Source: Metabacillus litoralis (lineage in GTDB: Bacteria > Bacillota > Bacilli > Bacillales > Bacillaceae). Taken from it: 64,000 nt of DNA. The stretch is taken from contig NZ_VOQF01000005.1 in assembly GCF_007994985.1 (NCBI RefSeq), forward strand, positions 496,001 through 560,000. The letters are read 5' to 3'. The notes below the pieces were generated by a model. That model was not told where the DNA came from, made no database searches, and worked only from the letters and a program-made list of their open reading frames with translations. This document shows, in pieces, positions 1-64,000 of this stretch; the stretch's first letter is position 1, and each line of letters opens with the position of its first letter. The translations under genes and the position numbers were made by a program.

Positions 1-1
1 A

Positions 2-265
2 TATAGAATCGTAAAGGACATAATTACAGCTTATACTGATCATGGTAACGTTCAACATATTCTTGTTGAAACAATATGGGAGGAAGAACTCAAGGTGAAA
101 ATAGATATAGCAGAAGTTGAAAAAACTCCAATGGAAATCAACGGATTTTCAATGTTATATCAAGGTATAGAGCAAAGAATCATTTTATTAGGTGGAAGAG
201 TCAATGTGATAAATCCATGTGAAATGCAAACAGTCATAAATCTTATTATTCCGAATGTGAGGTGA
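2..265 (+). CDS. Sensor histidine kinase-like protein, C-terminal fragment
   Basis: Open in frame from the window edge to a TGA; the start is outside the window. About 87 residues are visible. The last third (LLGGRVNVINP followed by a VINLIIP ending) has the shape of the end of a HATPase_c domain, where kinases show a GG-x-hydrophobic strand and a closing hydrophobic-IP strand. The upstream part lacks a recognisable DDGxGF or GxGL nucleotide-binding box, so the ATP-binding site looks degenerate. The next gene, a NarL/NreC-type response regulator, begins just past its stop codon, so the two are probably co-transcribed and co-translated. It may be a degenerate kinase or a sensor adaptor of that regulator. 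Family assignment is tentative because only the tail is seen. Confidence 0.55.
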   Translation, partial: YRIVKDIITAYTDHGNVQHILVETIWEEELKVKIDIAEVEKTPMEINGFSMLYQGIEQRIILLGGRVNVINPCEMQTVINLIIPNVR

Positions 266-270
266 GTGAG

Positions 271-930
271 TTGATAACATCAATATTATTAGTTGATGAT
301 CATGCAGTTGTACGAACAGGGTTAAAAATGTTATTAAATGATTTAAGTGATATGGAAGTAGTTGGTGAAGCTTCTGAAGGGGAAGAAGCAATTAAGAAGG
401 TAGAAGAGCTTCAGCCAAGGGTTGTGTTAATGGATCTTAGCATGCCACATGGAAAAGACGGACTATCAGCAACAGTTGAAATAAAAAAAAGATGGCCGGA
501 GGTTCAAATTTTAATTTTAACGATGCATGATGATGAGGAATATTTATTTCGCGTTATTCAAGCAGGGGCATCAGGCTGTATATTAAAAAGTGCTCTTCAT
601 CATGAACTCATTCATGCGATTTCTGTTGTTGCAGAAGGCTCAGCTTATTTGTATCCTACTGCAACAAAGAAATTAATGGAAGATTATTTAGAGCGTATGA
701 AAAGTGGGAAAGATTCTGACACATATTCTCTACTAACAGATCGTGAAAAAGAAGTATTAACCTTAATAGCCAAAGGTTTTTCAAATAAAGAAATAGGTGA
801 AAAGCTTGTGATCAGTGTTAAAACAGTTGAAAACCACAAATCAAATATTATGGAAAAACTAAAACTGAAAACAAGGCCAGAGCTTGTTGAATATGCGTTA
901 AAAAAGGGATTATTAGGTTATGGAATATAG
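271..930 (+). CDS. NarL/NreC-family DNA-binding response regulator
   Basis: Two-domain response regulator. The receiver domain (residues ~1-120) begins ITSILLVDDHAVVRTG, with the phosphoacceptor Asp in VVLMDLSMP and the conserved Lys in CILKSA. A LuxR-type helix-turn-helix follows (about 148-212: LTDREKEVLTLIAKG, then VKTVENHKSNI). The ending ELVEYALKKGLL closely matches staphylococcal NreC, which activates nitrate and nitrite respiration genes under anoxia. I chose the TTG start because GAGGTGAG lies a few bases upstream; an in-frame GTG at 262 is an alternative with no good ribosome site. The next kinase overlaps or immediately follows, so this is a kinase-regulator pair. NreC-like palindromes in front of the downstream fnr gene suggest a target. 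Function is inferred from similarity. Confidence 0.85.
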   Translation: MITSILLVDDHAVVRTGLKMLLNDLSDMEVVGEASEGEEAIKKVEELQPRVVLMDLSMPHGKDGLSATVEIKKRWPEVQILILTMHDDEEYLFRVIQAGASGCILKSALHHELIHAISVVAEGSAYLYPTATKKLMEDYLERMKSGKDSDTYSLLTDREKEVLTLIAKGFSNKEIGEKLVISVKTVENHKSNIMEKLKLKTRPELVEYALKKGLLGYGI

Positions 931-961
931 CAAACCAATAAAAGCGGATAGAAAGGAACAG

Positions 962-2299
962 ATGGTGAACAAAGAGAATGCTCCACTGATTATTGTCAAT
1001 AACAATGGTAACATTGAATCCTTAAATATAGCTGCTGAGGATCTACTTGGGTACAGATTAATTGATATCAAGAACAGAGACGTTTCCTCTATTTTCACGA
1101 ATATAAATAGCAATGACTTATTGAATTCAACAGAAAAAATAATGGAAACAATGTTAAATGTAGAAAATACCCAAAGATCTGTGAATGTGCATTCTGAAAT
1201 CGTTGAACTGTTGGGCCAATCACTCACCTTTATTTATATTGAAGAACAAATTGAACAACAGCACTATTTTCAAAAAATCGAAACAGAGCTACAGGAATCT
1301 TTATCTGAATTGATTGACTTGAAATTTGCCTTAGATGAATCATCTATTGTTGCGATTACAAATCAAAAGGGGATTATTACATATGTTAATGAAACATTTT
1401 GTACGATCTCTAAATATACAAATGAGGAACTTATAGGTAATAGTCACAAAATTATCAATTCAGGTTACCATTCTAAAGAGTTTTTCAGAGATTTATGGAA
1501 CACTATTTCTTCTGGAAAGGTGTGGAAAGGAGAAATACGAAATAAAGCGAAAGATCATACTTATTATTGGGTAGATACTACGATTGTTCCGTTTTTAGAT
1601 AAGACAGGAAAGCCATATCAATATTTAGCTATTCGTAATGAGGTTACAGCTCGTAAACGTGCAGAAGAAGAATTGCAGCGAATGATGTCAAAACTAATTG
1701 GTATCCAGGAGGAAGAAAGAAAGAATATCTCTAGAGAGCTGCATGATGGGATTGGTCAGAATCTGTACAGTCTTCTTATCATGATCAATCGTTTAAGAAC
1801 AAATTCAAATCCAGATATAATTGAACAGATAGAAGTGGAAATCTCTACGATTATTGAAGAAATTAGACAAATTTCTTGGCAGCTAAGACCTTCTATACTT
1901 GATGATCTTGGGTTAGTTCCTGCTATCCGTTCTTTTGTAAATAAGTTTTCTGAGCATTATGGTTTTAAGACAAATTTTACATATAAATTGCAAAAACGAC
2001 TTTCATCTGAAGTAGAAACAAGTATTTATAGAATTATCCAAGAAGCAATGACAAACATAAGGAAATATGCGGAAACAAAGGATATTTTCCTTTCATTATT
2101 TGAGGAAGAAGATTATTTATTTGTCCAAATTAAAGATGATGGAATCGGTTTTGATCCAAATATAAAAAGAAATGGTGTCGGGTTATTTAGTATGGAAGAA
2201 AGAGCACGTTCAATAAGAGCGAAAATAGATATTCAATCAAAAATAAATGGGGGAACAACAATAGTAGTAAAAGTTCCTTTTCATAAGGCTCTTTTCTGA
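962..2299 (+). CDS. PAS-domain sensor histidine kinase (HisKA_3 type)
   Basis: Cytoplasmic sensor kinase with no membrane segment. It has an N-terminal PAS-like region (SLNIAAEDLLGYR), a second PAS/PAC (about residues 120-235, VAITNQKGIITYVNETF), then a HisKA_3 phosphorylation helix with ERKNISRELHDGIGQN holding the phospho-His. The HATPase_c domain follows with N-box NIRKYA, DDGIGFD and a GVGLFSMEER G-box. It is the likely partner of the preceding NreC-type regulator. Unlike NreB, no four-cysteine Fe-S motif is visible in the PAS domains, so its signal is unknown. The ATG at 962 has AGAAAGGAAC in front; an upstream in-frame ATG at 920 overlaps the regulator gene. The last five codons and the stop lie on a MITE end, so the native C-terminus has been replaced. 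Confidence 0.85.
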   Translation: MVNKENAPLIIVNNNGNIESLNIAAEDLLGYRLIDIKNRDVSSIFTNINSNDLLNSTEKIMETMLNVENTQRSVNVHSEIVELLGQSLTFIYIEEQIEQQHYFQKIETELQESLSELIDLKFALDESSIVAITNQKGIITYVNETFCTISKYTNEELIGNSHKIINSGYHSKEFFRDLWNTISSGKVWKGEIRNKAKDHTYYWVDTTIVPFLDKTGKPYQYLAIRNEVTARKRAEEELQRMMSKLIGIQEEERKNISRELHDGIGQNLYSLLIMINRLRTNSNPDIIEQIEVEISTIIEEIRQISWQLRPSILDDLGLVPAIRSFVNKFSEHYGFKTNFTYKLQKRLSSEVETSIYRIIQEAMTNIRKYAETKDIFLSLFEEEDYLFVQIKDDGIGFDPNIKRNGVGLFSMEERARSIRAKIDIQSKINGGTTIVVKVPFHKALF

Positions 2300-2449
2300 A
2301 CGATTGTTGCTATGTAACCAAAATTTGAAGTGAAAACAATATTTTTTCACTATAAGGGTACTATTTTATGAAGAAAAGATGCCACTAGACTTAATACAGT
2401 GCTCATTGGTTCGGGTATTTAAAAGCAACAAAGTTTGAGAAAACAGCCT
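2286..2449 (+). mobile_element. MITE copy A (164 bp)
   Basis: Begins AGGCTCTTTTCTGAACGATTG and ends with the near-reverse complement of that end (TTTGAGAAAACAGCCT). It is flanked on both sides by the 6-bp target duplication TTCATA (2280-2285 and 2450-2455). It shares the internal block AAGAAAAGATGCCACTAGAC with the other copies. There is no coding capacity. It is inserted at the very 3' end of the sensor kinase gene, supplies its stop codon, and separates it from its terminator. Confidence 0.85.
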
Positions 2450-2466
2450 TTCATAATTATGAAGAA

Positions 2467-2500
2467 GAGCATCAGATCTAACATCTGATTGCTCTTTTTT
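2467..2500 (+). terminator. Rho-independent terminator of the two-component operon
   Basis: GAGCATCAGAT and ATCTGATTGCTC pair around a 5-base loop and are followed by six T. It serves the kinase operon but now lies beyond the inserted MITE. Confidence 0.8.
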
Positions 2501-2577
2501 ATATGCAAATAAATTTCGTGTATTACTAAGTAAAACGACTTAGATGAATTGCCACAATTTCATTCTTTTATACATAA

Positions 2578-2614
2578 TAGGGGATATTCCCTAAAGAAAT
2601 AAGGGAATTCCCTG
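2578..2614 (+). promoter_or_regulatory. Two palindromes resembling NreC boxes, upstream of fnr
   Basis: TAGGGGATATTCCCTA and AAGGGAATTCCCTG lie with centres 22 bp apart, about two helical turns. The staphylococcal NreC consensus is TAGGG-N4-CCCTA. The second site fits the spacing with two end mismatches; the first has perfect arms but a 6-base spacer. A TACAAT -10 box (2639-2644) with a poor -35 follows, as expected of an activator-dependent promoter. Assignment to the NreC-type regulator encoded 1.6 kb upstream is inferred. Confidence 0.55.
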
Positions 2615-2674
2615 ATAACAATTTTTGTATTTATTTTCTACAATGGAGATAAGATAAAAATTTATGATTTTGGG

Positions 2675-3409
2675 ATGTGGATGAAAATGCCAACAACTAT
2701 AAACCGAAAAACAAATCAAAAGGTAGCAAATACTAATATTTTTTCAATAGATAGCATGAACTCTTTAAGAAATAAAATGAAAAGAATTACTGTAAAGAAC
2801 GATGATCATTTATATTATGAGGGAGATAAGGTTGATAAACTTTATTATTTAATTGAGGGAACCATTACTTTATATAAAAGTACAGAAGATGGAAAAGTAT
2901 TAACATTAAATTATTATGAAGCTGATGATCTGTTTGGGGAGTATCATGCAAACGAAATGCGGGGAGCTATGGAGAATGCCAAAGCACAGGGTGATTCAGT
3001 GATTGGTATCATTGATAAAGAGGATATTGAGATGCTGATTTGGCAAAATCGTCAATTTTCTTTAGAATTTACAAAATGGATTAGCTTCACGCAACAGCTT
3101 ACACAAACAAAGCTTCGTGATTTAATGTTTTTTGGAAAGAATGGAGCACTTGCATCAGTAATTATTCGAATGACTAATACTTATGGTGTTCAAAAGGGTG
3201 ATGTGTGGGAAATTTCAAAGAAATTCACACATGATGAAATTGCTTGTTTAATAGGTACACCAAGAGAAACGGTCACACGTATGCTTAATCAATTAAAAAA
3301 AGACGGACTTATTGATAATCAAAAAGGCTTTATAACAGTTTATGATCTTCCGGGTCTTCGTCAAATCTGTCGTTGTGAAGCTTGTCCATTACAAGTTTGC
3401 AGACTTTAA
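2675..3409 (+). CDS. fnr: Crp/Fnr-family oxygen-responsive regulator Fnr
   Basis: CRP/FNR transcription factor of 244 residues, close to the B. subtilis Fnr length (238). An N-terminal cyclic-nucleotide-type beta-barrel (GDKVDKLYYLIEGTITLYK) is followed by a dimerisation helix (TQTKLRDLMFFGKNGALAS) and a winged HTH (FTHDEIACLIGTPRETVTRM). The extreme C-terminus CRCEACPLQVC supplies the CX2CX4C cluster ligands that in B. subtilis Fnr hold a [4Fe-4S] cluster together with an Asp; the Asp in KLRDL is in the matching place. It should therefore sense oxygen and act at TGTGA-N6-TCACA sites; one such site lies in front of the oxidase operon below. The ATG at 2675 is the longest start; ATGs at 2681 and 2687 are alternatives and the ribosome site is weak. 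Confidence 0.9.
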   Translation: MWMKMPTTINRKTNQKVANTNIFSIDSMNSLRNKMKRITVKNDDHLYYEGDKVDKLYYLIEGTITLYKSTEDGKVLTLNYYEADDLFGEYHANEMRGAMENAKAQGDSVIGIIDKEDIEMLIWQNRQFSLEFTKWISFTQQLTQTKLRDLMFFGKNGALASVIIRMTNTYGVQKGDVWEISKKFTHDEIACLIGTPRETVTRMLNQLKKDGLIDNQKGFITVYDLPGLRQICRCEACPLQVCRL

Positions 3410-3478
3410 AACAAATAAAGAGGTTGATTTATTTGATAAAAAGTTACGATTTGGGGTGCAAACCAGTCAATTGCCATA

Positions 3479-3511
3479 AGTGTGAATTCAAATATGAGTT
3501 CACGCTTTTTT
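3479..3511 (+). terminator. Terminator after fnr
   Basis: AGTGTGAA and TTCACGCT form an 8-bp stem (one wobble) around a 12-base loop, with a T-run after it. Confidence 0.65.
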
Positions 3512-3610
3512 AAATTTATAAGTCTACGTTTTTGATTTTTTAAAAATTCCTTTAATATTTCACAAGCAGTTTCTAGGTGTTACAATACTTAATAAGCAAA
3601 ATAATTTAGG

Positions 3611-3740
3611 GTTGAATGGAGCGGAAGGTGCGAGACTCCTGCGGGAGCAGCGGGACAGGTGAGATCCCACAGGCGCTAAGCGCCGAGGAAGCTCACCGCC
3701 CGCCCCGCGGAAAGCGAGCATCCTGTAGCGGAAATCAACC
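3611..3740. repeat. GC-rich Bacillus interspersed repeat, copy 1
   Basis: A GC-rich island of about 130 bp in AT-rich DNA. It contains ACTCCTGCGGGAGCAG, CACAGGCGC, GCGCCGAGG and CCCCGCGGAAAGCGAG. The ends GTTGA and TCAAC are inverted, and internal arms pair extensively. The same arrangement is found at 33129-33266. An open frame across it on the minus strand is only a by-product of its composition. Elements of this look recur in intergenic DNA of many Bacillus genomes; their function is unknown. Confidence 0.8.
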
Positions 3741-3793
3741 ATCACAATACTTCTTATAAAGCAACAAATTTTGTATACTAGCCTAAATTAAAA

Positions 3794-3826
3794 GCGCTGT
3801 TGAATTCAAAATCAACAGCGCCTTTT
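3794..3826. terminator. Bidirectional terminator
   Basis: GCGCTGTTGA and TCAACAGCGC form a 10-bp perfect stem. A T-run follows on the plus strand, and CTTTTAATTT follows on the minus strand, where it would end the oxidase operon. Confidence 0.75.
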
Positions 3827-3965
3827 TATGGTTAATTCCTTTGATGTCCAAAGAGGAAAGATACCCTTTGAAACAGTCTTTGTTATTTGTGAATTTTGAT
3901 ATCTTGCTCTAGGTGCCTCCAGTAGTGAAGGGTATAGTCACCGAAAGGTAAGCTTATATTTCACA

Positions 3966-4049
3966 TTAATCCTCATTCGTTGTGAAATCAACAACCATTG
4001 CCGTTAAAACAGTTGTGACAAGTAGTAAAGCACAAACTACTGAAAACAT
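3966..4049 (-). CDS. Possible 27-residue membrane microprotein after the ba3 oxidase
   Basis: A short frame directly after the oxidase subunit I stop. It reads MFSVVCALLLVTTVLTAMVV followed by an acidic tail DFTTNED, i.e. a single hydrophobic helix with a short charged end. GGAG lies 9 bases before the ATG; an earlier in-frame ATG sits immediately on the GGAG and is less likely. The arrangement recalls the tiny single-helix subunits that accompany bacterial terminal oxidases. No family was recognised, and it could be chance. Confidence 0.4.
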   Translation of the reverse strand: MFSVVCALLLVTTVLTAMVVDFTTNED

Positions 4050-4062
4050 ATCAATCATCTCC

Positions 4063-5721
4063 CTACCATGTTTTAAATCCAGAAGAACCAGGAGGTGCAT
4101 GTTCAATCATTTGAATCAATGGAATCGTGTAGGCAATAGCAATTAAAGCAATAGCAATGCCAATCCAAATCCACCAATTTTCCAAGAATTTAGGTGTACC
4201 AGACATATCACTTTTAGCCATTGGAAATTCTACTTGTTCTTCTATTGAATTAGCTTTAGGTGAAGCAAGTAATGTGTAAAACACAATATAGATTAAAATC
4301 ATAGCAGATAGAAAGAGAATTGTTCCTCCAATTGCCATAGTGACGTGATTGGAAAGAATTCCTTGGAACCACACTAAAGCATTGGGATCATCCATATAAC
4401 CTGCATATGCTGTTCGTCTTGGTGCACCTAGTAAGCCTAAAATATGCTGTGATGTACTCATAAGTAGCATCCCTATCGACCAAGTGATCACTTGAATAAA
4501 CGCAAGTTTTTGAATTGCTTTTGTTAGTTTTCTACCAGTTAAATAAGGAATCAACCAAAATGTTAAGCCCATAAAAGTCATCGCTACAGGAGTTCCAACA
4601 GTTATATGAAAATGCCCAACAACCCATAATGTATTATGAATCACTTCATTTAGTTGAAAACTAGCATTAATAATTCCCCCGGCACCACCTGGAATAAAGA
4701 AAAACATAGCAATAAATAAAGAAGTAAATCGAATATCCTTCCAAGGTAATTTAAAGAACCATCCAAATAATCCTGTTGCCCCTTTATCTCTACCTGTTTT
4801 TTCAAATGTTCCAAACATTGAGAAAGCAGTCATTAGAGAAGGAATGATTACCATAAAAGTTAAAACTGTTTGTAGGAATTTCCAAAAGCTTGATATACCA
4901 GGCTCTGTTAATTGATGATGAAATCCTACAGGAATAGAAAATAAAATAAACAATACAAACGATAAGCGAGCTAATGAATCACTAAATACTTTTCCACCGA
5001 TGATCTTTGGTACAATCACATACCAAGCAATGTAAGCCGGTAATAGCCAGAAATAAACGAGTGGATGACCAAAATACCAGAACAATGAGCGACTTAACTC
5101 AACATTAATTGTATCAACCCAACCAAATGCCCAAGGAATAAACTGAAATAATACAGTTGCAACTACTCCTAAACAAGCAATAATCCACAGGATAAGCGTT
5201 GCAATTGTCATAAAAGCAAATAATGGGCTTAATTGGCCTTTATTTTGCTTTTTCCATTTTACATAGTGACCGATTAAAGCAAAGCTGTATATCCATGTAC
5301 CTACTACAAAAAGTGCTAAGCCAACATAATACCAGCCGCTTGCTTGTAATGGAGCATAAAATGTATAAAGAACAGAAGCTCTACCTGCAATGATTTCAAC
5401 AATGGCGAGTAATGTCCCAGCTGTTGTTACAATAAAACCGATCCATGAAAATAAATGAACTTTAGGTCCAAATGAACCAAGTGAATAACTCATACCAGAA
5501 ATAAGAAAACCAAATATAAAATAAGTAGTGAATATAAGTGCAAGTAATACACCGTGTGCTGTGAGAATTTGATAATAGTCAAGCCATGGTGGTAATGTTA
5601 GTGCATCATTACGTATAAAAACCTGAAGTAAACCACAAAACGTACCAATCAAAAATGCGATGTAAGCAAAAATAATATTGGTTAACGCTAATCTTTTGTC
5701 TGCCAAACTAATTTGTTTCAT
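4063..5721 (-). CDS. ba3-type cytochrome c oxidase subunit I
   Basis: Heme-copper oxidase catalytic subunit, 552 residues, about a dozen membrane helices. Visible metal ligands: the low-spin heme His in LTAHGVLLAL; the CuB His with the cross-linked Tyr in GHPLVYFW; the CuB His pair in GFHHQLTEP; and the heme ligands in VVGHFHITVGT. The short HPLVY helix and the small partner subunits fit the B-family (ba3/b(o/a)3) oxidases of Thermus and Bacillus, which reduce oxygen to water with high affinity. Its start overlaps the subunit II stop in TAATG, giving translational coupling. The operon is IIa-II-I on the minus strand. An Fnr-like box lies in the promoter region. Confidence 0.93.
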   Translation of the reverse strand: MKQISLADKRLALTNIIFAYIAFLIGTFCGLLQVFIRNDALTLPPWLDYYQILTAHGVLLALIFTTYFIFGFLISGMSYSLGSFGPKVHLFSWIGFIVTTAGTLLAIVEIIAGRASVLYTFYAPLQASGWYYVGLALFVVGTWIYSFALIGHYVKWKKQNKGQLSPLFAFMTIATLILWIIACLGVVATVLFQFIPWAFGWVDTINVELSRSLFWYFGHPLVYFWLLPAYIAWYVIVPKIIGGKVFSDSLARLSFVLFILFSIPVGFHHQLTEPGISSFWKFLQTVLTFMVIIPSLMTAFSMFGTFEKTGRDKGATGLFGWFFKLPWKDIRFTSLFIAMFFFIPGGAGGIINASFQLNEVIHNTLWVVGHFHITVGTPVAMTFMGLTFWLIPYLTGRKLTKAIQKLAFIQVITWSIGMLLMSTSQHILGLLGAPRRTAYAGYMDDPNALVWFQGILSNHVTMAIGGTILFLSAMILIYIVFYTLLASPKANSIEEQVEFPMAKSDMSGTPKFLENWWIWIGIAIALIAIAYTIPLIQMIEHAPPGSSGFKTW

Positions 5722-6191
5722 TACTCAATCACCTCAATCGTTGTCTTCATAAAATGATGACCTGTTCCGCAATATTCGTTACAGATTACTAGATACTCAC
5801 CAGGTTTATCAAAGGTATATTCTTTTGTATTGATTTGGCCAGGAACAACCATCATATTTACATTTGTGTTAATAATTGAAAAACTGTGAGTAACATCTGT
5901 ACTAGTAACCTTAAAGATTATTTTCTTTCCAACAGGAACCTTTATTTCAGGAGGCTCATAGCCGAAAGCCTTTGCAACAATAATCACCTCATACGTATCA
6001 TCATTGATTTTATGAGTACCTGGATTATCAAATGGTGCAGTTTCATGTACTTTCTCAGGATCAATTGTTTCTAAGCCTCCAGAAGGCTGGTGATTAAATG
6101 CAAAAGCAGTTACACCAATAATGCTTAAAAATAATAGTAAAGATAAAATTCCAAAGCCTAACCAAATTTTTTCAAACTTATGAAAATGCAT
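5721..6191 (-). CDS. ba3-type cytochrome c oxidase subunit II (CuA)
   Basis: 156 residues, about the size of Thermus ba3 subunit II and much shorter than the aa3-type subunit. There is one N-terminal membrane helix (about 11-31, FGILSLLLFLSIIGVTAF) and an external cupredoxin domain. The CuA centre is complete: a His in VTHSFSI, then CNEYCGTGHHFM with two Cys, His and Met. It accepts electrons from cytochrome c and passes them to subunit I. It lies between subunit IIa and subunit I and overlaps the latter by one base. Confidence 0.92.
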   Translation of the reverse strand: MHFHKFEKIWLGFGILSLLLFLSIIGVTAFAFNHQPSGGLETIDPEKVHETAPFDNPGTHKINDDTYEVIIVAKAFGYEPPEIKVPVGKKIIFKVTSTDVTHSFSIINTNVNMMVVPGQINTKEYTFDKPGEYLVICNEYCGTGHHFMKTTIEVIE

Positions 6192-6208
6192 CTGAATGCC
6201 CCCCTTAA

Positions 6209-6334
6209 TTAACGTGTAATATAAAAGAAATAAACACTAAACCACATAACCAAGATTAATAATCCGATAGAAAATACACTAATCAATGTTCCTTTAAGCT
6301 CGCTATTGTCTTCACCTTTGAATTTTTTGCTCAC
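6209..6334 (-). CDS. Cytochrome c oxidase subunit IIa (single-helix)
   Basis: A 41-residue frame. A charged N-terminus (MSKKFKGEDNSELKG) leads into one membrane helix (TLISVFSIGLLILVMWFSVY) and ends YITR. This is the pattern of the cytochrome c oxidase subunit 2A family that accompanies ba3 oxidases. The start is GTG with GGGGGG about 6 bases upstream. The stop is 17 bases before the subunit II start, so it is the first gene of the operon. Confidence 0.8.
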   Translation of the reverse strand: MSKKFKGEDNSELKGTLISVFSIGLLILVMWFSVYFFYITR

Positions 6335-6395
6335 TATGATCCCCCCACGTTTTACTTTCCTTAATGTAAGGGTAAAGGGAATTTATAAAAATAGA

Positions 6396-6411
6396 TGTGA
6401 TAAATCTCACG
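6396..6411. promoter_or_regulatory. Fnr-like box between the oxidase operon and the cupin gene
   Basis: TGTGA-TAAATC-TCACG matches TGTGA-N6-TCACA at 9 of 10 defined positions. It lies about 60 bp before the first oxidase gene (minus strand) and about 35 bp before the cupin gene. Fnr is encoded 3 kb away. Whether it represses or activates cannot be told from the sequence. Confidence 0.6.
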
Positions 6412-6444
6412 AAATGAACTGGAAAGATAAGAGGAGGAAAAAGA

Positions 6445-6939
6445 ATGGCTGTAGAAAGTAAATCAGTGTTTCTTAAAAAAGGTGAAAAGATTCCAAATAA
6501 CGAAGAATTACCAGTTGTTATTTATCAACAAGTTAATAGTAAGGATATCGAAAAGTTATTTCATCAACATAATTGGTTGAACAGTTGGACAAATGGAGTT
6601 TACAGCTATCATCATTTTCATAGTAATACTCATGAGGTGCTAGGTGTGGTAGCCGGTGAAGCAGTCATTTTACTTGGAGGAGACACAGGGGAGAGCATTG
6701 ATGTTTCTTCTGGAGACGTACTTGTCTTACCTGCAGGAACAGGTCATAAAAAGGTGTCATCTTCAAGTGATTTTAAAGTTGTAGGAGCCTATCCGTCTGG
6801 GATGGAACCAGACTTAAAGAAAGAGGATGTACATTGTGAAAGGTTTAGAAAAGATATTAATTCTGTACCATTGCCGAATCAAGATCCTATATTCGGGTAT
6901 CATGGTCCTTTAATAGAATACTGGAATATAAAAAAGTGA
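6445..6939 (+). CDS. YjlB-like cupin domain protein
   Basis: 164-residue single-domain cupin. Metal-binding motif 1 is visible as YHHFHSNTHEVLGVVAGEA (His/His/Glu pattern) and motif 2 as GDVLVLPAGTGHKKV (closing His). Length and the LPVVIYQQV, HNWLNSWTNGVYSYHHFHS and PSGMEPD signatures resemble B. subtilis YjlB, whose biochemical role is not established. A strong AGGAGG precedes the ATG. It is divergent from the oxidase operon and shares an upstream region containing the Fnr-like box, so it may respond to oxygen. A single-gene unit, ended by the terminator below. Confidence 0.8.
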   Translation: MAVESKSVFLKKGEKIPNNEELPVVIYQQVNSKDIEKLFHQHNWLNSWTNGVYSYHHFHSNTHEVLGVVAGEAVILLGGDTGESIDVSSGDVLVLPAGTGHKKVSSSSDFKVVGAYPSGMEPDLKKEDVHCERFRKDINSVPLPNQDPIFGYHGPLIEYWNIKK

Positions 6940-6967
6940 ACTTCATTTTTTGAAGTTCACTTTTTTT
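6936..6967. terminator. Bidirectional terminator between cupin and HxlR-family genes
   Basis: GTGAACTTCA and TGAAGTTCAC form a perfect 10-bp stem around five T. Seven T follow on the plus strand, and a T-run follows on the minus strand. Confidence 0.85.
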
Positions 6968-6978
6968 ATAGGTCGCAT

Positions 6979-7296
6979 TTACCCCCATTGTGCTCCCCAT
7001 TTTTTCATTTCTTTTAGCATCATATGAAGGGAATGTCCTTTTTCTGTTAATGTATATTCAACAGTTACAGGTACTGTCGCAAAGGACTCACGAGTTAGAA
7101 CTTCATTACTTTCCAAGTGGCGGAGTGTATCAGTTAATGCTTTAGGACTAATTTTTGGGATCGCTTTTTGTAATTCACCAAATCTTCTTGTTCCGTCAAA
7201 AAGTTGTTTGATAACAAGAAAAGACCATTTTCCACCTATAATATTTAGTGCCTTTTCAATAGAGCACTCGATATGTACCTCGTTCAGTTTTTCCAT
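6979..7296 (-). CDS. HxlR-family winged-helix regulator
   Basis: 105 residues, full family length. The family pattern is present: CSIEKALNIIGGKWSFLVIKQLFDG, RRFGELQKAIPKISPKALTDTLRHLE and a wing with VEYTLTEKG. The single Cys near residue 11 is where thiol-sensing members (YodB, HypR) carry their redox Cys. It is divergent from the aldo/keto reductase-epimerase pair and directly behind a perfect inverted repeat, so autoregulation and control of that pair, possibly in response to electrophiles, is likely. The inducer is unknown. Confidence 0.85.
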   Translation of the reverse strand: MEKLNEVHIECSIEKALNIIGGKWSFLVIKQLFDGTRRFGELQKAIPKISPKALTDTLRHLESNEVLTRESFATVPVTVEYTLTEKGHSLHMMLKEMKKWGAQWG

Positions 7297-7312
7297 AGTA
7301 TCCTCCTTGTAG

Positions 7313-7333
7313 CTACTATAAAAAATATAGTAG
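7313..7333. promoter_or_regulatory. Inverted repeat, probable operator of the HxlR-family regulator
   Basis: CTACTATA and TATAGTAG are perfect 8-base arms separated by five A. It lies just before the regulator's ribosome site, and the arms hold the TACT/AGTA half-sites typical of YodB/HxlR-family operators. Confidence 0.55.
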
Positions 7334-7550
7334 ATTATTTATTTTTTATTATATCAATAATATTTCAGTACTTGTATACACTTATTGAAATATCTATAAT
7401 TTATAAATGTAAACGATATCATAAATGGTATGGATACTTTTAAAGAACTCTTTAAAAATAAGTAGTTTTGACAGCTAGGTCTGAAAGGGGATACAGGTTT
7501 CCTAAGATCCGGTATTCTTAACAGAACTTTATAAATGGGAGATGTTAAAG

Positions 7551-8498
7551 ATGAAATATAGACGTTTAGGAAGATCAGGGTTAAAAGTGAGTGAAGTGAG
7601 CTTAGGAAGCTGGCTTACTTACGGAGCTTCTACAGAAAAAGAAAAAGCTATTAGAACAATCGAAACAGCTTATGATATTGGAATCAACTCATTTGATACA
7701 GCAAATGTGTACGCAACTGGAGAGTCAGAAAAAGTAGTGGGAGAAGCACTTGCAAAGTATAGTCGCGATTCTTATGTGTTAGCAACGAAGGTTTTTTGGC
7801 CAATGGGAGAAGGTCCAAATGATAGTGGTCTTTCAAGGAAACATGTATTTGAGCAGCTTCATAGTAGCTTAAAACGTTTAAATACTGATTATGTCGACAT
7901 CTATTATTGCCACCGTTATGATACGGAAACACCAGTAGATGAAACATTAAGAACAATTGATGACCTTATTCGCCAAGGAAAAATTTTATATGCTGGTGTA
8001 AGTGAATGGACAGCACAACAAATTCAAGAAGCAGTTGGAACAGCAGATAAATATTTATTGAATCGAATTGTCGTGAATCAACCAAACTACAATATGTTTC
8101 ATCGTTACATTGAAGAAGAAGTTGTCCCAGTTAGTGAGCAGCATGGTATTGGTCAAATTGTATTCTCTCCTTTAGCACAAGGTGTCTTAACTGGGAAATA
8201 TAGTTTAAGCAATCGAGCGCCAGAGGGCAGTCGTGCGACAGATCCTAATTCAAACATGTATATGAATCAATTTTTAACTGATGAAACTCTTGCAAAAGTG
8301 GAGAAATTAGGAGGGGTAGCAAAAGAGTTAGATATTAGCTTATCTCAATTAGCAATTGCTTGGATTCTACGTCTACCGAATATTGCGAGTACATTAGTTG
8401 GAGCGACTAAACCAGAGCAAATTATAGAAAATGCTAAAGGCTCTGATGTTATTTTAACAAACGATATCATTACACAAATTGAAGAAATCTTAAAATAA
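7551..8498 (+). CDS. Aldo/keto reductase (Kv-beta-like family)
   Basis: NAD(P)H-dependent TIM-barrel reductase, 315 residues. The catalytic tetrad is visible: Asp in NSFDTANVY with Tyr a few residues on, Lys in VLATKVFW and His in YYCHRYDT. The cofactor-end motif SPLAQGVLTGKY and the C-terminal LVGATKPEQI are typical of the voltage-gated-K-channel-beta/YghZ-like branch. The ATG at 7551 has GGGAG 9 bases upstream; the in-frame ATG at 7542 sits on that Shine-Dalgarno and is unlikely. It is the first gene of a two-gene operon with the epimerase 13 bp downstream, divergent from an HxlR-type regulator, suggesting a role in carbonyl or aldehyde detoxification or in modifying a sugar substrate. Confidence 0.87.
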   Translation: MKYRRLGRSGLKVSEVSLGSWLTYGASTEKEKAIRTIETAYDIGINSFDTANVYATGESEKVVGEALAKYSRDSYVLATKVFWPMGEGPNDSGLSRKHVFEQLHSSLKRLNTDYVDIYYCHRYDTETPVDETLRTIDDLIRQGKILYAGVSEWTAQQIQEAVGTADKYLLNRIVVNQPNYNMFHRYIEEEVVPVSEQHGIGQIVFSPLAQGVLTGKYSLSNRAPEGSRATDPNSNMYMNQFLTDETLAKVEKLGGVAKELDISLSQLAIAWILRLPNIASTLVGATKPEQIIENAKGSDVILTNDIITQIEEILK

Positions 8499-8511
8499 GG
8501 TGTGAAAATTC

Positions 8512-9363
8512 ATGAAAAAAGTGGTAGTAACTGGTGGAAGTGGTCTTCTTGGTCATTCCGTTATAAAAGAATTTCTTGATAACGGATATGAAGTATTAAA
8601 TGCAGATATGAAACATCCAGAGGATCCAATCTGTAAAACAGTGATAACAGATTTACAAAACTTAGGTGAAGTATATGGAGTGTTAGCTGGTGCAGATGCT
8701 GTTGTTCATCTTGCAGCCATTCCTGTTGCTTATTCACATCCTAATGAAGTCACTTTCCAGAATAATGTAATATCTACATATAATATATTAGAAGCAGCAG
8801 GAACTCTTGGAATTCAAAAAGCGGTTATATCATCGAGTGAGTCATCTTATGGTTTGGTCTTTGCCTTGAAAGAGCTAATGCCTCATTATGTTCCACTTGA
8901 TGAAGATCACCCACAGATACCAGAGGACAGCTACGGCTTATCTAAAATAGTGAACGAGCAAACAGCTGACATGATTCATCGTCGAACAGGGATGCAAGTT
9001 GTTTCCATGAGATTAGGTAATATCATTGCTCCTCATATGTATGATAACTTCCCTCAATTCATCAATGATCCAGAGCAGCGAAAGGTTATTATGTGGAGTT
9101 ATATTGATGCAAGGGATGCAGCAGTTGCCTATCGGTTAGCTGTTGAGGCTGATGGTTTAGGCTCAATTGCATTAAACATTGCAGCTGATGAAACAAGCAT
9201 GAACATTGAAAGTCAAAGTTTGATGGAAACAGTTTATCCTGCTGTTGAAATTCGTAAATCACTACAAGGATATGAAACACTATTTTCTAATGAAAAAGCA
9301 AAAAAAGTACTAAATTGGCAGCCTCAACATAAATGGAGAGATTATGTGAAGGTTGAGAAATAA
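8512..9363 (+). CDS. NAD-dependent epimerase/dehydratase (extended SDR)
   Basis: Extended short-chain dehydrogenase, 283 residues. Rossmann glycine motif TGGSGLLG at residues ~7-14, DAVVHLAAIP in the middle, the catalytic YGLSK (Tyr/Lys) at ~143-147 and an upstream Ser cluster (SSSESSYG). It most resembles UDP-sugar-type epimerases, though the C-terminal substrate part is short and the substrate cannot be told. AAGGTG precedes the ATG. It follows the aldo/keto reductase by 13 bases and is the last gene before a terminator. Confidence 0.82.
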   Translation: MKKVVVTGGSGLLGHSVIKEFLDNGYEVLNADMKHPEDPICKTVITDLQNLGEVYGVLAGADAVVHLAAIPVAYSHPNEVTFQNNVISTYNILEAAGTLGIQKAVISSSESSYGLVFALKELMPHYVPLDEDHPQIPEDSYGLSKIVNEQTADMIHRRTGMQVVSMRLGNIIAPHMYDNFPQFINDPEQRKVIMWSYIDARDAAVAYRLAVEADGLGSIALNIAADETSMNIESQSLMETVYPAVEIRKSLQGYETLFSNEKAKKVLNWQPQHKWRDYVKVEK

Positions 9364-9376
9364 TTGATGATCACGA

Positions 9377-9405
9377 GGACCTAGTGAGTTACTGGGTCCT
9401 TTTTT
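9377..9405 (+). terminator. Terminator after the reductase-epimerase operon
   Basis: GGACCTAGT and ACTGGGTCC form a 9-bp stem (one wobble) around a 5-base loop, followed by six T. Confidence 0.85.
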
Positions 9406-9710
9406 ACGAGGTAAGAAAGAAATAATATACTGAAATACCAAGAACAAAAGAATGTGTAAAATCCAACAAGTAGGTTTAATATAACTAAAAACAATTTGCT
9501 ATCTTAATTCAATTTATATTAAACTGTGAAAGGACAATAGGAAATCTCTTTTTACATAAAGTCATATACGTACATAAACTTTATTACGTGATGATTAATA
9601 TTTGAAGTAAAACATATTTTATGAATTTAATGGTGTTTTTTAAAGCATAATTAAGTAATTAGCAAGTAATTTGCAAAAAAAGAGTCTTACACAAAGAGAG
9701 GGAAGAATCG
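9406..9710. other. Gene-free AT-rich stretch
   Basis: No frame with a credible ribosome site, repeat or hairpin seen. It presumably holds the promoter of the methyltransferase gene. Confidence 0.5.
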
Positions 9711-10601
9711 ATGTTACATGAATTTTCAATAGATGTACCATTCAAAGAGATCGAGGAAGTTACTGATCTCCTAAATGCAGCAGGAATTTATAATTTATAT
9801 TACGAATCGCCTATCGAGATTATCAAGGTTCAAAATGGTTATGGGTATGAAGAAAGAGAAGATCAGCATGTAGAATTAAAAATATATGCTAGTGATTTAG
9901 AGGTTGAAAATCTCCCTGATGCTTATTATCCTTTATTACAATCAACATTATCAATATCAAGAGACAGTATTACACATATTGCACATGAAGAAACAGACTG
10001 GGAGCAAACCTACGATTTCCAAGATATTGACCTAGGAAATAATTGGGTTATTCAGTATCCTTCTTCTAACGAAATTTACGAGAATAAAAATGTATTAAAA
10101 TTCGATCCTTTAGCTGCATTTGGGACAGGTCTTCACGAGACAACTCAAGGCTGTTTACGAATGATCGTAGATAAAGATTTTACTGGAAAAACAGTTCTTG
10201 ATTTAGGAACAGGATCTGGTATGTTAGCAATAGCTGCTTCATTAAAAGGTGCCAGCAAGGTAGTTGCAGTAGATTATGAGGATGTCGCAAGAGAGCTCTA
10301 TCATAATGCAAAATTAAATGAGTTAGAAAATGATTTACAGGTAGTGCAGGCAGATTTAATTACTGGAGATTATACAATTGATGCAAATTACGATTATATC
10401 TTTATTAATATTGGTGCAAATGAAACGATGAGTATCTTAAAAAAACATACATTATTAAATAACAGTAATGAATTTATCATTTCAGGTCTTGTTGAATGGC
10501 ATATTGATCAGTTGATAGAAATGTTCCAAATTGATGGTTTTTCAATTAAAGAAAAACAGCAAACAAATGAATGGGTAACAATTCATTTTACAAAGGCGTA
10601 A
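9711..10601 (+). CDS. PrmA-like class I methyltransferase
   Basis: 296 residues with the two-part layout of ribosomal protein L11 methyltransferase: an N-terminal substrate-recognition region, then a SAM-binding Rossmann fold. Motifs: FDPLAAFGTGLHETTQ (PrmA hallmark), VLDLGTGSGMLAIAA (SAM motif I) and VVAVDYEDVA. The canonical PrmA motif ANIL is replaced by FINIGANETM, and the N-terminal domain is divergent. Bacillaceae normally carry prmA beside dnaJ, so this isolated gene is likely a paralogue with another substrate. GAGAGGGAAGAA precedes the ATG. No neighbour shares its transcript. Confidence 0.75.
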   Translation: MLHEFSIDVPFKEIEEVTDLLNAAGIYNLYYESPIEIIKVQNGYGYEEREDQHVELKIYASDLEVENLPDAYYPLLQSTLSISRDSITHIAHEETDWEQTYDFQDIDLGNNWVIQYPSSNEIYENKNVLKFDPLAAFGTGLHETTQGCLRMIVDKDFTGKTVLDLGTGSGMLAIAASLKGASKVVAVDYEDVARELYHNAKLNELENDLQVVQADLITGDYTIDANYDYIFINIGANETMSILKKHTLLNNSNEFIISGLVEWHIDQLIEMFQIDGFSIKEKQQTNEWVTIHFTKA

Positions 10602-10828
10602 TATCCTACACGATCGGTTTAACTTAGAGTAGGGGAATAGTGGATAGATTGAGATGTATTGTGAAAGATAAAGTGATTTTAGAGCCTAGAGGTAATTATT
10701 TTCAACAATTCCCAGTGTAATGATTGCTTTTATTTCCTTCTATTAAGTTGGTAATTTTGGTATTTTCTTAATTTATAAATTAAAATTATGATATGATAGA
10801 CTATATTTCATTTATAAAGGAGATAGTT

Positions 10829-11758
10829 ATGGAAAAAGTACTTGTTTTTGGTCATAAAAATCCTGATACAGATACAATCTGTTCTGCGATTGCCTATGCT
10901 GAATTAAAAAATAAAATTGGTCAGAATGCTGAACCTATTCGTTTAGGTGAGGTTAGCGGTGAGACTCAGTTCGCCCTTGATTACTTTAAGAAAGATGCGC
11001 CACGTCTTGTAGAAAAAGTAGCAAGTGAAGCGAGTAGTGTAATTTTGGTGGATCATAACGAACGCCAACAAAGTGCTGATGATATTACTGAAGTACGTGT
11101 ACTTGAAGTAATTGATCATCACCGAATTGCAAATTTTGAAACAAGTGATCCATTATATTATCGAGCTGAACCAGTTGGTTGTACAGCAACTATCTTAAAC
11201 AAAATGTATAAAGAAAATGGAGTGCAAATTGAAAAAGAGACAGCTGGTTTAATGCTATCAGCGATCATTTCTGATTCACTATTATTCAAATCTCCAACAT
11301 GTACTCAAGAAGATATTGATGCAGCAAAAGAATTGGCTGAAATTGCTGGTGTAGATGCACAGGTTTATGGTTTAGATATGCTTAAAGCTGGAGCAGATTT
11401 AAGTGATAAATCAGTACAACAATTAATTTCACTTGATGCAAAAGAATTCCAAATGGGATCTAGTAAAGTAGAAATTGCTCAAGTAAATGCAGTTGATACA
11501 AATGATGTACTTAAACATAAAGCTGAAATTGAAGCAACACTTGCTAAAGTGGTAGAAGATAAACAATTAGATTTATTTTTATTCGTGATTACTGATATCT
11601 TAACAAATGATTCTGTTGCTGTAGCAATTGGAAATGAAACAGCTAAAGTTGAACAAGCTTTCAATGTTTCACTTGATAACAATGAAGCAGTACTTAAAGG
11701 TGTAGTATCTCGTAAAAAACAAATTGTTCCTGTATTAACAGAAGCATTTGCAAAATAA
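10829..11758 (+). CDS. ppaC: Manganese-dependent inorganic pyrophosphatase PpaC
   Basis: Family II (DHH/DHHA2) pyrophosphatase, which hydrolyses PPi to two phosphates in the cytosol. With the ATG at 10829 (AAAGGAGATAG upstream) the product is 309 residues, the length of the B. subtilis enzyme. Metal ligands are visible: GHKNPDTDT (His and two Asp) at the N-terminus, VDHNE, and the DHH motif in [10 protein letters not shown]. The C-terminal DHHA2 domain carries the SRKKQ phosphate-binding motif near residue 296. It lies alone, with its own terminator. A longer in-frame start exists 36 bases upstream but has no ribosome site. Confidence 0.95.
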
Positions 11759-11764
11759 ATAAGA

Positions 11765-11806
11765 AAAAGCCACAAATCTTTCATAAGATTTGTGGCTTTT
11801 ATTTTT
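11765..11806 (+). terminator. Terminator after ppaC
   Basis: AAAAGCCACAAATCTT and AAGATTTGTGGCTTTT pair perfectly around TCAT, followed by a T-rich tail. Confidence 0.9.
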
Positions 11807-12104
11807 GGCTCAGATTTTATCGCTTATGAAGTAAATATTTATGATTGGAAAGTAGAAGCAAATGTTTCCATAAAATTTAATATTCCATTGAAATGGTTAG
11901 GCTTAAAGTTAATGTTTTATTAAGCACATTATAAATAGAAAAATATCTCCATATTACAGGTTTATATGGTAATATTTAACTAGGTAAAAGATAATAGGAT
12001 TTTTATACATTACAAAGTAGAAGTCTGTTCCTTTCGCTTTTATACTTTAAGCAAGAATAATAAAAATCGTAAAAAACAAATAAGCAGTGGAGTTATGATA
12101 AAAA

Positions 12105-13703
12105 ATGCCCTCAGATATCTTTATTTATATTGTTTTAATGTCTGTTGCAGGTGTATTAAATATTTTCATAGGTATTTATGCATATGCAAAGCGCAGAAGC
12201 TTTTTAGGCAGTCATACATTTATTTTTATATCGTTTTTTTCTTCTATATACACTTTTGGACATGCATTTGAGCTTTCGAGTCAATCGTTAGAGATGATTG
12301 TTTTATGGACTTATTTTCAATATCTTGGACTGCCTTATATAGCTCCTTTAAGTTTAATGCTAGTTTTACAATATATTAGAAAAGATAAGTATTTAACAAG
12401 CAGAAATCGCTTTTTCCTACTTCTTATACCAATTATTACAACAATGCTGGTTTTAACTAACCATCTTCATCATCAATTCTACCAAACTGTTTACTTGAGA
12501 AATGATGGAACACCGATGATTGATTTTGTGATCGGACCATGGTATATCGTTCATGGTAGCTATACATTTGGCTGTTTACTAGCAGGTGGAGTTTTGTTAC
12601 TAAGTTATTGGAAACAAACAAAATCAACGTATTGGAAGCAAATTTTTGTATTACTTTTAGGACTTTATCTACCAATGATCTCATCATTTCTTTATTTATT
12701 AGGATATACTCCATACGGCATGGATCCTGTACCGATTGTGATGAGCGTAACATCTTTCTTGTATATATGGGCATTTATGTCTACTAATATACTTGAATTA
12801 GCCCCAATAGCTAGAGGACTTATTTTTGATAGCATGAGAGACGGTGTATTAGTTTTAGATCCTAGTCAGCGTATTGTCGACTTTAATGATGCAGCAAAGA
12901 GAATAATAGGTGACAAATTAAATGATAAAAAGATCGGGGAAAACATTCATTCTTTATGGCAGGAAAATGAGTTGAATACATTTTTGTTTCCATCAATTGA
13001 TCATCTGAACCATAAGGAAGAATTTGAACTAGAGTGGTCAGGCTTAAACTCCTATTATCAAATTCGTTCAACACCAGTTAAGAACAAATCAGGCTTTATT
13101 GTTGGAAGTACAATTGTTATCGCTGATATAACAGAACAAAGACAGCTTTATCAAAAGTTAGAGCAACTTGCCTATACTGATGGTTTAACGGGTATTTTAA
13201 ATCGCAAAACTTTTATTGACCGTAGTAATACCATCATAAAGCAAATGCATAAAGACGGAATTTCTAGCTCACTAATTATATTTGATATTGATCATTTCAA
13301 AGCTATAAACGATAAATATGGTCATCGAATGGGAGATGAAGCCATTTGTCACGTTGTATCGATTTGTCAAAAGTTTTTGCAGCCAAGTGATTTGTTTGGG
13401 CGTTATGGTGGTGAGGAATTCGTTATTTGTTTACCTTCAACAACACTTCATGAAGCTGGTGAATATGCTGAAGCAATTCGACGAAGTATCGAGAATACAC
13501 CATTTGAACGAGAAAATAAAAAAATCCCTATCACGGCTAGCTTTGGTGTTACACATGCTAATAAAGATATTGTAATAGAAGACTTATTGAGTTATGCAGA
13601 TAAAGCATTATATAAATCTAAGCATAGTGGTAGAAATATAGTACATCTTGCGCAAACGAATATAGTATACCATCGCGGTGATCAATTAATGATAAAAACA
13701 TAA
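12105..13703 (+). CDS. Membrane diguanylate cyclase (7TM sensor-PAS-GGDEF)
   Basis: 532 residues. The N-terminal ~225 residues form seven hydrophobic segments of the 'histidine kinase N-terminal 7TM' type (IYIVLMSVAGVLNIFIGIYA near the start). A PAS domain follows (about 240-345, DGVLVLDPSQRIVDFND). A GGDEF domain closes the protein (about 355-515), with substrate motif DIDHFKAINDKYGH and active-site RYGGEEF. The active site looks intact, so it should make cyclic-di-GMP from GTP. The inhibitory RxxD site normally five residues before GGEEF reads QPSD, so product inhibition through it is probably lost. A weak GTGGAG precedes the ATG. It stands alone; a MITE separates it from its terminator. 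Confidence 0.88.
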   Translation: MPSDIFIYIVLMSVAGVLNIFIGIYAYAKRRSFLGSHTFIFISFFSSIYTFGHAFELSSQSLEMIVLWTYFQYLGLPYIAPLSLMLVLQYIRKDKYLTSRNRFFLLLIPIITTMLVLTNHLHHQFYQTVYLRNDGTPMIDFVIGPWYIVHGSYTFGCLLAGGVLLLSYWKQTKSTYWKQIFVLLLGLYLPMISSFLYLLGYTPYGMDPVPIVMSVTSFLYIWAFMSTNILELAPIARGLIFDSMRDGVLVLDPSQRIVDFNDAAKRIIGDKLNDKKIGENIHSLWQENELNTFLFPSIDHLNHKEEFELEWSGLNSYYQIRSTPVKNKSGFIVGSTIVIADITEQRQLYQKLEQLAYTDGLTGILNRKTFIDRSNTIIKQMHKDGISSSLIIFDIDHFKAINDKYGHRMGDEAICHVVSICQKFLQPSDLFGRYGGEEFVICLPSTTLHEAGEYAEAIRRSIENTPFERENKKIPITASFGVTHANKDIVIEDLLSYADKALYKSKHSGRNIVHLAQTNIVYHRGDQLMIKT

Positions 13704-13707
13704 ACTA

Positions 13708-13871
13708 AGGCTATTTTCGTAAACTATGTTGCTTTTACAATCCTGATGGAAATGACTCTGTATAAAGTCTTGTGGCATCTTTTCTTCTACAAATCGCACC
13801 TTTTATGCGATAATACACTGGATCTAACAGATAAAGGCATCAAATAGCAACAATCGTTCAGAAAAGAGCCT
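13708..13871 (-). mobile_element. MITE copy B (164 bp, reversed)
   Basis: Same element as copy A in the opposite orientation: it starts AGGCTATTTTCGTAAAC and ends TTCAGAAAAGAGCCT. Flanks AAACTA and ACACTA agree at 5 of 6 bases, an aged target duplication. It lies 4 bp after the diguanylate cyclase stop and before its terminator. Confidence 0.85.
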
Positions 13872-13885
13872 ACACTAAAGACAAG

Positions 13886-13920
13886 AAGCCACTTACGTTA
13901 AATACAGCCAGTGGCTTTTT
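13886..13920 (+). terminator. Terminator of the GGDEF gene, beyond MITE B
   Basis: AAGCCACT and AGTGGCTT form an 8-bp stem with a 16-base loop and five T in total at the end. Confidence 0.7.
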
Positions 13921-14016
13921 GATTACTTAAAAAACACATTGAAATTTGACGTTAGAAAAAATCAGTTCTATATTTACAATATCGGAGAATAAATTTCTTA
14001 GAAGAGGAGGATTGCA

Positions 14017-14583
14017 TTGACAAGAGGAGAAGATCAAAAAGTTAAAATACTTAAAGCTGCAAAACAAATCTTCGGTAAAAAAGGGTATTATGATACGAAG
14101 ATGCTAGAAATTGCTGAACAAGCCGGAGTATCAAAAGGAACAATCTATTTATATTTCTCCTCTAAGGATGAACTGTATATTGAAACACATGAACAAGGAT
14201 TTCGCCAATATCTAGTGATGCTTGAAAAAGAAGTAAATAAATTTACTACCTTTAAAGAAAAATTAATCTGTATTGCCGAGAGACAATTAGCTGTTTTTTA
14301 TAATGACAGACATAGACCTAATAAATACCTTCAAGCTTATAACAATGACCCAAAAATGATTCAATGTCTACATAACTTTCTTGATAACTATCACAAATAT
14401 GTTGTGTCTATTATGGAAGAAGAACAAATCGAAAATCCGAGTGAACATGCAAAAGCATTTATTGGTATACTTGAAAATTATAAAAGAGATATTTTTTTTA
14501 ATAAAGATTATGATTATGCAATGTTACTTCAAACTGTATTGTTCGTTGTCGATTTATTTATACATGGTTGTAAAAAAGGATGA
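14017..14583 (+). CDS. TetR/AcrR-family repressor
   Basis: 188 residues. The N-terminal TetR HTH is clear: ILKAAKQIFGKKGYYDTKMLEIAEQAGVSKGTIYLYFSSKDELY is the canonical layout, here naming its start (ILKAAKQIFG) and its end (GTIYLYFSSKDELY). The C-terminal ligand domain is helical, without recognisable specificity. The start is TTG, with GAGGAGG at the right spacing and no upstream alternative. It lies in the same direction as, and 420 bp before, an RND efflux gene, so it probably represses that pump and itself. FadR/FapR-like roles cannot be excluded. Confidence 0.85.
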   Translation: MTRGEDQKVKILKAAKQIFGKKGYYDTKMLEIAEQAGVSKGTIYLYFSSKDELYIETHEQGFRQYLVMLEKEVNKFTTFKEKLICIAERQLAVFYNDRHRPNKYLQAYNNDPKMIQCLHNFLDNYHKYVVSIMEEEQIENPSEHAKAFIGILENYKRDIFFNKDYDYAMLLQTVLFVVDLFIHGCKKG

Positions 14584-14727
14584 TTGTATTTGAGGAAATT
14601 CCTCATGCTCGTTTAGTACTCACTGGTCATTATTTGTAGTGTTAAGTTTTATTAAAATTAGGTTTTGTTTGTTTATTGAGTACCTGTTGGTCATTTTGTG
14701 TTTTTAAGATTTTGTCTTAAATTGTCT

Positions 14728-14827
14728 AATCGATGATAAATCCAAATAATCGATGATAAATTTCCAGAATCGATGATAAATCTGAAAAATCGTTGATAAA
14801 TTCGCAAAATCGTTGATAAATTCGAAA
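14728..14827. repeat. Five tandem 20-bp direct repeats before the RND pump gene
   Basis: Five units of the form AATCG(A/T)TGATAAAT plus six variable bases. The core TGATAAA recurs exactly every 20 bp (14734, 14754, 14774, 14794, 14814). The first three units read ATCGATG and the last two ATCGTTG. The rest of 14584-15003 is AT-rich with no gene. Confidence 0.85.
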
Positions 14828-15003
14828 AAACCGAAACGAAGTTTGTCTTTTAGAAGCATCATATAATGAGTGATTTACTATTATATGAGCAGTTACCCAG
14901 TATTTATTTAAAACATTAGACTATTTTCACAATTGAATTTTTTAAAAAATTATCTGGTTTATTGAATAGATTAAAATGTTTAAAAAACGGAGGTTATCAT
15001 ATT

Positions 15004-18000
15004 ATGTTTGATTCGTTAATAAAAAGACCGAAAGTCACCTTAACATTTTTAGTATTATTAGTTATTGTTGGTGGCTTAACAGCATTGCAGCTTTCTAAGC
15101 GGGAAATTCCAGAAATCTCGGTTAATGTTGGGACTGTGACAACGATTTATCCTGGAGCAGTTCCTGAAATGGTTGAAAGAACCATTACAAATCCTTTAGA
15201 AGGAGAGCTTGAGTCTATAAAAGGCATTGAGAAAATCACCTCGGTTTCTGGAGCGGGTATTTCAAATATTGTTCTAGAAGTAGCAGATAACGAAGATAGA
15301 GATAAAGTGTTCCAAGAAGTACGTCAAGCTGTTTCAGACACGAGTAAATCTTTTCCAGAAAATGTACTGAATTCAACAGTAAATTCAGATATTCAAACAG
15401 GAGCTTTATCTTCATATCATTTGTTAAGTGATGATCGGGAATTATTACAAAGTCAAAGAGACATGATGATGACTTGGAAGCAGGAACTGGAGAAAATCGC
15501 CGGTGTACGAAAAGTAGCATTTAAGGGGATTAGTGAGGATGAATATTTACTAACTCTACAACAAGAGAAAATGAAAGAGTATGGAATTATTTTACCTGAT
15601 ATTATTAATGCAATTAATAATGAGGTTGAAATAACACCACTAGGTACTCAAGAAATAAATAGTGAGAAAAAGCAGCTTTCTCTAGAACATATAGAAAATA
15701 TTGAGCAAGTTGAGAAAATCTTTGTTACACAAGTTAATGATGAAGCAGTCTTTATTGGTGATCTTGCAGAATTAACGTTGGTTCCAAAAGAGAAGCCGAG
15801 TCTTGTTAATTATAATGATTCACCAGCGATTTCAATGACGATTTTGCAAGAAAAGGGAGTAGATATTCCTTCGCTTCATGATCAAGTTGACAAAAAAGTA
15901 AAGCAGCTTAGTAAGGATTTACCACAAGATATTACCCTAGATATGTATTATACACAGGACACAATTGTTGGGAAGATTTTCAAGGATTTAGGAACTTCAT
16001 TTTTCATCTCTATCCTAGTTGTTGTTTTAGTTACTTTATTAGGATTAAACTTCAACTCAAGCTTATTAGTAGCGATTGCCATTCCATCTTCAATTGCATT
16101 AGGATTGATTCCTCTTCCTTATATGGGGGTGGATTTAAATCAAATATCGATTATCGGTATGATCATTGCACTTGGTATTCTTGTTGATGATGCTATTGTT
16201 ATTAATGATAATATCCGCAGAAGATATCGTTTAGGTGACAGTCCATTACAAGGAGCCTTACAAGGTGCCAAGGAAGTTAGAGTATCAATAATTACGTCAA
16301 CATTAGCTATTGTATTCACTTTTCTGCCATTACTATTTATAGGTGGTTCGAGTGGAGCGTTTATAAGAGCATTACCTTCTGTTTTAATCACGACGATAAT
16401 TGGCTCAACGATTATTGCCTTAACTGTAGTACCTATCTTTCTAGTATGGAGACAAAAGGTCTTTGAAAAAAACAAAAAAGCTACACAAAAAGATGGATTA
16501 CTAGGAAAGCCGTTAGAAGCATTAGCAAGCTGGTATAGTCAGAAAGTATTGAAAAAAATAGTGAAATTTCCCATGAGAATTGGTTTGAGTGTCTTACTAT
16601 TTTGTACCCTTGTTTATGGGTTAGTGCCATTTATTCCAGTTGTCTTTTTCCCTAGTGCAGATCGTGAAGAAGTGACAATAACTGTAACACTACCACCAGA
16701 GCAAACACTATTAAATACAGAGAAATATTTAGAAGAAATGAGCTCTTATTTACAAAAAAATGATCCTGCTATATATGAAGTGACAATGTTTGCTGGTACA
16801 AGTGAACCTGGGTTGTTTGGAAGTGTTGTCTCAAATCCTGGAGAAAACATAGGTCAATTGGTGCTTAGGGTGGACAGAGAATCTCAGACTGCATCTGAAA
16901 CAATTGATAAATGGCAGGATCAATTAAGAGAAATCTATTCTGAAGCAATAATTTCCATGTCAACAATTGAAGCAGGACCTCCAGTTGGAGCACCGATTGC
17001 GGTAACTGTTAAAGGAGAAAAATTAGATGAATTAATGAATGCTGTAAACGATATAAAAGGAGAGATAAGTAACCTAGATGGCAGTGGTGCTGTTTTAGAT
17101 GATGTGGGAAGATTACGTCCAACTATAACTTATAGTCCAATTAGAGAAGAACTTCAGAAACATTCAATTACCACTAATGAAATTAGTCAGCAAATAAGAT
17201 TAATCACTGATGGAATTCCAATGGGATCTTATGATAATGGGATAACCAGCCGTGACTTCACAATTAAACTAGATGGTGTTGCAGAAGGGGCGAGTATAAA
17301 TTTAGAAGAAATCCAGTTACCTTCAAAAGCAGCTATTCAAGAGGGACCACCTATACTTGTTCCTTTATCAGATCTTGTTAATGTGAATGAAGGAGAAGAA
17401 ATCCAATCAATTCCACATATAAACGGTGAACGAACTATTACCATAAGAACGTATCCAAAAGATGAACAAAAAGCTGCAGTAGAATCTGAAATTAAAGAGA
17501 TTGCTGAAAACTATACATCTGATTCAATCTCGGTTTCTGTTGGTGGTGAATCATCAGCACGATCTGATTTCTTTGTTGAAGTCGGAAAACTATTTATTAT
17601 TGTGATTTTCTTAATTTATCTCTTAATGGTTGTTCAATTCAACTCATTACGAATTCCATTACTCATTATGAGCTCTGTGTACTTAGCGATATCTGGAGCT
17701 TTAATAGGTCTATTCATTACACAAACTGGTTTAGGGTTTATGGCAATGATGGGAATTGTATCCTTAGCAGGTATTGTTGTAAGAAATGCTACAGTATTCA
17801 TTGAATTTATGGAGCAACGAATTCAAGAAGGAGCTAGCTTAGTAGAAGCGGTAGTAGAATCAGGTCAGGCAAGATTACGTCCTGTTATCTTAACAGCTGT
17901 AACATCCATGGGAGCTTTACTTCCTATTGCTTTTAGTGGTGACGTATTATTTACTCCACTAGCCATTTCAATTATATCTGGTATCTTTTTCTCAACAATT

Positions 18001-18081
18001 TTCACATTATTATTTGTGCCAGCTTTTTATATAATCATTAAAAGAAAAAAAGCAAACAACCAGGAAACAGCTGTTAATTAA
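15004..18081 (+). CDS. RND-family efflux transporter permease (AcrB/SwrC-like)
   Basis: 1025 residues, normal for the hydrophobe/amphiphile RND family: twelve membrane helices with two large extracellular loops after helices 1 and 7. The N-terminus reads MFDSLIKRPKVTLTFLVLL. Helix 4 carries the proton-relay motif GILVDDAIVINDNI with the paired Asp. The second half repeats the pattern (GIVSLAGIVVRNATVFIEF; ARLRPVILTAVTSM). The GxGAGISNI and porter-domain segments are present. No separate membrane-fusion protein gene is adjacent, as is common for Gram-positive SwrC-type pumps. The ATG at 15004 has CGGAGG upstream. Substrates could be surfactants, bile-like compounds or drugs; regulation by the upstream TetR gene is likely. 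Confidence 0.92.
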   Translation: MFDSLIKRPKVTLTFLVLLVIVGGLTALQLSKREIPEISVNVGTVTTIYPGAVPEMVERTITNPLEGELESIKGIEKITSVSGAGISNIVLEVADNEDRDKVFQEVRQAVSDTSKSFPENVLNSTVNSDIQTGALSSYHLLSDDRELLQSQRDMMMTWKQELEKIAGVRKVAFKGISEDEYLLTLQQEKMKEYGIILPDIINAINNEVEITPLGTQEINSEKKQLSLEHIENIEQVEKIFVTQVNDEAVFIGDLAELTLVPKEKPSLVNYNDSPAISMTILQEKGVDIPSLHDQVDKKVKQLSKDLPQDITLDMYYTQDTIVGKIFKDLGTSFFISILVVVLVTLLGLNFNSSLLVAIAIPSSIALGLIPLPYMGVDLNQISIIGMIIALGILVDDAIVINDNIRRRYRLGDSPLQGALQGAKEVRVSIITSTLAIVFTFLPLLFIGGSSGAFIRALPSVLITTIIGSTIIALTVVPIFLVWRQKVFEKNKKATQKDGLLGKPLEALASWYSQKVLKKIVKFPMRIGLSVLLFCTLVYGLVPFIPVVFFPSADREEVTITVTLPPEQTLLNTEKYLEEMSSYLQKNDPAIYEVTMFAGTSEPGLFGSVVSNPGENIGQLVLRVDRESQTASETIDKWQDQLREIYSEAIISMSTIEAGPPVGAPIAVTVKGEKLDELMNAVNDIKGEISNLDGSGAVLDDVGRLRPTITYSPIREELQKHSITTNEISQQIRLITDGIPMGSYDNGITSRDFTIKLDGVAEGASINLEEIQLPSKAAIQEGPPILVPLSDLVNVNEGEEIQSIPHINGERTITIRTYPKDEQKAAVESEIKEIAENYTSDSISVSVGGESSARSDFFVEVGKLFIIVIFLIYLLMVVQFNSLRIPLLIMSSVYLAISGALIGLFITQTGLGFMAMMGIVSLAGIVVRNATVFIEFMEQRIQEGASLVEAVVESGQARLRPVILTAVTSMGALLPIAFSGDVLFTPLAISIISGIFFSTIFTLLFVPAFYIIIKRKKANNQETAVN

Positions 18082-18127
18082 AATGGAATTTACTATGAAA
18101 TATTTCGAAGTTGTTTTTAAATGACAT

Positions 18128-18184
18128 AAAAAAGAGGTTAATCCATGTACCATGATTATTGGCACAGGTTTAACCTCTTTTTTT
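18128..18184 (+). terminator. Terminator after the RND gene
   Basis: AAAAAAGAGGTTAA pairs with TTAACCTCTTTTTT across a 28-base loop that has a minor hairpin. Ends in a long T-run. Confidence 0.8.
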
Positions 18185-18198
18185 CTAGACTTTTGCTA

Positions 18199-18362
18199 AG
18201 ACTCTTTTCTAAAGGATTGTTGCTAATAGACGTCATTATCTGTTGTAACCAGTGTGATATCGCATAAAAGTTGCAATTTGTAGAAGAAAAGCTGCCACTA
18301 GACTTTATAAAAAGTTGTTTCCATCATGATTCTAAAAACAACAAAGTTTACGAAAACAGCCT
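18199..18362 (+). mobile_element. MITE copy C (164 bp)
   Basis: Starts AGACTCTTTTCTAAAGGATTG and ends TTTACGAAAACAGCCT. It has a perfect 6-bp duplication TTGCTA on both sides (18193-18198 and 18363-18368). Same length and orientation as copy A, placed just behind the RND gene terminator. Confidence 0.9.
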
Positions 18363-18403
18363 TTGCTAAACACTGGAACAAAAAAAGTTAAGATAAAACT
18401 ATA

Positions 18404-18685
18404 TTATTCCTTATAAAGTCCATGCTTTTCTTTTAGAGAATCTGGAGCCATCTTAATCATTCTTTCTAAGATAAACGTTGCAATAACAATATCATCCACA
18501 ATTCCAAACAAAGCTAAAAAGTCTGGAATTATATCAAATGGAAAGAAGGCATACGTGATAATGAATAAAACACCAAGTAGTTTCTTATGACCTTGTACTT
18601 CGTTCGTAAAAAAGAAATCCTTCAAAAAGGGGATGAACTTCCAAAATTTAAAGATAAACTTTATTCTCTTAAAATATCTAAACAT
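18404..18685 (-). CDS. DUF1232 (YkvA-like) membrane protein
   Basis: 93 residues. The core GHKKLLGVLFIITYAFFPFD followed by IIPDFLALFGIVDD is the DUF1232 signature: a hydrophobic helix, a conserved P-x-D-x-I-P-D turn and a second helix. The N-terminus is basic and aromatic (MFRYFKRIKFIFKF). Molecular function is unknown for the family. AGGGGTGA precedes the ATG. It lies 108 bp downstream of the Spo0M-like gene on the same strand and might share its transcript. Confidence 0.75.
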   Translation of the reverse strand: MFRYFKRIKFIFKFWKFIPFLKDFFFTNEVQGHKKLLGVLFIITYAFFPFDIIPDFLALFGIVDDIVIATFILERMIKMAPDSLKEKHGLYKE

Positions 18686-18793
18686 CTAATCACCCCTAGT
18701 CATGTATGATTGTATAGAGTTGTATGGAAGAACAATAGCTTGATGTAATCTAGGGAGATATTTGATAGATTTTTTACCTTCAATTTTCTCCGA

Positions 18794-19183
18794 TTAAACG
18801 ACTTGAATAATATCTTGATCTCTACTTTCCACACCTTCATTAAAGGTTAATCTAGTTTTGAATCGGTAGGATATATCATCAGATGATGGTGGAATATCCT
18901 CTGGCAGTTTGAAAGTGAATGATATTTTATTTGCTTCTTGAGCATTAATTAATTTTGTAGACAAAATTGTTGTACTATCTATTACTTTTTCAACATTAGT
19001 AGATTTATCGATTAAAACAAGATCACTATCTATTCTTCTAAGCTGTTGTTCAATTGTTCCACCTTTAATATAAAAATGGCCGCTAATAAGTTCACCTTTA
19101 CAATATCTATCTTTAGGTAATATGAGGTCAATGATCGCAGAACCTATACCTAAAAGTGACATGTATTTTCTAAGTAACATCAT
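18794..19183 (-). CDS. Short Spo0M-like (arrestin-fold) protein
   Basis: 129 residues with sporulation-control protein Spo0M features: an N-terminal LLGIGSAIIDLILPKDRYCKGELISGHFYIKGG, named here by its ends LLGIGSAIIDL and GHFYIKGG, then IEQQLRRIDSDL and SFTFKLPEDIPPSS. Together they form one arrestin-like beta-sandwich. B. subtilis Spo0M is about twice as long, so this is a single-domain version. It begins 14 bp after the FbpB-like gene, with AAGGAGGAAATCA in front, so the two form an operon. The upstream leader is a manganese riboswitch. The product probably acts in the cytoplasm at the envelope; its exact role is unknown. Confidence 0.75.
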   Translation of the reverse strand: MMLLRKYMSLLGIGSAIIDLILPKDRYCKGELISGHFYIKGGTIEQQLRRIDSDLVLIDKSTNVEKVIDSTTILSTKLINAQEANKISFTFKLPEDIPPSSDDISYRFKTRLTFNEGVESRDQDIIQVV

Positions 19184-19197
19184 TGATTTCCTCCTTA

Positions 19198-19326
19198 TTA
19201 TTTGTTTTGAATACTATATTTTTCATCAATACGTTTTTCAATTTTTTCTAGTTGTTGTTTATCTTTAAGAAGTTCTTCTTTATTCTTTTTAATTAAATCT
19301 ACCATTGCAGTCTTTTTAGAAAACAT
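19198..19326 (-). CDS. FbpB-like small basic protein
   Basis: 42 residues: MFSKKTAMVDLIKKNKEELL, then KDKQQLEKIEKRIDEKYS. The pattern (short basic start, LhxxNKxELLxDxxxLEKIExRIxxK helix) is that of the Fur-regulated basic protein FbpB family. In B. subtilis FbpB helps the iron-sparing small RNA FsrA. AAAAGGAGAATGATT precedes the ATG. It is the first gene behind a manganese riboswitch and is followed at 14 bp by the Spo0M-like gene. No Fur box was recognised, so this copy may answer to manganese rather than iron. The family call rests on sequence pattern only. Confidence 0.7.
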   Translation of the reverse strand: MFSKKTAMVDLIKKNKEELLKDKQQLEKIEKRIDEKYSIQNK

Positions 19327-19375
19327 AATCATTCTCCTTTTTAAATCGTTCTCCAAATGTTAAAGGTGAATAACA

Positions 19376-19409
19376 AAGAAAAAACCTTTACCAATGAGGT
19401 AAAGGTTTT
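19376..19409 (-). terminator. Second hairpin of the riboswitch leader
   Basis: AAAACCTTTACC and GGTAAAGGTTTT pair perfectly around five bases. On the minus strand a run of six T follows. It repeats the CCTTTAC core of the first hairpin. It may be a second transcription stop of the leader or, read on the plus strand, an independent terminator. Confidence 0.7.
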
Positions 19410-19410
19410 T

Positions 19411-19535
19411 TTTAAAAAATAGACCTTTACCAAATAGTAAAGGTCTTGCTAACAACTTTCGTTGCCAACAAAGCCGAGAGCAATTAGCTCTGTAGTGACG
19501 ACTCTGTTGTAAAAGCTACTCCCCTTTAGGAGACC
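19411..19535 (-). ncRNA. yybP-ykoY (Mn2+) riboswitch before the FbpB-like/Spo0M-like operon
   Basis: On the minus strand the leader contains the conserved blocks of the manganese riboswitch in order: AAAGGGGAGTAGC, then GTCGTCA, a variable hairpin (GAGCTAATTGCTC), GGCTTTGTTGGC, and GCAAGACCTTTAC. The last block also starts a terminator stem (AGACCTTTAC / GTAAAGGTCT at 19421-19446, followed by six T). The 5' AAAGG can pair with CCTTT to form the aptamer-closing stem, which would prevent the terminator. This is the usual 'on with manganese' arrangement. The same blocks occur at 23464 in front of terC. Confidence 0.85.
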
Positions 19536-19554
19536 GATTCAGTTATTTAAATTA

Positions 19555-19583
19555 ATAATATGATACTTTTATTTAAACGTCAA
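19555..19583 (-). promoter_or_regulatory. Sigma-A promoter of the manganese riboswitch transcript
   Basis: Minus strand TTGACG, 17-bp spacer, TATTAT. It is placed about 20 bp before the riboswitch. Confidence 0.75.
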
Positions 19584-19601
19584 CATTATTTTGAAAAGTA
19601 T

Positions 19602-20528
19602 TTATTTTTTTATTTTAATAGTTTGAAGAATGTCAATCATTTGTGGAGTTATTTCTTCTGATTCCTCTTTATTCAAATAATGAATGGTAAATCGAATAAG
19701 CACATCATCAACCTTTTTAACGACAATAGCTGTTTGTGTTTTATTTGTGTAACCATGAAGAAAGAATGCAGCATTACGGTAAAATTCAAGGGAATCATTG
19801 TTTATAGGTATTTCCTTTATTGTATTTCCTTTTAAATATGCTTTTGAATTCTCTTTAATCTCAGGTAATTTTGTCTGAGAATCTAACACTTCTACTCTAG
19901 AAAAATAGGCATCTTGATCCGTATATTGAAGTAGATATCTCCGAGGTTCTTCTGCATCAAAAGTAAAGTCAGAGCTGAGCTTAACAGATAATTCTACGTG
20001 TGAAGCATCATAATGATGATTGGAACGAGTTTTTGCTGCTACATTAAGCAATTGTCCAACCTTAATGGTATTTGAAGATAAATAGTTTAGTGATTTTAAT
20101 TCTGAAACTGATAACCCATAATTTCTAGCTATACTATATAGAGTATCACCTTTTTTGACAGTTACATTTGTTGGAATAATAAGCTTTTGCCCTTTATAGA
20201 TCATATTAGATGATAATTGATTGATATGCTTTAATTGGGAAACAGTACTGTTGTATTTTTTCGCAATGCTATACAAAGTATCTCCATGAATGATGGTTAT
20301 TGTAGAGGGGATCGATAATGTATGACCGGAATAAATCAACGAAGAAGTTAGATTGTTAAGCTGCTTTAACTGCGCAACGGTTACATCATTTTTTTGAGCT
20401 ATATTGTATAGAGTATCACCTTGTTGGATTTCATAAGGTGTTGATGCTTCTACTTGGTTTATCCCAAATAAACATGTCAAACCTAAAGCAAGGGCAAATG
20501 GTTTATAGATAAAGCTTTTGTGTTTCAT
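19602..20528 (-). CDS. Secreted triple-LysM protein
   Basis: 308 residues. A signal peptide (MKHKSFIYKPFALALGLTC through INQVEAS) leads into three LysM repeats (about 29-72, 76-118 and 121-163), each with a GDTLY(N/S)IA core and a closing GxxLxIP-like strand. They should bind peptidoglycan outside the cell. The C-terminal ~135 residues (from about 170) form a mixed alpha/beta domain with YLLQYTDQDAYFSRVEV and end LQTIKIKK; no known catalytic motif was recognised. There is GGAGGTCCAG before the ATG. It is a single gene, with the riboswitch promoter immediately downstream on the same strand. It could be a spore or wall protein. Confidence 0.8.
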   Translation of the reverse strand: MKHKSFIYKPFALALGLTCLFGINQVEASTPYEIQQGDTLYNIAQKNDVTVAQLKQLNNLTSSLIYSGHTLSIPSTITIIHGDTLYSIAKKYNSTVSQLKHINQLSSNMIYKGQKLIIPTNVTVKKGDTLYSIARNYGLSVSELKSLNYLSSNTIKVGQLLNVAAKTRSNHHYDASHVELSVKLSSDFTFDAEEPRRYLLQYTDQDAYFSRVEVLDSQTKLPEIKENSKAYLKGNTIKEIPINNDSLEFYRNAAFFLHGYTNKTQTAIVVKKVDDVLIRFTIHYLNKEESEEITPQMIDILQTIKIKK

Positions 20529-20994
20529 AACTGGACCTCCTTTTTATTTTTAAACTGCTAAACTACACTATTAGCTACAGAAACTAAAATAGAATGATGG
20601 AGCCGTTTCTACGGATTGAGAGAAATATGAACATTTTTTAGTGAAATCAATTTTATTATTCCGTATTACTTTATTTGACGTATTATAATCCTTAATGTTT
20701 CATAGAGATAAGCCTATTTTAAAGGTTTAAGCTAAAAGGTGAAAATTGGAGAAATTTGCAGATTTTTTTATAGGAATTAAAAAGTGTTTTAATGAGACTT
20801 TTTTGGTCTATAGAGTTATAATTTTGAATATAATAATTTTCACTAATGAACTTTGATTTTATTAAGTGAAACATGTAACATAAGGTAAAATTTGCAGTCT
20901 ATGTTTAGTGTTTGCTCTAGGTGACTTGCTTATTTCTTATGTGTTTCACATATACACAGCAAAACTAAAAAGCCTAATATATTGGTAGAAGGGT
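20529..20994. other. Gene-free stretch between the LysM and KOW-like genes
   Basis: 466 bp of AT-rich divergent intergenic DNA. No open frame with a ribosome site, no repeat and no clear operator noticed. It must hold the promoters of both neighbours. Confidence 0.5.
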
Positions 20995-21006
20995 GTGTGT
21001 AATAAC

Positions 21007-21183
21007 ATGGAAGCTAAAATCAAAAATAATATTACAGTTAATTCAACAATTTCTTTAAAAGGTATAGTCAAAGCAATATTTCAAGATACAGTTCATGTAC
21101 AAATCGGTGGGAAAATTATTACCATGCCTATAGCCGATTATAATCTTTTAAAAGGTGATCAGACATCTAAGAGTGAGTCATAA
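21007..21183 (+). CDS. Small KOW-like protein of unknown function
   Basis: 58 residues from ATG at 21007 (MEAKIKNNITVNSTISLKG). The central SLKGIVKAIFQDTVHVQIGG has the strand-turn-strand look of short KOW/DUF2187-type beta-barrel proteins (G-x-V-x-x-I-x-x-x-x-V-x-V), followed by a charged tail. A GTG four codons earlier is possible. AGAAGGG lies upstream. A strong terminator follows directly, supporting a real single-gene transcript. Role unknown. Confidence 0.6.
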   Translation: MEAKIKNNITVNSTISLKGIVKAIFQDTVHVQIGGKIITMPIADYNLLKGDQTSKSES

Positions 21184-21219
21184 AAAAATCGCGACGTGTT
21201 TATACACGTTGCGATTTTT
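21184..21219. terminator. Bidirectional terminator before desR
   Basis: AAAAATCGCGACGTG pairs with CACGTTGCGATTTTT around TTTATA. T-runs on both strands serve the plus-strand small gene and the desKR operon. Confidence 0.85.
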
Positions 21220-21238
21220 ACGTTTGACATGATTAGCT

Positions 21239-21838
21239 CTATTTAAACCAACCTTTTTCCTTTGATTGAGTAATAGCTTCGATTCTATTCTTTACATCTA
21301 GCTTTTCTAATATCGTTGATATATAGTTTCGAACTGTTCCAGTTTTTAGGCTAAGTTGATCAGCGATCTCTTTCGTATTTAAGCCATCTGCCACAAGTTC
21401 AAGTACTTCCTTTTCCCGATCTGTTAATGGGTTTTCTTCACTATACACATCATCCATTAATTCAGGTGCATAAATACGTCTCCCTGCCATAATATCTCGT
21501 ATAGAGCTGGCTAACTCGTCGCTAGGACTGTCTTTTAGAAGATAGCCTTTTACACCTGCTTTTAAGGCTCTTTGGAAATATCCAGACCTGGAGAAGGTTG
21601 TAAGAATAATAACTTTACATTCAATATCCTTGAGCTTCTCAGCTGCTTCTAGACCAGTCATACCTGGCATTTCAATATCCATTATACAAATATCAGGCTG
21701 ATGCTGAGTGACAAGAGCTAGAGCTTCTTTCCCGTTACTAGCTTTTCCGACTACTTCCATATCATCTTCTAAATTAAGTAATGATCCTAATGCACCTAAA
21801 AGCATTTGTTGATCTTCCGCAATAACAATTCTAATCAT
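21239..21838 (-). CDS. desR: Cold/membrane-fluidity response regulator DesR
   Basis: 199 residues, the length of B. subtilis DesR and very similar in the receiver domain (IAEDQQMLLGALGSLLNLED), the phosphoacceptor (ICIMDIEMPG) and the C-terminal LuxR HTH (NPLTDREKEVLELVADG; IEAITQSKEKGWFK). In B. subtilis phospho-DesR activates only the acyl-lipid desaturase gene des when membranes stiffen in the cold. It lies 11 bp downstream of desK. The des gene is not present upstream here. Confidence 0.92.
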   Translation of the reverse strand: MIRIVIAEDQQMLLGALGSLLNLEDDMEVVGKASNGKEALALVTQHQPDICIMDIEMPGMTGLEAAEKLKDIECKVIILTTFSRSGYFQRALKAGVKGYLLKDSPSDELASSIRDIMAGRRIYAPELMDDVYSEENPLTDREKEVLELVADGLNTKEIADQLSLKTGTVRNYISTILEKLDVKNRIEAITQSKEKGWFK

Positions 21839-21849
21839 AAGAGCCCCTC

Positions 21850-22968
21850 CTAATCGATCTGTTTTACGACATTAGGTACTTTTATGACTAGCTTTGTACC
21901 ATCTTCCGTAATAATTTCAGAATTTCCATTAACAAATTCTAGACGTTCCCTCATTCCAGCAAGTCCGTTACCTTTTGAGAAATCAACAGCTTCACAACCA
22001 ACTCCGTCATCCTTTACGATCATTTTCACTTCATTTTCAGTTTGTTCTAATGAAATAAAACAAGTTGATGCTTTACTATGACGGACAACATTTGTAACTG
22101 CTTCTTTTAAACACATACTTAAAATATTTTCATTTAGTAATGGTACATTTGTTAATGATATTTGTTCATTCATGACTAATTTGATTTCGGCAGCATTTAG
22201 AATTTGTTTTACATGAATTAATTCATCTTTTAATCGTATTCCTCGCATCTGAGACACAATCTTACGTACTTCATTCAGTGCAGTTCTCGCAGTTTGCTGC
22301 ACATCCTTCATTTCAGTTTTTGCTTGCTCTGGATCTTTGTGAATGAGTTTTCTAGCCAAATCACTTTTTAAACCAATCATTGATAGCTTTTGACCTAACG
22401 TATCATGAAGATCTCTTGCTATTCGCTGTCTTTCTTCTATTATGACTAATTCTGATATTCTTTTATTAGCGTCCTCAAGCTTTTCCTGAAGTTGATCACG
22501 TTCTTTGCGACTATGAACACTAAACGGTAGCAAGACAACACTAAGGGAGCTTATAATAACAAAAGGTAATTGTTTTAATAATAAATCCTCGTGTAAAACA
22601 ATACTAAAATTGATGGCGATTGCCGTAATAACTAAATGCACAATATAAATCGTCATAAAAGGTATGCGTTCCTTTATATTTCCAATAAAATAAGCAATAT
22701 AAAAGGAAAAGTAAAAATAATTAAAAAGATATGTTGATGTAAAGGAAATGCTAATTAAAATGAATGCTAATAAATAAACTCTCCACTTCTTAGCAATAAA
22801 GGCATATCGAAAAGTGATGAAAAATACAATAGTTAATAAAATTCCGACAATAATTTCTGCCGTAGAAGAGGACTGAAAAATAAAATAAAAAGGTAAAATG
22901 CTTAAAAATGCCCATATATATGGGGATACTCCATTACCCTTTTGGAGAATTGTTAACTTTTTCTTCAT
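21850..22968 (-). CDS. desK: Membrane thermosensor histidine kinase DesK
   Basis: 372 residues, as B. subtilis DesK. Four to five membrane helices fill residues ~17-150 (SPYIWAFLSILPFYFIFQSS; YFSFYIAYFIGNIKER). A coiled-coil linker (ERDQLQEKLEDANKRISEL) comes next, then the HisKA_3 helix with RQRIARDLHDTLGQKLSMIG (phospho-His) and HATPase_c with N-box CLKEAVTNVVRHS, DDGVGC and GNGLAGMRERLEF. It senses membrane thickness and fluidity and switches from phosphatase to kinase in the cold. First gene of the desK-desR operon. Confidence 0.93.
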   Translation of the reverse strand: MKKKLTILQKGNGVSPYIWAFLSILPFYFIFQSSSTAEIIVGILLTIVFFITFRYAFIAKKWRVYLLAFILISISFTSTYLFNYFYFSFYIAYFIGNIKERIPFMTIYIVHLVITAIAINFSIVLHEDLLLKQLPFVIISSLSVVLLPFSVHSRKERDQLQEKLEDANKRISELVIIEERQRIARDLHDTLGQKLSMIGLKSDLARKLIHKDPEQAKTEMKDVQQTARTALNEVRKIVSQMRGIRLKDELIHVKQILNAAEIKLVMNEQISLTNVPLLNENILSMCLKEAVTNVVRHSKASTCFISLEQTENEVKMIVKDDGVGCEAVDFSKGNGLAGMRERLEFVNGNSEIITEDGTKLVIKVPNVVKQID

Positions 22969-23398
22969 AAATTAGGCCTTCTTTTGGTGGATTGACTTAG
23001 TATAATTTCAGTGATATTTTACCATATTTCTCTATTTTATGCTAAAAAGGGTGACGATAAATCATAAAACATAGATTCGATGAAAAAATACCTATATATT
23101 CATTTTAATACTAAATCTGATTAAATAGACTTCTTTTTTGAAAATTCATTTGTTTAGGGTGTTTTGTATAATGTTGTAGTTTCTAAGGTGTGGGCTAATT
23201 ATTAATCATTTCGTTTTTTCGCTCCATAGTGGAATGTAGCAGTCGATAATTGATTTCGATGGGTGCTAGGAAGGGTGCGATGGGGCAGGCGAATTCTGTG
23301 TCTGGCAATGAAACGAACTCGGTACATCTAAAAATTCAAAGATCCTAAAAAGACCTTCCAAAACTTTTAATCTAAGAAAATATACTAACTAGATATAA
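22969..23398. other. Gene-free region upstream of desK and terC, with a decayed GC-rich repeat
   Basis: No open gene, and in particular no desaturase. At about 23227-23320 a degenerate relative of the GC-rich repeat is visible: AGTGGAATGTAGC at one end and AATGAAACGAACT at the other match the ends of the copy at 33129, while the middle has decayed. Confidence 0.55.
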
Positions 23399-23428
23399 TA
23401 GACATATACTAGGCAGTTGCAGTATAAT
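23399..23428 (+). promoter_or_regulatory. Promoter of the terC riboswitch transcript
   Basis: TAGACA, 18-bp spacer, TATAAT, about 35 bp before the riboswitch. Confidence 0.65.
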
Positions 23429-23463
23429 AAAAAACATCATAAACAATCCTAAAGTATCTTCCA

Positions 23464-23591
23464 ACGTAAAGGGGAGTAGCGTCAGGTAATTACCTGAAAC
23501 AACGTCGTCATCACATGAACAGTAGTTCATCGGCTTTGTTGGCATATTTTGTGCTCAGCGAGACCTTTGCCTATATGGCAAAGGTCTCTTT
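23464..23591 (+). ncRNA. yybP-ykoY (Mn2+) riboswitch before terC
   Basis: Conserved blocks in order: AAAGGGGAGTAGC, a hairpin (CAGGTAATTACCTG), CGTCGTCA, a second hairpin (CATGAACAGTAGTTCATCGG), GGCTTTGTTGGC and CAGCGAGACCTTTGCC. The expression platform is the terminator AGACCTTTGCC / GGCAAAGGTCT (23561-23587) with CTTTT. The 5' AAAGG competes for CCTTT. This is the classic leader of ykoY/terC-type genes; Mn2+ binding is expected to allow read-through. Confidence 0.92.
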
Positions 23592-23637
23592 TGTGGGATT
23601 TTTGAAAATTTGATATAGGTTATAGGGGGCATATATT

Positions 23638-24336
23638 TTGGAAATGGAATTTCTGAGTGCGCTTTTGGCAATTGTCGTAATTGATTTAGTTTTAGCAGGA
23701 GATAATGCGATCTTAATTGGACTAGCTGCAAGAAACTTGCCAAAGCATCAACAAAAGAAAGTAATCTTATGGGGATCAATCGGAGCAATCGTTATACGTA
23801 TTATTGCAACATTAGCAGTTGTATGGCTGTTGGAAATACCAGGTTTACATTTAGTAGGTGGTCTTTTATTAGTTGTTATCGCTTATAAGCTACTTGTTGA
23901 TGATTCAGATCATGGTGATGTTAAAGCGGGAGATAACTTTTGGGCAGCAATTCGAACTGTTATTATAGCAGATGCTTTAATGGGTCTAGATAATGTACTA
24001 GCAGTAGCAGGTGCATCACATGGTAATATGACTTTGGTTGTTATCGGATTATTAATTTCGGTACCAGTTGTAATGTGGGGAAGTACGCTTATTCTTAAGT
24101 GGATTGATCGTTACCCTATCATTGTTACAATTGGATCGGCTGTACTTGCATGGACAGCATCTAAGATGATTGTTGGAGAACATTTCTTAAGTGGATTCTT
24201 TGCAAACAGCTTTGTAAAGTACGGTTTTGAAGTACTAGTTGTTGCCGGAGTTATTTTAGGAGCTCGATATGTGAAGTCTAAAGCAGCTGCAAAAAAAGAA
24301 GAAGCGGTTCTCTTAAAAACTGGTTCATCTAACTAA
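23638..24336 (+). CDS. TerC-family manganese exporter (YkoY/MeeY-like)
   Basis: 232 residues, seven hydrophobic segments. The TerC metal-site motifs are present: DLVLAGDNAILIGLAA in helix 2 and DALMGLDNVLAVAGA in the second half, each with the paired acidic and Asn residues. The C-terminus is a short basic tail. B. subtilis TerC proteins YceF and YkoY export Mn2+, in part to load secreted enzymes. The start is TTG with AGGGGG 8 bases upstream. It is preceded by a manganese riboswitch, which independently supports the substrate, and followed by its own terminator. Confidence 0.92.
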   Translation: MEMEFLSALLAIVVIDLVLAGDNAILIGLAARNLPKHQQKKVILWGSIGAIVIRIIATLAVVWLLEIPGLHLVGGLLLVVIAYKLLVDDSDHGDVKAGDNFWAAIRTVIIADALMGLDNVLAVAGASHGNMTLVVIGLLISVPVVMWGSTLILKWIDRYPIIVTIGSAVLAWTASKMIVGEHFLSGFFANSFVKYGFEVLVVAGVILGARYVKSKAAAKKEEAVLLKTGSSN

Positions 24337-24351
24337 AAATATATAGTTAAA

Positions 24352-24390
24352 GGATCAAATCCAGCTTAATAGTGGATTTGATCCTTTTTT
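24352..24390 (+). terminator. Terminator after terC
   Basis: GGATCAAATCCA and TGGATTTGATCC pair perfectly around 9 bases, followed by six T. Confidence 0.9.
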
Positions 24391-24409
24391 ATTACGTGTC
24401 TATAAAATC

Positions 24410-25552
24410 TTACTTAAGAAGATCCAACTTTATGATGGAAGCAATATTTCTTGCTGTGATTGTTGTATATATTTCTGCTTGATCTAAAGCCTGAGCTATT
24501 GTCACGGCACCTGGAACAATACTAAATAAGGCATCAATTCCATAATCCTTCACTACTTCACTTTCATTTGATAATGCCCCTGCAATAGCAATAACAGGAA
24601 TATTGTATTTCTTAGCAGCTCTTGCCACCCCAATCGGCGTTTTGCCGTGTATTGTTTGAGAATCAATTTTCCCTTCGCCTGTTATAACAAATGTTGCATT
24701 CTTTACATGTTTATCAAAATCAACCTTCTCTAATACAATATCAACACCACTTTTTAATTTCGCTGATGAAAAAGCTGCCAATACTCCAAATCCAAGGCCT
24801 CCAGCAGCACCGGCACCAGGTGTATTTCTTAACTTTAATTTTAGTGTTGTTTCAATAAGATCTGCAAAATGTTCTAAGTTTTTATCGAGAATCTTTATCG
24901 TTTCAGCTGTTGCTCCTTTTTGAGGACCAAAGATTGCTGAAGCACCTGAAGGTCCAGTCAGAGGATTATCTACATCACAAGCAACTTCTATTTTAGTTTT
25001 GTGTATCCTTTCGTCGATCATTGTTAAATCTATTGTTGATAAATCAAGTAAACTAGCTCCACCAAACTCGATTTGCTGGCCTTTAGAATTTAGTAGTTTT
25101 CCCCCTAATGCTTGAATCATACCAGCACCTCCATCGTTTGTGGCACTTCCACCAATTCCAAGAATAATGTGTTTTGCTCCACAATCTAAGGCAGCAGAGA
25201 TAAGCTCACCTGTTCCATAGCTGGTTGTTAAAAGTGGGTTTCTTCGTTCAGGGGGAACATGGTGCAGACCAGATGCGGCAGCCATTTCAACAACGGCTGT
25301 TTGACCATCACCAGATAAACCAAAAAAAGCTGGTACTTTATTACCTAACGGATCAGTAACTTGGCACTCAATGATATTACCGTTTAATGCATCTACAATT
25401 GATTGAACAGTTCCTTCACCACCGTCAGCCATTGGTATTTTAATGTATTCCGCATCAGGAAGAACTTCTTTAAAACCCTTCTCAATTAAGCTAGCCACTT
25501 CTAAAGCAGTTAAACTTTCTTTGAAAGAGTCAGGGGCAATAACAATTTTCAT
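24410..25552 (-). CDS. Glycerate kinase
   Basis: 380 residues of the GarK/GlxK (type II glycerate kinase) family, which phosphorylates D-glycerate with ATP. Family signatures: MKIVIAPDSFKESLTALEVA at the start, PMADGGEGTVQSI, the LGIGGSATNDGGAGMIQALG region (here GGSATNDGGAGM) and TGEGKIDSQTIHGKTPIGVA near the C-terminus. AGGAGTG lies before the ATG. It stands alone on the minus strand, so its pathway (glycerate, serine or tartronate route) cannot be told from neighbours. Confidence 0.94.
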   Translation of the reverse strand: MKIVIAPDSFKESLTALEVASLIEKGFKEVLPDAEYIKIPMADGGEGTVQSIVDALNGNIIECQVTDPLGNKVPAFFGLSGDGQTAVVEMAAASGLHHVPPERRNPLLTTSYGTGELISAALDCGAKHIILGIGGSATNDGGAGMIQALGGKLLNSKGQQIEFGGASLLDLSTIDLTMIDERIHKTKIEVACDVDNPLTGPSGASAIFGPQKGATAETIKILDKNLEHFADLIETTLKLKLRNTPGAGAAGGLGFGVLAAFSSAKLKSGVDIVLEKVDFDKHVKNATFVITGEGKIDSQTIHGKTPIGVARAAKKYNIPVIAIAGALSNESEVVKDYGIDALFSIVPGAVTIAQALDQAEIYTTITARNIASIIKLDLLK

Positions 25553-25972
25553 TATTAGTCACTCCTATTCCTCATTAATTTATGTGATAAATGAAATGAT
25601 AATATTTTTCTTGAAAAATTTTTAAAGAAAACTTGAAACCTTTTGTGATCGGCAATCGACTAATACATGTAGAACAAATTTATTAAGCTAACTATCATAA
25701 TAATCTGAAAAATCCATCTATTTAATTGGCTTCCCAAGATGAAATATAAATAATATTATAAGATAAAATGATGCTAAATTGCTGTAATATTGTTAAAGAG
25801 CTTATATGCTATGAACCTATTAAATTTTTCTAAAATAATAGTTGAAATTCCTTAAAGTAAAATCTATAATACTATAGATGAACCGACATTTCTATTATTT
25901 ACTATAAATGGTTTTGTTTGTAAATAACGAATGTCTTCATACATACATAACAAAAAAACGGAGGATTATTAC
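25553..25972. other. Gene-free AT-rich divergent intergenic region
   Basis: 420 bp between divergent genes, with no open frame worth calling, no repeat and no strong hairpin seen. Confidence 0.5.
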
Positions 25973-26500
25973 ATGAAAAAGATTTGGTTTTTAATTTCCA
26001 CTTTGGTATTATCTATTGCTCTAACAGCTTGCTCAGAAGAAAGTAATGGTGCAAAGGATGAAAAGGATTCAACAAATGAAGAAGCTGAAGCCGAAACAGA
26101 GGATGCTGCAAAGAATGCTAAGAGTGCAATGATGCAATTTTATATGAGTGTGTCAAAAGCAATTAATTCACAAGATGGGGATCTAAATACTTATGAAGCT
26201 TCAGAAGAAGAGCCAACAGCAGAAATGAAAACAAGTGCTGAGGCATCAGCTACAGCTGTAGTTGCTGAATTAGAAAAGGTAGAAATTCCGGAACAACTTA
26301 AAGATCAAAAAGCTGATCTTGAAGCAGCTTTAAAGGATCTAACAAATTCTTATCAAGCAAAAGCTGATGAACTAAAAAAAGACACACCTTCACTAGAAGC
26401 TGCTAATGAAACATTTACAAAAGCAGAAGATCAAATTGGTAAAGCATTTGAAAGTGTAGGATTGAATGCTTCAAGCTTAGGTACAGAGGTTAACGGATAA
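25973..26500 (+). CDS. Secreted lipoprotein of unknown function
   Basis: 175 residues from the ATG at 25973 (CGGAGGATTATT upstream). A lipoprotein signal peptide ends in the lipobox LTAC at about residues 18-21. An acidic linker follows (EEAEAETEDAA), then a helical domain rich in Ala, Glu and Lys with TASATAVVAELEKVEIPEQL and LKDLTNSYQAKADELKK, i.e. a small helical bundle outside the membrane. No catalytic motif. A clean terminator follows. The earlier in-frame ATG lacks a ribosome site and would bury the signal peptide. Confidence 0.75.
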   Translation: MKKIWFLISTLVLSIALTACSEESNGAKDEKDSTNEEAEAETEDAAKNAKSAMMQFYMSVSKAINSQDGDLNTYEASEEEPTAEMKTSAEASATAVVAELEKVEIPEQLKDQKADLEAALKDLTNSYQAKADELKKDTPSLEAANETFTKAEDQIGKAFESVGLNASSLGTEVNG

Positions 26501-26511
26501 TAATTATATGA

Positions 26512-26544
26512 AAAAGCCAGTCTTGTGTTTTGAGACTGGCTTTT
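26512..26544 (+). terminator. Terminator after the lipoprotein gene
   Basis: AAAAGCCAGTCT and AGACTGGCTTTT pair perfectly around 9 bases. MITE copy D is inserted right behind it. Confidence 0.85.
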
Positions 26545-26548
26545 ATTT

Positions 26549-26711
26549 AGGCTCTTTTCTGAAAATTGTTGCTTTTAGACGTCATTATCTGTTGTAACCA
26601 GTGTGTTACGTATAAAAGGGTGCAATTTGTAGAAGAAAAGATGCCACTAGATTTTATACAGAGTTGTTTCCTCCATGATTCTAAAAACAACAAAGTTTAC
26701 GAAAATAGCTT
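26549..26711 (+). mobile_element. MITE copy D (163 bp)
   Basis: Starts AGGCTCTTTTCTGAAAATTG and ends TTTACGAAAATAGCTT. Perfect 6-bp duplication TTATTT on both sides (26543-26548 and 26712-26717). Very similar to copy C internally (CGTCATTATCTGTTGTAACC). Confidence 0.9.
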
Positions 26712-26868
26712 TTATTTATCATGAAAAGGTAGGATTAGGGAAGAATGATCTTGAATAGGTTACTATAAGGGACAATGAAAAAGAATATTGTTTTACAATT
26801 TCTCTTTTCTATTAATATAATTATTCTAAATAAACGATAAGAGTATGCAGGAATTATGGGGGGTACTT

Positions 26869-27597
26869 ATGGAAGAGCTTTTTTTGCCACAAGGTAATAA
26901 TGAGTTCACTTTATTTTCTCTTGAGCATTTGCTTACTTTATCTGTATTTATAATCTTAGGAGCTTGTATATTTTTATATCGAAAAACACTCAGAAAAAAA
27001 CGGTATAACTTTACTGTTCGACTTTTAATATTTATTATCATGATAATCTCGGAGATTAGCCTTCATATATGGTTGTATTGGTATGATTCTTGGACGTATA
27101 GACATTCCCTTCCATTACATTTGAGCAGTATTACACTTTTGCTATCAGCAATTATGTTGCTAACAAAACGGTATTCCTTATTTGAATTCACATATTTCGC
27201 TGGAGTTGGTAGTGCATTACAAGCGATGATCACACCAGATATCAGTCACTACACATTTCCCCATTACCGCTATGTTCACTTTTTTATCGCCCATGGACTC
27301 ACAATTATTGCGAATCTCTTTATGGTTTTTGTAAATGGATTTCTTCCAACATTTAAATCAATTTGGAAGGCCTTGCTATGGTTAAACGCTTATGCAACTC
27401 TTATTTTTATCATTAATCTTTGGGTTGGTGGAAATTATATGTATATTTCACGAAAACCTCTTAATCCTACAATGATCGATTTTTTTGGCCCATGGCCATG
27501 GTATATAATTCCATTAGAATTTGTGGCAATAGCAACGTTTCTGCTATTATATCTTCCTTTTGCCTTTAAAAATTCAAGACGAAAAAAGTCCTTGTAA
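26869..27597 (+). CDS. YwaF-family (TIGR02206) integral membrane protein
   Basis: 242 residues, six or seven membrane helices. Features of the YwaF family: FSLEHLLTLSVFIILGACIF near the N-terminus, HSLPLHLSSITLLLSAIM, FTYFAGVGSALQAMITPD, HFFIAHGLTIIANLFMV and FFGPWPWYIIPLEFV near the end. Function unknown. The ATG at 26869 has GGGGGG 5 bases upstream; the longer in-frame start at 26845 has no ribosome site. The stretch before it contains MITE D. Confidence 0.82.
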   Translation: MEELFLPQGNNEFTLFSLEHLLTLSVFIILGACIFLYRKTLRKKRYNFTVRLLIFIIMIISEISLHIWLYWYDSWTYRHSLPLHLSSITLLLSAIMLLTKRYSLFEFTYFAGVGSALQAMITPDISHYTFPHYRYVHFFIAHGLTIIANLFMVFVNGFLPTFKSIWKALLWLNAYATLIFIINLWVGGNYMYISRKPLNPTMIDFFGPWPWYIIPLEFVAIATFLLLYLPFAFKNSRRKKSL

Positions 27598-27636
27598 TGT
27601 CCTGTTCATAGGTTTACAAGGACGTCTTTACTTAAT

Positions 27637-27822
27637 TTAAGAACGTTGAATGGTACTTGATGAAAACCCCTTTACTAATTTTTGTAAATTCCGATGACCT
27701 TCTCTTAACTTTATTGTTTCTTCAATTATTTGTTGAAATCCTTCTAAATCTTTATCAGATGCATTTAATACTGATTTAGGTATACCTTCTGCAATTTGCT
27801 GTAATGTTAAATCATCTCTCAT
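27637..27822 (-). CDS. Small hypothetical protein (61 aa)
   Basis: MRDDLTLQQIAEGIPKSVLN followed by a charged amphipathic helix with EETIKLREGHRNLQKLVKG. No signal peptide or membrane segment. GAAAGGGTG precedes the ATG. No family recognised. It is convergent with the YwaF-like gene; a hairpin with a weak T-run spans the gap. Confidence 0.5.
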   Translation of the reverse strand: MRDDLTLQQIAEGIPKSVLNASDKDLEGFQQIIEETIKLREGHRNLQKLVKGFSSSTIQRS

Positions 27823-27908
27823 AGTAAAACACCCTTTCTTTCGTTTCGAATCTCTACCTATAGTTTTTTAGAAAGGTGCTTCAATATCCTGCTCTTTGTG
27901 GGTAAAAT

Positions 27909-27998
27909 TTATCTACATTTCTCGGCAATTTTTCGAATATCTACATAGAATTCTCCATCATCATCAAAAATATGACATAAACTGCTAGAACACATCAT
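27909..27998 (-). CDS. Possible 29-residue Cys-containing microprotein
   Basis: MMCSSSLCHIFDDDGEFYVD followed by IRKIAEKCR. AAAGGGAGAAAA sits directly before two in-frame ATGs, a good ribosome site for so short a frame. Three Cys and a DDDGE turn are notable. No family recognised; it could be chance. Confidence 0.35.
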   Translation of the reverse strand: MMCSSSLCHIFDDDGEFYVDIRKIAEKCR

Positions 27999-28064
27999 TT
28001 TTCTCCCTTTTAATCGTGTATACTTAAAATCTAAATTTATATAAAAATAGAAAAAGGTGAAAAA

Positions 28065-28691
28065 ATGAAAGGAACAACACATGCTATTTTAGGCGGTGTA
28101 GGAGGCTTAGTTGTTAGTCAGGCGCTATTAACAGATCCAACACAAGCAACAATATTGATAGGAATTGGTTGTGTGGCAGGTCTTGTACCAGATATGGATA
28201 TTGACGGTAAGTTAAGCAACAGAATTACGTTTTCCCATAAATTAGTTCGAACCATTGTCCAGTTAATAGGGTGTTTTCTTGTCTTTCAAGGATTATTTTT
28301 TGAGGCAAAAGATGAGCAGATCATCAGTGTACTCATTGGAATTAGTTTATTTGTACTTTCAACATTTATTAAACAAAGGCATATGTTAACTGTTACAGGA
28401 ATTGGAGTTTTTGTAGCAGGGGCTTCAATAGAAGAATTATGGTTGACTTTGCTTGGAATCTACATATTAATAGCTTCAGTTGTTTCTCACAGAAGCTATA
28501 CGCATTCACTTATAGGTCTTTTATATTTTGCTTTCATTGCATACTATTTGGAAGAAGCATATAAAATAGACGGAATTTTTTGGACCTGCATGTTAGGATA
28601 TAGCAGTCATTTAATAGCTGATATGAAGCTTTTACCTTTAAATAAAAGGGGAGTAAAGTTATTTTTGCCATTTTCAAAAAGAGAAATTTAA
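28065..28691 (+). CDS. YdjM-like membrane-bound metal-dependent hydrolase
   Basis: 208 residues. MKGTTHAILGGVGGL at the start, VAGLVPDMDIDGKLS and later VVSHRSYTHSL, with GYSSHLIADM near the end, give the conserved THA, PDxD, HRxxTHS and HxxxD motifs of the YdjM/DUF457 family, alternating with four or five membrane helices. These are annotated as inner-membrane metal-dependent hydrolases; E. coli YdjM is an SOS gene, but no LexA box was recognised here. AAAAGGTG precedes the ATG. Stands alone. Confidence 0.82.
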   Translation: MKGTTHAILGGVGGLVVSQALLTDPTQATILIGIGCVAGLVPDMDIDGKLSNRITFSHKLVRTIVQLIGCFLVFQGLFFEAKDEQIISVLIGISLFVLSTFIKQRHMLTVTGIGVFVAGASIEELWLTLLGIYILIASVVSHRSYTHSLIGLLYFAFIAYYLEEAYKIDGIFWTCMLGYSSHLIADMKLLPLNKRGVKLFLPFSKREI

Positions 28692-28789
28692 TGAATATTT
28701 TTACTTATATAAACCTGTCACACTTGTGCAGAAAATGACAGGGAATTCTTTTCATTGATTGATATTGTATATATGGGAGGTGGAAGCTT

Positions 28790-29644
28790 ATGGAAGGGCT
28801 GCAAAGAATGAATGATTCTCTTCAATTTATTGAGGAGAATTTAGATTCTACACTTCAAATTGAAGAAATTGCTAAAGTTGCTTGTATGTCAAAATATCAT
28901 TTTCAACGTATGTTCCAAATGATAACAGGGGTATCAGTAGCTGAATATATTAGAAAGAGGAAATTGACATTAGCTGCTCAAGAATTAAGTCACTCAAGAG
29001 CACGTGTACTAGATATCGCTTTAAAGTATGGCTATGAAAGTCCAGAATCTTTTTCAAAAGCATTTCGTAAAGCACATGGAATTAGCCCAGTGGAAGTAAG
29101 AAGAACTGGAATAAATATAAAGGCCTTTCCAAAGTTATCCTTTCAAATTCAATTAAAGGGAGAACAAGAAATGAATTACAAGATCATTCAAAAGGATGAA
29201 TTTAAGGTGGTTGGTAAGGGGATTGAAATTTCGATGGGTGAGAACAACAAAGAAGTTCCATTGTTTTGGGAGCAGTCAAATAAAAGTGGATGGACTAAAG
29301 TTTTAGCTGCTCAAGCTGGTGTAATGGGATTAATGGGTATTTGTTTAGATCATAATCACAAACAGGAAAATATGACTTATTTTATTGGGATAGAAAAGAA
29401 CAGTGAAAAAATCATTCAAGATTGCGAAGAGAGAATCATACCAGCATCTACATGGGCAGTGTTTGAAGTAGTTGGTCCAATGCCGCATTCGATACAAAAC
29501 ATATGGAAGAGAATCTTCTCAGAGTGGTTTCCTTCAACTGGCTACGAGCATGGAAATGCACCTGAAATAGAGGTATACCCAGATGGTGATCCAAATGCTG
29601 AAGACTACCGATCTGAAGTATGGGTTCCGATTATCAAGAGATAA
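28790..29644 (+). CDS. AraC-family regulator with GyrI-like effector domain
   Basis: 284 residues in two parts. Residues 1-110 form the double AraC HTH (IEEIAKVACMSKYHFQRMFQ and VLDIALKYGYESPESFSKAF). Residues ~128-284 form a GyrI-like/SOUL-type ligand domain (YKIIQKDEFKVVGKGIEIS, TWAVFEVVGPMPHSIQ, EIEVYPDGDP). This is the architecture of Rob/BmrR-like regulators that bind small cationic or hydrophobic ligands. GGGAGGTGG precedes the ATG. No obvious target is adjacent. A terminator follows. Confidence 0.88.
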   Translation: MEGLQRMNDSLQFIEENLDSTLQIEEIAKVACMSKYHFQRMFQMITGVSVAEYIRKRKLTLAAQELSHSRARVLDIALKYGYESPESFSKAFRKAHGISPVEVRRTGINIKAFPKLSFQIQLKGEQEMNYKIIQKDEFKVVGKGIEISMGENNKEVPLFWEQSNKSGWTKVLAAQAGVMGLMGICLDHNHKQENMTYFIGIEKNSEKIIQDCEERIIPASTWAVFEVVGPMPHSIQNIWKRIFSEWFPSTGYEHGNAPEIEVYPDGDPNAEDYRSEVWVPIIKR

Positions 29645-29694
29645 TTTTATTTCAGGTTTTTTGAGATGTATGGTGTTTTGTTAGTTTTTTGAGG

Positions 29695-29727
29695 AAAGTC
29701 TTCATCGAGATGATGGAGACTTTTTTT
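29695..29727 (+). terminator. Terminator after the AraC-family gene
   Basis: AAAGTCTTCATC and GATGGAGACTTT pair with one wobble, followed by more T. Confidence 0.75.
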
Positions 29728-29788
29728 GGGTAGGAAAAATGAACCCCTTTAGTGAAGGAGATTAAGAATGTTAAAGGGTGTAATGAAG

Positions 29789-29960
29789 GACATTAGAAAA
29801 GCAGAACCGATATGAAATGTCCATCATAGAGCGGATGAATGACATTAGAGAAGCAGAACCGATATGAAATGTCCATCATAGAGCGGATGAAGGACATTAG
29901 AGAAACAGAACGGGTATATAAAGGTCCTCATCAAGCAGATGAAAGACATTAGAGATGAAA
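29789..29960. repeat. 52-bp tandem repeat, about 3.3 units
   Basis: GACATTAGA recurs at 29789, 29841, 29893 and 29945, exactly 52 bp apart. Units 1 and 2 are nearly identical (AGCAGAACCGATATGAAATG, CATCATAGAGCGGATGAA), unit 3 is diverged and unit 4 is cut short. Each unit carries GACATT and AATGTC arms that could pair. No coding frame. Confidence 0.88.
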
Positions 29961-29988
29961 AAGGGTCTTCATTCAATAATGAAGACCC
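29956..29988 (-). terminator. Terminator of the LysM-3D gene
   Basis: GGGTCTTCATT and AATGAAGACCC pair perfectly around four bases. Minus-strand reading continues with TTTTT. Confidence 0.8.
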
Positions 29989-30045
29989 ACACGATCTATT
30001 AAAATATTAATTGGTTAACTAGTTACTATACTCTAGCACTTCAAC

Positions 30046-30771
30046 CTAGTCCAACACCTTTATTCTAACTTCTTTCCTACCCCAATCCAATGCTGCAGAT
30101 TTACTAGGAATGAATAGATCAATTTTATTTCCTTTAATCGCACCGCCTGTATCTCCTGCGATTGCCTCACCATAGCCTTCTACATAAACTTTTGAGCCAA
30201 GTGGAATAACGGAAGGATCAACTGCAATCACTTTCGCATTTGGATTTTTATGTAAATTTATACCTGTAGCAGTTGTCCCAGAACATCCTTCACAATTTGC
30301 TGTATAGGCCGTTGCTGTGACAGTTAGTTCTTTACTGTTAGATTTTGGTGATGTTGTTGTCTGCTTTACCTTTGTATCTACTACTTGTTTTTTTGAAGAT
30401 GATTTCGAGCTATCTATATTTTTTGCATTTTGAACGATTAGTTCTTCACCAGGTTGAATAGTCGTGGAATCTAATTTATTCCAATTTTGCAGCTCATCTA
30501 TAGTAACATTATATTCTTTTGCAATATCCCAAAGAGACTCACCTGCTTGTACTACATGTGTATGATGTACAATTAATTTATCATTTGGACGAATTAGGTC
30601 ACCTGATAAATTGTTTAACTCAATCAAAGAATCAACTGTGACATTTTCTCTTTCTGCAATTGTCCAAAGGGTATCACCTGCAATTACCTCTACTTCATGT
30701 GCTGAGGCACTTGTCGCAAATCCAGCACTAATTGCTGCAGCAGCGACGAAACCTAGTATTCTTCTTTTCAT
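30046..30771 (-). CDS. Secreted LysM-3D cell-wall protein (YocH-like)
   Basis: 241 residues. Signal peptide MKRRILGFVAAAAISAGFAT ending SASA. Two LysM repeats (about 27-68, GDTLWTIAERENVTVDSLIE; and 72-113, GESLWDIAKEYNVTIDELQN). A Ser/Lys/Thr linker leads to a C-terminal 3D domain (about 150-241) with the three conserved Asp: AVDPSVIPLG, AGDTGGAI and KIDLFI. This is the layout of B. subtilis YocH/YorM-type muralytic enzymes, the 3D domain being related to lytic transglycosylase MltA. There is AAGGAGGTAAT before the ATG. YocH is under WalR control in B. subtilis; no such site was confirmed here. Confidence 0.9.
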   Translation of the reverse strand: MKRRILGFVAAAAISAGFATSASAHEVEVIAGDTLWTIAERENVTVDSLIELNNLSGDLIRPNDKLIVHHTHVVQAGESLWDIAKEYNVTIDELQNWNKLDSTTIQPGEELIVQNAKNIDSSKSSSKKQVVDTKVKQTTTSPKSNSKELTVTATAYTANCEGCSGTTATGINLHKNPNAKVIAVDPSVIPLGSKVYVEGYGEAIAGDTGGAIKGNKIDLFIPSKSAALDWGRKEVRIKVLD

Positions 30772-30983
30772 AAAAATTACCTCCTTGTTAGCTTGTTGCT
30801 AATCAATGCACCAATCTTAACACGAAAAACTAGCTTTAAAAGAACAAGCAGTTAACAGTTTGTTTACGTTGTTACGATCATGTAATAGAAACATTACAAT
30901 CTGTTCCGGTTATTTGAATAATAGTGATATAATGGTTTTGTTTACATAAAAAGGAATTTAAATGATAGTTTTTTGTTAAATTA

Positions 30984-31012
30984 TTGACAGTTCTTTTTCT
31001 ATATGATATTTA
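30984..31012 (+). promoter_or_regulatory. Putative sigma-A promoter of htpG
   Basis: TTGACA, 17-bp spacer and a poor TATTTA -10. The CIRCE operator starts about 10 bp downstream. Confidence 0.5.
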
Positions 31013-31022
31013 AAATATAGTG

Positions 31023-31049
31023 TTAGCACTTGAAAGAGTTGAGTGCTAA
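31023..31049. promoter_or_regulatory. CIRCE operator (HrcA site) upstream of htpG
   Basis: TTAGCACTT-N9-GAGTGCTAA matches the CIRCE consensus TTAGCACTC-N9-GAGTGCTAA at 17 of 18 positions with exact spacing. It lies 42 bp before the htpG start. CIRCE binds the heat-shock repressor HrcA. Confidence 0.88.
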
Positions 31050-31091
31050 AATTAAAGAATAAGCAGTTAATATTGAAAGGAGAAATTGATC

Positions 31092-32972
31092 ATGGCAAAG
31101 CAACAATTTAAAGCAGAATCCAAAAGACTATTAGAAATGATGATTAACTCTATCTATTCTCAAAGAGAAGTATTTTTAAGAGAGCTCATCTCAAATGCAA
31201 GTGATGCAATTGATAAAATTTACTACAAAGCATTAACAGATGAATCATTAACCTTTGATCAAGAAAACTATTACATAAAAGTAACACCTAATAAGGAAAA
31301 CAGAACATTAACAATTACAGACACTGGAATTGGGATGACGAAAGAAGAGTTAGAGAATAATCTTGGTGTGATTGCTAAGAGTGGTTCTTTAGCTTTTAAA
31401 ACGGAAAATGAACTGAAAGATGGACATGATATTATTGGTCAATTTGGCGTAGGTTTTTATGCAGCATTTATGGTAGCGGATGTTGTAACTGTTGTAAGTA
31501 GAGCATTAGGCAGTGATGAAGCATATAAGTGGCAATCAGAGGGAGCAGAGGGCTATACAATTGAACCTCATGAAAAGGACACTGTTGGTACAGAAATTAT
31601 TTTACAAATAAAAGAAAATGCTGAAGAAGAAAACTATGATGAGTTTTTAGAAGAATATTCTCTAAAAACTATTATCAAAAAGTACTCTGATTTTATTCGT
31701 TATCCAATTAAGATGGATGTTTCTGGTCAAAGACCTAAAGAAGATAGTGATGATGAGTTAGAGTCATATGTTGAAGAACAAACAATAAATAGTATGGTCC
31801 CAATTTGGCGCAAAAATAAAAGTGAATTAACAGATGAAGATTATGAAAAGTTTTATCAAGAAAAGCATTATGGATTTGATAAGCCATTAAAGCATATTCA
31901 TATTAGCGTAGATGGAACGATAAGATATCAATCGATTTTATATATTCCAGAAAATATGCCATTTGATTATTATTCAAAAGAATATGAAAAAGGTCTAGAG
32001 CTTTACTCTAATGGTGTATTAATTATGAATAAATCTGCGGATCTTCTTCCTGATTATTTTAGTTTTGTCAAAGGTATGGTAGATTCTGAGGATTTATCAT
32101 TAAACATTTCTCGTGAAATGCTACAGCATGATCGCCAGTTAAAATTAATTGCAAAAAATATAAATAAAAAAATCAAAAATGAACTCCAAAGCCTTATGAA
32201 AAATGATCGTGAAAAATACGAAACATTTTATAAAGCCTTTGGTAGACAGTTAAAATATGGAGTTTATAGTGACTTTGGTAGCAATAAAGAAGTGTTACAG
32301 GATTTATTATTATTCCACTCATCAAAAGAAAATAAGCTTGTTTCACTAGATGAGTATGTATCAAGCATGCCTGAAGATCAAAAATATATTTATTATGCTT
32401 CTGGTGAGTCGATTGATCGAATTGAAAAATTACCACAAACAGAGTTAGTATCTGAAAAAGGCTATGAAATTTTATACTTTACTGAGGATATTGATGAATT
32501 TGCTATCAAAATGCTTATGAATTATAAAGAGAAGGAATTTAAGTCTGTTTCAAGTGGTGATCTTGGCATAGAATCAGATGAAAATGAAGCTCAAACAGAA
32601 ACAGAGAGAGCTGAAAACAAAGATCTTTTTGACTTTATGAAAAATGTTCTTTCTAGCAAAGTTAAGGACGTAAGAATTTCAAAACGTTTAAAATCGCATC
32701 CTGTATGTTTAACAACTGAAGGTGATGTGACAATTGAAATGGAGAAAATTTTGAGTGCTATGCCTGATAATCAAAATGTGAAGGCAGATAAGGTACTTGA
32801 AATTAATAGTAGCCATGAAGTATTCCAGTCATTGAAAAATGCGTTTGAAAATGATAAAGACAAAGTGACTCTTTATACAAATCTTTTATATAACCAAGCT
32901 CTGTTAATTGAAGGATTACCAATTCAAGATCCTGTTGAGTTTACAAATGATATGTGTAAGGTCATGGTTTAA
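31092..32972 (+). CDS. htpG: Molecular chaperone HtpG (bacterial Hsp90)
   Basis: 626 residues, as in B. subtilis. The N-terminal GHKL ATPase domain has [26 protein letters not shown] and [15 protein letters not shown]. The middle domain has VPIWRK and [13 protein letters not shown], with [14 protein letters not shown] carrying the catalytic Arg. The C-terminal dimerisation domain ends at KVMV without the eukaryotic MEEVD tail. It is an ATP-dependent cytosolic chaperone. The ATG at 31092 follows AAAGGAGAAATTGATC; a TTG two codons earlier is possible. A CIRCE element in the leader implies HrcA control. Confidence 0.96.
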
Positions 32973-33022
32973 AAATATAATCCATATAAAACAGGTTGGG
33001 ACATAAGGAGTTTTGCTAATGA

Positions 33023-33085
33023 TAAACCCGAATAATTAGGTGATACTTCAATTAATCATTCGCCTAATAGTTCGGGTTTTTATTT
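33023..33085 (+). terminator. Long hairpin after htpG
   Basis: AAACCCGAATAATTAGG pairs imperfectly with CCTAATAGTTCGGGTTT across a 26-base loop, with a T-rich tail after it. It is the probable htpG terminator. Confidence 0.65.
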
Positions 33086-33128
33086 GCTGTCTTCAATAGA
33101 TTTTTTGATTTTATATAATATTTTTAAG

Positions 33129-33266
33129 AACTAGTGGAATGTAGCGGAAGACATTTGACTCCTGCGGGTGCAGAGGAAAGGCTGAGACCCCACAGGCGCT
33201 TGCGCCGAGGAGGCTTAGCTTCCTCCCCGCGGAAAGCAAATGTCTGCAGCGCAATGGAACGAACTT
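33129..33266. repeat. GC-rich Bacillus interspersed repeat, copy 2
   Basis: Same family as 3611-3740: GACTCCTGCGGGTGCAG, CCCCACAGGCGCTTGCGCCG and CCCCGCGGAAAGC in the same order. The ends GGAATGTAGCGG and GCGCAATGGAAC differ from copy 1. Confidence 0.8.
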
Positions 33267-33343
33267 GTTTCTTTCAACTTTACTGGATTTAAATTTATTC
33301 GTCTATTTGTATGACATCTTTAATTTGTCCCAGCCTCTTCACT

Positions 33344-34012
33344 TTAAAATGCAACAAGCTGAAGTTTGTCCTTACCTGCCAATTCATTAATCATCTTAAT
33401 CCAAGATTGAGGCTTATTTGGTAAAACTGTGTAATATCTTTCTAAAAATACCTTAACTAATTCAGCTTGAATCTCTGTTCTTCCGTCCATAGGTAAAAAG
33501 CAAAGATCTAAACCAGTTACCTCTTCTCCGTCATTGTTCCAAGAAGGATGAACATATGTGAAATCAATGCGCTTGTAGCCAAGGTGCGCCAGTACTTCAC
33601 GACGTACGAAAGGGTCCATTGGTTTTATGCCACCAAACTCATGATTTTTTACTTTATATGGATCATAAATTTCCGCAAACATTCCAGATAGTTCCTGACC
33701 ATTTGCTTTAGCTAATTCGTTTAAATCTTGTTGTCTTTTATTAGCTAAAAATGGACCAACTCCCAAGCCAGCTTTGCCAATGATCGTAAAATCTGTCATC
33801 GCAACGTTAAAATCTTCGTAATAACGATATTCTGTTGCTCCAACAACTTTACCATCATGTACTGCAACAAAAACGCGAATACCTGGATCTTCAAGAGGTT
33901 CTTTCCACAAATCAAACTCTAGAACTTCCTCAGGTGGAAATATATCCTGCATTAACTGGTGCATTTGTGTAAAAAGTGGATCTTTAATGTTTGATATTCT
34001 TGTATAGTTCAT
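33344..34012 (-). CDS. GNAT-family acetyltransferase
   Basis: 222 residues. The GNAT fold is seen in IRVFVAVHDGKVVGATEYRY (beta strands before the CoA site) and in GLGVGPFLANKRQQDLNELA, where a GxGxG-like loop should bind acetyl-CoA. The C-terminal part is long for the family. It lies 27 bp downstream of a carbon-nitrogen hydrolase gene, with AAAGGAGAT before its ATG, so the two are co-expressed. In B. subtilis YhcX a GNAT domain and a nitrilase domain are fused in one protein; here they are separate genes in the reverse order. Substrate unknown. Confidence 0.8.
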   Translation of the reverse strand: MNYTRISNIKDPLFTQMHQLMQDIFPPEEVLEFDLWKEPLEDPGIRVFVAVHDGKVVGATEYRYYEDFNVAMTDFTIIGKAGLGVGPFLANKRQQDLNELAKANGQELSGMFAEIYDPYKVKNHEFGGIKPMDPFVRREVLAHLGYKRIDFTYVHPSWNNDGEEVTGLDLCFLPMDGRTEIQAELVKVFLERYYTVLPNKPQSWIKMINELAGKDKLQLVAF

Positions 34013-34039
34013 CGTTTTAATCTCCTTTTGCAGTGTATT

Positions 34040-34897
34040 TTACGACCAATCTGGATATAAATCTGTTCGTCGATCACGCCATGTTGTAACAGAGCCATTT
34101 TGACGGACTTTATAGAGAGGTTCTAAATCAAGATCTGCAGTAACAACCATATCTTGATTTATTTCACCTTCAACAAGTATTCCACGAGGAGGAAATGGAA
34201 TATCATTTGGTGTAATAATGGCTGCTTGTCCAAAATTAGAACGCATAAAATCAACAGTTTGAAGAGAGCCAACTGTACTTGCTGAAACTACATATAGTTG
34301 ATTTTCTATTGCTCTTGCATGACTCGTATAACGGACACGATAATACCCATGACGATCATCCGTACATGTTGGACAGAAAATAACATCGGCACCTTTTGCT
34401 TTTGCAATACGTACAATTTCCGGAAATTCAATATCATAGCAAGTTAACATAGCTACTGTTCCCTTTTCTGTTTCAAACACTTTCAGATTTTCCCCTGGAG
34501 TCATATTCCATTCTTCAATTTCCGTTGGAGTTAAATGCAATTTAGCTTGCTCAACTACACGACCATCAGGATAAAACATATGAGCCACATTATATAGTTT
34601 TCCATGTTTTTGAATAACATGTGTACCACCAATAATATGCATCTTTGTTTTCATAGCCAAATTTATAAACAAAGAACGATATTGTTCTGTAAAATCCGGT
34701 AGATCCTGTATTGATAATGTTTTACCATCCGAGTCACCGATTGACATTAATTGTGTTGTTAAAAACTCTGGAAATAACACAAATTCTGCATCAAATTCTT
34801 GAGCGGTTTTTATATAATGTTCCACTTGATCTGCAAATTCATCAAAGGATTGGATAGTATGGAGGTGATATTGTACGGCAGAAACTCTTAGCTTCAT
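34040..34897 (-). CDS. Carbon-nitrogen hydrolase (nitrilase superfamily)
   Basis: 285 residues with the complete Glu-Lys-Cys triad: Glu in FVLFPEFLTT, Lys in VEQAKLHLTPTE and Cys in MLTCYDIEFPE. The N-terminus LRVSAVQYHLHTIQ is typical. It should hydrolyse an amide or nitrile (or carbamoyl) bond in the cytoplasm. It resembles the nitrilase half of B. subtilis YhcX. First gene of a two-gene operon with the GNAT protein. Confidence 0.88.
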   Translation of the reverse strand: MKLRVSAVQYHLHTIQSFDEFADQVEHYIKTAQEFDAEFVLFPEFLTTQLMSIGDSDGKTLSIQDLPDFTEQYRSLFINLAMKTKMHIIGGTHVIQKHGKLYNVAHMFYPDGRVVEQAKLHLTPTEIEEWNMTPGENLKVFETEKGTVAMLTCYDIEFPEIVRIAKAKGADVIFCPTCTDDRHGYYRVRYTSHARAIENQLYVVSASTVGSLQTVDFMRSNFGQAAIITPNDIPFPPRGILVEGEINQDMVVTADLDLEPLYKVRQNGSVTTWRDRRTDLYPDWS

Positions 34898-35221
34898 CCA
34901 AAAAACCTTCTTTCTTATGGAAATTTAATAAATGTGAATTAAGGTGAAGAAATGTAACAATCCTTTTCTTAATAATGACATTATTGGTTAGTATGAGAGA
35001 TTTAACAAGTAGACACTTTGAAGTTACTAAGTGTCCAAAAGTATACTGTGATACATGAAAATGTTAGTTTTTTAAACTTTGAGTTTAACACACTCATTTT
35101 AAAAAAGTGCCTTTTTGATGCGCTTAGCTAAGGAGAAGTCTCATATTTTTCTACCGATTAAACACATTCACAAAAAGCCAACACTGAGCATTAATATAGC
35201 CAAAATTTCAAAAATTAACAT
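34898..35221. other. Gene-free region upstream of the nitrilase gene
   Basis: No frame with a ribosome site. AGTATACT at 35040-35047 repeats the octamer seen twice in the hxlR-hxlA promoter region. Otherwise plain AT-rich DNA. Confidence 0.5.
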
Positions 35222-35247
35222 AGAAAAAAACCACAAATTCGTGGTTT
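35222..35247 (-). terminator. Terminator after hxlR
   Basis: AAACCAC and GTGGTTT pair around six bases. Minus-strand reading continues in a T-run. Confidence 0.75.
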
Positions 35248-35291
35248 CTATTGATTGAATATAGGAAAAATAAATGAATTGGTAAGTATAC

Positions 35292-35660
35292 CTATTGATT
35301 AGAGGATGATTTATTTTCATCTAAGTTTGGAATTACATTTGCCATATAATTTTTTCCCCATTCATACATCGAATCGAGAATCGGCATCAAGCTTTCTCCT
35401 TCTACTGTTAAAGAATATTCCACTTTTGGAGGTACAACAGGATATACCTTTCTTTTTACAATCATATCTTCTTCTAATTCACGTAATTGATTAACGAGCA
35501 TTCTTTGTGTGATACCAGGGATAAGTGATTTTAATTCACTAAAACGCTTTGTACCTTCTTTCCCCAAGTGCCATAGGATAATCATTTTCCACTTTCCACC
35601 AATCACAGAAAGAGTTAGCTCTTTTTCACAATTAAATGTTTTTTCTTCAAAACGTGACAT
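35292..35660 (-). CDS. hxlR: HxlR, activator of the hxlAB formaldehyde operon
   Basis: 122 residues from the ATG at 35660 (GAGGTGAAAGAT upstream); the longer frame adds 12 residues without a ribosome site. Very close to B. subtilis Hxl[62 protein letters not shown] and [14 protein letters not shown]. The N-terminal Cys (in FNCEKE) is the conserved family Cys that reacts with formaldehyde. It is divergent from hxlA and should activate it in response to formaldehyde. Confidence 0.93.
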
Positions 35661-35698
35661 ATCTTTCACCTCAATTTTTATGTTCTTCACTTTCACTT

Positions 35699-35766
35699 AG
35701 TATACTTTTAGACACTATGTAAAGAAAAAGTGCGTACTTTCAGTCGATGAATATACAAAGTATACT
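35699..35766. promoter_or_regulatory. Repeated AGTATACT octamers between hxlR and hxlA
   Basis: AGTATACT occurs at 35699-35706 and 35759-35766, exactly 60 bp apart, each followed within a few bases by an ACA-rich stretch. B. subtilis HxlR binds two sites upstream of hxlA, so these are candidates. Confidence 0.4.
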
Positions 35767-35855
35767 ACACATAACACATGATTTGTGTATGTTTGTGTTG
35801 TGAAACATTTATTTTTAATTAAATAGTTGGATTATAAAAATAGGAGGGAATATTA

Positions 35856-36488
35856 ATGGAATTACAGTTAGCGCTAGATTTAGTGAATATCCCAGAAGCA
35901 ATTGAGTTAGTTAAAGAGGTTGAAGAGCATATTGATATAGTTGAAATAGGGACACCAGTAGTAATAAATGAAGGACTTCGAGCTGTAAAAGAAGTGAAAG
36001 CTGCATTTCCTAACTTAAAAGTATTAGCTGATCTTAAAATTATGGATGCTGCAGGATATGAAGTGATGAAAGCATCTGAAGCAGGTGCAGATATCGTAAC
36101 AATCCTTGGAGCAGCAGAAGATATGTCTATTAAAGGTGCGGTAGAAGAGGCACGCAAACAAGGAAAAAAAATCCTTGTTGATATGATTGCTGTAAAAGAC
36201 TTAGCTGGCAGAGCGAAAGAGCTAGATTCATTAGGAGTAGATTATATTTGTGTTCACACGGGTTATGATCTTCAAGCTGTTGGTAAAAACTCTTTCGAAG
36301 ACTTACAAACAATTAAAAGTGTTGTTAAAAATGCAAAAACGGCTATCGCAGGTGGCATTAAATTAGAGACTTTAGCAGAAGTTATCAAAGTCCAACCAGA
36401 TCTTGTTATTGTTGGTGGAGGAATCACTGGTCAAGAAGATAAAAAAGCAGCAGCTGCTAAAATGCAAGAAATGGTAAAGCAAGGTTAA
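35856..36488 (+). CDS. hxlA: 3-hexulose-6-phosphate synthase HxlA
   Basis: 210 residues. Condenses formaldehyde with ribulose 5-phosphate to D-arabino-3-hexulose 6-phosphate, the first step of the ribulose monophosphate route. Orotidine-decarboxylase-type barrel: MELQLALDLVNIPEAIEL, VEIGTPVVINEG, the LADLKIMDAAGYE motif with the catalytic Asp-Lys-Asp set, VCVHTGYD-like VDYICVHTGYD and AGGIKLETL / VVGGGITG for phosphate binding. GGAGGGAATATTA is upstream. hxlB follows at 6 bp. Confidence 0.96.
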   Translation: MELQLALDLVNIPEAIELVKEVEEHIDIVEIGTPVVINEGLRAVKEVKAAFPNLKVLADLKIMDAAGYEVMKASEAGADIVTILGAAEDMSIKGAVEEARKQGKKILVDMIAVKDLAGRAKELDSLGVDYICVHTGYDLQAVGKNSFEDLQTIKSVVKNAKTAIAGGIKLETLAEVIKVQPDLVIVGGGITGQEDKKAAAAKMQEMVKQG

Positions 36489-36494
36489 GATTAT

Positions 36495-37052
36495 ATGAAA
36501 ACTACTCAATTATTAGCTGAAATTCTGAAAGAACTTGAGAATAGCAGTCAATTAATTTCTGATGAAGAAGCTGAAAGATTAGTAGAAGAAATTCTTGAAT
36601 CCAAGAAGGTATTTGTAGCTGGAGCAGGTCGTTCTGGTTTTATGGCAAAGTCGTTTGCTATGCGTATGATGCATATGGGTTTTGATGCCTATGTAATCGG
36701 TGAAACGGTAACACCTACCTTTGAAAAAGATGATATTCTTATAATTGGCTCTGGCTCTGGGGAAACAAAGAGCTTAGTAATGATTGCTGAAAAGGCTAAG
36801 ACCATTTCCGGAAAAATTGCCGCAATAACTATTTTTCCAGATTCTACAATAGGTCAGTTAGCAGATTTTACGATTAAATTACCTGGAGCACCAAAGGATA
36901 AAACAGAGAATGATTATAAAACAATTCAGCCAATGGGATCACTTTTTGAACAAACACTTTTACTCTTATATGATGCAATTATATTAAGATTAATGGAAAA
37001 AAGAGGTCTTGATTCAACAAAAATGTATGGAAAACATGCAAACCTTGAGTAA
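36495..37052 (+). CDS. hxlB: 6-phospho-3-hexuloisomerase HxlB
   Basis: 185 residues, a single SIS domain. Converts the HxlA product to fructose 6-phosphate. Motifs: KVFVAGAGRSGFMAKSFAMR, DILIIGSGSGETKSLV (sugar-phosphate binding Ser/Thr) and a C-terminal QPMGSLFEQTLLLLYDAI helix. It follows hxlA by 6 bp in the same operon. Together they detoxify and assimilate formaldehyde. Confidence 0.96.
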   Translation: MKTTQLLAEILKELENSSQLISDEEAERLVEEILESKKVFVAGAGRSGFMAKSFAMRMMHMGFDAYVIGETVTPTFEKDDILIIGSGSGETKSLVMIAEKAKTISGKIAAITIFPDSTIGQLADFTIKLPGAPKDKTENDYKTIQPMGSLFEQTLLLLYDAIILRLMEKRGLDSTKMYGKHANLE

Positions 37053-37140
37053 TGGATTCTTATAAAGAATTTCAGAAACCTACATATCTGAAATGGGATT
37101 CTTAAATTAACTGATGGTTTTACATGATTATAATGTCGAG

Positions 37141-37177
37141 AAAAGGGTTCGGAATGAAATCATTCCGAACCCTTTTT
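37141..37177. terminator. Bidirectional terminator after hxlB
   Basis: AAAAGGGTTCGGAATG and CATTCCGAACCCTTTT pair perfectly around four bases. T-runs on both strands also serve the convergent DUF2642 gene. Confidence 0.9.
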
Positions 37178-37541
37178 AAGCATAAGTGGCTTTTGGACCT
37201 TCAAACCATATAATTTGTGATAGCCGAATATGTAAAGAACGATCTTCTGTATTAAGCTGAAGATGATCGACGGCGACTCCGGCTAGTTCACCTTCAACTC
37301 TTCCAACTGTTGTTACAAGTGCAATACTTTGTCCCTGGTGTCTACTAAGGTGCTGAATAAAAACTGGATCTAAATTAGTTGAATAATATGTAGGCTGAGG
37401 GAGACCAGCAAATGAGTGAATTACAGAATGAGTTGCAGGCTGATTATTCATGTATACCGGCTGAACTATTGGGTTTTGGATATATGGAACTTTTTTAGGG
37501 AGATTGATTTTCACCACTCCTATATGAAGATTTTTGTCCAT
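37176..37541 (-). CDS. DUF2642-like protein, possible spore-coat component
   Basis: 121 residues. The N-terminal ~45 residues are Pro/Asn/Gln-rich and low in complexity (KKVPYIQNPIVQPVYMNNQP). The C-terminal half carries the DUF2642 pattern: FIQHLSRHQGQSIALVTTVG, RVEGELAGVAVDHLQL and LHIRLSQIIWF, a small barrel-like Sm-type fold. In Bacillus, proteins of this family include spore coat or exosporium components such as YuzC. No signal peptide. No sigma-E or sigma-K promoter was verified. Confidence 0.65.
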   Translation of the reverse strand: MDKNLHIGVVKINLPKKVPYIQNPIVQPVYMNNQPATHSVIHSFAGLPQPTYYSTNLDPVFIQHLSRHQGQSIALVTTVGRVEGELAGVAVDHLQLNTEDRSLHIRLSQIIWFEGPKATYA

Positions 37542-37737
37542 AATAAATATGCGACATACACAAAAACTATTCCGACCACTAATCGAATATAGAAGTTTAT
37601 AAGCTATACAAGGTAAAAATTAGACTCTTCTCAATTCAAGAATCTCCACTAAAAGTGATTATTTATTTCGATATAGAGTTGATAAAATCATTTTTTGACC
37701 GATATATATAGAAGAATACGTTTAAAGGGGCCTCAAG

Positions 37738-38106
37738 ATGAGCATCGTTGAATTGATAAATAATATAAATAAAAAAGTTGAAGAATTGGATTTAGTTACT
37801 GCCAGAAAATTAATTGAAGAAAATATTGAACCATTAAAAGAAAATCGCACAAAATTAAAGAAGAATGCAAGAGAGTTATTTGAATTTATAACTCAAGCAA
37901 TGGATTCTGGATATAAGTCTCCAACAAAGCAGGAGCTTTTCATTATAAGTGCGATCAATTCGCAAGCAACTAAATTTGACCTAAGAGGACTCAAACAAAC
38001 CATTAAAGGAAACGAACATTTACTACTAAATAAGGTAGCAAGAGAATTCCTAAATTCTGATGCAAAAGTTTTATTAGAAGGCATGGGTGCAATAACTAAG
38101 GAATAA
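37738..38106 (+). CDS. Small all-helical protein of unknown function
   Basis: 122 residues, almost entirely helical and charged: IVELINNINKKVEELDLVTA, RKLIEENIEPLKENRTKLKK, then SPTKQELFIISAINSQATKF and LLLNKVAREFLNSDAKVLLE. The helix spacing resembles short helical-repeat (TPR-like) proteins, but no family was recognised. GGGGCCTCAAG precedes the ATG. Single gene with its own terminator. Confidence 0.7.
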   Translation: MSIVELINNINKKVEELDLVTARKLIEENIEPLKENRTKLKKNARELFEFITQAMDSGYKSPTKQELFIISAINSQATKFDLRGLKQTIKGNEHLLLNKVAREFLNSDAKVLLEGMGAITKE

Positions 38107-38109
38107 TAG

Positions 38110-38147
38110 AGAAGATAAAAGGATGTAGTTTTAATCTTCTTTTTTTA
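38110..38147 (+). terminator. Terminator of the small helical protein gene
   Basis: AGAAGAT and ATCTTCT stem with a 17-base loop, then seven T. Confidence 0.7.
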
Positions 38148-38220
38148 ACTTGTTGTGGTGAATATAAATTAGAATGACTCATGCACTTTGTTAAGTTCGA
38201 TCTAGAACAACATTATTGTT

Positions 38221-39777
38221 CTAGATTGAAATGTTACTACTACTTTGATTTTTATATTGTCGTGTTGTCATTCCAGTTACTTTTTTAAACGTTCTGCAGA
38301 AATAGTGTGAATCAGTATATCCAACTTTATTTGCTATTTCATATGTTTTGTCGTTAGTGGTTTTTAATAGCTCCTTTGCACAATTAATTCGTGTTGTTGT
38401 TAAATATTCGATGAATGTATGACCGGTTTCCTGACTAAATAAATGACTTAAATAAGATGCGTTTACATTTACCTCATCAGCTGCATACTGAAGTGATAGT
38501 TGCTGGTTATTATAGTTTTCGTGGATATATTCCTTTACCTTCTGAATGACTGATCCGTTTTTGCCAATCAGTTTTTCCCTAGAAATAATCGTTATTTTTA
38601 GCAAATCAGCCATATATGTGAGTACATCTTGGTATTTCCTAATCCAGCTTGCTTTCATTTCTAATGTGTTAATTTCCTGCATAATTTCTAGTTTAGCAAT
38701 TTCATATTCCTTTAAATAATGTGTGACGGTAATTGTGAAATCCATTAAAAAATAATAAGTGATAAATGGAGACTTATTATTTTCTTTCTCAAGGTATGAG
38801 GAATAAGAACGTGAGAATGTATGAATATCACAAAGCTGACCCGTCTTGAGAAAATGAATTAAGTCTTTTCGTTTAAATTGGTATAATGCTTTCTTCGATT
38901 CAATGTCTCTATCAGTTTCTTTTGAATTATATTTATGAATAACACTTGAATAGTTTTTCTCTTCATCAGCTTCTGCAAATGATAGGGCTATTCCTCGAAT
39001 GCGACTCTCAACGCCTCCGATACCAAAAATGATAGAATTCTCTAAGGTATTTTCTTCATGAGAAATTAATCGTTTTCTAATAAGCTCTGATTCTTTTTCA
39101 AGTAACTCCTTTGTTTCTCCTATCATAATAAAGATAGATTCTTTTAATTTTCTACTAAATCTTACACAATCGAATTCATTTTCAATCCAATCCATAGAAT
39201 AAGATTCAGATGTGGCTTCCACAACAACAATATAGTAATAGCTTGAGATTATACTAAGATTTAAGATAGATGCTTTTTTAATTGCATCTGAGGAGTTGTA
39301 TTCACCTTCACAAAGTTCATATAAAAACTTATCGCGCGAATCAGTTTTATTCTGAATTGCTCGACTTTCTAAATCAATAAGTCTTTTATTCTCTAATTCT
39401 TCAATTTTAATTTGTGAAACCACTCTTGCTAATATTTCTTGTAAATCTTGGGAACTAACAGGCTTTAAGCAATATTCCGTAATTTGTATTCGCATAGCTT
39501 CTCTTGCATATTCAAATTCGTCATGACCACTAAGAATAATGATTTTTATCGAAGGAAATCTTTCTTTGAGAATGCGACTAAGCTCAAGGCCATCCATAAA
39601 GGGCATTTTTATATCAGTAATTACAATGTCTGGTTGATGTTTCTCAATGAGAGGAAGAGCGACTTCACCATCTGAAGCACTTCCGCAAAATACTAATCCT
39701 TGATTACCCCAATTAATACTGTTCATTATTCCCTCTCGGATATTCACTTCGTCATCTACTAAAAATACTTTTTTCAT
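38221..39777 (-). CDS. YesN/AraT-type response regulator with AraC output
   Basis: 518 residues. The receiver domain (1-120) is intact: VFLVDDEVNIREG, the phospho-Asp in IVITDIKMPFMDG and Lys in EYCLKPVSS. A variable ~280-residue middle region follows, then a C-terminal AraC double HTH (about 415-515: YAADEVNVNASYLSHLFSQE and IANKVGYTDSHYFCRTFKKV). This is the regulator of lytS/YesM-type sensor pairs in Firmicutes that control extracellular carbohydrate use, for example Geobacillus AraT. It lies 10 bp downstream of its kinase on the minus strand. The likely target is the ABC transporter/GH43 operon that runs in the opposite direction. Confidence 0.9.
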   Translation of the reverse strand: MKKVFLVDDEVNIREGIMNSINWGNQGLVFCGSASDGEVALPLIEKHQPDIVITDIKMPFMDGLELSRILKERFPSIKIIILSGHDEFEYAREAMRIQITEYCLKPVSSQDLQEILARVVSQIKIEELENKRLIDLESRAIQNKTDSRDKFLYELCEGEYNSSDAIKKASILNLSIISSYYYIVVVEATSESYSMDWIENEFDCVRFSRKLKESIFIMIGETKELLEKESELIRKRLISHEENTLENSIIFGIGGVESRIRGIALSFAEADEEKNYSSVIHKYNSKETDRDIESKKALYQFKRKDLIHFLKTGQLCDIHTFSRSYSSYLEKENNKSPFITYYFLMDFTITVTHYLKEYEIAKLEIMQEINTLEMKASWIRKYQDVLTYMADLLKITIISREKLIGKNGSVIQKVKEYIHENYNNQQLSLQYAADEVNVNASYLSHLFSQETGHTFIEYLTTTRINCAKELLKTTNDKTYEIANKVGYTDSHYFCRTFKKVTGMTTRQYKNQSSSNISI

Positions 39778-39787
39778 ACTTTATTTA

Positions 39788-41533
39788 TCACCTTTCAGCA
39801 GGAATAATTAAACTAACACGTGTTCCAGATCCATACCAGCTATTTATCGTTAATCCAAACGGCTCCCCATAATGAAGTGATATTCGCTGATGTACATTGA
39901 CCATACCGAAGCCTCCTTGGTCTTTTTCAAAAGGAACACCTTTAGCTAATTGTATACGGATGTTTTCAAGCTTTTCTTCCTTAATACCTATCCCATTATC
40001 TATCACATCGATACAAATATAACCCTCAGGAGTAAAGTCAGCTTTAATCCTCACAAATCCTTTACCTCTTTTATTTTTGACTCCATGATAGATCGCATTT
40101 TCAACAAGAGGCTGGAGCGTTAGTTTAACAATTGAATAGTTTAAAATATCGTTATTTAAGTGAAAAGTTACATCCAAAATGTCTTGATATCTCATTTTTT
40201 GGATAATAAGATAATTTCGTATATGATCGATCTCATCCTCTAAAGAAATCACATCTTTTCCTTTACTTAAAGAAATTCTGAAAAAGTGAGACAGGGACTT
40301 TGTAATGTCTATTACCTGAGGAGTTTTTTTGGCTTCTGCCATCCAAATGATCGTTTCAAGTGTGTTGTATAAGAAATGTGGATTAATTTGGGCCTGCATT
40401 GTTCTTAATTCAGCCATTTTGAGTTGTTTTTGTTCGTTAACACTTTTGTAGACAAGTGTTTTAATTTTTGTGATCATACTATTAAAGCTTTGACCTAATT
40501 CTGCAATTTCATCTGTTCCTTCATTGATAATTTTCGTATCAAGATCTCCTAGGGAAGCCTCTTTCATTTTATCTGTCAAATTACGAAGCGGACGAATCAA
40601 TTTGGATGTAATAAAGTAGTATAGCCCGATGGTGAAAATAATACTTGATGCTACACTTAGGAAGATTAAGCTTTTAATTTCATTTGCTTCTTTTGTCATT
40701 TCAGCTAATGGAACAGATCTTATTACTTTCCAGCCTGTGATTTTAGAGGTTTGAAACACATAAAATGTAGATGACTTTGTAAAGAAACCAGAGCTTTTTT
40801 CTTTCATTGCCTCATCTTGTGATATAGAAGGCATTTTTGTGCCTTCTGGTGACGTGAATAAAATATCACCTCGTTCATTTTCAATTTGGAAAATCCCAGA
40901 TGAATTGGTAGCAGCGTCTAGAAGAATTTCCTCAAAAATTCTAGCTTTAATGATAATATTAATAAACCCAATTACTTCTTTTGATGAATCTGATATGATT
41001 GAACTCGTCATTGAAAGAGCAGGATTGCTATTTTTGTATACGGGTTCAATAAATGTTTTTCCTGGGCTAGAAAGGAGCTTAAACGAAACAATGTTTGTTG
41101 CCTGGTTATTGAGCTGGTGCACACCGCGATCTTCACTAACAGCTTTTCCATCTCGATCGATAATTCTAATGTTCATTATGCTATCACTATACTGATAACT
41201 TTCTCTATATAGTCCGATCATACCTAATATATTATTAGCTTCCTCAGCAGTGTTCACATGATCAATTAAAAATTGGACGGTACTTTCTTGTTTCCCAATT
41301 TCGGTAAATCTCTTTATATCTTGAACAACAGAATCAAATTCTCTTCCAAGCTGGTCGACCTGAATTTGTGCCAATGTATAAGACTTTTCAGATACAATAT
41401 TATAAGATTTTACATAGGAAACGATTCCGACAAAAATGAGTGGAAGAACTGTTAATATAATAAACATGACAAGTAGCTTAATTCTTAAACTGGAATTCAA
41501 CCATTTCTTAAACTTCATGAGTAACCCAACCAT
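39788..41533 (-). CDS. YesM/AraS-type sensor histidine kinase
   Basis: 581 residues. N-terminal membrane helix (LLVMFIILTVLPLIFVGIV), an extracellular dCACHE-like sensor of about 230 residues (to roughly 280), a second helix (SLIFLSVASSIIFTIGLYYF), HAMP (LIRPLRNLTDKMKEASLGDL) and the His_kinase domain with QINPHFLYNTLETIIWMAE (phospho-His). HATPase_c has LVENAIYHGVKNKRG, DNGIGI and GGFGMVNVHQRI. It partners the AraC-type regulator. M at codon 6 (41518) may be the true start; neither start has a strong ribosome site. The arrangement recalls AraPST of Geobacillus, which senses arabinose outside the cell. Confidence 0.9.
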   Translation of the reverse strand: MVGLLMKFKKWLNSSLRIKLLVMFIILTVLPLIFVGIVSYVKSYNIVSEKSYTLAQIQVDQLGREFDSVVQDIKRFTEIGKQESTVQFLIDHVNTAEEANNILGMIGLYRESYQYSDSIMNIRIIDRDGKAVSEDRGVHQLNNQATNIVSFKLLSSPGKTFIEPVYKNSNPALSMTSSIISDSSKEVIGFINIIIKARIFEEILLDAATNSSGIFQIENERGDILFTSPEGTKMPSISQDEAMKEKSSGFFTKSSTFYVFQTSKITGWKVIRSVPLAEMTKEANEIKSLIFLSVASSIIFTIGLYYFITSKLIRPLRNLTDKMKEASLGDLDTKIINEGTDEIAELGQSFNSMITKIKTLVYKSVNEQKQLKMAELRTMQAQINPHFLYNTLETIIWMAEAKKTPQVIDITKSLSHFFRISLSKGKDVISLEDEIDHIRNYLIIQKMRYQDILDVTFHLNNDILNYSIVKLTLQPLVENAIYHGVKNKRGKGFVRIKADFTPEGYICIDVIDNGIGIKEEKLENIRIQLAKGVPFEKDQGGFGMVNVHQRISLHYGEPFGLTINSWYGSGTRVSLIIPAER

Positions 41534-41558
41534 TCAATAGTGTTTAGTATAATTATTA

Positions 41559-41680
41559 ACGACTCTTTTTTGAAAGATAGTTGCTATACTCGAGATACTA
41601 CTTCAAGATCTAATTAAAAGGCTCTGTTAAACTTGCTGTTGATTTCCGTTCCCAAGCATTCGCTTTCCCAGGAAAAAGAA
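41559..41680. repeat. Remnants of a MITE end and of a GC-rich repeat
   Basis: GACTCTTTTTTGAAAGATAG followed by TTGCTA (41561-41586) matches the left end of the 164-bp MITE without a right end. Next to it, GTTGATTTCCGTTCCC and ATTCGCTTTCCCAGG (41639-41674) match the reverse complement of one end of the GC-rich repeat at 3611. Both are truncated or decayed. Confidence 0.5.
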
Positions 41681-41719
41681 GACCCTTTTTCTCGAGGGAA
41701 CAATAATAGAAGTAGTGAA

Positions 41720-43408
41720 TTATATAGTAAACTGCCTTATATTATCTTTCATTTTCTGAATCCGTTCCACAAGCTTATATGAAGCATCTGACACTTCTTC
41801 AAGTGTTGTTAGCTGTTCCTCTCCCATTGCAGCAATGGCGATCACCTCTGATTTACTCAGTTTTGAACTATATTCAATCTCAGAAATAATCTGGCGAACA
41901 GATTCCATTTGTTTAAAAGCTTCTTGCATATGTGATGATATACGTTGATATTCAATTTCTTCATTTCTCGTGATTGTATGCTTTTTCAAAAAAGTAGATT
42001 TGAGTTGCTCAGTGATATTTATACTTTCATGAATGTCATTTAAATAAAAGCTAATTTGATCTTTAATGGAAGAAATCCTTTGATGAGTTTGAAGCGTCTC
42101 TTTCTCTGTTAGGTGAGAACGTTTATATAATTCATTGAATAGTTCGCTTGCTCTATTTATTTCCGTTTTGTTTTTAATTTCTTCTTCATCATTATGAAGT
42201 TGTCGTGACAGTAAATTAGGCTCTTTGGCGATAAGTCTTATAAGTCGATACATTTCATTAAAATGGTTTGTGGAGCGATAAATATACTCTAGATCAACAT
42301 TTATTTGCTGTAACTTCTTATCATAATTGATAAATTTTTGCTCGAAGCTTTTAATTTGCTGTTGAATTTCTTCGTTCGTTTGAAGTGCTTCACTAGAGTG
42401 AGAATAGATTTTATTCGTTTTTAATAATATTTCGTTAAATGTTTGAAAAACAAGATCAAATGTAGAAGCTGACTTTCTAATAAGTTCATCCTGTTTATGT
42501 AGATTAATAGATATTGTTTGAGTTGCTTCTGCAACCTCTTCACCAGCAAGTCTGTTTTCAAGAATACTTTGGTGAATATCTTTAGAAGTTAGAACAACGA
42601 GGTCATTTGTATTTCTGACATTCACAATGATATCTTTCAGATTATAAAACATACGGTTATAAGAACGACATAAATCTCCAATCTCATTTTTGGATGGAAT
42701 GGCTATTGCACCGATTGTTAAATTACCTTCTGCAATTTCATTTGTTTTCTTACCTAGAGCTCGGATTGGTTTGACAAAACTCCCAGAAATATACCATGCA
42801 AATAAAAAGGATAAAATAATTACACCTATAAACGAAGCTATATATATAGTAATATCTCTTTTTAAACTGGTGACAATACTCTTTTGTGATAACTCACTTG
42901 CGTTCAGTGTTGATTGTAAAAGTGTTTGAACCTGGTTATCAATAAGATCTGTTATGATTGTTATGTATTCATAGGTAGTATTTTTCTCGTCTGCGGGAGC
43001 ATTACGTTGAATCTGTTCACCTAGCTTGTCAATATAGTCATTTGCAGATGATAAATTTTCTCTCACAGCACTAATTTCTTGGACAAATCGCCCTTTTTTA
43101 TCATCTTTCTCAATTTGGTTTAAATTTTCTCTCATATTAGCAAGAAACTCATATTGATTGCCTTCTCCAAAAGGAACTCTTCCATATGCGATATCGCGTA
43201 TTTCATTATCGAGCTGCTGCTTTAATTCTCCATTAATAGTATTCGTTAATGTAATAGTCTCCATCATTGCGTTATATTGCTTAACATACCCAACAAACAA
43301 ATAAATCTGAACACAATTAATCGCAGCAAGCGATAGAAGGATAACGATAAATACTAGGATTAATCTTGTGCGTAATGAGAGGTCAGACAATTTTACATTC
43401 ATTTTCAC
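41720..43408 (-). CDS. HAMP-domain chemoreceptor-like membrane protein without signalling tip
   Basis: 562 residues. A first helix (TRLILVFIVILLSLAAINCV), an extracellular four-helix-type domain of about 150 residues and a second helix (IYIASFIGVIILSFLFAWYI) are followed by HAMP (VKPIRALGKKTNEIAEGNLT) and a long coiled-coil cytoplasmic region. The ending AIAAMGEEQLTTLEEVSDAS matches the C-terminal adaptation-site helix of methyl-accepting proteins. However, the invariant hairpin tip (E-x-x-A-Q-T-N-L-L-A-L-N-A-A-I-E) that binds CheA/CheW is absent; the middle reads instead IRKSASTFDLVFQTFNEILL and similar. It is thus a divergent receptor, probably serving the adjacent kinase or another partner. 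It starts divergently from the sugar-binding protein gene. Confidence 0.75.
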   Translation of the reverse strand: MKMNVKLSDLSLRTRLILVFIVILLSLAAINCVQIYLFVGYVKQYNAMMETITLTNTINGELKQQLDNEIRDIAYGRVPFGEGNQYEFLANMRENLNQIEKDDKKGRFVQEISAVRENLSSANDYIDKLGEQIQRNAPADEKNTTYEYITIITDLIDNQVQTLLQSTLNASELSQKSIVTSLKRDITIYIASFIGVIILSFLFAWYISGSFVKPIRALGKKTNEIAEGNLTIGAIAIPSKNEIGDLCRSYNRMFYNLKDIIVNVRNTNDLVVLTSKDIHQSILENRLAGEEVAEATQTISINLHKQDELIRKSASTFDLVFQTFNEILLKTNKIYSHSSEALQTNEEIQQQIKSFEQKFINYDKKLQQINVDLEYIYRSTNHFNEMYRLIRLIAKEPNLLSRQLHNDEEEIKNKTEINRASELFNELYKRSHLTEKETLQTHQRISSIKDQISFYLNDIHESINITEQLKSTFLKKHTITRNEEIEYQRISSHMQEAFKQMESVRQIISEIEYSSKLSKSEVIAIAAMGEEQLTTLEEVSDASYKLVERIQKMKDNIRQFTI

Positions 43409-43584
43409 TATATCTCCCCCTATTATTTATCTCTTTTTCTTTTACAATCTTCATTTTTAAATAAATGTCTAAGGTAAGGTAGTTTTTCTTCTTATTAATA
43501 TATGTGAAATTAAAACTCATATTATCAGAAAGTAGCAAGAAAATACTGAATAATAAAAATATTATACTTTCACATAAAAATAAT

Positions 43585-43614
43585 GCAATAAAATGTGTTG
43601 TGGCATTTTATTGC
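43585..43614. promoter_or_regulatory. Perfect inverted repeat upstream of the sugar ABC operon
   Basis: GCAATAAAATG, 8-base spacer, CATTTTATTGC: 11-base perfect arms with no T-run, about 45 bp before the predicted -35. It is a candidate operator for the AraC-type response regulator or another factor; identity inferred from position only. The remainder of 43409-43748 is gene-free. Confidence 0.6.
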
Positions 43615-43649
43615 TAAATAATTTGAAATTTATTCAAAAGTTTATCCAT

Positions 43650-43678
43650 TTCAATCTATTGTGGAAGCGCTTTATAAT
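43650..43678 (+). promoter_or_regulatory. Promoter with overlapping CcpA (cre) site
   Basis: TTCAAT, 17-bp spacer, consensus TATAAT. TGGAAGCGCTTTAT (43662-43675) resembles the cre consensus TGAAAGCGCTTTCA (11 of 14) and overlaps the -10 box, the position for catabolite repression. Confidence 0.6.
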
Positions 43679-43748
43679 TAGGATATACCAATTCTGGTAA
43701 AAATGCTATTTAAATCAAGGAATTGGAAGAAAAGGGGAGGAAATACTT

Positions 43749-44768
43749 ATGCGAAAGTTATTCAAAGGAAAAGTACTACTATTTATGATGATGTCACTCA
43801 TGCTTTTACTAGCTGCATGTAGCTCATCTGGTACTGGGGGAAATACAGATAACTCAGATACTAGTTCAGGAGATTCAAAATCTAGTGATAAGCTAGTGAT
43901 TGGTTTTTCACAGGTTGGTGCTGAAAGTGAATGGAGAACAGCTAATACAAAATCAATGCAGGATGCAATCAAGGCTGCAGGACATGAATTGAAGTTCTCT
44001 GATGCGCAACAAAAACAAGAAAATCAAATAAAAGCAATACGTTCATTTATTGCTCAGAAAGTAGATGCAATTGTCTTTTCACCAGTTGTTGAAACTGGAT
44101 TTGAAACTGTTTTACAAGAAGCTAAAGATGCAGGAATTCCAGTTTTTCTTTCAGATCGAGCTGTTGACATTGAAGATGACTCATTATGGGTAACATTCTT
44201 AGGATCTGACTTTGTAGAAGAGGGAAGAAAAGCTGCTAACTGGTTAGTGGAAGAAACAGCTGATGTAGAAGGTGATGTAAATATTGTTGAATTGCAAGGA
44301 ACTGTAGGTTCAGCACCTGCAATTGATCGTAAAGAAGGATTTGAAGAAGTTATAGCAGATCATCCTAATCTGAAAATCACTAAATCTCAGACAGGAGACT
44401 TTACACGTGCAAAAGGTAAAGAAGTTATGGAAGCGTTCTTAAAGTCAGATGGAGATAACATTGATGTTCTTTATGCTCATAACGATGACATGGCAATAGG
44501 TGCTATTCAGGCAATTGAAGAATATGGGTTAAAACCAGGTGAAGATATCAAGATTATCGGTGTAGATGCAGTTAAAGGAGCTTTTGAGGCTATGGCTGCC
44601 GGAAAGATGAATGTAACTGTAGAGTGTAACCCGTTATTTGGTCCGCAAATGGTTGATTTAATTGAGGCACATCTAGCTGGTGAAACAATTGAAAAGCGTG
44701 TAGCTGTTGAAGAAAGCATGTACACAATGGATCAAGCTGAAGAGCTACTTCCAACACGTGAATATTAA
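43749..44768 (+). CDS. YtfQ-like sugar ABC transporter substrate-binding lipoprotein
   Basis: 339 residues. Lipoprotein signal with lipobox LLAAC at residues ~20-24, a Ser/Thr/Gly linker, then a type-1 periplasmic-binding fold: LVIGFSQVGAESEWRTANTK (the YtfQ-type opening), QKVDAIVFSPVVETGFE, AGIPVFLSDRAVD and DVLYAHNDDMAIGAIQAIEE. E. coli YtfQ binds galactofuranose, and relatives bind arabinofuranose or other furanoses, so a furanose sugar is likely. GGGGAGGAAATACTT precedes the ATG. It heads the operon; a cre site overlaps its promoter and a MITE begins at its stop codon. Confidence 0.9.
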   Translation: MRKLFKGKVLLFMMMSLMLLLAACSSSGTGGNTDNSDTSSGDSKSSDKLVIGFSQVGAESEWRTANTKSMQDAIKAAGHELKFSDAQQKQENQIKAIRSFIAQKVDAIVFSPVVETGFETVLQEAKDAGIPVFLSDRAVDIEDDSLWVTFLGSDFVEEGRKAANWLVEETADVEGDVNIVELQGTVGSAPAIDRKEGFEEVIADHPNLKITKSQTGDFTRAKGKEVMEAFLKSDGDNIDVLYAHNDDMAIGAIQAIEEYGLKPGEDIKIIGVDAVKGAFEAMAAGKMNVTVECNPLFGPQMVDLIEAHLAGETIEKRVAVEESMYTMDQAEELLPTREY

Positions 44769-44869
44769 GGCTCTTTTCTGAAAGATTTTTGCTAAGAAAA
44801 GATGCTACTAGACTTAATACACTGCTGTTTTCTTTAAGTACTGATCAACAAAATTTCCGAAAACAGCCT
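44768..44869 (+). mobile_element. MITE copy E (102 bp, internally deleted)
   Basis: Starts AGGCTCTTTTCTGAAAGATT and ends TTTCCGAAAACAGCCT. TATTA flanks both ends directly. It lacks about 62 internal bases relative to the 164-bp copies but keeps AAGAAAAGATGCTACTAGAC. It sits exactly at the stop codon of the substrate-binding protein gene, inside the operon. Confidence 0.8.
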
Positions 44870-44892
44870 TATTAAAATTTTAGCAAACCTAG

Positions 44893-44952
44893 AGCCACTA
44901 AGTCATAGCGAAGTCATCTTTAAAGAGACTTAAAGCTAATTCTTATGTGGCT
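44893..44952 (+). other. Intercistronic stem-loop between the SBP and ABC genes
   Basis: AGCCACTAAG and CTTATGTGGCT can pair over about 39 bases of loop. It could partly terminate or stabilise the upstream message and so favour the binding protein. No clear T-run. Confidence 0.35.
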
Positions 44953-44988
44953 TTATATATCAGAAGATCTCTGTGAGGAGGAAATATT

Positions 44989-46512
44989 ATGCAGCAGAAG
45001 CATACTCCGATGCTTGTTATGGAAGGGATAACAAAGGAGTTTCCAGGAGTAAAAGCTTTGTCAAATGTACATTTGAATTTATATCCGGGCGAAGTTCATG
45101 CCTTGATGGGTGAAAATGGCGCTGGTAAGTCAACATTAATCAAAGTGCTAACAGGTGTATATACAATTGATGAAGGTACCGTAACTCTTGAAGGTAAAAA
45201 CATTAAAGTATCAAATCCCTTAGATGCTCAGGATTTAGGTATTAGTACGGTTTATCAAGAGGTTAATCTCTGTACAAACTTATCTGTCGTCGAAAACATA
45301 TTTATCGGCCGTGAAATCATGAAAAGAGGTCGGATCAATTGGAAAGAAATGAATCGCCAAGCAAAAGATCTATTAAAAACAAGGCTTAACTTAGATATTG
45401 ATGTGACAAAATTATTATCCTCCTATTCAGTAGCTATTCAGCAAATGATTGCTATTGCACGTGCTCTTAATGTCTCAGCAAAAGTATTAATTTTAGATGA
45501 ACCAACTTCAAGTCTTGATAAAAATGAAGTAAATCACTTATTTAATGTAATTCGAAAATTGAAAAGTGAAGGCTTGGCGATTGTTTTTGTTAGTCATTTC
45601 CTTGATCAAATTTATGAAATTACCGATCGTTTAACTGTTTTGCGAAATGGTCAATGGATTGGTGAATATATGACAAAAGAGATCACAAGATTTGATCTTG
45701 TCACAAAGATGATAGGCAAGGAATTAACTGAGCTTGGTCAAAAAGCGAAAAGTATTGGTGGGGCAAAAGGAATGAATAATAATCTTTTCTTGGAAGGGAA
45801 AAATGTATCAAAACAAGGTAATATAGATGCATTTGATCTTAGTATTTACGAGGGTGAAATAGTTGGTCTTGCAGGTCTTCTTGGTTCAGGAAGAACAGAG
45901 TTAGCAAGATTATTATTTGGTGCCGATAAAGCAGATACTGGAGAGATTTTTATACAAGGTAAGAAGACAAAGTTGAGCTCACCTAAACAGGCTATTTCAA
46001 AAGGGATCGCTTTTTGCTCTGAAAACAGGAAAACAGAGGGCATTATACCAGATTTGACGATTCGTGAAAATATGATTCTTGCCATTCAAGGGATACAAGG
46101 TTGGTTTAATTATATTCCAAAGAAAAAGCAAATCGAAATAGCTGATGAATATGTGAAGCTACTAAATATAAATCCACCAAATCCAGAGCAATTAATTAAA
46201 AATTTGAGCGGTGGAAATCAGCAAAAGGTCATGTTAGCAAGATGGTTAATAACAAACCCTAAACTTCTAATCCTTGATGAACCAACAAGAGGAATCGATA
46301 TTGGGGCAAAAGCTGAAATCCAAAAACTTATGCTTTCTTTAAGTGAAGAAGGAATGTCTATTTTATTTGTTTCTTCAGAATTAGAAGAAGTAATTAGAAC
46401 GTGTAGAAAGATTGCCGTTTTGAGAGATCACAAGAAGGTTTCAGAAATTGAAAATAATCAACATGTTACCCAAAAAGACATAATGAAGGCAATGGCTGGA
46501 GGAATGGTATGA
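44989..46512 (+). CDS. Sugar ABC transporter ATP-binding protein (YtfR-like)
   Basis: 507 residues, a tandem-ATPase protein of the ribose/galactofuranose class. The first cassette has Walker A GENGAGKST, signature SSYSVAIQQM and Walker B VLILDEPTSSLD. The second has the usual degenerate Walker A GLLGSGRTEL with intact signature NLSGGNQQKV and Walker B LLILDEPTRGID. It energises furanose uptake with the two permeases downstream. GTGAGGAGGAAAT precedes the ATG. The permease gene begins 1 bp after its stop. Confidence 0.94.
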   Translation: MQQKHTPMLVMEGITKEFPGVKALSNVHLNLYPGEVHALMGENGAGKSTLIKVLTGVYTIDEGTVTLEGKNIKVSNPLDAQDLGISTVYQEVNLCTNLSVVENIFIGREIMKRGRINWKEMNRQAKDLLKTRLNLDIDVTKLLSSYSVAIQQMIAIARALNVSAKVLILDEPTSSLDKNEVNHLFNVIRKLKSEGLAIVFVSHFLDQIYEITDRLTVLRNGQWIGEYMTKEITRFDLVTKMIGKELTELGQKAKSIGGAKGMNNNLFLEGKNVSKQGNIDAFDLSIYEGEIVGLAGLLGSGRTELARLLFGADKADTGEIFIQGKKTKLSSPKQAISKGIAFCSENRKTEGIIPDLTIRENMILAIQGIQGWFNYIPKKKQIEIADEYVKLLNINPPNPEQLIKNLSGGNQQKVMLARWLITNPKLLILDEPTRGIDIGAKAEIQKLMLSLSEEGMSILFVSSELEEVIRTCRKIAVLRDHKKVSEIENNQHVTQKDIMKAMAGGMV

Positions 46513-46513
46513 C

Positions 46514-47536
46514 ATGATGAAATCTAAACTATTTTGGCCAATCATTGTATTGGTATTAATCCTTTTAATCAATCTATTTTTTGATAAAAGCTTCTTTTCT
46601 ATTGAAGTAAGAAACGGACATTTAGCAGGTAGTTTAATAGATATCTTAAATAGGGGTGCACCTCTTATTCTCATTTCTATTGGAATGACATTAGTTATTG
46701 CAACAAAAGGAATTGATCTTGGTGTTGGTTCAGTCATTGCAATGGCTGGTGCAGTTGGAGCTATGACAGTAAGTGGAGCAAGTGGTGACAGCTTAGTCCC
46801 ACTATTTATGGCAATTGCTTTTGTGATTGGAATTTCATTATTAACAGGTGTCTGGAATGGTGTTCTCGTATCACATATAGGAGTACAACCAATTGTGGCT
46901 ACTCTCATATTAATGGTTGCTGGTAGAGGGGTCGCACAGCTAATTACAGACGGACAAATCATGACTGTTTATTATGATCCTTACACGTTTATCGGTGGAG
47001 GTTATCTTTTCATGATTCCCTTTTCCATTTTTATTGTAGCGGCAGTTTTAGCAATTGCGTCTTTTTTAACGAGAAAAACAGCAATTGGTTTATTTATTGA
47101 ATCTGTTGGTGCAAATCCTGAGGCAAGTCGTTTGTCAGGTATAAACTCTAAAAACATTCTTTTAATGGTTTATATGTTTTCTGGTCTTTGTGCTGGTATT
47201 GCCGGGTTAATTTTAAGTTCTAATGTTGCAAGTGCTGATGGAAATAATGCTGGTCTTTGGTATGAGCTTGATGCAATTTTAGCAGTAGTAATAGGTGGTA
47301 CTTCGTTAAATGGCGGAAGATTTTATTTAATGGGAACCGTCATTGGCGCTCTTATTATTCAAAGCTTAACAACAACAATTTATTCAATTGGGATAGCACC
47401 TGAGATAAATCTTGTTGTTAAAGCGGTTGTTGTATTAATTGTTTGTTTATTACAATCACCAGAGTTTAGAAAGAAATTGACAAATTATTTTCCTGCAAGA
47501 AAAACAGCGAAAAAAAGTGAGGGGGTTACTTTATGA
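46514..47536 (+). CDS. Sugar ABC transporter permease (YtfT-like)
   Basis: 340 residues, about ten membrane helices of the BPD_transp_2 type. Family motifs: ISIGMTLVIATKGIDLGVGS, GVLVSHIGVQPIVATLILM and LDAILAVVIGGTSLNGGRF near the C-terminus. It pairs with the following permease, as YtfT does with YjfF. Translationally coupled: it starts next to the ATPase stop and ends overlapping the next start. Confidence 0.92.
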   Translation: MMKSKLFWPIIVLVLILLINLFFDKSFFSIEVRNGHLAGSLIDILNRGAPLILISIGMTLVIATKGIDLGVGSVIAMAGAVGAMTVSGASGDSLVPLFMAIAFVIGISLLTGVWNGVLVSHIGVQPIVATLILMVAGRGVAQLITDGQIMTVYYDPYTFIGGGYLFMIPFSIFIVAAVLAIASFLTRKTAIGLFIESVGANPEASRLSGINSKNILLMVYMFSGLCAGIAGLILSSNVASADGNNAGLWYELDAILAVVIGGTSLNGGRFYLMGTVIGALIIQSLTTTIYSIGIAPEINLVVKAVVVLIVCLLQSPEFRKKLTNYFPARKTAKKSEGVTL

Positions 47537-48528
47537 TGAACAAACTTCATTTAGACTCAAAACAACTTCCCTTAATTGCGACAATTTCGCTATTTATTTT
47601 GATGTATTTATTCGGATCTTTAAGATATACAGGCTTCTTTTCAACACAAGTATTTTTAAATCTTTTCATTGATAATGCATTTTTGATCGTTGTTGCAGTC
47701 GGAATGACATTTGTCATTTTATCGGGTGGAATCGACCTTTCAGTAGGCTCTGTTATTGCATTAACTAGTATGGTAGCAGCAAGTTTAACGATGAATGCTC
47801 AGCTATCTCCATGGTTAGTCGTTCCTATTAGTTTACTAGTTGGGACAATACTTGGGTTTGGTATGGGCTGTCTTATCCATTTCTTCAATTTACAGCCATT
47901 TATTGTCACACTTGCCGGGATGTTTCTAGCAAGAGGATTAAGTTACTTAATCAGTGTAGAAACAATTTCAATAGATAGTCCGTTTTTCAGCTTTATGGCG
48001 AGTACACGAATACCAATTGGTGGAGGGAATTTCATTTCGATTAGTGTAATCATTGCTTTAATCGTCGTGTTAGCAGCGATCTATATTGCTCATTTTTCCA
48101 AATATGGACGTAATATCTATGCTATAGGTGGAAATGAACAATCTGCACTATTAATGGGATTACCTGTTGGACGAACAAAAATCATGATTTATACAGTGAG
48201 TGGTTTTTGTGCTTCTCTTGCTGGGTTAATATTTACCTTTTATATGCTATCTGGTTATGGGTTGCATGCAAATGGACTTGAATTAGATACGATTGCTGCT
48301 GTTGTTATTGGAGGAACATTGCTTACTGGTGGTGCTGGTTATGTAGCCGGAAGTGTTGTAGGTGTACTTATTTTAGGTATTATTCAGACGGTTATTGTTT
48401 TTGAAGGAACATTAAGCTCATGGTGGACTAAAATCGCCATTGGTGTATTGCTATTATTGTTCATTGTACTGCAGCGAGTGATCGTAATTAGAAGCAAAAC
48501 GAACAAGTCCGCAGTATCTACGCATTAA
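47533..48528 (+). CDS. Sugar ABC transporter permease (YjfF-like)
   Basis: 331 residues, about ten membrane helices. VAVGMTFVILSGGIDLSVGS, FFNLQPFIVTLAGMFLARGL and LDTIAAVVIGGTLLTGGAGY are typical of the YjfF branch. Its ATG overlaps the stop of the YtfT-like gene; GAGGGGGTTACTT supplies the ribosome site. The first surface glycosidase gene follows after 40 bp without a terminator, linking uptake and degradation in one transcript. Confidence 0.92.
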   Translation: MMNKLHLDSKQLPLIATISLFILMYLFGSLRYTGFFSTQVFLNLFIDNAFLIVVAVGMTFVILSGGIDLSVGSVIALTSMVAASLTMNAQLSPWLVVPISLLVGTILGFGMGCLIHFFNLQPFIVTLAGMFLARGLSYLISVETISIDSPFFSFMASTRIPIGGGNFISISVIIALIVVLAAIYIAHFSKYGRNIYAIGGNEQSALLMGLPVGRTKIMIYTVSGFCASLAGLIFTFYMLSGYGLHANGLELDTIAAVVIGGTLLTGGAGYVAGSVVGVLILGIIQTVIVFEGTLSSWWTKIAIGVLLLLFIVLQRVIVIRSKTNKSAVSTH

Positions 48529-48568
48529 TAAGTAGATGAAAAAATGAAAAATTCCTATTGGAGAGTGA

Positions 48569-51500
48569 ATGATGAGAACGAGTAAAAAGAAATATATTTC
48601 TATTTTCGTACTATCTATCATGTTATTTAGCACCCTTTTAGGATCGTTTCAACCAGTTGCTTCTGCAGAAGAAGGAAATACTTTGATTTTACATTATGAT
48701 ATGAAAACATTTGCTGAGGATCCGAATGGTGCAATTAAAGTAAAAGATCTCTCAGATAAAGGATTGGATGGAACTTTCAAAAATCCTGAAAATGGTCAAA
48801 TGGTCAATAATTCAGAAGCAGGTTATATCTCTTTTAATGGAGGTAATTCAAATTCAAAAAGTGGCTATATTGAAATTCCGAAATTTAATGATGGAACTGA
48901 TCTATTAACTGGAGTAGAGGATGTCACAATATCCTCTCTTGTTAACTGGAATAATGATGGACAAAACCGTTGGATCTTTGGTTTAGGAAAAGTCTCAAGT
49001 GATATCGAAAACGGTAACAGCTATTTTTTTGCTACGCCCAGACATGGGATAGACAATAGTAATGTTGCTGCAACTGGAATTTCTCAGGCTGGTTGGCGAA
49101 ATGAAGCACTTATCCGAGGAAAAGAGGGATTAAAAGCTAATTCATGGGAAGTTGTAACCGTTGTATTTTCAGGCTCTACAGATACATTATCACTATATGT
49201 AAATGGTGTGAAAGTAGCATCTGGTTCGGCTAAAGGGAAAAAGCTAGCTGACATTATTGATTCAACTGCAAGCTTTTCTGGGTTTATTGGTAAATCAATT
49301 TTTCAAAATGATCCTTATTATAAAGGGATGATTGGAGATTTCCAAGTACATAGTAAAGCTTTTACAGATGACGAAGTAAAAGTGCTAGCTACTGAAACTG
49401 CTAGTAAAATTAACGAAATTGATCAGCTTGTTATTGAAGACGCGGAGAATTCTTTGGATGTAGCGAATTATTTAACAAATGGAGATAGTGATAAAGATCA
49501 AATAAAACATACTATTAATCTTCCGAAAAAGGGAAAACATGATGTTGATCTTACTTGGAAATCAAATAATACAGAAGTACTTACAAATGAAGGGGTGGTA
49601 ACAAGACCATCTGCTGATAGTCCTGATGCTGTAGTTGAGCTTACAGCAACACTTTCTTATAAAGAACTAACAGTAGAAAAGACATTTAGTGTAACAGTGA
49701 TAAGTGATTTTTCCAATCAACAACGAGCTGAATTAGATGCTCAAAAGTTAAAGATTGTTAATCAAAATAATGTGAAAGGAAATATGAGTTTACCATCAAC
49801 GGGAGAAAATGGTTCAACAATTAAATGGGAATCCTCTGATCCTGCAGTCATCAAGGGATCTCTGCAAGCTTCAGAAAATCCAAAATTACTTGGATGGGTA
49901 ACACGACAGGAAAATGATACCGTCGTTACATTAACAGCAACTGTTACGAATGGTACAGCAGAAATGAAAAAGAACTTTGAGGTTGAAGTTAAAAAGAACC
50001 CAGGAAAAAAAGAATATGATGCTTATTTCTTTTCTTACTTCACAGGAGAGTATGAAGGTGGAGAGGAAATCTCCTTTGCAACAGCTGAGGACCCATTAAA
50101 GTGGAGAGCATTAAATAATGGACAATCAGTTATTCAATCAACAATGGGTGAAAAAGGTTTAAGAGATCCATTTATTATGAGATCACCAGAGGGTGATAAA
50201 TTCTACATGATTGCAACAGATTTGAAGATGGGAGAAAGTACAAATTTTGACCAAGCTCAAATAACTGGAAGTCATGCAATTATGATCTGGGAATCAGAGG
50301 ATCTAGTCAATTGGAGCGAACAACGAATGGTGGAGGTTGCTCCAAAAACAGGAGGAAACACGTGGGCACCTGAGGCTTATTATGATAAAAAAGCAGGCGA
50401 ATATGTTGTATTTTGGGCATCATCAATGAAGAACGAAGAAACATATGGAGATTTTCCTAACGGAAGACCTGCTGGTCAGTATAATGTGATGTACTATGCA
50501 ACAACAAGAGATTTTCATTCATTTTCAGAGCCAAAGGTGTTTATAGACGAGGGGTTCCCTACGATTGATACAAGCTTTATAGAAAATGAAGGATCACTAT
50601 ATCGTTTTACGAAATCAGAAGTTGGCTATAAAGTTTATTACGAAAAAGCAACTGATATTTTTTATGATAAAGATGGAATAGAGGAAAACGGTTATCAATT
50701 TGATCCAATTGCAGGAACGAAAAATGGCAATCGTGGATTAATTGGTCATGGTGGTAATAATGAAGGTCAAACTGTATTCAAAGATATTCATGAAGACAAG
50801 TGGTATTTGTTTTTAGATTCGTGGCCTTATCATGTTCGATGGACAAACGATTTAGATGATGGTCAGCAATTAGTGAATAATGTGCTAGATGATTCAGAAT
50901 ATGCCCTTCCACCAGGTCCTCGACATGGAACAGTTATCCCAATAACAAGGGATGAATACAATGCTCTACAAGAGAAGTATGGAATGGAAGATCAAGAGCC
51001 TTCTAAAGAGCCAGTTGTTCATTATTCATTTGATTCAATAGATGGTGCAACTGTAAAGGATGATTCAGGTAATGGTCATGACGCTCAATTAGTAGGTGGT
51101 GCAGAAGTAGATTCAGATGATACAGTAGGACACTCTTCAGGTTCAATAAATCTTGATGGAACAACTGGATATGTTGAATTACCAGAAAACATCATTAAGA
51201 ATTTGAACTTAAAAGGAATGACAATGTCCAGCTGGGTGAAAGTGAAAGATAATCAAACAAATCAGCGAATCTTTGATTTTTCCTCTGATACAGGAAGAAC
51301 AGCAAACAGAAACACGATGTATTTAAGTACACAAGGTGATTCAGGGAATTTAGAGTTTGCAACAGTTACACCTTTCACTGAGAAATTTAGTAGTGCTTCA
51401 GCTACTTTAGCAGACAATTATAAATATGCCATCACAGCACCAAAATTATCCACAACAGAATGGCATCATGTGGCTGTTACAATTGAAGATTTTGATGCTG

Positions 51501-54500
51501 TCATTTATGTAGATGGTAAAGAGGTAGCAAGAAACTCTACTTTTAATGTAGAACCTAGAATGCTTTTAGAAACATCAATGAACTATTTAGGAAAGTCTAG
51601 TAAAGATGAGCATCATTTGTTTAATGGTAAATTTGATGAATTTAAGATCTTTAATCATGCACTTTCTGATGAGGAAATTTCAGAGCTAGCACAAGATGAC
51701 GTTACTGAACCACCAGATGAAGAACCATCAACTCCAGAGTTAATCCTTGATTATGACATGAAAGATATTGAAGGTATAACAGTGGAAGATCGTACTGGAA
51801 AGTTTAATGGTACGTTCGTTAATCCTGAAAATGCTGAATTAATCTCAATTGGAAATTCAGGTGTTGTTCAGTTTAAGGGTGGTACAACAGATTCGTATAT
51901 TGAGCTACCAGAGGGTGTATTAGAAACCCTTGAAAGTGTAACCGTTTCCTCTTTAATTAATTGGAACGGAAATGCATCAGCTGAATGGCTATATTCACTT
52001 GGGCAGAACAATAGCAAATATTTATATTTTACGCCTAAATATAATGCTGATAGCAGCATGCGTTTCGGAATAGCAACAGATGGTTGGAGAAATGAAGTAT
52101 CTGCAAAAGCATCAACTTTATCGGCAAATGAATGGAAATTAGTGACAACAGTCTTTAATGGTCAAGAAGATTCACTGAAAGTCTATATTGATGGTGAATT
52201 AATTGCCTCTGGTCAAAATAATGGAATTTCAATAGAAGATATAAAAAATGCAGCTGGAAAAAGTGGTTATATAGGTAAGTCAATGTATAACAATGATCCT
52301 TATTTCGGTGGAATGATAGCCGACTTTGAAATTTATAATGGGGCATTATCAGATACAGAAGTAAGTAATCTGACAAAAGCAGCTGAGGAAGAAATAAAGG
52401 AAATGGAGTCGTATTTATTGGAAGACGCAGCAGCTCAATTAGATTATTCTGACTTCCTTGGTAAAAATGAAAGTAATGAAGAAATTAAAACTGATTTATC
52501 GTTCCCAAATAAGGGTGAAAACGGAACAACCATCACATGGCAATCAAAAAGTGAGAATATCATTACAAACAATGGAAAAGTGAATAGACCTGCTTATGAT
52601 GATGGAAATAAAGCTGTTGTGCTTGTTGCCACTTTATCAGATGGAACAAACTCAGTCACAAAGGAATTTACAGTAACTGTTATCAGAAAACCGATAGATC
52701 TTGAAACAGTTATAGAAGCAGCAAAAGCATTAAACGTTCATAATATCGATGATGTTCGTGGGAATTTAACTTTACCAACAAAAGGTTTAGATAACACAAC
52801 GATCTCATGGAATTCACAGGATCCTAAGATCGTCACAGAAACTGGTGAAGTTAACCGTCCGGTCCATGGTGATGGAGATAAGTTTGTTAAGTTAACAGCA
52901 ACAATTTCTCTAAATAACCAAAAAATTACGAAGTCATTTATGGCGAATGTAAAAGAGCTACCTGAACAAAAAGATTATAAAGGATATGTGTTCAGTTATT
53001 TTACAGGTGAAGGTTATGAAAATGGTGAACAAATTTATTTTGGATTAAGTGAAGGTAATGATCCGCTTCATTGGCAAGAACTGAATAATGGAGATCCAGT
53101 GTTTACTTCAGAATTAGGAGAAAAGGGACTACGAGATCCGTTTATTATTCGTTCCCCTGAAGGAGATAAATTTTATCTAATCGCGACTGACTTAAAGATT
53201 CATGGTAATGGAGATTGGGGTGCAGCCCAGACAACTGGAAGTAGATCAATCATGGTATGGGAATCAACAGATTTAGTTAATTGGTCTAAGCAAAGAATGG
53301 CTGAAGTTGCTCCTCCAGAAGCGGGTAATACGTGGGCTCCAGAAATTTTTTATGATGATTCAATTGGTGAGTATGTGATTTTCTGGGCATCAAAGCTATA
53401 TGAAAATGAAAATGACCGAAATAGTGGTAACAGCTATCAAAGAATGATGTATACAACAACGAGAGATTTTCATACTTTCAGTGAACCTAAAGTGTATATG
53501 GATTATGGTTATTCAATTATTGATACAACCATGATTGAGCATGAAGGAAAAATCTATCGTTTTACAAAAGATGAAAGAGGAACTACTTCCTCATCACCTA
53601 ATGGAAAATTCATTTTCCAAGAGGTAGGGAATTCTGTTCTAGATCCTAACTTCCAATCTATTAAAGAAGGAATTGGGAAAGGAGATATAAGTCGTGGAGA
53701 AGGACCAGCTATTTTTAAATCAAATACTGAAGATAAATGGTATTTATTTATTGATGAGTTTGGTGGAAGAGGTTATGTGCCATTCGAAACAACTGATTTA
53801 GCTTCAGGTGAATGGACGGTTCCAGAAGATTATGATTTACCTTCAAGACCACGACATGGCACCGTTTTACCTGTTACTCAAGAAGAGTACGATGCGTTAT
53901 TAGAAAATGTGCCTGTAGAAATAGAAGAACCGAGTAGCGATAAAAAAGTTACAGGTGTAACGATCCAACAGGAAACGATGAAATTAAATGTTGGTGATGA
54001 AACAAAGCTAGCAGCAACAATTACTCCAGAAAATGCTACAAATAAGGATGTTGTATGGTCAAGCAATGATGAAAACATCGTTGCTGTTGACGAGAATGGC
54101 ACACTTACAGCGAAGCAAAAAGGCACAGTGTTTATAAGTGTAACAACCATTGATGGTGGTTATATGGATGTCATTGAGGTTGCTGTTGAAGAGAAACCAC
54201 CGGGTGATGGAGAAGAACCGCCAGGAAATGGAGAAGAGCCTCCAGGTGATGGAGAGGAACCGCCAGGTGATGGAGAGGAACCGCCAGGTGATGGAGAGGA
54301 ACCGCCAGGTGATGGAGAGGAACCGCCAGGTGATGGAGAGGAACCGCCAGGAGATGGAGAGGAACCGCCAGGTGATGGAGAGGAACCGCCAGGTGATGGA
54401 GAGGAACCGCCAGGTGATGGAGAGGAACCGCCAGGTGATGGAGAGGAACCGCCAGGTGATGGAGAGGAACCGCCAGGAGATGGAGAGGAACCGCCAGGTG

Positions 54501-55138
54501 ATGGAGAGGAACCGCCAGGTGATGGAGAGGAACCGCCAGGTGATGGAGAGGAACCGCCAGGTGATGGAGAGGAACCGCCAGGTGATGGAGAGGAACCGCC
54601 AGGAGATGGAGAGGAACCGCCAGGTGATGGAGAGGAACCGCCAGGTGATGGAGAGGAACCGCCAGGTGATGGAGAGGAACCGCCAGGTGATGGAGAGGAA
54701 CCGCCAGGTGATGGAGAGGAACCGCCAGGTGATGGAGAGGAACCGCCAGGTGATGGAGAGGAACCGCCAGGTGATGGAGAGGAACCGCCAGGAAATGGAG
54801 AAGAGCCTCCAGGTGATGGAGAGGAACCGCCAGGAAATGGAGAAGAGCCACCGGGTGATGGAGAGGAACCGCCAGGGAATGGAGAAGAGCCACCGGGTGA
54901 TGGAGAGGAACCGCCAGGAAATGGAGAAGAGCCACGGGGTGATGGAGAAAAACCACCAGGTAATGAAGATAAGACACCGAGTGATGGTAAACAAACAGGA
55001 AACAAGGAAAAAAATACTCATGACAATGAGTTACCAAGTACGGCTACTAATCTATATAACTATGTGATCTTAGGTATTTTCTTACTAATTGTGGGTGGAT
55101 CCCTACTTGTTGCTAAAAAAAGAAAAATGAAGCATTAA
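48569..55138 (+). CDS. Giant cell-wall-anchored two-module GH43 glycosidase
   Basis: 2189 residues. Signal peptide to about residue 33 (FQPVASA). LamG/jelly-roll domain (about 36-275), bacterial Ig-like repeats (about 285-475), first GH43 five-bladed propeller (about 480-810), LamG (815-1045), LamG (1055-1275), two Ig-like repeats (1285-1465), second GH43 (1468-1775), a Big_2 domain (1790-1875), a stalk of 36 PPGDGEE-type heptads (1877-2128) and the sorting signal LPSTATNLYNY plus hydrophobic helix and KKRKMKH tail (2155-2189). Both GH43 modules keep an Asp/Asp/Glu set: GLRDPF, then TIDTSF with NNEGQT in module 1 and IIDTTM with GEGPAI in module 2. Likely an arabinanase or arabinofuranosidase; exact specificity unknown. 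It lies 40 bp after the transporter genes. Confidence 0.88.
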   Translation: MMRTSKKKYISIFVLSIMLFSTLLGSFQPVASAEEGNTLILHYDMKTFAEDPNGAIKVKDLSDKGLDGTFKNPENGQMVNNSEAGYISFNGGNSNSKSGYIEIPKFNDGTDLLTGVEDVTISSLVNWNNDGQNRWIFGLGKVSSDIENGNSYFFATPRHGIDNSNVAATGISQAGWRNEALIRGKEGLKANSWEVVTVVFSGSTDTLSLYVNGVKVASGSAKGKKLADIIDSTASFSGFIGKSIFQNDPYYKGMIGDFQVHSKAFTDDEVKVLATETASKINEIDQLVIEDAENSLDVANYLTNGDSDKDQIKHTINLPKKGKHDVDLTWKSNNTEVLTNEGVVTRPSADSPDAVVELTATLSYKELTVEKTFSVTVISDFSNQQRAELDAQKLKIVNQNNVKGNMSLPSTGENGSTIKWESSDPAVIKGSLQASENPKLLGWVTRQENDTVVTLTATVTNGTAEMKKNFEVEVKKNPGKKEYDAYFFSYFTGEYEGGEEISFATAEDPLKWRALNNGQSVIQSTMGEKGLRDPFIMRSPEGDKFYMIATDLKMGESTNFDQAQITGSHAIMIWESEDLVNWSEQRMVEVAPKTGGNTWAPEAYYDKKAGEYVVFWASSMKNEETYGDFPNGRPAGQYNVMYYATTRDFHSFSEPKVFIDEGFPTIDTSFIENEGSLYRFTKSEVGYKVYYEKATDIFYDKDGIEENGYQFDPIAGTKNGNRGLIGHGGNNEGQTVFKDIHEDKWYLFLDSWPYHVRWTNDLDDGQQLVNNVLDDSEYALPPGPRHGTVIPITRDEYNALQEKYGMEDQEPSKEPVVHYSFDSIDGATVKDDSGNGHDAQLVGGAEVDSDDTVGHSSGSINLDGTTGYVELPENIIKNLNLKGMTMSSWVKVKDNQTNQRIFDFSSDTGRTANRNTMYLSTQGDSGNLEFATVTPFTEKFSSASATLADNYKYAITAPKLSTTEWHHVAVTIEDFDAVIYVDGKEVARNSTFNVEPRMLLETSMNYLGKSSKDEHHLFNGKFDEFKIFNHALSDEEISELAQDDVTEPPDEEPSTPELILDYDMKDIEGITVEDRTGKFNGTFVNPENAELISIGNSGVVQFKGGTTDSYIELPEGVLETLESVTVSSLINWNGNASAEWLYSLGQNNSKYLYFTPKYNADSSMRFGIATDGWRNEVSAKASTLSANEWKLVTTVFNGQEDSLKVYIDGELIASGQNNGISIEDIKNAAGKSGYIGKSMYNNDPYFGGMIADFEIYNGALSDTEVSNLTKAAEEEIKEMESYLLEDAAAQLDYSDFLGKNESNEEIKTDLSFPNKGENGTTITWQSKSENIITNNGKVNRPAYDDGNKAVVLVATLSDGTNSVTKEFTVTVIRKPIDLETVIEAAKALNVHNIDDVRGNLTLPTKGLDNTTISWNSQDPKIVTETGEVNRPVHGDGDKFVKLTATISLNNQKITKSFMANVKELPEQKDYKGYVFSYFTGEGYENGEQIYFGLSEGNDPLHWQELNNGDPVFTSELGEKGLRDPFIIRSPEGDKFYLIATDLKIHGNGDWGAAQTTGSRSIMVWESTDLVNWSKQRMAEVAPPEAGNTWAPEIFYDDSIGEYVIFWASKLYENENDRNSGNSYQRMMYTTTRDFHTFSEPKVYMDYGYSIIDTTMIEHEGKIYRFTKDERGTTSSSPNGKFIFQEVGNSVLDPNFQSIKEGIGKGDISRGEGPAIFKSNTEDKWYLFIDEFGGRGYVPFETTDLASGEWTVPEDYDLPSRPRHGTVLPVTQEEYDALLENVPVEIEEPSSDKKVTGVTIQQETMKLNVGDETKLAATITPENATNKDVVWSSNDENIVAVDENGTLTAKQKGTVFISVTTIDGGYMDVIEVAVEEKPPGDGEEPPGNGEEPPGDGEEPPGDGEEPPGDGEEPPGDGEEPPGDGEEPPGDGEEPPGDGEEPPGDGEEPPGDGEEPPGDGEEPPGDGEEPPGDGEEPPGDGEEPPGDGEEPPGDGEEPPGDGEEPPGDGEEPPGDGEEPPGDGEEPPGDGEEPPGDGEEPPGDGEEPPGDGEEPPGDGEEPPGDGEEPPGDGEEPPGNGEEPPGDGEEPPGNGEEPPGDGEEPPGNGEEPPGDGEEPPGNGEEPRGDGEKPPGNEDKTPSDGKQTGNKEKNTHDNELPSTATNLYNYVILGIFLLIVGGSLLVAKKRKMKH
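54197..54952 (+). repeat. 36 tandem 21-bp repeats encoding PPGDGEE
   Basis: 756 bp in exact 21-bp phase (CCGCCAGGTGATGGAGAGGAA type), 36 full units plus a diverged 37th. The variant codon in CCAGGAGAT recurs at units starting 54344, 54470 and 54596, i.e. every 126 bp, so blocks of six units were amplified together. The last units alternate GAT and AAT. All six frames are open here because no unit contains a stop in any frame. Confidence 0.95.
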
Positions 55139-55145
55139 AGAAGAA

Positions 55146-55187
55146 CTGGCCTTCAAAGCTAGTGAAAGCTTTGAAGGCCAGATTTTT
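55146..55187 (+). terminator. Terminator after the giant GH43 gene
   Basis: CTGGCCTTCAAAGCT and AGCTTTGAAGGCCAG pair perfectly around six bases, followed by ATTTTT. Confidence 0.88.
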
Positions 55188-55232
55188 GGATGACTAAAAC
55201 AAACTAATCAAATAAATATAGAGGAGAAAACG

Positions 55233-58058
55233 ATGAAAAAACAAAGAAAAAGAAAATTTCTACCATTGATTACAAGCTTAGTTATGGTATGTGCTGTATT
55301 ACCTGGAACAACAACCATTACAAAGGTAAATGCAGCATCAAATGCCGAAAAGATTTTAGACTATGATATGAGTAACATCAACGGTACAACTGTTGTTGAT
55401 AGTGCAGGTCAATTCGACGGCACTCTTGTGAATCCTGATGGTGTTGATTTAATTACAAATGAAGATACAAAAGTCGTTAATTTTGAAGGTGGAGACACAG
55501 CATCATATATTGAAATTCCTAATGGTGTATTAGATGGATTAGATAGTGTCACTGTATCCTCTTTAGTGAATTGGGAAGGCTCTGGTGGTGCTCAATGGTT
55601 ATATGGTTTAGGGCAAGATGATACACATTATGTGTACTATACGCCATCTTATATTGGTGGAGCTACAGATCGCCTCGGAATCGCAACAGACGCATGGAGA
55701 AATGAAACATTTGCAGCATCTCCTAAATTACCTGCGACAGAATGGAAATTAGTAACAACTGTTATAAATGGTGCAGAGGAAAAATTAGAAACCTATATAG
55801 ATGGAAAGCTTGTTGCAACAGGTTCAACAAACGGTTTTACATTGGATGATATAAAAAATACAGAAGGAATTAGTGGATTTATTGCAAAATCATTTTATGC
55901 ACCTGATCCTTATTTTGGTGGAATGGTTGCAGATTTTGAAATCTTCGGAGGAGCTTTAACTGCACAGGATGTAAGCGTTTTATATTCTGAAGCGGAAAAG
56001 AAGATTGACGCGATTGGCGGTTTAGATGGGTACTTTGTAAATTTTGCGATAAATCAACTTGATGCAAGTTCTTTTCTAAAGTACAACGAAAATGAAAGTG
56101 GAATTATAACAGATTTACAATTACCTGAAAAAGGTGCATATGAAACGACGATTACTTGGCAATCGAATAATCAAGACATCATTAGCAATGAGGGAAAAGT
56201 AACAAGACCTTTGTATAGTGAAGGAGATCAAACTGTTGTGTTAACAGCAACTGTAACTGATGGAAAAACATTACAAACAAAGGAGTTTACATTAAAAGTT
56301 TTAAAAGGACTTGAAGAATCAGTGGCATTACAAGAAGATGCTGATGCTTTAAAGATTCACCATGCAAGCGATGTTCGAGGAAACCTACCTTTACCTAATA
56401 AAGGTGAAAATGGCTCAACAATTTCATGGGAAACAAGTGATTCTAATGTTGTGACAACAACAGGAGAAGTGAATAGACCTGAACATGGTAAAGGTGATGT
56501 AACAGTGGAGCTAAAAGCAACACTTAGTCTTAATGGACAATCTGTTGTGAAGAACTTTACTGTTTCTGTTACAGAAATGCCAGTGAAGGATGAAGATTAT
56601 GCAGCATATTTAATGACTTATTTTAATGGAGAAGCGTATGCAGATGGAGAACAGGTTCGTTTTGCATTAAGTGATGGTAATGATGTAACAGAGTGGAATG
56701 AAATAAATAATGGTGATCCTGTTCTTACTAGTAATTTAGGTGAGAAAGGTTTAAGAGATCCTTCGATTATCAGATCACCTGAAGGAGACAAGTTCTATTT
56801 ACTTGCAACAGATTTAAAAGTTTATGGAACAAATGGAAATTGGGGGAGAACAGTGAGAGAAGGTAGTAATTCTCTCATGATTTGGGAATCTACAGATTTA
56901 GTTAATTGGTCTGAACAAAGAATGGTTGAAATTACTTCACCAGAAACAGGAAATACATGGGCACCAGAGGTTTATTATGACGATTCTACAGGTGAGTATA
57001 TCGTTTACTGGTCTTCATTTGTTTATGATAGTGTAGCTGATCGCTATGGAAATGGAGCAAGTCACAACCGAATCATGTACGCAAAAACACGAGACTTCTA
57101 CACATTTACTGAACCAGAAACATTATTAGATTTAGGTCATGACATTTTAGACACCGTTGCTATTGATTATAAAGACAAAGTCTACCGTATTACGAAAGGA
57201 ACGTATTATACAGAAAAAGAGTTAGCCGGAGAAGAAATTAGAGAACATGTTTTTCAAGAAGTTGGTGATTCATTCTTTGGAGATTTTGAATTAACAAAAG
57301 AAGGAATTGGTATGGATGTTCTTGATCATGGTGAGGGAGCAGAAATTTTCCAATCCAATACAGATGAAGATAAATTCTACCTGTTAATTGACGAATATGG
57401 AAATGGGAGAGGCTATACACTTTTTGAAACAAATGATATCGCATCAGCAGATTGGAAGCTTTCAGAGGATATTAATTTGCCAGATCGACCTAGACATGGT
57501 GATGTTCTTTCACTAACAAAAAAGGAATTTGAGCGATTGAAAATTAATATTCCAGGTGTTGGTGTTGAAGTAATCGAGCCAGGGGATGGAGAAGAACCAC
57601 CGACTGATGGAGAAGAACCACCGACTGATGGAGAAGAACCACCGACTGATGGAGAAGAACCACCGACTGATGGAGAAGAACCACCGACTGATGGGGAAGA
57701 GCCACCAACAGATGGAGAAGAACCACCGACAAATGGTGAAGAGCCACCAACAGATGGGGAAGAACCACCGACTGATGGAGAGGAACCACCAACAGATGGA
57801 GAAGAGCCGCCAACAGACGGTGAAGAACCGCCAACAGATGGAGAGGAACCACCGACAGATGGTGAAGAACCGCCAACAGACGGAGTGGAGAAACCAAGTA
57901 ATGGTGAAGAATCACCAAGTAAGGAAGAGAAACCACAATCAGGAAATCTATTACCAGCAACAGCAACATCACTATATAACTATTTAGTTATCGGACTAGT
58001 GTTATTAGTAATTGGAGGATTCACTGCCTTTAGAGCAAGAAGAAAGTTGAACTTGTAG
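55233..58058 (+). CDS. Cell-wall-anchored GH43 glycosidase with PPTDGEE stalk
   Basis: 941 residues. Signal peptide to about residue 34 (KVNAAS). LamG domain (about 40-255), two Ig-like repeats (about 265-450), GH43 propeller (about 455-765) with GLRDPS, ILDTVA and HGEGAE in the Asp/Asp/Glu positions and NTWAPEVYYDD, a stalk of 14 PPTDGEE-type heptads (about 789-886) and the sorting signal LPATATSLYNY with helix and RARRKLNL tail. It is a single-module counterpart of the second half of the giant protein, with the same domain order, and probably arose by duplication. AGAGGAGAAAACG precedes the ATG. It lies 94 bp downstream of the giant gene, behind a terminator that may leak. Confidence 0.88.
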   Translation: MKKQRKRKFLPLITSLVMVCAVLPGTTTITKVNAASNAEKILDYDMSNINGTTVVDSAGQFDGTLVNPDGVDLITNEDTKVVNFEGGDTASYIEIPNGVLDGLDSVTVSSLVNWEGSGGAQWLYGLGQDDTHYVYYTPSYIGGATDRLGIATDAWRNETFAASPKLPATEWKLVTTVINGAEEKLETYIDGKLVATGSTNGFTLDDIKNTEGISGFIAKSFYAPDPYFGGMVADFEIFGGALTAQDVSVLYSEAEKKIDAIGGLDGYFVNFAINQLDASSFLKYNENESGIITDLQLPEKGAYETTITWQSNNQDIISNEGKVTRPLYSEGDQTVVLTATVTDGKTLQTKEFTLKVLKGLEESVALQEDADALKIHHASDVRGNLPLPNKGENGSTISWETSDSNVVTTTGEVNRPEHGKGDVTVELKATLSLNGQSVVKNFTVSVTEMPVKDEDYAAYLMTYFNGEAYADGEQVRFALSDGNDVTEWNEINNGDPVLTSNLGEKGLRDPSIIRSPEGDKFYLLATDLKVYGTNGNWGRTVREGSNSLMIWESTDLVNWSEQRMVEITSPETGNTWAPEVYYDDSTGEYIVYWSSFVYDSVADRYGNGASHNRIMYAKTRDFYTFTEPETLLDLGHDILDTVAIDYKDKVYRITKGTYYTEKELAGEEIREHVFQEVGDSFFGDFELTKEGIGMDVLDHGEGAEIFQSNTDEDKFYLLIDEYGNGRGYTLFETNDIASADWKLSEDINLPDRPRHGDVLSLTKKEFERLKINIPGVGVEVIEPGDGEEPPTDGEEPPTDGEEPPTDGEEPPTDGEEPPTDGEEPPTDGEEPPTNGEEPPTDGEEPPTDGEEPPTDGEEPPTDGEEPPTDGEEPPTDGEEPPTDGVEKPSNGEESPSKEEKPQSGNLLPATATSLYNYLVIGLVLLVIGGFTAFRARRKLNL
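57597..57890 (+). repeat. 14 tandem 21-bp repeats encoding PPTDGEE
   Basis: CCACCGACTGATGGAGAAGAA-type units in exact 21-bp phase, the last reading PPTDGVE and one PPTNGEE. Codon variation is greater than in the PPGDGEE array. Confidence 0.93.
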
Positions 58059-58066
58059 ATTACTAT

Positions 58067-58105
58067 GGGGAGCTGACTCAATAGATTTGTAATAGTCAGT
58101 TCCCC
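58067..58105 (+). terminator. Hairpin between the second and third GH43 genes
   Basis: GGGGAGCTGACT and AGTCAGTTCCCC pair with one wobble across 15 bases. No T-run, so more likely a message-stabilising or partial-termination element. Confidence 0.45.
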
Positions 58106-58169
58106 TCTAGTTAATAAAGATTTAAAAAGTAAAAGTAAGAGAAACGACATTAAATGTGGGAGGAAAACC

Positions 58170-60374
58170 ATGAAAAAAACAATCATAATGCTTCTCATGG
58201 TGTTATTAATGATCGGATCGTTCGTTCCAATTTCTAAAGCGGACAATCCTGTTATTAAGGATCAATTTAGTGCTGATCCAGCAGCAATTGTACATGATGG
58301 GAAAGCTTATCTGTATACAGGTCATGATGAAGCGGCTACTAATGGAGATTTCTTTGTGTTGAAAAAATGGAGTATCTATTCTTCTAGTGATCTATCAAAT
58401 TGGAAGCTAGAAGGATATATGCCACGTACAGAATTTGAGTGGGCAACAGGTGATTCTGCTTGGGCTTCACAAGCAATTGAAAGAGACGGTAAATTTTATT
58501 GGTATGTAACAGTTGATAATAGTGACCAAAATGCACCAGGTTTTGCACTCGGAGTGGCTGTATCTGATAACCCAGCAGGTGGATTTAAAGATGCGATAGG
58601 TGGTCCACTTGTTATTAGTACGGATACTGAAAACCCAGAAAATATGGGATCAGATTCTTGGGATGATATTGATCCAACAGTGTATATCGATGATGATGGT
58701 CAAGCCTATTTATATTGGGGAAATACTCATCTTTATTATGCAAAATTAAAAGAAAATATGATTGAGCTTGATGGTGATATCCACAAGGTAGATATTGAGA
58801 ATATGCCTGGTACGTTTACTGAAGCACCTTTTCTTCATAAATATGATGGAAAGTATTATTTAACATATGCAATGAATTATCCAGAAGAGTTAGTTTATGC
58901 AATGAGTGATAGCCCAACAGGTCCATGGGAGTATAAAGGAAAGCTTATGGATACGCTTGATAGCAGTGGAACAAGTCATCAAGCTGTTTTAGAGTTTGAA
59001 GATGAATGGTACTTCATTTATCATACGGCAGCTCTTCCTACTGGTGGAAATTATCGTAGATCAGTAGCAATTGAGAAATTGAATTACAACCATGATGGCA
59101 CAATTCAAAAGATCACTCCTACGGCATCTGGAATTAGTGATTCTAGTTTTTCTTTGAAGTCATATCACGATCAAAACAGATATGTTCGTCATTTAAATGG
59201 TGCGCTTAGAGTTGATCCTGTTGATAAAAACAGCTTAGATTCTAGATGGCATACTGTAGAAGGTCTAGCAAATGATGCAGAGGACTTTATTTCCTTTCAA
59301 TCAGAGAATAAGCCAGGCTTTTATTTAGTAAGAAATGGCTCAAATATAGAACTGAAAAAACATGATGGAACAGATAGCTTTAAAGAAGCAGCAACGTTTA
59401 AAAAGGTTCCAGGATTAGCAGATAAGAACTGGGTATCTTTCCAAACTCTCAATGATGAAGATTTATATTTATATCAACGAGATAATTTTACATTTGGTGT
59501 AAATACAGTTGATTCAGCTGAACAAAATGGTCGAGCTACATTTGAATTATCTGAAGCAGATGTTACAGAAGTTGTGTTGAACAAGACTTCACTAACATTA
59601 GAAGAAGGAACATCATCTACTATCCATGCAAAAGTAACACCTAACACAGCTCTTAATAAAAAAGTATCCTTTTATTCTAGTAATTCAGATGTTGCGACAA
59701 TCTCTGAATCTACTTATGACGCTAAAACAGGTGAAACGTCAATCACTCTAAAGGGAAAAACAGCGGGATCAACAGAGATTATTGCTGTGTCAGAGGATGG
59801 TAACTACTCTGCAAAAACAACTGTTGAGGTCAAAAAGCATGAAGAAAATCCGATTGAGATTAAGGATGTTGTGATATCTAGCCATTCAAAATCAAAAGAA
59901 ATCAATATTGAAGGAATTCTGAAAAATCAATCTGGAAGAGACGTTACGGTGAAAGTAGAAGATCCAAACGGGAATTTCGCATATCTAGATCAAACAACTA
60001 CGAATGCTCATGGCAGCTTTGCTTTTGATTTTAAACTAAATGATGAGGTAAATGGAGTATTTCAGGTGAGTATCGGTGCTGCTGATTTGGAAAAATTGTA
60101 TAAATCTAGCTTTACCTATACAGTAGGTGCTCCAGATTCAGGAGGTAAAGATGGTCCTGGTAAGGGTAATGGTGATTCTCCTAATAAGGATAAAGAAAAT
60201 CCAGGTGATAAAGCTGAATCGCCAACTGATAAAAATGATGATTCAAAGAACAAAGATGGAAAAGGTCTTCCTAGTACTGCTACTAGCATGTTTAACTATC
60301 TAGTTATTGGTGCTCTTTTAATAGTAGGTGGAGTATTTACGATTTTTATGAGAAAGAGAAAAATACAAGAATAA
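58170..60374 (+). CDS. Cell-wall-anchored GH43 arabinofuranosidase-like protein with CBM42-like domain
   Basis: 734 residues. Signal peptide to about residue 25 (PISKA). GH43 propeller (about 28-315) with base Asp in SADPAAIVHDG, modulator Asp in DDIDPTVYIDDDG and acid Glu in FTEAPFLHKYDG. Then a beta-trefoil resembling AbfB/CBM42 (about 328-465: FSLKSYHDQNRYVRHLNGAL, GFYLVRNGSNIELKKHDGTD and LYLYQRDN), which in known proteins binds arabinofuranose. A Big_2 domain (about 470-555), another beta-rich domain (565-655), a Lys/Asp/Gly/Pro-rich linker and sorting signal LPSTATSMFNY with helix and RKRKIQE tail complete it. GGGAGGAAAACC precedes the ATG. The best evidence for an arabinose-containing substrate. 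Confidence 0.87.
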   Translation: MKKTIIMLLMVLLMIGSFVPISKADNPVIKDQFSADPAAIVHDGKAYLYTGHDEAATNGDFFVLKKWSIYSSSDLSNWKLEGYMPRTEFEWATGDSAWASQAIERDGKFYWYVTVDNSDQNAPGFALGVAVSDNPAGGFKDAIGGPLVISTDTENPENMGSDSWDDIDPTVYIDDDGQAYLYWGNTHLYYAKLKENMIELDGDIHKVDIENMPGTFTEAPFLHKYDGKYYLTYAMNYPEELVYAMSDSPTGPWEYKGKLMDTLDSSGTSHQAVLEFEDEWYFIYHTAALPTGGNYRRSVAIEKLNYNHDGTIQKITPTASGISDSSFSLKSYHDQNRYVRHLNGALRVDPVDKNSLDSRWHTVEGLANDAEDFISFQSENKPGFYLVRNGSNIELKKHDGTDSFKEAATFKKVPGLADKNWVSFQTLNDEDLYLYQRDNFTFGVNTVDSAEQNGRATFELSEADVTEVVLNKTSLTLEEGTSSTIHAKVTPNTALNKKVSFYSSNSDVATISESTYDAKTGETSITLKGKTAGSTEIIAVSEDGNYSAKTTVEVKKHEENPIEIKDVVISSHSKSKEINIEGILKNQSGRDVTVKVEDPNGNFAYLDQTTTNAHGSFAFDFKLNDEVNGVFQVSIGAADLEKLYKSSFTYTVGAPDSGGKDGPGKGNGDSPNKDKENPGDKAESPTDKNDDSKNKDGKGLPSTATSMFNYLVIGALLIVGGVFTIFMRKRKIQE

Positions 60375-60410
60375 TAGAATTGAGAAGTAGAAAGTGAGGG
60401 AGGATATAGT

Positions 60411-63400
60411 ATGAGAAAGATGGTTTCAGTTTTATCTGTTTTAGCCATTTTGTTTAGTATTTTTCCAGTAAGTGTGGTACCAACCATTTCTGCAGCAACA
60501 AATGACTTGGAAGATAATCTTATTCTTTGGTACAACTTTGAACAATCACCAGATTCTAAAACAGTGAAAGATCAATCAGGTCATAATCATGATGGTGTAC
60601 TAAATAATAATGCTACACTTGTAACTGCTGAAAAGGGTGGAGCAGTTCAACTAGATGGTGATCAGGACTTTGTGACAATGCCTTCAGGAATACTTGACGA
60701 AACGAAGAATGTAACAATTAGTACATGGGTAAACGTGGAGTCGGCAAAGGATTGGGCAACATTGTATAGCATTGGTGATTTTACTGCAAATGCGGATTAT
60801 GCGATTAATTATGCATTAAAATCTGCTGGTGAAAATGGAATGCTAGAATTATTTGGACCTTCGCCATTTCCATCGATTGAAACAGCAGGTATTTCAGTAA
60901 ATGAATGGGTTCATGTAGCAACTGTTATTTCAGAGCAAACGATGCATCATTATATTAATGGTGTACTACAAGGCTCAGAGCCGATCGGAATTGATTCAGG
61001 TGATATCGTCTCAGCAACGAATTATATTGGATATCATGCGATGGCACATGAGCAAGTTGAAAATAAAGGATTACATGGCAAAGTTTCTGATTTCAGAATT
61101 TATAACAAAGCACTTAGTCTTAATGACATCAGAGAATTAGCTGATTTTTCATTTGATATTAAAGAAGTGGAAGAAGTGAATGTAACAACTGTTGTTGGTA
61201 CTGAACCAAATCTACCAGCAGAAGTGAATGTAACTTATTCTAATAACACTACTGAAAAGCGCCCAGTAGTATGGGATGAGATTTCTTCAGACAAATATGC
61301 ATCTGCAGGTTCTTTTATGGTAGAAGGAACAATTGAAGGTTCAACAATTAAAGCAAAAGCAAATATAACGGTTACTACGGATAAAGAAATTACTTCAGTT
61401 GAAACTATATCTGTTTCAACAACTGAAGGATCTTTACCGAATCTCCCAGCTACTATTAAAGTATTTTATGCTGACAATTCAAGTGATGAGGTAAATGTGA
61501 CATGGGATGCAATAAAGGAAGATCAATACCGTACAGCAGGAACAAGCTTTACGATTAATGGAACAGTAGAAGGAATGACTGAAAAAGTAGAGGCGTTTGT
61601 TTATGTGACAACAAATGTTTCTGGAGATTTAGTAGCATGGTACAAATTTGATCGATTACAAGGAAATCTTGTTCCAGATTTATCAGGTTCTGGGATGCAT
61701 GGTACATCTGTGAATGGTGGTACCTTACAAACAGTTGAATCTAAACCAGCGATTGACTTAGATCACAATAATAAGCAGCATGTTACTCTTCCATCAGGAA
61801 TTGTTAATAATGTCGATGATTTCACTTTATCAACATGGGTGTACTTAGATTCAAAAACTGGAGATTGGGCAAGAATTTTCGATTTTGGAAATGGAGCAAA
61901 TCAATCAACCGTTTTCCTAACACCTAATCTTCGCTTAGATATGAGAGGATCGATTACAACAGCAACATCAGGAGCACCTAAGGTTGGAGAATGGACACAT
62001 CTAGCAATTTCAAAAATTGGTGATCAATATACGATGTATAGTAATGGACTACCAGTAAGCAAATTAACAGATGATCGCGCTCCTGGCCTTACAACTCGTA
62101 ATTTTATCGGAAGATCAAATTATGCAGCAGATCCTTATCTTGACGGGAAAATTAGTGATTTTAGAATATACAATGAAGGATTAAATGAAGAAGAAATTAG
62201 TCAAGTGATAGCAGAATCATTTTCAGACGAAGATGCTGTTAATAAAGCGAAAGAAACTCTTAGCTTAGGAGATACATCAGCTATTGTAAGTAACATGGAT
62301 TTACCAAGTGCAGCAGGTAATGGTGTCACAGTTTCATGGACATCAAATAATCAGGATATTATTTCAAATGAAGGAAATGTTAAGAGACCTTCACTGAAAG
62401 AAGAAAATGCAACAATTACATTAACAGCTACACTTAGCCGAAATGGTTATACAGACACAAAGGACTATAGAGTAACAGTTCTAGCTGATAACATTGTTTC
62501 TGTAGAAGAGCTAAATGTGATGACACCAGAAAATTTCCCACCAAAGCTTCCTGAAAAAGTCGTTGTAAACTATTATGATGACTCTCAAGGAGAGATGAGT
62601 GTAGAATGGGAAGATTATTCTTTAGATAAGCTTGCAAAATCAAACTCATTTAAAGTAAACGGCACAGTTTATGGCACAGATATTAAAGCTGTCGCAAATA
62701 TACATGTAGCAGATCTAGTAAGTGTTGACGATGTGCATGTAACAACTGCTCAAAACGTTGAACCGAATTTACCTGATACGGTAACAGCACATTATAGTAA
62801 TGGCATGACAGATCAGTTAGCAGTTGATTGGAATGAAGTAAATAAAAATCAATACGCAAAAACAGGTAGCTTTACAATAGAGGGAGCTGCTGCAAAATAT
62901 AATTACACAAACCCTCTTATTGAGCAAAGAGCTGATCCAAATATTTATAAGCATACTGATGGCTACTACTATTTCACAGCATCAGTACCAGAATACAATC
63001 GAATTGTGATGAGACGTGCAAAAACAATTCAAGGTTTAGCAAATGCAGAGGAAGTAACAATATGGGAAGCACACGAATCAGGAGAAATGGCTGTTCACAT
63101 CTGGGCTCCAGAAGTTCACTTTGTTGATGGAAAGTGGTATATCCACTTCGCTGCAGGCCATTCTGATGATATTTGGAAAATTAGACCTTATGTTCTTGAA
63201 TCAGGTGATGAAAATCCGTTAACTGGTACTTGGGTTGAAAAGGGAATGGTTCAAAAATCAGAAGATGATGCTTTTTCTTTCACTGACTTCTCTTTAGATG
63301 CAACAATCTTTGAGCATAACGGTAAAAGATATTTCATTTGGGCACAAAAAGAAGAAGGCATATCAAATCTATACATGGCAGAAATGGAAAATGCATGGAC

Positions 63401-64000
63401 AATCAAAGGAAAACCAATGCTTCTTGCAACTCCTGATTACGAATGGGAAAGACGAGGATTCTGGGTAAATGAAGGACCAGATGTGATCAAAAGAAATGGA
63501 AAGATATTTGTTTCATTTAGTGCAAGTGCAACAGACTCTAACTATGCTATTGGATTACTAACAGCTTCTGATGATAGTGATTTAATGGATCCAAAATCTT
63601 GGTATAAATCACCAAAACCTGTTATGGAAAGTAATGACGCAACTGGTCAATATGGTCCAGGACATAGTACATTTACTGTAGCAGAAGATGGTGTAACAGA
63701 TATCCTTGTTTACCATTCTCGATCGTATAAAGAAATCGACGGCGATCCTTTATACGATCCTAACCGCCATACTAGAGTAAAAAAATTAACTTGGAATGCT
63801 GATGGTACACCAAACTTTGGTATACCTAATGCAGATGGACTTGTTGAAGGACCAACAATCGAGGTAAAAGCACATGTTACAGTTATCGAAAATACTGGAT
63901 ATCAAACAAAAAATAAATTTAGCTTAGATAAACTAGAAGCTAACAAACAATTATATGTAACGACATCTGTAACAAATAATTCAGATGCCAAAGAGTCAAT
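60411..64000 (+). CDS. Secreted multi-domain GH43 arabinofuranosidase-like protein (3' end outside window)
   Basis: Open from ATG 60411 (GGGAGGATATAGT upstream) to the window edge, about 1196 residues so far. Signal peptide ending VVPTISAA. LamG (about 35-245), two Big_4-type Ig repeats (about 255-405), a second LamG (about 408-600), an atrophied Ig repeat (610-695), two more Big_4-type repeats (about 700-825), then a GH43 propeller (about 835-1140) with Asp in QRADPNIYKHTDG, Asp in FSLDATIFEHNG, Glu in VNEGPDVIKRNG and the strands HIWAPEVHFVDGKWYIHFAA. A further domain begins before the edge. This GH43 type is common in alpha-L-arabinofuranosidases. It lies 36 bp after the preceding GH43 gene with no terminator, so same operon. 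Confidence 0.88.
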   Translation, partial: MRKMVSVLSVLAILFSIFPVSVVPTISAATNDLEDNLILWYNFEQSPDSKTVKDQSGHNHDGVLNNNATLVTAEKGGAVQLDGDQDFVTMPSGILDETKNVTISTWVNVESAKDWATLYSIGDFTANADYAINYALKSAGENGMLELFGPSPFPSIETAGISVNEWVHVATVISEQTMHHYINGVLQGSEPIGIDSGDIVSATNYIGYHAMAHEQVENKGLHGKVSDFRIYNKALSLNDIRELADFSFDIKEVEEVNVTTVVGTEPNLPAEVNVTYSNNTTEKRPVVWDEISSDKYASAGSFMVEGTIEGSTIKAKANITVTTDKEITSVETISVSTTEGSLPNLPATIKVFYADNSSDEVNVTWDAIKEDQYRTAGTSFTINGTVEGMTEKVEAFVYVTTNVSGDLVAWYKFDRLQGNLVPDLSGSGMHGTSVNGGTLQTVESKPAIDLDHNNKQHVTLPSGIVNNVDDFTLSTWVYLDSKTGDWARIFDFGNGANQSTVFLTPNLRLDMRGSITTATSGAPKVGEWTHLAISKIGDQYTMYSNGLPVSKLTDDRAPGLTTRNFIGRSNYAADPYLDGKISDFRIYNEGLNEEEISQVIAESFSDEDAVNKAKETLSLGDTSAIVSNMDLPSAAGNGVTVSWTSNNQDIISNEGNVKRPSLKEENATITLTATLSRNGYTDTKDYRVTVLADNIVSVEELNVMTPENFPPKLPEKVVVNYYDDSQGEMSVEWEDYSLDKLAKSNSFKVNGTVYGTDIKAVANIHVADLVSVDDVHVTTAQNVEPNLPDTVTAHYSNGMTDQLAVDWNEVNKNQYAKTGSFTIEGAAAKYNYTNPLIEQRADPNIYKHTDGYYYFTASVPEYNRIVMRRAKTIQGLANAEEVTIWEAHESGEMAVHIWAPEVHFVDGKWYIHFAAGHSDDIWKIRPYVLESGDENPLTGTWVEKGMVQKSEDDAFSFTDFSLDATIFEHNGKRYFIWAQKEEGISNLYMAEMENAWTIKGKPMLLATPDYEWERRGFWVNEGPDVIKRNGKIFVSFSASATDSNYAIGLLTASDDSDLMDPKSWYKSPKPVMESNDATGQYGPGHSTFTVAEDGVTDILVYHSRSYKEIDGDPLYDPNRHTRVKKLTWNADGTPNFGIPNADGLVEGPTIEVKAHVTVIENTGYQTKNKFSLDKLEANKQLYVTTSVTNNSDAKES

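Follow-up and report, generated by a model that had tools for sequence, protein, structure and literature searches.

The minus strand of the window (the whole 64,000-nucleotide stretch of DNA that was analyzed) carries a gene for a 42-residue FbpB-like peptide, followed by a gene for a one-domain Spo0M-like protein. A preliminary description had placed both genes behind a yybP-ykoY type manganese riboswitch and had read the peptide as a manganese counterpart of the iron-sparing peptide, with a link to a Spo0M-type function. The locus raises the questions of whether its leader belongs to this riboswitch class, how it could switch, and with which partners its genes are associated.

Identity and fold of the leader

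The described promoter, TTGACG-N17-TATTAT, was present (Table 1). As a pattern alone it was not beyond chance, with 8 promoter-like sites in the region vs. 7.1 expected. Its place was conserved: TTGAC started 56–68 nt 5' of GGGGAGTAG in 72 of 79 named loci (L067, which is without the element, was left out), compared with 5.5% of background windows. Both open reading frames were confirmed, the Spo0M-like frame starting at 19183, 14 bases past the stop of the 42-residue frame. Three features were absent from the preliminary description, i.e., a DUF1232 gene as the third gene, the missing aptamer arm P2, and a second RF00080 element before a TerC gene, 4 kb away from the leader element.

Table 1. 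Features of the locus, with positions in the window and the basis of each assignment.
Feature	Position	Strand	Basis
LysM protein gene	19602–20528		minus-strand order: LysM gene, then promoter, structured leader, three genes
Sigma-A type promoter	19555–19583	−	−35 TTGACG 19583–19578, spacer 17, −10 TATTAT 19560–19555; pattern scan and conserved place
Compact (P2-less) yybP-ykoY type aptamer	19437–19539	−	RF00080 32.7 bits; R1 113.8 bits; covariation among relatives
Small hairpin CUCC-UAAAGG-GGAG	19520–19533	−	stem listed in scan; CTCC by eye in most relatives' rows; putative role
P1.1 5' strand UAAAGG	19523–19528	−	pairs with CCUUUA 19443–19438
L1 metal-site loop GGAGUA of GGGGAGUAGC	19517–19522	−	invariant in the 36 rows of A2
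P3.1-L3-P3.2 arm	19466–19509	−	11 double-change pairs across its two helices
L3 metal-site loop UCACUAC	19492–19498	−	Rfam alignment; UCA invariant in A2
P4 hairpin	19452–19465	−	folding and covariation
P1.1 3' strand CCUUUA	19438–19443	−	common to T1 5' arm; covariation and folding
T1, first terminator-like hairpin (proposed anti-antiterminator)	19421–19446	−	folding, scan, relatives
Proposed antiterminator helix, 9 pairs	19398–19431	−	T1 3' arm 19431–19423 with T2 5' arm 19406–19398
T2, second terminator-like hairpin (proposed true terminator)	19379–19411	−	folding, scan, relatives
FbpB-like peptide (PF13040), 42 aa	19198–19326	−	ORF and Pfam match
Spo0M-like protein, one-lobe, 129 aa, arrestin N-lobe fold	18794–19183	−	PF07070; PDB 5cl2 by sequence and by model
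DUF1232 protein, 93 aa, third gene of the run	18404–18685	−	PF06803 34.7 bits, cut-off 23
Second RF00080 element, P2-bearing, one terminator, 5' of TerC gene (RF00080 match 23459–23556)	23456–23570	+	RF00080 match
TerC family protein, YjbE type	23638–24336	+	PF03741 165.7 bits; TIGR03717 227 bits, cut-off 134.8

The Rfam check proposed for the minus strand bore out the class assignment in part. RF00080 matched the leader at 19530–19451 with an E value of 3.4e-7 (601-base search) and the relatives co-vary, but the score remained below the gathering score of 45. Because of this shortfall, a standard scan of the whole window at the gathering threshold returned zero matches; over 20 related loci, the same threshold yielded T-box only. 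PyrR, Thr_leader and other Rfam matches of that 601-base search, most of them covering the two hairpins, were all below their cut-offs and were set aside. Model R1 was built from 36 leaders, i.e., that of the window and those of 35 of the 80 named loci. Since the window sequence is a row of R1, its high R1 score follows by construction, and the independent support for the predicted aptamer is the relatives rather than this score.

The leader folded far more stably than shuffled sequences (z −7.1). In the 36-row leader alignment A2, 98.4% of the cells were paired, and double-sided changes occurred in 15 of 29 pairs, compared with 5.4 pairs after shuffling; none of 500 shuffles reached the observed value. 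This signal collapsed when the pairing partners were slid. The P1.1 helix was paired in 99.1% of the cells, and double changes affected 2 of its pairs, of which one stems from two co-deletion rows: L104 carries a change from UA to CG, while L057 and L119 each lost one A from the 5' strand and one T from the T1 5' arm. An outer helix GGTCT/AGACC was considered as P1.1 and dropped in favor of UAAAGG/CCUUUA, since most relatives are without the former (by eye) and the latter is conserved.

All conserved yybP-ykoY aptamer blocks had been claimed for the leader. L1, L3, P1.1, P3 and P4 were indeed found, but P2 was absent. Loop L1 (GGGGAGUA) and loop L3 with its invariant, putatively metal-binding adenosine were evident from the columns of A2 and the Rfam alignment, the adenosine being identified by analogy with the available text of PMC6754395. 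The P1.1 switch helix shares its 3' strand with a terminator-like hairpin. A four-way junction with P2 was not seen, as the Rfam alignment is without P2 and the spacing between L1 and L3 is 22; in the window, a few U and A separate P1.2 from P3. Because P2 is missing, the leader was filed as a variant and not as a standard member. It is almost certainly a riboswitch of yybP-ykoY identity.

Tandem hairpins and the proposed relay

The competing terminator of the preliminary description was found, and it proved to be a pair of terminator-like hairpins, T1 and T2; the region held 5 terminator-like sites vs. 0.3 expected. The T1 3' arm, GGUAAAGGU, is complementary to the T2 5' arm, ACCUUUACC. In 66 of 72 named loci, the complementarity extends over all 9 positions; pairing is better than with permuted partners (p 0.0004), while the control pairing of T1 5' with T2 3' was no better than permutations in the same 72 loci (p 0.89). 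These 72 were the 77 parsed loci minus L063, L090, L092, L096 and L109, with L066, L067 and L115 lying outside the parsed set. Co-variation between the two arms reached a z of 4.3 on 144 elements (control 1.5) and of 3.0 on 76 non-redundant ones (control 1.8). It lends modest support to a relay between the hairpins, shared ancestry being only partly removed in these samples. Against a relay counts that the longest cross pairing was below 8 in 22 of the 144 elements.

In the proposed relay, P1.1 would not be held at low Mn2+ and its 3' strand would enter T1. With T1 closed, T2 would be free to form and RNA polymerase would stop. The small hairpin CUCC-UAAAGG-GGAG could mask L1 and the P1.1 5' strand in the metal-free state. 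In excess Mn2+, L1 docked on L3 would stabilize P1.1 and deprive T1 of its 5' arm; the freed T1 3' arm would then pair with the T2 5' arm as it emerges from the polymerase, so that T2 would be unable to close and the operon would be transcribed by read-through. The first step has a precedent in the elements of L. lactis and X. oryzae, where Mn2+-stabilized P1.1 competes with a terminator using the same 3' strand, according to the available portions of PMC11087558 and PMC6754395.

Predicted folding energies, which exclude the contribution of the metal, were −63.7 kcal/mol for the OFF state, −50.5 kcal/mol with P1.1 and P1.2 forced (T2 still closed), and −43.8 kcal/mol with the cross helix also forced. 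Alone, the cross helix was predicted at −9.8 and T2 at −16.6 kcal/mol, and an ON state did not appear in equilibrium folding. Since the energies disfavor the ON state at equilibrium, the relay would have to be kinetic, i.e., chosen during RNA synthesis. The T-runs after T1 and T2 had means of 7.4 and 7.9 T in 11 positions; as the run of T1 is only slightly poorer, T1 is not claimed to be a poor terminator.

The hairpin pair went along with the compact architecture. Among 175 distinct elements that could be parsed, the L1–L3 spacing was two-peaked, with 21–24 in 153 and 31–40 in 22 elements, and T1 plus T2 occurred in 144 of the 153 compact elements vs. 1 of the 22 P2-bearing ones. Parsing needed exact GGGGAGTAG, GTC[AG]TCA and AGACC motifs, so divergent elements were left out, and the sample is skewed to the compact form, as it includes loci chosen for the Spo0M gene and 60 order-wide loci (about every second rank among the R1 matches listed). 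L063 was counted as compact without the hairpin pair, although another parser read the pair as present.

The same hairpins may also be read as terminators in series. P1.1 would then compete with T1 in an ordinary Mn2+ ON switch, T2 would be a back-up that lowers leakage or ends some transcripts, and the likeness of T1 and T2 would stem from duplication. The P1.1-forced best fold, in which T2 stays closed, is in line with such an arrangement, as is the control pairing in the non-redundant set, whose z reaches 1.8 against 3.0 for the arms themselves. Moreover, much of the complementarity is explained by the CCUUUACC core that both hairpins share. However, a T2 left unblocked while P1.1 is formed would hardly allow the switch to be ON, and the close tracking of the compact subtype by the hairpin pair speaks against a mere series, as does the co-variation of the T1 3' and T2 5' arms. 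The latter was visible in single loci: the partner of GGTGAAGGT is ACCTTCACC in L084 and L101 and GCCTTCACC in L111, and the CCTTT of T1 5' is retained in these loci. Terminators in series were judged rather unlikely, and the two-hairpin relay is slightly favored.

Spread of the compact form and its ligand

The order pointed out for the window, with a yybP-ykoY type element followed by genes for an FbpB-family peptide and a one-domain Spo0M relative, is conserved. The Spo0M-like gene was present in 21 of 21 genus genomes, each time with a GGGGAGTAG element and both hairpins upstream. Likewise, R1 matched an element upstream, on the coding strand, in 79 of 80 named loci, the exception being L067; the named loci are the best 80 of 120 confirmed and overlap with the genus set, and the matches of 35 of them are by construction, as these are rows of the model. 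In L066 the element lay further upstream, before DUF1232 and TerC genes, and in L109 before TerC. Distant Spo0M relatives (11 loci) and L039 gave no R1 match; among these 11, a single frame is of 131 aa and all others are of at least 254 aa, L030 and L037 represent one gene, and the contig of L035 ends just upstream. Comparison across the leaders that carry the element showed the fold and its switch helix P1.1, with the loops of the metal site and the tandem hairpins conserved.

Rfam annotation covered few such elements at its cut-off. The RF00080 cut-off was passed in 15 of 61 genomes and a match at E 1e-4 or better was found in 46 of the 61, while the compact model matched in 187 of 199 genomes, a rough comparison in view of the different genome samples, models and thresholds. 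Many switches of this kind in the order therefore seem to go unannotated when the Rfam cut-off is applied. The genome of the window itself has five RF00080 matches. Two elements located 5' of TerC genes (37.9 and 25.5 bits) missed the gathering score, and a third (62.2 bits) passed.

Mn2+ is very probably the ligand of the compact leader, as judged by its aptamer letters and its genomic company. An aptamer that has lost P2 could be imagined to sense a metal ion other than Mn2+, or a wider range of ions, and the available text of a review (PMC7266159) holds that yybP variants with changed specificity probably exist, maybe for other divalent metals. The cargo is also diverse and includes a gene with a Na/Ca exchanger domain, CPA-like antiporter genes and a kinase-like gene. 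Such a change of ligand is nevertheless improbable. The P2-bearing elements that precede TerC genes in the window's genome have identical L1 letters and keep the UCA of L3, the compact form precedes YkoY-like TerC genes in 20 of 60 sampled loci, and a compact element in a genome of the same family (L181) stands before a gene that adjoins one for a manganese-dependent pyrophosphatase.

The L181 element precedes a small ORF and a DUF6376 lipoprotein gene. By its context, we take this leader to be probably that of yybP itself, the name-giver of the class; on that reading, a compact aptamer alone would probably be nothing new.

Further compact elements were observed before other genes. On contig C56 of the window's own genome (L002, 1583–1501, minus strand), an element with tandem hairpins precedes a gene that weakly matches the protein-kinase family PF00069 (E 0.0019). 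Kinase-like genes also lie behind the element in L163, L170, L173 and L179, each following a gene of 145 aa; of these four, that of L163 was tested and is DUF6376. Look-alike genes follow compact elements in L169, L171, L172 and L177, with DUF5392 (PF17370) assigned in L169, the only one tested. The antiporter genes (L133, L134) were named by eye, and the exchanger domain in L143 is PF01699. In L147 and L149, DUF1232 and the Spo0M-like gene are each preceded by a compact element; the two elements lie about 510 bases apart, with that of DUF1232 first, which gives the appearance of a switch duplication inside the operon. L076 carries a second compact element (61–164, plus strand), 2.2 kb before the one preceding its Spo0M-like gene.

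Genes behind the switch and comparison with known systems

The peptide matched Pfam PF13040 with 42.5 bits (cut-off 25). With 14.5 bits, it fell far short of the cut-off of 60 of the FbpB equivalog NF033227, and 83 of 86 peptides had their nearest neighbor in their own group when those behind the element were compared with other PF13040 proteins. By this clustering, the peptide is a separate PF13040 subfamily. The suggested search for such leaders before FbpB-family genes succeeded for one part of the family: at least 18 of 109 PF13040 matches in 61 genomes, from at least 15 genomes, followed a same-strand R1 match at a distance of 92–315 bases, but 30 high-scoring PF13040 loci, one per genome, had no such element within their 1.5-kb flanks. 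With a simple consensus (up to 3 mismatches), upstream Fur-box sites were seen for 3 of the 56 peptides of this group, compared with 2 of 30 among other PF13040 genes and 9 of 400 in background sequences; no clear signal emerged either way.

The Spo0M-like protein matched PF07070 with 68.2 bits (cut-off 23) over profile positions 1–134 of 213, which upholds the kinship with Spo0M that had been proposed. Two arrestin-like lobes, as in Spo0M, were not found; its 129 aa comprise the N-lobe only. The sole solved relative by sequence search was Spo0M 5cl2 (E 3.5e-16; 33% identity over 122 columns). A predicted model (mean pLDDT 81 from 33 sequences, first residues poor) matched 5cl2 with a TM of 0.77; the matches that followed included arrestin N-lobes and VPS26, one of them being VPS26 in complex with a stretch of the metal transporter DMT1. 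The window's genome carries two other, longer Spo0M genes, and the protein at the M. crassostreae locus is 100% identical. Spo0M itself is placed in the arrestin clan in the accessible part of PMC9105457.

A twin of the Fur-controlled iron-sparing response of FbpB, induced by manganese and feeding into sporulation through a Spo0M function, would agree with the PF13040 and PF07070 matches above cut-off and with the Spo0E-like sporulation gene in the run at 5 of 80 loci (Pfam-tested for L055 only). The missed equivalog cut-off and the separate subfamily argue against the claimed counterpart, as do the 30 high-scoring PF13040 loci without an element and the missing second lobe. Such a twin is highly improbable. 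In the text available from PMC8464778, an RNA-chaperone function of FbpB has the status of a postulate rather than of a demonstrated fact.

The neighborhoods of the 80 named loci pointed to a different partner. By profile searches, the FbpB-like peptide was in the run of 56 loci, DUF1232 in that of 30 and TerC in that of 26; kinase-like and Spo0E-like genes were rarer (8 and 5 loci), and in 14 loci FbpB, TerC, DUF1232 and kinase were all missing from the neighborhood. The downstream flanks of L049 and L050 are short in these counts, and an earlier ribosome-site scoring had overlooked many of the FbpB-like ORFs that the profile counted. The Spo0E-like gene lies between the element and the FbpB-like gene in L055, L056, L061, L070 and L114 (PF09388 tested for L055 only). 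By eye, 17 of the 21 genus genomes have the peptide gene; in L021, L023, L025 and L026 it is gone, while the element and the Spo0M-like gene are kept. Behind the 60 order-wide compact elements, TerC was found 28 times (20 YkoY-like, 8 YjbE-like), the Spo0M-like gene 17, DUF1232 15 and the kinase-like gene 8 times, with none of these behind 12; FbpB was found 12 times, a low count from a single-sequence search.

Since TerC is frequent beside or behind compact elements, the genes of the window are recurrent TerC partners behind one kind of switch. All but one of the 26 TerC proteins were closest to the TerC of contig C15 of the window's own genome (25 proteins, 75–85% identity), the remaining one to the YjbE type. 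The matching C15 gene stands separately, behind its own compact element. The RF00080 elements of contigs C34 and C15 precede TerC genes of the YkoY family, and L1 of the leader is the same as in the elements 5' of the TerC genes of this genome. Counting against the association, 54 of the 80 named loci had no TerC match in the vicinity of the Spo0M-like gene, the window's own run contains no TerC gene, and the FbpB-like peptide was not found in 24 of the 80.

In B. subtilis, TerC proteins serve Mn2+ export and the metallation of exported enzymes, as stated in the available sections of PMC10550928 and PMC12096827. From the gene neighborhood, we infer that the products encoded behind the leader fairly likely assist, as accessory factors, the manganese export or the metallation that TerC-family proteins serve at the membrane. 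This TerC link is better supported than the iron-sparing or the Spo0M link. Fold and TerC neighborhood suggest an adaptor role of the Spo0M-like protein at a membrane transporter. If true, this would be a bacterial parallel to eukaryotic arrestin-fold adaptors that handle metal transporters, e.g., VPS26.

Taken together, the locus is probably a Mn2+-responsive ON riboswitch of the compact, P2-less subtype that drives an operon of the FbpB-like peptide, the one-lobe Spo0M-like protein and the DUF1232 protein, with relay and TerC-linked cargo. Families without a firm role, i.e., the one-lobe Spo0M, the FbpB-like peptide, DUF1232 and the kinase-like protein, would thereby be tied to one metal switch. 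More tentatively, Bacillales may possess two structural Mn2+ riboswitch subclasses, the P2-less one being a two-hairpin relay (aptamer, anti-antiterminator, antiterminator, terminator) that commands a modular, largely undescribed manganese regulon, with the single-lobe arrestin as a cytosolic TerC adaptor and the basic peptide and DUF1232 as its partners.

Among the matches listed in the literature searched, no paper joined Spo0M with a yybP-ykoY riboswitch; the founding 2015 papers on the Mn2+ ligand lay outside this search. None of the searched papers joined TerC with Spo0M, DUF1232 with TerC, or yybP-ykoY with FbpB. The text available from literature naming FbpB, riboswitch and manganese together draws no link between them, Spo0M and manganese are named together in some of the searched papers, and no title among the matches listed described tandem hairpins as a relay in yybP-ykoY elements.

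Several known systems resemble parts of the locus. With the peptide, FbpB, the Fur-regulated basic protein of B. subtilis, has the PF13040 match in common; the peptide differs by its missed equivalog cut-off, its separate subfamily and its lack of a clear Fur box signal. The Spo0M-like protein has the N-lobe fold of Spo0M 5cl2 and of the arrestin and VPS26 lobes, but differs from 5cl2 in being a single lobe. For the TerC systems MeeF, MeeY and YjbE of B. subtilis, the likeness is that TerC adjoins the Spo0M-like gene in 26 of 80 loci. A manganese-responsive riboswitch of the yybP-ykoY class drives meeY, according to the portions available of PMC10550928 and PMC12096827, whereas the three TerC genes behind RF00080 matches in the window's genome all lie apart from the window run, each behind its own element. 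The L181 DUF6376 leader has the compact spacing of 22 and the tandem hairpins, with a small ORF and a lipoprotein as its cargo and a longest cross pairing of 7. The closest framework is the yybP-ykoY Mn2+ riboswitch itself, known from the L. lactis and X. oryzae aptamers. The leader deviates from it by the missing P2 arm, the replacement of a single terminator by two overlapping hairpins, a score below the Rfam gathering score, and a peptide and an arrestin lobe as cargo. It shares with this riboswitch the L1 sequence, the conserved CA in L3, the helices P1.1/P1.2, P3.1/P3.2 and P4, and a GAGACC-like 3' strand common with the terminator, and the same ON logic would be expected.
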